14,090 nt of DNA, taken from an uncultured Archangium sp. Lineage in GTDB: Bacteria > Myxococcota > Myxococcia > Myxococcales > Myxococcaceae. This document shows positions 1-14,090 of the stretch, piece by piece. The translations under genes were made by a program, and so were the position numbers. The notes beneath the pieces are model-generated. The model worked only from the letters and a program-made list of their open reading frames with translations, was not told the origin of the DNA and searched no databases. Position 1 is the stretch's first letter, and each line of letters begins with the position of its first letter. The DNA is taken from contig CAMLFP010000114.1 in the NCBI GenBank assembly GCA_946479335.1, positions 1 to 14,090 on the forward strand, written 5' to 3'.

Positions 1-2
1 AG

Positions 3-1646
3 CTACTCCACCGGCGCGCGCAGCGTGACGCGCGGGCGACCGTTCTTCTCGGTCAGCATCAACCACTGTCGCAGCGGCGGTTGCCCCTCGGCCTCGAACC
101 AGACGTCGTACGTGAAGCCCGCGCGGAAGTGCAGCACGGCCGGGGTGCGCCCGAGCTCCTTCTTCTCCACGCGGATGACGACGCCCGCCGGGTCACTGTC
201 GAGGGCCACCGCCAGCATCTTCCCGTCGCCCTTCACCGGCAGCAGCCGCGCGGTCAGCTTGAGCTCCGCCGTGCCGCTGCGCGAGGCGTTGGTCGCGGGC
301 TGCGTGCTCCCCGCGTCGGGAGCGTCTTCGACGCCGGCGTCGAGCTCGTCGCTGCGCGCGATGGCGCCCTCGGTGACCTCGATCTCCAGCCCTGCATCTT
401 CGGGCTCCACGACGTCGCCGGCGTCAGGCGGCTCCGCGCCCGCGTCTTCCGCAGCGACGACGGCCGCGGCCACGGGAGCAAGCCCCGCGTCATCGACCAC
501 CACCAGCGGCTCCGTGGTGCGTTGCTGCAGCCACAACCCGAGGCCCGCGGTCAGCACGGTCGCCGCGATGAACACCGCCCAGCGCGCCGCGTTGCTCTGC
601 GGCGGAGGAGGCGGCGCCGGTCGCGCCACGAACGTCGGCACCGCCTGCTGCGTCGAGGTCTGGTCGGCGACGATGGCCTGCTCGTCGGAGAGGGAGATCC
701 ACTCTGCCTGGTCATCGGTGGCGGTGGGCGCGAGCGCCTGGGTGATGGACTTCTCGCCGTCCTTCTCCGCGAGCGCGTGCAGCCAGCGCTCGAGGTCGGA
801 GCGGCTCCCCGGGTGCAGCGCCTCGATGGCCTCGAGCATCTCGCGCGCCGACTGAAACCGCCGCGCGCGGTCTCTGGCCATGGCCTTGCGCACCAGCGCG
901 GCGACCTCCTCGCTCACGCCGGTCGGCGCCGGCGCGTCGGTCGTGGAGATCTGCTTGAGGAGATCCAACGGCTCCGGCCCGGGAAAGGGGTGCTTCCCGG
1001 TGAGCAACGAATACAAGACGGTGCCCACCGAGAAGAGGTCGCTGCGCGCATCGAGCGGCTCTCCGCGCACCTGCTCGGGCGACATGAACTGCGGCTTTCC
1101 GCGGATCATCCCCTTCTGCGTGTCGAGCGTGCTGCCGCCGCCGGCCTTCGCGATGCCGAAGTCGGTGACCTTCACCTCACCGTGCATCGAGACCAGCACG
1201 TTGTTCGGGCAGATGTCGCGGTGCACGATGTTCAGCGGCGCGCCGTCCTTCGTGCGCTCGTGCGCGTAGGCGAGGCCGCGGCAGACCTCCGCGGCGATGG
1301 CGAGCGCCACGTTGACCGGCATCGGCAGGCCCGCATCGCGCCCGCGCCGCGCGAGCTTCGCCAACGTCCATCCGTCGACCAGCTCCAGCACGAGGAACGA
1401 CGCGCCCTGCGACTCGCCGACGTCGAGCACCTCCACCAGGTTCGGGTGCCGGAGGCTCATCGCCAGCCGCGCCTCGCCGAGCAGCATCTTCCGGTACGTG
1501 TCGTCGCCGGCGAGCGCGGGCCGCACGCGCTTGAGCACCACGTGACGCTTGAAGCCGCCCGCGCCCTGCTGCTCCGCGAGGAAGATCTCCGCGGTGCCGC
1601 CGTCCGCGATCTTCGAGAGGGCGAGGTAGCGGGCGCCGGTGCTCAT
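3..1646 (-). CDS. Transmembrane Ser/Thr protein kinase with C-terminal PEGA-like region
   Basis: A 547-aa eukaryotic-type (Hanks) kinase that should phosphorylate Ser/Thr of cytoplasmic targets. In the kinase domain (about 8-275) I see the glycine-loop equivalent [13 protein letters not shown]-binding K39, helix-C E58, HRD at 142-144 with D144 and metal ligand N149, DFG 162-164, and SPE for the usual APE near 189-191. The catalytic loop reads HRDICPNN, with Cys where most kinases have Lys; myxobacterial kinases often have Ser there. A Pro-rich juxtamembrane stretch (341-349) leads into one membrane helix (about 355-373). A linker rich in DAG/EDAG follows, then a PEGA-like region (about 478-515). 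The kinase domain therefore faces the cytoplasm. The ATG lies 40 bp after the response regulator gene, so the two may be co-transcribed; no strong ribosome site is visible. Substrate unknown; the FHA protein encoded nearby is a possible partner (inference). Confidence 0.95.
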
Positions 1647-1686
1647 GGCGACGCACTCTACCCAACGCGCTGAACCGGGGGCGCGA

Positions 1687-3054
<1,368 letters not shown>

Positions 3055-3160
3055 ACCGCAACATGTACGGCGCTATCAACCCGCTGAATTCACAACTGTC
3101 AGGCATTGGTTTCAGTCTTGCTGTACTCGGGAAGGTCGTCCAGCATGTCTCCCCGGAGGT

Positions 3161-3182
3161 CCAACCGCGAAGCTGCGGTCGG
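3161..3182. repeat. Inverted repeat (8-bp stem, GC-rich)
   Basis: CCAACCGC and GCGGTCGG flank a 6-nt spacer and pair over 8 bp, with one G-T wobble when read on the minus strand. No T-run follows on either strand. It lies in the gap between the FHA gene and the response regulator gene, next to a much longer hairpin. Confidence 0.6.
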
Positions 3183-3189
3183 GGGGCTG

Positions 3190-3228
3190 CAGGCGTAGCG
3201 CCGTCTCGGGGGAACGGCGCTGCGCCTG
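3190..3228. repeat. Long hairpin (15-bp stem) after the FHA gene
   Basis: Arms at 3190-3204 and 3214-3228 pair over about 15 bp with one G-T wobble (core GGCGTAGCGCCGT against ACGGCGCTGCGCC) around a 9-nt loop. It begins about 20 nt past the FHA stop codon on the minus strand, where a terminator or mRNA-stabilising structure for that operon would sit. There is no U-tract, so classic intrinsic termination is doubtful. The rest of the 192-bp gap holds a locally AT-richer stretch (about 3060-3120) that probably carries the regulator's promoter. Confidence 0.6.
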
Positions 3229-3246
3229 GGCTCTTCGCCTCCGGGG

Positions 3247-3756
3247 TTACTTCCGCACGAGCGCGTAGAGCGTCTCGGTGCGCAGAAAGAGGAACGCGGT
3301 GTTGTCACCGAGGGTGATGACGTTGCCCTCTGCGAGCGCGACCTCGCCGGTGATGACGTTGCCGTTGACCAGCGTGCCGTTGGTGGAGCCGAGGTCCTTG
3401 AGCCAGGCGGCGCGCTTCCAGCCGTCCCACCGCACCTCTGCGTGACGGCCCGACACCGAGGCGTCGAAGAGCTGCACGTCGGCGCCCTCCGCGCGGCCCA
3501 GCACCAGCGCGCCTTCAGGCGCTTCACGCCCGAGGGGAACGACGAGGCCGTCGTCGAGGCCGAGCATCAACGAGAGCGCGTGGCGCGCGAGCTTCGGGCC
3601 GCCGAGGTCGGTCTCGACGGTGCGGTAGAGGTGCGGGCGCACCGCGGGCTTCTCGACCTCTCTCTGGACCAGCGCGAGCGGGCCGACCTCCTGAAGCATG
3701 GCGTCGAGCGGGTACGTGGCCAACCGCTTGAGCGCTTCGATGGAGGTGGTGATCAC
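3247..3756 (-). CDS. FHA-domain protein
   Basis: A 169-aa cytoplasmic protein, probably a phosphothreonine reader. The forkhead-associated domain spans about 70-157 and keeps the binding-site residues: GR 87-88, S102 with GRH 103-105, and STNGT 124-128. The first ~65 residues are helical in character and I do not recognise them. It starts with GTG at 3756, which overlaps the TGA of the 87-aa gene by 4 nt (GTGA), so the two are very likely translationally coupled. It is the last gene of the run 188-aa protein, FtsH-like protease, 87-aa protein, FHA. The intact binding motif suggests that Thr phosphorylation, perhaps by the Ser/Thr kinase encoded further downstream, recruits partners to the protease. 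That link is inference. Confidence 0.93.
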   Translation of the reverse strand: MITTSIEALKRLATYPLDAMLQEVGPLALVQREVEKPAVRPHLYRTVETDLGGPKLARHALSLMLGLDDGLVVPLGREAPEGALVLGRAEGADVQLFDASVSGRHAEVRWDGWKRAAWLKDLGSTNGTLVNGNVITGEVALAEGNVITLGDNTAFLFLRTETLYALVRK

Positions 3757-4016
3757 GTTTTGTTCCCCTGCGCCTCGCGCTGCGGCGCCGCCTCTTCCGT
3801 GGGCTTCGACGCCGCGCCGTGGCCCTCGCGCTCGATGGTGATGGTGCCCAGCTCCTCGGGCTTCACCGCGCCGCCGGCCAGCAGCGCCTCGACGATCTTC
3901 TTGTGCTGCTCCTCGTGCTCCATGGGCAGCGTGTCGCCGTCGCTGTCGAGCTTCACCCAGACGTTCTTCTTCTTCGTGGTGGGGTCGATGTCGAGGCGGA
4001 GAATGAGCGTGGCCAT
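3753..4016 (-). CDS. Small acidic-core protein of the FtsH-like cluster
   Basis: An 87-aa protein with no function I can assign. Residues 1-65 look like a small alpha/beta domain: a strand (ATLILRLDI), a Lys-rich turn (TKKKNVWVKLD), a helix around 35-48, and a last strand (TITIE). The tail from 66 is hydrophilic and probably disordered. There is no signal peptide or membrane segment. AGGAG at 4026-4030, inside the end of the protease gene, is 9 nt before the ATG and supports this start; the gap to the protease stop is 5 nt. Its end overlaps the FHA gene start by 4 nt. From memory it resembles small accessory proteins of FtsH-type ternary systems. That is low-certainty recall. Its coding status is supported by the tight spacing and coupling. 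Confidence 0.85.
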   Translation of the reverse strand: MATLILRLDIDPTTKKKNVWVKLDSDGDTLPMEHEEQHKKIVEALLAGGAVKPEELGTITIEREGHGAASKPTEEAAPQREAQGNKT

Positions 4017-4021
4017 GGTGT

Positions 4022-6109
4022 TCAGCTCCTCGCCGGGAGAATCGACGCGAGGGCCTCCTGGTCCAACACCTTCTTTTCGAGCAGCAGGTCGCGCAGCGTG
4101 GCGATGAGCGCCTTGTGCTCGGTGACCAGCTCGCGGGCGCGCGCGCGCTGGGCCTCCAGCACCGACTTCACGGCGTCTTCCATCGACTTGAGCAGCGCCT
4201 CCGACGCGGGGTCGTCATGCGCGGCCTCGATGCGCCGCACGCCGACCGTCTCGCCGCCCATGCCGAACTGCTCGACCAGCGCGCGGGCGATCTCCGTGGC
4301 GCGCGCGATGTCGGCGCCGCTGCCGATGGAGAGGTCTTCGAAGAAGAGCAGCTCCGCCTCGCGGCCGCCGTAGAGCACGCAGATCTGATCCAACAACTGG
4401 CCGCGGGTGACGACGTACTTGTGCGCCGGGTCGGAGTAGCTGACGAAGCCCAGCGCGCCGGCGAGGTCTCCGCGGATGCTGATGCGGTCGATGGGCGGCG
4501 TGTGCGGGCAGAACATCGCGGTGACCGCGTGCCCGGCCTCGTGCGTGGCGACCACCTTCTCTTCCTTCGGCGTCAGCGCCGGGCGCTCGGCCCATGACGA
4601 GAGCGCCTTCTCGACGTCTTCAATCTCCAGCGGGCCCACGCGCGCGTCACGCAGCCGCGCCCGCGCGAGCGCCCGACACAGCGCCTGCAGATGGTCGCCG
4701 GAGTAGCGCGACGCCTGGCCCTCAACGAGGTCGGCGGTGCGCTTCACCGCGTAGTCGAGCGCGCGCGGCGAGAGCTCGAGGCCCAGCTTCTGGTCATAGA
4801 TGCCGAGAATCGCGCGGCGGTCTTCCGCGTTGGGGAAGGGGATGTGGAGGTGGAACTCGAAGCGCCCCGGCCGCAGCAGCGCGGGGTCGAGCGACTCCAC
4901 GAAGTTGGTGGTGCCGACCACGAAGACCAGCTCGTCCTTGCGGAAGCCGTCCATCTCCGTGAGCAGCTGGTTCACCATCGAATGTTCGACGCCGCTGCCC
5001 TGGTAGCTGCCGCGCGCGGTGGCGAACGAGTCGAGCTCGTCGAACACGATGATGGCGGGCGCCGCCTGCCGCGCGCGCATGAAGACCTGGCGGAGATTTT
5101 CTTCCGACTCGCCGACCCACTTCGACTTGAGCTCCGGCCCGGAGACGACGGTGACCGCCGCGCCCAGCGCCGTGGCCATCGCCTTGGCGAAGAGCGTCTT
5201 GCCGGTGCCGGGCGGGCCCCAGAAGATCATGCCCCGCGGAATCAGCCCTTCGATGCGCTTCATCGCGCCTTCGTCGTTGGCGCGGTCCTTCAGCGCCAAC
5301 ACGTCGAGGATCTCCTTGTTGAGCCGCTCCTTCACCTTCGCGTACCCGCCGATGTCGCGCTGCAGGTCGACGTCGGGGAGCGTGAGCTGCCCCACCAGCG
5401 TCGCCTGCCGCAGCTGTCGGTACGCGGGCGAGGGGTCGGTCGGGTAGTCCTCCCCGGTGAGCGACGAGAGCAACCGCCGCAGCCGCACCGCGTTCACGCC
5501 GGAGACGCTCTTGTAGAGCTGGTACGGCTTGAGCGAGCGCTCCGACGAGAGCTTGCGGCTCTCCTTCTGCGTCACCAGCGCGCCGAGGCGCTCGCGCGGC
5601 ACGCCCAGCAACGTCTCGCGCCGGGGGAAGAGGTTCTCGATGACCTTCGGGAGCGGAAACGACGGGTCCTTGAAGGCGAGGAAGACCAGCTCCGGGTTCT
5701 CGTACAGCAGCGGGATGACCTCGCGCGCGTCGGACGTGAGCCCGCCCAGCGAGGTCGTCAGCAGATCGAGGTGCGGCAACACGAGGATGCGCTGGTCGAC
5801 CGCGCCGCGCACCGCCTCGCGCAGGGAGAAGACGATGGTGCCGACGAGGCCCGTGCCCGGAGGCGCGTCAGGCAGCCCCTGCACCGGCCGGCCATCGAGG
5901 TAGAGGAACTGCTTCCCCTCCGGCTTGAGGCGATCGCGCACGCACTTGTAGAGGTACGGCGTCAGCTCCTTCTCGGCCTCGACCAGCACCGGCAACCCGC
6001 GGCGCAGCGACTCGGTGATGCGCGCGAGCTCCTGCGGGTAGGCGGCTTCGACGGCCGCGAACGCCGAGAGGTCTTTCGGCAGCTCCTCTTCTGCGATGGA
6101 GAGCGCCAC
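4022..6109 (-). CDS. Cytosolic FtsH-like tandem-AAA zinc metalloprotease
   Basis: A 695-aa ATP-dependent protease. The AAA domain (about 250-505) has Walker A GPPGTGKT 298-305, Walker B IIVFDELD with D357/E358, and arginine fingers R413/R416 in LLRPGRFEF. The M41 peptidase domain (about 512-690) has HEAGH 523-527 as two zinc ligands and catalytic Glu, and D600 in SGADIARATE as the likely third ligand. Two things differ from FtsH. There are no N-terminal membrane helices. The pore-loop region reads SKWVGESEENLR, as in Cdc48/p97-type ATPases, not the FVGxGA of FtsH. Residues about 30-185 look like a degenerate AAA domain (a Walker-B-like RILVLPHLDLL, a sensor-like strand LVFLAF) without a P-loop, recalling Ycf46-like ATPases. 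The GTG start lies 3 nt after the 188-aa gene; no strong ribosome site is seen. It is probably a soluble regulated unfoldase-protease; substrate unknown. Confidence 0.95.
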   Translation of the reverse strand: MALSIAEEELPKDLSAFAAVEAAYPQELARITESLRRGLPVLVEAEKELTPYLYKCVRDRLKPEGKQFLYLDGRPVQGLPDAPPGTGLVGTIVFSLREAVRGAVDQRILVLPHLDLLTTSLGGLTSDAREVIPLLYENPELVFLAFKDPSFPLPKVIENLFPRRETLLGVPRERLGALVTQKESRKLSSERSLKPYQLYKSVSGVNAVRLRRLLSSLTGEDYPTDPSPAYRQLRQATLVGQLTLPDVDLQRDIGGYAKVKERLNKEILDVLALKDRANDEGAMKRIEGLIPRGMIFWGPPGTGKTLFAKAMATALGAAVTVVSGPELKSKWVGESEENLRQVFMRARQAAPAIIVFDELDSFATARGSYQGSGVEHSMVNQLLTEMDGFRKDELVFVVGTTNFVESLDPALLRPGRFEFHLHIPFPNAEDRRAILGIYDQKLGLELSPRALDYAVKRTADLVEGQASRYSGDHLQALCRALARARLRDARVGPLEIEDVEKALSSWAERPALTPKEEKVVATHEAGHAVTAMFCPHTPPIDRISIRGDLAGALGFVSYSDPAHKYVVTRGQLLDQICVLYGGREAELLFFEDLSIGSGADIARATEIARALVEQFGMGGETVGVRRIEAAHDDPASEALLKSMEDAVKSVLEAQRARARELVTEHKALIATLRDLLLEKKVLDQEALASILPARS

Positions 6110-6112
6110 GGC

Positions 6113-6679
6113 TTACACGCGGACCTTGATGGTGAGGCTGCCGTTGGGCTCCTCGTGGATTTCCTGCACCTCGCCCAGCTCGCGGGCGCGCTGCTTGAGC
6201 GCCTCGGCCGTGACGCGGTTGACCGCGCCGTCGAGTTCCTCGCGGAGGTCCTTGAGGTGCCCTTCCAGCTTCGCCGTCACCTCGCGCTGCAGGGCGCTCT
6301 CATGGGCGGCCGCGTCGCGCTCCAGCGACTCGCGCGCCGTCTTTCTCAGGTGGGCCTCCTTGGCCTCCACCCCGCCCGCGTCGCGGTCCACCACCGTGGT
6401 GCGATGGGCCTCCAAATCGACCTCTTTGTGCCCTTCGGCGCTCACCGTCACCTGCCCGTCGTCGAGGCCGACCTCCACCGTCACCCCCCCACCTTCGTCG
6501 CGCCTGGCGGTCTGCCCAGCGCGTGTAAAGCCACGTGCCACCAGCTCGCTGGCCAGGAGCTCCCGCATGCGCTCTTTTTCCAAAATCGGTAGTAATTCCA
6601 ACGATGAAGAGACGCCGTCGTCCACCTGGACATGGCGGGAGAGGCTCTCTTTCACACTGATTCGGTAGGCGCGAGACAT
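6113..6679 (-). CDS. Coiled-coil protein heading the FtsH-like operon (X1-like)
   Basis: A 188-aa soluble protein. The N-terminal domain (1-90) opens with MSRAYRISVKESLSRHV and includes short beta segments (VTVEVGL, QVTVSAE). A highly charged, probably coiled-coil helical region runs about 103-172, and a final strand SLTIKVRV ends the protein. I chose the ATG at 6679 because the strong conserved-looking opening begins there; the frame stays open further upstream but runs into the divergent promoter region. The stop is 3 nt from the protease GTG, so it heads the operon of protease, 87-aa and FHA genes. The N-terminus resembles what I remember of the 'FtsH ternary system domain X1' family. A profile search is needed to confirm. 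It is probably an adaptor or partner of the protease (inference). Confidence 0.9.
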   Translation of the reverse strand: MSRAYRISVKESLSRHVQVDDGVSSSLELLPILEKERMRELLASELVARGFTRAGQTARRDEGGGVTVEVGLDDGQVTVSAEGHKEVDLEAHRTTVVDRDAGGVEAKEAHLRKTARESLERDAAAHESALQREVTAKLEGHLKDLREELDGAVNRVTAEALKQRARELGEVQEIHEEPNGSLTIKVRV

Positions 6680-6795
6680 GGCGGTGCCCCAGACGACCAC
6701 ACGGGAAAAAGAACTGCAAAATGCCTTTGCGTGATCCACGCTGACAACAACGAGACCGGTCGATTCGATAACCGGTGCAAGGAGATACACACACA
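6680..6795. promoter_or_regulatory. Divergent intergenic region with two dyads
   Basis: These 116 bp separate the 188-aa gene (minus) from the 395-aa gene (plus) and should hold both promoters. Visible elements: a perfect dyad GCGTG-ATC-CACGC at 6729-6741; a pair of ACCGGT sites at 6755-6760 and 6771-6776 around CGATTCGATA; and a weak GG-N10-GC sigma54-like match on the plus strand (GG 6704-6705, GC 6716-6717). CTGACA at 6741-6746 resembles a -35 but has no good -10. I cannot fix either promoter. Confidence 0.45.
6779..6784 (+). promoter_or_regulatory. Ribosome binding site AAGGAG
   Basis: AAGGAG lies 11 nt before the ATG at 6796. It decides that start over the in-frame GTG at 6775, which lies upstream of the site itself. 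Confidence 0.8.
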
Positions 6796-7983
6796 ATGGC
6801 CCGCATCAGCGACTCTGGTTCCCGCCCCGCTTCGACCACTCAGCCCAAGGTGACGACGCGCATCACCAAGCCGAAGACGACCACCAAGACCACCTCCACC
6901 AAGAAGTCGGAGAGCTCGTGGGATGCCGGCAGCAAGAAGTACTCGGCGCACGCCGAGGGCTCCTACAAGAAGGACACGAAGTACTCGTCGGGCAAGACCA
7001 CCACGCGTGACGCCGACATCTCCAAGTACACCGACAAGTTCGGCAAGGGCGCCGACCTGCTGACCAAGGGCCTCAAGGCGCTGGGCATCGACAAGACGTT
7101 CGAAGGCGGCTTCGACAACGTCAAGAAGGACACGCTCTACAAGGGCGACAACGTCAACGTCACCGCGAAGCACGGCACCACCGGCTCCGGCAGCGTCACC
7201 GTGAACGGCGACGGCGTCACCGCGCAGGGCAAGGTCGGCGCGGAGGCCAGCGTCACCGCCAAGGCGCACGGCGAAGTCACCGGCAAGTACGGCTCGGCGA
7301 ACTACACCGCGACGGCGACGGCGCAGGCCCACGCCACGGCGGAAGGCACCGCGAAGCTCGACTCCAACGGCCTGACCGCCACCGCGAAGATTGGCGCCAG
7401 CGCCAGCGTGCAGGTGTCGGCCACCGGCCACGCCGAGACGCCCTCGGTGACCATCGGCGGCCAGCAGTTCAACGTCGCGGCCGACGGCAAGGTGACCGCG
7501 AAGGCCGAAGTGAAGGCCGAGGCCTCGGGCACGGCGACCATCACCCGCAATCCCCCGACCGCCATCCTCCGTGGCGAGGCCGGTGCGTCGGCGGTGGCGA
7601 AGGCCGAAGCCGAAGGCACCATCTCCGCGGGCCCGTTCTCGGTGCACGCGTCGGGCTACGCCTCGGCGGGCGCTGAAGCGAAGGCCTCGGGCGTCATCGG
7701 CTACGAAGACGGCAAGCTGAAGATCGGCGGCAGCCTCGGTGCGGCGCTCGGCGTCGGCCTCGGCGGCAGCGTCGACGTGGAGATCGACGTCGCGGCCATC
7801 GAGCACGCGGCGGTCGGCGTCGCGAAGGACCTCGCGGACCAGAACCACGACGGCAAGATCGGCCTCGATGACGTGGCGGCCGGCGCGAAGAACATCGTCT
7901 CCGGCGCGGCCCACGCGGCGGAGGCCGTCTCGAGCGGCGTCAGCAACGCGGCCAAGAGCGTCGCGCACTTCTTCGGCTGGTAA
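6796..7983 (+). CDS. Repetitive beta-rich protein with EF-hand-like loop; function unknown
   Basis: A 395-aa protein and the only plus-strand gene here. Residues 1-70 are Thr/Lys/Ser-rich and probably disordered (TKPKTTTKTTSTKKSES). Residues about 115-330 alternate small apolar with polar or charged residues (GTATIT, AKAEVKAEASG, SVTVNGDG) and are rich in Ala, Thr, Val, Gly and Lys, as expected of a beta-solenoid or fibre-like fold. DQNHDGKIGLDD (348-359) fits a 12-residue EF-hand/dockerin Ca loop, followed by an Ala-rich helix and the end HFFGW. It has no cysteine, signal peptide or membrane helix. Composition is unlike its neighbours, although GC content stays high. It lies between two minus-strand clusters and ends at a strong terminator. 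It might be a secreted or structural protein, or an effector without an obvious toxin domain. I do not recognise the family. Confidence 0.9.
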   Translation: MARISDSGSRPASTTQPKVTTRITKPKTTTKTTSTKKSESSWDAGSKKYSAHAEGSYKKDTKYSSGKTTTRDADISKYTDKFGKGADLLTKGLKALGIDKTFEGGFDNVKKDTLYKGDNVNVTAKHGTTGSGSVTVNGDGVTAQGKVGAEASVTAKAHGEVTGKYGSANYTATATAQAHATAEGTAKLDSNGLTATAKIGASASVQVSATGHAETPSVTIGGQQFNVAADGKVTAKAEVKAEASGTATITRNPPTAILRGEAGASAVAKAEAEGTISAGPFSVHASGYASAGAEAKASGVIGYEDGKLKIGGSLGAALGVGLGGSVDVEIDVAAIEHAAVGVAKDLADQNHDGKIGLDDVAAGAKNIVSGAAHAAEAVSSGVSNAAKSVAHFFGW

Positions 7984-8009
7984 GCCGCGAACAGCCTCGA
8001 AGTCACCGG

Positions 8010-8045
8010 CCGCTCCCCGCGCTTCGTGGGGAGCGGTTTCGTTTT
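8010..8045 (+). terminator. Rho-independent terminator
   Basis: CCGCTCCCC (8010-8018) pairs perfectly with GGGGAGCGG (8028-8036) around a 9-nt loop and is followed by TTTCGTTTT. It starts about 26 nt after the stop of the 395-aa gene. On the minus strand the same hairpin sits just past the stop of the 326-aa gene but lacks a T-run, so it is efficient in the plus direction only. Confidence 0.88.
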
Positions 8046-8046
8046 G

Positions 8047-9027
8047 TCAGCCGATGGCGTCGAGCTGCGCGACGAGCGCCGCCGCCTGCGCGAAGCCGCG
8101 CTCTCCCAGCACTTCCCACTCGCGGACCAGCCGCTGCGCCACGGCGTAGCCGTCGTCGATGAAGCGCACGGTGCGGTGCTGCGTGTCCCACTCCCGGAGT
8201 CGCGCCAGGGCACGCCACGTCGCGCCAGCCAGCCTGCGCGCTTCGACGCGCTCCCGCAGCGGCGCCTCGGAGGAGAGCGAGCGCGTGAGCTCGTCAGCGG
8301 TCCGCGGTCGATGAAAGAACTGCGTCGCCATGTCGATGAGGAAGCCGGCCAGCTCACGCTGCGGCTCGGCGGCGTCGAGGAAGGCCTTGAGCACCAGGCC
8401 CTGAGCGCGCCCGATGCGCGCGAGCTGGTCGACCGCGCGTACGTCACGCTTCTGCCGCTCCGCCGAGAGCCACGCGCGCGCCAACAGCGAACGCATGCTC
8501 AGCAGCCACGGCGAGAGCGTCTCGAGCGCGAAGGCCGGCGCCGCGTCGAGGGCCACCTCCTGGGAGAGCAGCGCGGCGTGCGCCAACACCGTCAACGGCC
8601 AGCGGCGGAACTCGGCCTGCCTCGCGAGCGCCGCCTCGAAGCCGGTGCCGCGCAGTCGATGCAGCAGCGTCGCGACGAGGAAGTCCTCCGCGGGTGACGG
8701 CGGGGCGGGCAACGCCAGCGGCCGCACCTCGAGCTCCGCCAACGGCGTGGCCAACATCCACTGCAGCAGCCGAATGGTGTTGGGGCCGAAGTGCAACGGC
8801 GGGGTTGGCCACGGCGTGCGCGCCCAGCCTCCGTACCGGAGCAGCCCGAGCGCGGTGCCGCGCGACAGCGTGTCGGTCAGCAGCTCGCGCGCTGCGGGGC
8901 CCAGCAGCGCCGGTGCCTGGGTAGGCATCACCAGCAGGCGCGTCGCGTCGACGGGAGGGATGACGCCGACCACCACGCGCGCGAGCGTGAGCAGGTTGCC
9001 TTCGGCGCGGGTCACGGTGGCGGTCAT
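8047..9027 (-). CDS. Unrecognised helical protein coupled to the radical SAM gene
   Basis: A 326-aa soluble protein, Leu/Ala/Arg-rich and predicted mostly helical. The first ~50 residues look alpha/beta (LLTLARVVVGVIPP, TRLLVMP). I see no catalytic motif, cysteine cluster, signal peptide or membrane helix. The ATG at 9027 overlaps the TGA of the radical SAM gene (ATGA). That fixes the start over an upstream in-frame codon and implies translational coupling. It is the last gene of the calpain-radical SAM run and meets the plus-strand 395-aa gene head-on. Its position beside the FtsH-like cluster, and a faint recall of large accessory proteins in FtsH ternary systems, suggest a partner or scaffold role. 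Function is not assignable from sequence alone. Confidence 0.9.
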   Translation of the reverse strand: MTATVTRAEGNLLTLARVVVGVIPPVDATRLLVMPTQAPALLGPAARELLTDTLSRGTALGLLRYGGWARTPWPTPPLHFGPNTIRLLQWMLATPLAELEVRPLALPAPPSPAEDFLVATLLHRLRGTGFEAALARQAEFRRWPLTVLAHAALLSQEVALDAAPAFALETLSPWLLSMRSLLARAWLSAERQKRDVRAVDQLARIGRAQGLVLKAFLDAAEPQRELAGFLIDMATQFFHRPRTADELTRSLSSEAPLRERVEARRLAGATWRALARLREWDTQHRTVRFIDDGYAVAQRLVREWEVLGERGFAQAAALVAQLDAIG

Positions 9028-9599
9028 CGGCGGCGCAGGGCATCGGCCGCGGCGGGCCAACCGTTGATGGTGAGCGCACCGTTCTCGAAGCGCAGCTCCA
9101 CCGTGTTGGGCGCGTTGAAGTCGCTGGGCGAATAGCGCGAGGTGAAGAAGTGCAGCGTCTGGTTGGTGGAGCCGATCCACCTCCGCTGCGTGTCGGGCCG
9201 GGCCGCGTCGAAGCGCCCGTCGACGAGCAGGTCGATGGCCGCGAGCGCGCGCGCCACGTGCGGAGACGGCAGCGCGCGGAGCTCCGCGAGGGTGTAGCCG
9301 GTGAAGACCATCACGCTGCGGCCGGCCTCGTGGAGCCGCGTACAGAGCTCGGCGAGCGCCTCGGGTTGCTCGAAGGGTTCACCACCGAGCACCGAGAGGC
9401 CCTCGATGCCGGGCACCGCCAACACGCGCTGCACCAGCGCCTCGACGTCGTGCAGCGCCCCGCCCTTGTCAGCGGAGAACATCTCCGGGTTGCAGCAGCC
9501 GGGGCACCGCAGCGAGCAGCCCTGCACCCACAGCGCGAAGCGGCGGCCGGGGCCTTCAGCTTCGGTGTCTTCGACGATCTGCGCGACGCGGAGCTGCAT
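9024..9599 (-). CDS. NrdG-like radical SAM / 4Fe-4S single-cluster protein
   Basis: A 191-aa protein of the class that activates anaerobic ribonucleotide reductase and other glycyl radical enzymes. The radical SAM motif CxxxCxxC is at C28, C32 and C35 (GCSLRCPGC), with an extra C36. The SAM-binding GGEP is at 72-75. The segment VDGRF followed by RRWIGSTNQ (about 127-147) matches the NrdG-like C-terminal signature. The last ~25 residues (VELRFENGALTINGW) form a small extra beta tail. No nrdD or other glycyl radical enzyme is in the window. The gene starts 3 nt after the calpain-like gene and overlaps the 326-aa gene by 4 nt, so its job is probably tied to those proteins. It may modify or activate a protein of the cluster (inference). 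Confidence 0.92.
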   Translation of the reverse strand: MQLRVAQIVEDTEAEGPGRRFALWVQGCSLRCPGCCNPEMFSADKGGALHDVEALVQRVLAVPGIEGLSVLGGEPFEQPEALAELCTRLHEAGRSVMVFTGYTLAELRALPSPHVARALAAIDLLVDGRFDAARPDTQRRWIGSTNQTLHFFTSRYSPSDFNAPNTVELRFENGALTINGWPAAADALRRR

Positions 9600-9602
9600 G
9601 CG

Positions 9603-10640
9603 TCACTTCGTCGTGAACTCCACCGCGGCGTAGGCGGTGAGGAACTTCTCGATGGGCAGCTCGAAGATGCCGTCGTCTTTCCCGTCGACGCCGGGCTCCT
9701 TCTCTCCCCAGGGGTTGCGCAGCTGCACCAGCTTCTGGCCATTCTTCTCGGAGACGCCGAGCAGCGTGTACGCGTGGTCGGCGACGATGCCCTGCACGCC
9801 GGGCTCCCAGCTCTTGGAGCACGCCACCACCGCGCCGCCGTTCTTCACCGCGTCGCTGATGCGCTTGAAGGTCTCGGCGGGGTCCGACGCGGAGGTCACG
9901 GGGAGGAAGTCGGTCTTCTGCCCGGTGAGCGCCTCGAGCGCGGTGGCGCCCATGCCGCCCTCGATGGCGTCGTAGCCGCCGCGCCACTGCGCGTAGGCCT
10001 TCTCGAAGATCTGCGGCCAGAGCTCCTTCGTCTCGCGCGCGGCGGCGTACTCGAGGCGCCCGTGCTGGTTGGCGAAGGAGCCATCGATGGTGACCTCCAC
10101 CGGTTTGGGCTTCGAGTCTTTCGGCCCGCGCTCGTGGAAGGTGACGGTGTACGTGCCGTCGCGGTTGGTGCGCACCGCGTTGGCGAGGCGCTGCGGGTCG
10201 GTCTTCGCGACCGCGGCGAGCGCGGAGATGAAGTAGCAGTCGCCGACCTGGCCCTGGAGCGGGTCATCGGCGTTGAAGCCGTTGACCGACACCTGCCCCG
10301 GCACCTTGTCGTACGAGACGCGCCCGGTCTTCGCGCTGTCGGCGGTCAGCTTCGGCTGCGTCTTGCGGCGCTCGTCACCGTCGTCTCCGGCGATCTTCGC
10401 CAGCGCGTGCATCTCGCCCTGCACGAACGCGAGGAGCTTGGCGCGCGCCGCCGGGTCGAACTTGCGTGGCGTGCGGTCGGCGAACGCCGAAAGGTAGAAG
10501 GCCTCGACCTCGCTGAAGTGCCCGTTGTGCGCGTCTTTGACGAGGGCGTCGACTTCCTTCGTCGTCACCTTGCCGTCGGCCATCGTCTTGTCGAGGCGAG
10601 CCATGTAGCGCTCGCCCTCACGCATGATCTTGGAGGACAT
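9603..10640 (-). CDS. Calpain-like (family C2) cysteine protease
   Basis: A 345-aa protein with a complete calpain-type catalytic triad: C135 in LQGQVGDCYFISALAAVA, H289 in VADHAYTLLGV and N309 in LRNPWGEKE. The intervening ELWPQIFEKAYAQW (207-219) also matches the calpain core. The core spans about 125-343. Residues 1-100 form a helical, charged N-terminal region (MADGKVTTKEVDALV) that may be a regulatory or pro-segment. There is no signal peptide, so it appears cytoplasmic unless exported by another route. The ATG at 10640 has no good ribosome site; Met6 and Met13 are alternatives. It is followed 3 nt later by the radical SAM gene. Bacterial calpains are sparse and mostly uncharacterised; substrate unknown. 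Ca-dependence cannot be read from the sequence. Confidence 0.93.
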   Translation of the reverse strand: MSSKIMREGERYMARLDKTMADGKVTTKEVDALVKDAHNGHFSEVEAFYLSAFADRTPRKFDPAARAKLLAFVQGEMHALAKIAGDDGDERRKTQPKLTADSAKTGRVSYDKVPGQVSVNGFNADDPLQGQVGDCYFISALAAVAKTDPQRLANAVRTNRDGTYTVTFHERGPKDSKPKPVEVTIDGSFANQHGRLEYAAARETKELWPQIFEKAYAQWRGGYDAIEGGMGATALEALTGQKTDFLPVTSASDPAETFKRISDAVKNGGAVVACSKSWEPGVQGIVADHAYTLLGVSEKNGQKLVQLRNPWGEKEPGVDGKDDGIFELPIEKFLTAYAAVEFTTK

Positions 10641-10715
10641 GGAGCGGCAGAAACTACCAGATCGCTCCGCCTCACTCCACGAGGCGCGGCCGGGGTGTCG
10701 GCCCGGGTTTCTCAG

Positions 10716-11798
10716 CTACAGCGACAGCACGCCGGAGGCCTGGCTCATCAACTTGAGCCGCCGCTGCGTCACCGGGCTGGTACCGTCGATGAGCGCCCGC
10801 GTGTCTTCCAGCACGCGCTGGAGCGGGAACCGGTGCACCGACGAGTCCTCCGTCACCACGCCGGGCGCGTGTGGCAGCCAGCCGACCATCTCGTCGGTGG
10901 CGCCGCCCAGCAGCGAGCTCAGCGCCGCGAAGCCGAGGCGGCCGGCCACCGCGCGGTCCAGGTAGCTGGGGTTGCCGCCGCGCACCACGTGGCCCAGCAC
11001 CGTCGCGCGGATCTCCAGCGTGGGGAGCTCGGGCTTCAGCTTCTCCTCCGTGTGCCGCACGAGGCGCGTGCACGGCGCGGCGACACCTTCGGCCTTGATG
11101 ACGAGGATGCGCCGTTTGCCGCGCGCGACGCCGGTGCGGATGACCTGCGCGATGTCGTCGACGAGCTGCTCCTCGCTCTTGCCCGACTCGCGGATCAGCA
11201 CCGCGTCGGCGGCCATGGCGATGGCGCTGGCCATCGCGAGGTAGCCGCAGTCGCGCCCCATCACCTCCACCACGAAGGCGCGGCGGTGCGCGCGCGCGGT
11301 GTCGCTGATGCGGTCGCACGCCTCGACGATGGTGTTGAGCGCGGTGTCGACGCCCAGCGAGGTCGAGGTGCAGCCGATGTCGTTGTCGATGGAGCCCGGC
11401 AGGCCCATCACCTTGAAGCCCGTCTCGGTGGCGAGGGTGTGCGCGCCGGTGAGGCTGCCGTTGCCGCCGATGACCAGCAGGCCTTCGGCGCCCAGCTTCT
11501 GGAGCTGCTCGAGCGCGAGGGCGCGGCCCGCGGCTTCACGAAACCGGGCGCTGCGCGCGGAGCCGATGAGCGTGCCGCCCTGCCCTCCGGCGGCGTCGAC
11601 CTCGACGTCGACGGAGATGACGCCGTCGCTCAGCACGCGCGTCAGCTCGCGGAACTTGCCATCGATGAGCCCGTCGTACCCTTCGAGGGCTCCAAACACC
11701 TGCACTCCGCGACCCGCGCCCAGCTTGGCGACGGCGCGGAGCGCAGCATTCATACCCGGCGAATCACCACCGGAGGTCAGCACGACGACTCGTTTCAT
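10716..11798 (-). CDS. pfkA: 6-phosphofructokinase (ATP-type signature)
   Basis: A 360-aa enzyme that phosphorylates fructose 6-phosphate to fructose 1,6-bisphosphate in glycolysis. Family motifs run in order: GGDSPGMNA 10-18 (nucleotide site), GGNGS 111-115, PGSIDND 134-140 with catalytic D138 and D140, MGRDCG 180-185, and LGHVVRGGNPS 268-278 (substrate site). Gly in GGNGS and in PGSIDND at the two positions that separate the classes favours ATP over pyrophosphate as donor. Asn113 replaces the Asp of the usual GGDGS, which helps bind Mg. Length is slightly above the ~320 aa of E. coli PfkA. The ATG at 11798 overlaps the stop of the lipoprotein gene (ATGA), and no independent ribosome site is seen, so translation is probably coupled. 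Confidence 0.95.
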   Translation of the reverse strand: MKRVVVLTSGGDSPGMNAALRAVAKLGAGRGVQVFGALEGYDGLIDGKFRELTRVLSDGVISVDVEVDAAGGQGGTLIGSARSARFREAAGRALALEQLQKLGAEGLLVIGGNGSLTGAHTLATETGFKVMGLPGSIDNDIGCTSTSLGVDTALNTIVEACDRISDTARAHRRAFVVEVMGRDCGYLAMASAIAMAADAVLIRESGKSEEQLVDDIAQVIRTGVARGKRRILVIKAEGVAAPCTRLVRHTEEKLKPELPTLEIRATVLGHVVRGGNPSYLDRAVAGRLGFAALSSLLGGATDEMVGWLPHAPGVVTEDSSVHRFPLQRVLEDTRALIDGTSPVTQRRLKLMSQASGVLSL

Positions 11799-13072
11799 GG
11801 GAGGGCGTGGAACAAGGGGAGACCAGCCGGCACAGGATACACGGCGACGCCGCTGATCGACCCGATGTCGCTGCTGATGATGACGCGCTCCGGCACGGGC
11901 ATGCCGCTGGCGGTCAGCTGGTCGGGCCCGAGGCGCAGCAGGCGACCTTGCGCGCCGGCGGTCCACAAGCCGCCCTGCTCGTCGAACGCGAAGTTCTCAA
12001 TCACCGCAGCGACTCCGACGGTGATGCGCACGCCGGGCTGCACGTCGAGCTCGCCGGTGCCTCCCAGGCTCGCGGAGGGGATCGAACCAAAGAGGTTCGC
12101 CCCGAAGTCGTTGAACCACAGCGCCCCGCTCGCATCGAAGGCCAGCCACGACGCGCTGTAGCGCGTGGGGTCGGAGGGGTCGGTCGACACGCGCACGCCG
12201 AGCTTCGCGGCGGGGGCAGTGGCGTCGGCGTTCAACTGCGCGGCGTCGAAGCGCCACACGCGGCCATCATCGCGGGAGGCGACGAAGAGGTTGCCCGCGG
12301 CGTCGAAGGCGAGGCCGCCCGGTGAGCTGACGGTGAGCTTCACCGTGGGCGTCACGGTGGCCGAGGTCGCGAGCGACGCGCGGGTCACCTTGTAGACGGC
12401 GTCGTCGCAGCTCGAGGCGACCCACAGGTCTCCCGCCGCGTCGAAGGCCAGCGCGCCGACGTTGGGGAGACACGACGAGAGCCCCGCGAGCTCGATCTTC
12501 CGCGACGGCGTGTGCGCGCCGGACGAGATGAAGTCTGACGACGCGTGGAAGTTGAGCGCCGCCGACGCCAGCGTGCCGCGCACCGCCCAGACGTTGCCGT
12601 CCTGGTCGAAGGTGAACTGGCCGACGTCGGTCTGGGTGGCCACGTCAGCGGCGCGCTCGCCCTGCGCCAACGACTGCGTGTGGAAGCCCAGCATCGTGGC
12701 CGTGCCGTTCGAGTTGAGGGCCCACAGCGTCGCGCTCGTGGGCACGGTGAACCAGCGCGCCTCGATGGGCAGCCCCGCGTCGGGCGCCACGCAGGCATCG
12801 TCGGGCGTGAACGTCGGCAGGTACGCGGTGCGCACCAACTGCGTCGACGGCGCGACCGCCGGGTCGGCCGACAGGCGTACCTCCCCTTCCGTGAGCGTCA
12901 CGGTGCCGGAGGTCGTCACCGTCTGGCCGTTGACGTGGAGGACGCCGTCGACCCCCGCGGGCAGCCCCGACGACGTCAGCGTGACGCTGCGCTCGCCCGG
13001 CGCCGCGCACGGGTCGAGGGGCGGGCAGCCACAGAAAACACCGGCGACGACAGCGAAGATGAGCGTGCGCAT
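11795..13072 (-). CDS. Beta-propeller (NHL-like) lipoprotein
   Basis: A 425-aa exported protein. The start MRTLIFAVVAGVFCGC is a short signal peptide with C16 as likely lipidation site; the lipobox (VFCG before Cys) is atypical. Residues about 25-75 resemble a small beta domain. At least five propeller blades share the motif FxFDxxGxLW near 153-165, 208-220, 254-266, 309-321 and 361-373, for example LAFDAAGDLWVAS. This is typical of NHL/SMP-30-like propellers used for binding or as scaffolds. No catalytic residues are evident. AGGAG at 13079-13083 lies 6 nt before the ATG and fixes the start. A sigma54-type promoter and tandem dyads lie upstream. The end overlaps the phosphofructokinase gene by 4 nt, an odd pairing of an envelope protein with a glycolytic enzyme. 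Ligand unknown. Confidence 0.92.
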   Translation of the reverse strand: MRTLIFAVVAGVFCGCPPLDPCAAPGERSVTLTSSGLPAGVDGVLHVNGQTVTTSGTVTLTEGEVRLSADPAVAPSTQLVRTAYLPTFTPDDACVAPDAGLPIEARWFTVPTSATLWALNSNGTATMLGFHTQSLAQGERAADVATQTDVGQFTFDQDGNVWAVRGTLASAALNFHASSDFISSGAHTPSRKIELAGLSSCLPNVGALAFDAAGDLWVASSCDDAVYKVTRASLATSATVTPTVKLTVSSPGGLAFDAAGNLFVASRDDGRVWRFDAAQLNADATAPAAKLGVRVSTDPSDPTRYSASWLAFDASGALWFNDFGANLFGSIPSASLGGTGELDVQPGVRITVGVAAVIENFAFDEQGGLWTAGAQGRLLRLGPDQLTASGMPVPERVIISSDIGSISGVAVYPVPAGLPLFHALP

Positions 13073-13078
13073 GGAGGA

Positions 13079-13083
13079 CTCCT
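13079..13083 (-). promoter_or_regulatory. Ribosome binding site AGGAG
   Basis: Minus-strand AGGAG, 6 nt before the ATG of the beta-propeller lipoprotein. It is one of the clearest ribosome sites in the window. Confidence 0.8.
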
Positions 13084-13107
13084 GTTCGGGGTGTGACGGC
13101 GCACGAA

Positions 13108-13123
13108 TGCGAAGCCCATGCCT
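13108..13123 (-). promoter_or_regulatory. Candidate sigma54 (-24/-12) promoter
   Basis: The minus strand reads AGGCATG-GGCT-TCGCA, against the consensus TGGCAYG-N4-TTGCA. The invariant GG and GC are present with exact N10 spacing. Transcription would start near 13097, giving a leader of about 25 nt that contains the AGGAG site of the lipoprotein gene. Confidence 0.6.
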
Positions 13124-13165
13124 CTGACCGCCCCGTATGAATCCAGCCGCTTCGCCAGCGCAGGT

Positions 13166-13201
13166 GTGAACCCGGAGTTCACGTCGCCGTGAAGCGCGCG
13201 T

Positions 13202-13205
<4 letters not shown>
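13166..13205. promoter_or_regulatory. Tandem 17-bp dyads GTGAA-N7-TTCAC
   Basis: Two perfect-arm dyads lie at 13166-13182 and 13189-13205, with centres 23 bp apart. They are about 77 and 100 bp upstream of the predicted sigma54 start of the lipoprotein-pfkA operon, the usual distance for an enhancer-binding protein. The second overlaps the stop codon of the sigma54 activator gene. The first could alternatively be a weak terminator stem for that gene. Confidence 0.6.

Positions 13206-14090
<885 letters not shown>

Follow-up and report, generated by a model that had tools for sequence, protein, structure and literature searches.

Genes of a simple-type FtsH ternary system, very probably its upstream half, in an Archangium-like myxobacterium

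The window, the whole 14,090-nt stretch of DNA that was analysed, carries two tightly packed minus-strand gene clusters separated by a single divergent gene, and all eight open reading frames between positions 3247 and 10640 were found in place. In the first cluster, an FHA protein (3247–3756, 169 aa; PF00498, 7.1e-18) overlaps by 4 nt the gene of a small protein whose C-terminal tail is charged, the X3-analog X3a (3753–4016, 87 aa; PF20002, 1.7e-25), which is followed after 5 nt by an FtsH-like AAA ATPase with an M41 protease domain (4022–6109, 695 aa; PF00004, 1.9e-40, and PF01434, 7.2e-35) and, after a further 3 nt, by the X5 protein (6113–6679, 188 aa; PF20003, 2.4e-50). The second cluster consists of the X6 protein (8047–9027, 326 aa; PF20004, 8.5e-35), a radical SAM enzyme overlapping it by 4 nt (9024–9599, 191 aa; PF13353, 2.8e-31) and, 3 nt away, a calpain-family cysteine protease (9603–10640, 345 aa; PF00648, 1.9e-33) located between PFK and the radical SAM gene. 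The divergent plus-strand gene (6796–7983) encodes a 395-aa Ala/Gly/Thr-rich repetitive, fibre-like protein and is separated from X5 by 116 nt and from X6 by 63 nt; a response regulator of the NtrC type, a name read from its sequence, is encoded on the minus strand at 1687–3054. The AAA, M41, FHA, Fer4_12/Radical_SAM, Peptidase_C2, PF20002, PF20003 and PF20004 matches all exceed the Pfam cut-offs, the scores for X5 and X6 having been taken on longer readings (6113–6796 and 8047–9180, respectively).

The tight spacing and the motifs that an earlier note on this DNA had described in four of the proteins were borne out by the ORF check, a motif search and Pfam. First, FtsH has the P-loop GPPGTGKT at residue 298, the Walker B motif IIVFDELD at 353 and the protease motif HEAGH at 523. 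Next, the FHA protein contains the motifs GR, SVSGRH and NGTLVNG, and the radical SAM enzyme the CxxxCxxC motif as CSLRCPGC at residue 28 and GGEP at 72. Finally, the catalytic Cys-His-Asn set is present in the Peptidase_C2 domain of the calpain as Cys135 in GDCYF, His289 and RNPWG at 308.

The note had also suspected that the unassigned proteins are X partners of an FtsH ternary system, and the Pfam profile search agrees, as X3a, X5 and X6 match the families named for that system (fvmX3-analog, fvmX5 and fvmX6). The predicted model of X5 (pLDDT 85.3, pTM 0.65) consists of long strands and a 65-residue helix, and the charged tail of X3a is visible in an alignment. The alignments comprised the window with 17 of the 120 X5 proteins among the matches listed (A1), with 32 of 48 loci and 11 of 120 proteins among the matches listed, omitting L048, where the stretch holds stops (A2), and with 32 of the 35 X6-bearing loci (A3). 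A housekeeping FtsH shares with the window protein the AAA and M41 domains with HEAGH, whereas the latter reaches 271 bits against a model cut-off of 600 and has its own N-terminal region of about 250 residues, with a highest 19-residue hydropathy of 1.52. In the published FtsH class a second, inactive AAA domain lies N-terminal to the active one (PMC7159879); residues 1–248 gave no match in a comparison with three AAA profiles, from which the incomplete L122 was left out, and the motif search found a single P-loop.

The core genes recur together in other genomes. Among the 48 loci found with X5, which come from Myxococcota, Planctomycetota and two metagenome-assembled genomes labelled otherwise, 44 have FtsH, 38 X3a, 35 X6 and 31 the radical SAM enzyme, and since this core set recurs across both phyla, the grouping is not due to chance; the neighbourhood conservation that the earlier note had named as a check is thus observed. 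The locus is very probably the upstream half of an FtsH ternary system of the simple type (Kaur, Burroughs, Iyer, Aravind 2020; PMC7159879), of which a standalone radical SAM enzyme is a named part. The window shares with that system the FtsH-type AAA protein with intact P-loop and Walker B motif, the X-family proteins and the standalone radical SAM enzyme, and the window's relatives share the GXXXTAKS-bearing MoxR and the vWA protein with a helical N-terminus, whereas the FHA, the calpain and the divergent fibre-like gene are additions of the window; calpain is not mentioned in the main text of the 2020 paper. The membership suggested in the earlier note is supported, together with the conserved neighbourhood; a distinct variant devoid of MoxR and vWA is not, nor are the calpain and fibre-like proteins as parts of the module. 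The locus is mostly ordinary, one half of a known but putative protein-degrading machine whose other half is kept nearby in relatives.

That MoxR and vWA are absent from the window is true, yet it says little, as relatives carry both further on. X7 and the vWA protein of the system (ivWA) each occur in 21 of 22 carrier genomes; ivWA exceeds the cut-off in 50 of 195 Myxococcota genomes, all of which also have X5. Of the 52 Myxococcota genomes in which X5 passes its cut-off, ivWA accompanies it in 50, the exceptions being G382 and G008. Because of these counts, the missing partners are best and most simply explained by the edge of the window. Four Myxococcota genomes have ivWA matches below the cut-off and lack X5. 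A genuine MoxR/vWA-less variant, in which FtsH and calpain would form an FHA-gated two-protease effector cascade with the fibre-like protein as substrate, would accord with the 14 kb devoid of both partners, the two intact protease sites and the calpain found beside the radical SAM gene in five further genomes, but it is highly improbable, as the carrier counts oppose it, L005 and L009, which resemble the window most closely and likewise bear calpain and FHA, each have X7, MoxR and ivWA on the contig that holds the locus, and the close calpain ortholog lies away from the radical SAM gene in 7 of 12 genomes.

The distance to the second half of the ternary system varies. X5 and ivWA share a contig in 31 of the 50 genomes, 7.9–26.9 kb apart (median about 8 kb), in contrast to some 25 kb between X5 and vWA in the Archangium-like relatives, and lie on separate contigs in 19 of the 50. 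In L017, X3a is directly followed by X7, a MoxR of the bpMoxR family, the model of which is unspecific and matches 12 of 14 controls, and an ivWA with a helical N-terminus. In G009, X7, MoxR and ivWA lie downstream, 16–27 kb from X5, and the helical N-terminus of the ivWA scores 21.4, under the cut-off of 27. In G021, X5 and X7 share one contig, and MoxR and ivWA are on another; in the complete chromosome of the planctomycete Limnoglobus roseus (G020), a distance of about 4.05 Mb separates ivWA from X5, which does have X7 and a MoxR close by. MoxR lies 6–20 kb from X5 in the six related genomes computed, and its P-loop reads GPPGTAKS in all five relatives read, in line with the GXXXTAKS motif called frequent in the MoxR of the system (PMC7159879). 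The NtrC-type regulator of the window has a relative in G017 (L079 15842–17206, 67% identity) that is located between FHA and X7, next to phosphoglucose isomerase, which X7 follows. This arrangement marks how the locus is expected to continue. X7 and MoxR should lie beyond position 1 of the window, where transcription is heading, and the vWA gene most probably comes farther on in that stretch.

The remaining neighbours are limited to certain lineages: of the 48 X5 loci, 6 have FHA, 2 have calpain and a single one has the fibre-like gene. These counts favour the reading that all three are accidental neighbours unlinked to the FtsH system, which is possible but on the doubtful side: the FHA gene overlaps X3a by 4 nt and is the first or second gene after X3a in six related loci, and the calpain gene is 3 nt from the radical SAM gene and adjoins it in five other genomes. 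The six FHA-bearing loci come from five records labelled Archangium and one labelled Myxococcales. A close calpain ortholog (at least 53% identity over the full length) is found in 12 of 20 Myxococcota genomes and adjoins the radical SAM gene in 5 of the 12, which does not support calpain as a part of the module. The same applies to the fibre-like protein, relatives of which occur in 15 of 20 genomes and never on the X5-bearing contig. This protein has no Pfam match and contains one EF-hand-like loop, DQNHDGKIGLDD, at residue 355 in a 402-aa numbering; it has 132 relatives, some with EF-hand PF00036.

The radical SAM enzyme resembles NrdG, the activase of anaerobic ribonucleotide reductase, in its Fer4_12 match, its CxxxCxxC motif and an identity of 28–38% to 25 phage matches among those listed. 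Identification with NrdG was nevertheless rejected: the enzyme scores 99.2 bits against the NrdG model cut-off of 126.1, the partner NrdD (PF13597) was found in none of the 22 carrier genomes by a search positive in 6 of 14 controls, and in the tree the enzyme groups with those of AAA-DUF1257-DUF2997 and PIN-AAA operons, split from NrdG at 99/98. The tree contained 48 rows, namely 28 fvm rows from gene calls including the window, one from G022, eight AAA-linked plasmid rows, five NrdG rows, three DUF1257-linked planctomycete rows and three other planctomycete rows; repeats (L125–L127, L129–L132), weak matches (L134, L136, L138), entries without a readable stretch and unannotated plasmid stretches (L152, L153, L155) were left out. 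All five NrdG rows, four from phages and one from a plasmid, adjoin an annotated NrdD. Among the 143 plasmid records matching the enzyme, 12 stretches were examined, of which 8 are AAA-linked, 1 is beside NrdD and 3 are without annotation. The enzyme belongs among a broader group of partners of ATPases and not with the NrdG it resembles, which removes a misleading label and places it with AAA ATPases of several operon types.

A tentative mechanism can be outlined for the whole system, in which complex, client, trigger and radical SAM substrate are all proposed. A soluble FtsH-like unfoldase-protease ring would act with X5 as a long-helix adaptor and with the small, tail-bearing X3a, and the MoxR-vWA pair would assemble or gate this machine. 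The radical SAM enzyme, co-encoded with X6, would modify a small protein of the complex, the tail of X3a being a candidate, and the complex, once triggered, would degrade or remodel a chosen client. FHA and calpain would be later add-ons that may provide links to Ser/Thr-kinase signalling and a second proteolytic step, respectively. No experiments on any FtsH ternary system were found in the literature searched.

X5 is above its cut-off in 52 of the 195 Myxococcota genomes and is lacking in 47 of 96 members of a single family, and the machine is therefore dispensable. Where X5 matches at all, in 53 Myxococcota genomes, it does so once per genome in 52. Within the family list its presence looks block-wise, a grouping inferred from list order. 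X5 matched none of 72,556 plasmid and 50,697 phage records, and FtsH none of the plasmid records at 1e-60, the myxobacterial share of all these records being uncounted; the X proteins matched no PADLOC model at 0.01. The single matches, the block-wise presence and these negative searches speak for a housekeeping or developmental machine of regulated proteolysis rather than defence, for which we see a nearly even chance, and the distribution also counts against the anti-phage or kin-conflict role proposed in 2020 (PMC7159879), with an effector encoded in a variable slot, which we regard as a possible but less than even prospect. The slot in question lies between X6 and X5, and its occupant differs among lineages, being the fibre-like gene in the window, a partial fibre-like gene in L011 and a DPBB protein in L005, with a two-gene cassette (c12 and c11) upstream of X5 in six loci. 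This variability favours conflict over housekeeping, as do the conflict-type effectors described for related MoxR-vWA systems and the PIN-AAA operons, which encode a related radical SAM enzyme and sit on plasmids; of four such plasmids two are typed conjugative, and one operon is near ArdA and an integrase. Conversely, no toxin family was matched by those slot genes that were scanned, the fibre-like relatives lie off the X5 contigs in the 15 of 20 genomes, and the literature searched contained no direct test of a conflict role.

A more speculative and rather unlikely extension is that the FtsH core, comprising FtsH, X5, X3a and the radical SAM enzyme, represents, within a widespread class of AAA machines, the branch that is armed with a protease. 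In this class the ATPase would be paired with an adaptor resembling DUF1257, a tiny protein bearing a tail, and a radical SAM enzyme of its own that would tag clients or mature a part rather than serve nucleotide metabolism. The class would also span the plasmid PIN-AAA operons and the AAA-DUF1257-DUF2997 operons, and hence cyanobacterial and plastid Ycf35, which is DUF1257, and Ycf46, as we take the AAA protein of these operons to be Ycf46-like. To our knowledge, no role has been assigned to the Ycf proteins encoded by plastids and cyanobacteria, and if the link is true, a single experiment with the FtsH system of a myxobacterium would inform on them, and vice versa. In the literature searched, no account of a class of this kind was found. 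Like the FtsH core, the AAA-DUF1257-DUF2997 operons combine an AAA ATPase with two partners, one a small alpha/beta protein with a similar succession of strands and helices and the other very small, and some also encode the same kind of radical SAM enzyme, whereas the Paenibacillus AAA protein lacks M41 by Pfam and nine planctomycete AAA proteins, one of them incomplete, stop after the AAA lid as judged by length. A relation of X3a to DUF2997 was not supported, the score of 10.4 being reached by 19 of 60 local and 53 of 60 global decoys. X5 did not match PF06868 at E up to 1, and its hhalign comparison with DUF1257, for which alignments A4 and A5 covered 22 of 25 DUF1257 loci (omitting the near-copy L093, L102 in two frames and the cut L107), gave E values of 0.035 and 0.042 at a probability below 2%, which is not significant as a sequence score. 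Membership in a Ycf46/Ycf35-like family is suggestive. Permuted decoys scored equally high in 0 and 3 of 60 local and in 2 and 3 of 60 global X5-DUF1257 comparisons, and the predicted models of X5 and DUF1257 have a similar order of elements.

All eight genes of interest proposed for the window in the earlier note were recovered. In transcription order, the minus strand carries the calpain (9603-10640), the radical SAM (9024-9599) and X6 (8047-9027; Pfam fvmX6), followed, beyond a divergent plus-strand gene for a repetitive fibre-like protein (6796-7983), by X5 (6113-6679; fvmX5), FtsH (4022-6109), the X3-analog X3a (3753-4016; fvmX3-analog) and lastly FHA (3247-3756), and the minus-strand junctions are 4-nt overlaps or gaps of 3-5 nt. 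The guess that the three unassigned proteins are X-type partners is borne out, as all three Pfam families are named for the FtsH ternary system. The set is flanked on one side by a Ser/Thr kinase and an NtrC-type regulator, both named from reading the sequence, and on the other by a phosphofructokinase (PF00365); each window end holds one regulator reading as sigma-54 type (13202-14089 and 1687-3054). The closest relatives are MAGs labelled Archangium, with 70% identity for X5 and 85% for FtsH (L009). The window is very probably the upstream half of a simple-type FtsH ternary system.

Among 22 X5-bearing carrier genomes, the system protein X7 and the system's vWA protein (ivWA) were each found in 21. 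Since the bpMoxR model is unspecific, matching 12 of 14 controls, MoxR was read only in the position next to X7; all five cases read have the P-loop GPPGTAKS, an instance of the GXXXTAKS form that the 2020 paper calls frequent in the MoxR of these systems (PMC7159879), and MoxR lies 6-20 kb from X5 in the six genomes computed. In 195 Myxococcota genomes, X5 exceeds the cut-off in 52 and ivWA in 50, all of them among the 52; ivWA over the cut-off is absent from the X5-bearing G382 and G008, and sub-cut-off ivWA matches occur without X5 in four further genomes. The two genes share a contig in 31/50 genomes, where the distance between them ranges from 7.9 to 26.9 kb, with a median near 8 kb and the largest values in the Archangium-like G005, G009 and G017; in 19/50 they stand on separate contigs. 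Two genomes count against simple linkage: the complete chromosome of Limnoglobus roseus (G020) has ivWA about 4.05 Mb from X5 (C1:1059578 and C1:5107556), and in G021 the two halves lie on different contigs. The position in G020 slightly lowered our confidence in the FtsH ternary identity and marginally raised that in a distinct variant without MoxR and vWA, a reading that we still consider very improbable; X7 and a MoxR are close to X5 in G020 despite the distant ivWA. In G017, a relative of the window's NtrC regulator (67% identity) separates FHA from X7 and neighbours a phosphoglucose isomerase gene; X7 and MoxR are therefore expected beyond position 1 of the window, where the vWA probably also lies.

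A search of genome contigs using an X5 alignment located 48 loci in Myxococcota, Planctomycetota and two further MAGs, one labelled Bacteroidales and the other Gammaproteobacteria, and the suggested check of neighbourhood conservation in Myxococcota and Planctomycetes came out positive, a core set recurring with FtsH in 44, X3a in 38, X6 in 35 and radical SAM in 31 loci, next to add-on genes for FHA (6), calpain (2) and the fibre-like protein (1), all lower bounds because contig ends cut many loci. FtsH is absent from L043 although the contig continues. A large protein of one cluster directly follows X3a in L017, L019, L022, L024 and the planctomycete loci reaching that far; it is X7 in the two scanned (L017 and L026), and in L010 the scanned X7 stands further off. 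In L017, X7 is followed by a bpMoxR-type MoxR and then by an ivWA protein with a helical N-terminus. In the planctomycete G200, whose genome also includes an AAA-DUF1257 operon, X5 and a radical SAM are paired (L156 8551-9710) and no FtsH lies within the 19 kb read, so X5 need not go with FtsH.

The radical SAM was rejected as NrdG: it scores under the NrdG cut-off, NrdD was found in 0/22 carrier genomes, and in a tree of 48 rows five NrdG split from all 43 others (29 of FtsH ternary systems, six of DUF1257 or DUF2997 operons, four of PIN-AAA operons, four ungrouped) with support 99/98. The ternary-system rows cannot be split off by a single branch (2 changes), and Rhodococcus and Paenarthrobacter plasmid proteins from AAA-DUF2997 operons fall beside the myxobacterial ones with modest support (85/79); the branching order inside this clade is unsure, since a number of terminal branches are long and the tree program cautions about joins among such branches. 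In the 12 stretches fetched out of 143 matching plasmid records, related operons read AAA-DUF1257-DUF2997-radical SAM in Paenibacillus, AAA-hypothetical-DUF2997-HhH-radical SAM on the two actinobacterial plasmids, and TPR gene, radical SAM, hypothetical gene and AAA in Calothrix. PIN-hypothetical-AAA-radical SAM occurs on plasmids of Polaromonas, Moellerella, Leisingera and Acinetobacter (L140, L141, L145, L150). This plasmid operon is conserved, one copy lying near ArdA and an integrase; its AAA is of the AAA_2/Cdc48 subfamily by Pfam in L140, and PADLOC families cover the operon's AAA in part.

DUF1257 occurs in 24/294 Planctomycetota genomes and in 0/22 carrier genomes. Within 1.5-kb flanks, its loci hold an AAA like the AAA domain of the window's FtsH in 21/25 and, in 3/25, a radical SAM that shares 36-41% identity with the one in the window. 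Nine of the linked AAA proteins were read; judged by length, they stop behind the AAA lid and are too short to include M41. Such proteins are putatively Ycf46-like. In Synechocystis, a cluster DUF2997-ycf35(DUF1257)-fed7 is reported (PMC4284462). The predicted X5 (pLDDT 85.3: strand, helix, four strands, 65-residue helix, two strands) and DUF1257 (pLDDT 91.8: strand, helix, six short strands, two helices, two strands) are alike, not identical, in element order. Against homology, profile-profile scores were not significant (E 0.035 and 0.042), although permuted decoys seldom reached them (0 and 3 of 60 locally, 2 and 3 of 60 globally); X3a against DUF2997 gave no link in the profile comparison with decoys. 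When 5364 ORFs from other loci were searched with the X5 profile, four true X5 stretches came first; next, with scores of 8.2, 8.1 and 6.9 bits (E 0.7-2), were the DUF1257-position proteins of the two actinobacterial plasmid operons and then one DUF1257 (listed twice, as a gene shared by two loci), a ranking only suggestive of a link. The 141-aa protein at this position in the AAA-DUF2997-radical SAM operons (L142 4531-4956, L151 3576-4001) scores weakly against both the X5 and the DUF1257 profile; in L142, the copy scanned, it reaches the cut-off of no Pfam family.

The ATPase and protease motifs of FtsH are intact, and as no 19-residue stretch exceeds a hydropathy of 1.52, it would act as a soluble ring. 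Its best PDB relatives by score are ATPases of the VCP/Cdc48 type, which align over the AAA domain; AFG3L2 and FtsH structures align over AAA and M41. The 2020 paper proposes a large complex whose assembly is controlled and, in the simple type, sees the radical SAM as a likely modifier of a peptide encoded by a separate gene (PMC7159879); X3a, with its charged tail, is a candidate substrate.

As for defence, X5 has one match per genome in 52/53 Myxococcota genomes with a match, occurs in 49/96 genomes of one family, apparently block-wise in the list, and has no match in plasmid and phage collections. Given the single copies, apparent blocks and lack of plasmid or phage matches, its distribution is unlike that of mobile defence genes, though these collections may hold few myxobacterial records. 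The X proteins match no PADLOC family at 0.01; FtsH hits IetA and TRIP13 there, two AAA families, over its AAA domain. The phrase "FtsH ternary system" was found only in PMC7159879, and the literature searched, judged by titles and abstract starts, yielded no experiment on it.

The add-ons vary among loci. A full-length calpain ortholog (at least 53% identity) is present in 12/20 Myxococcota genomes, adjoining the radical SAM in five (G005, G009, G010, G011, G017) and not in seven (three of these read over 14 kb); L006 has the phosphofructokinase directly before the radical SAM and no calpain there, which suggests that the calpain was inserted between them. FHA lies downstream of X3a in 6/48 loci, and four of these have an 85-aa gene in between, which is missing from the window; this protein, with no Pfam match (L005 12946-13203 and ten relatives), follows X3a in 11 Myxococcota loci. 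The fibre-like protein, which fills the variable slot between X6 and X5 in the window, has 132 database relatives, some annotated EF-hand, and matches in 15/20 genomes, none on the X5-bearing contig; L011 has a partial relative before X5. Elsewhere the slot is empty (L004, L009) or holds a DPBB-domain gene (L005), and a divergent two-gene cassette (L003 8399-9879 and relatives), whose proteins of about 360 and 132 aa reach the cut-off of no Pfam family in L003, precedes X5 in L002, L003, L006, L007, L008 and L015, with X6 seen on its far side only in L003, L006 and L008.
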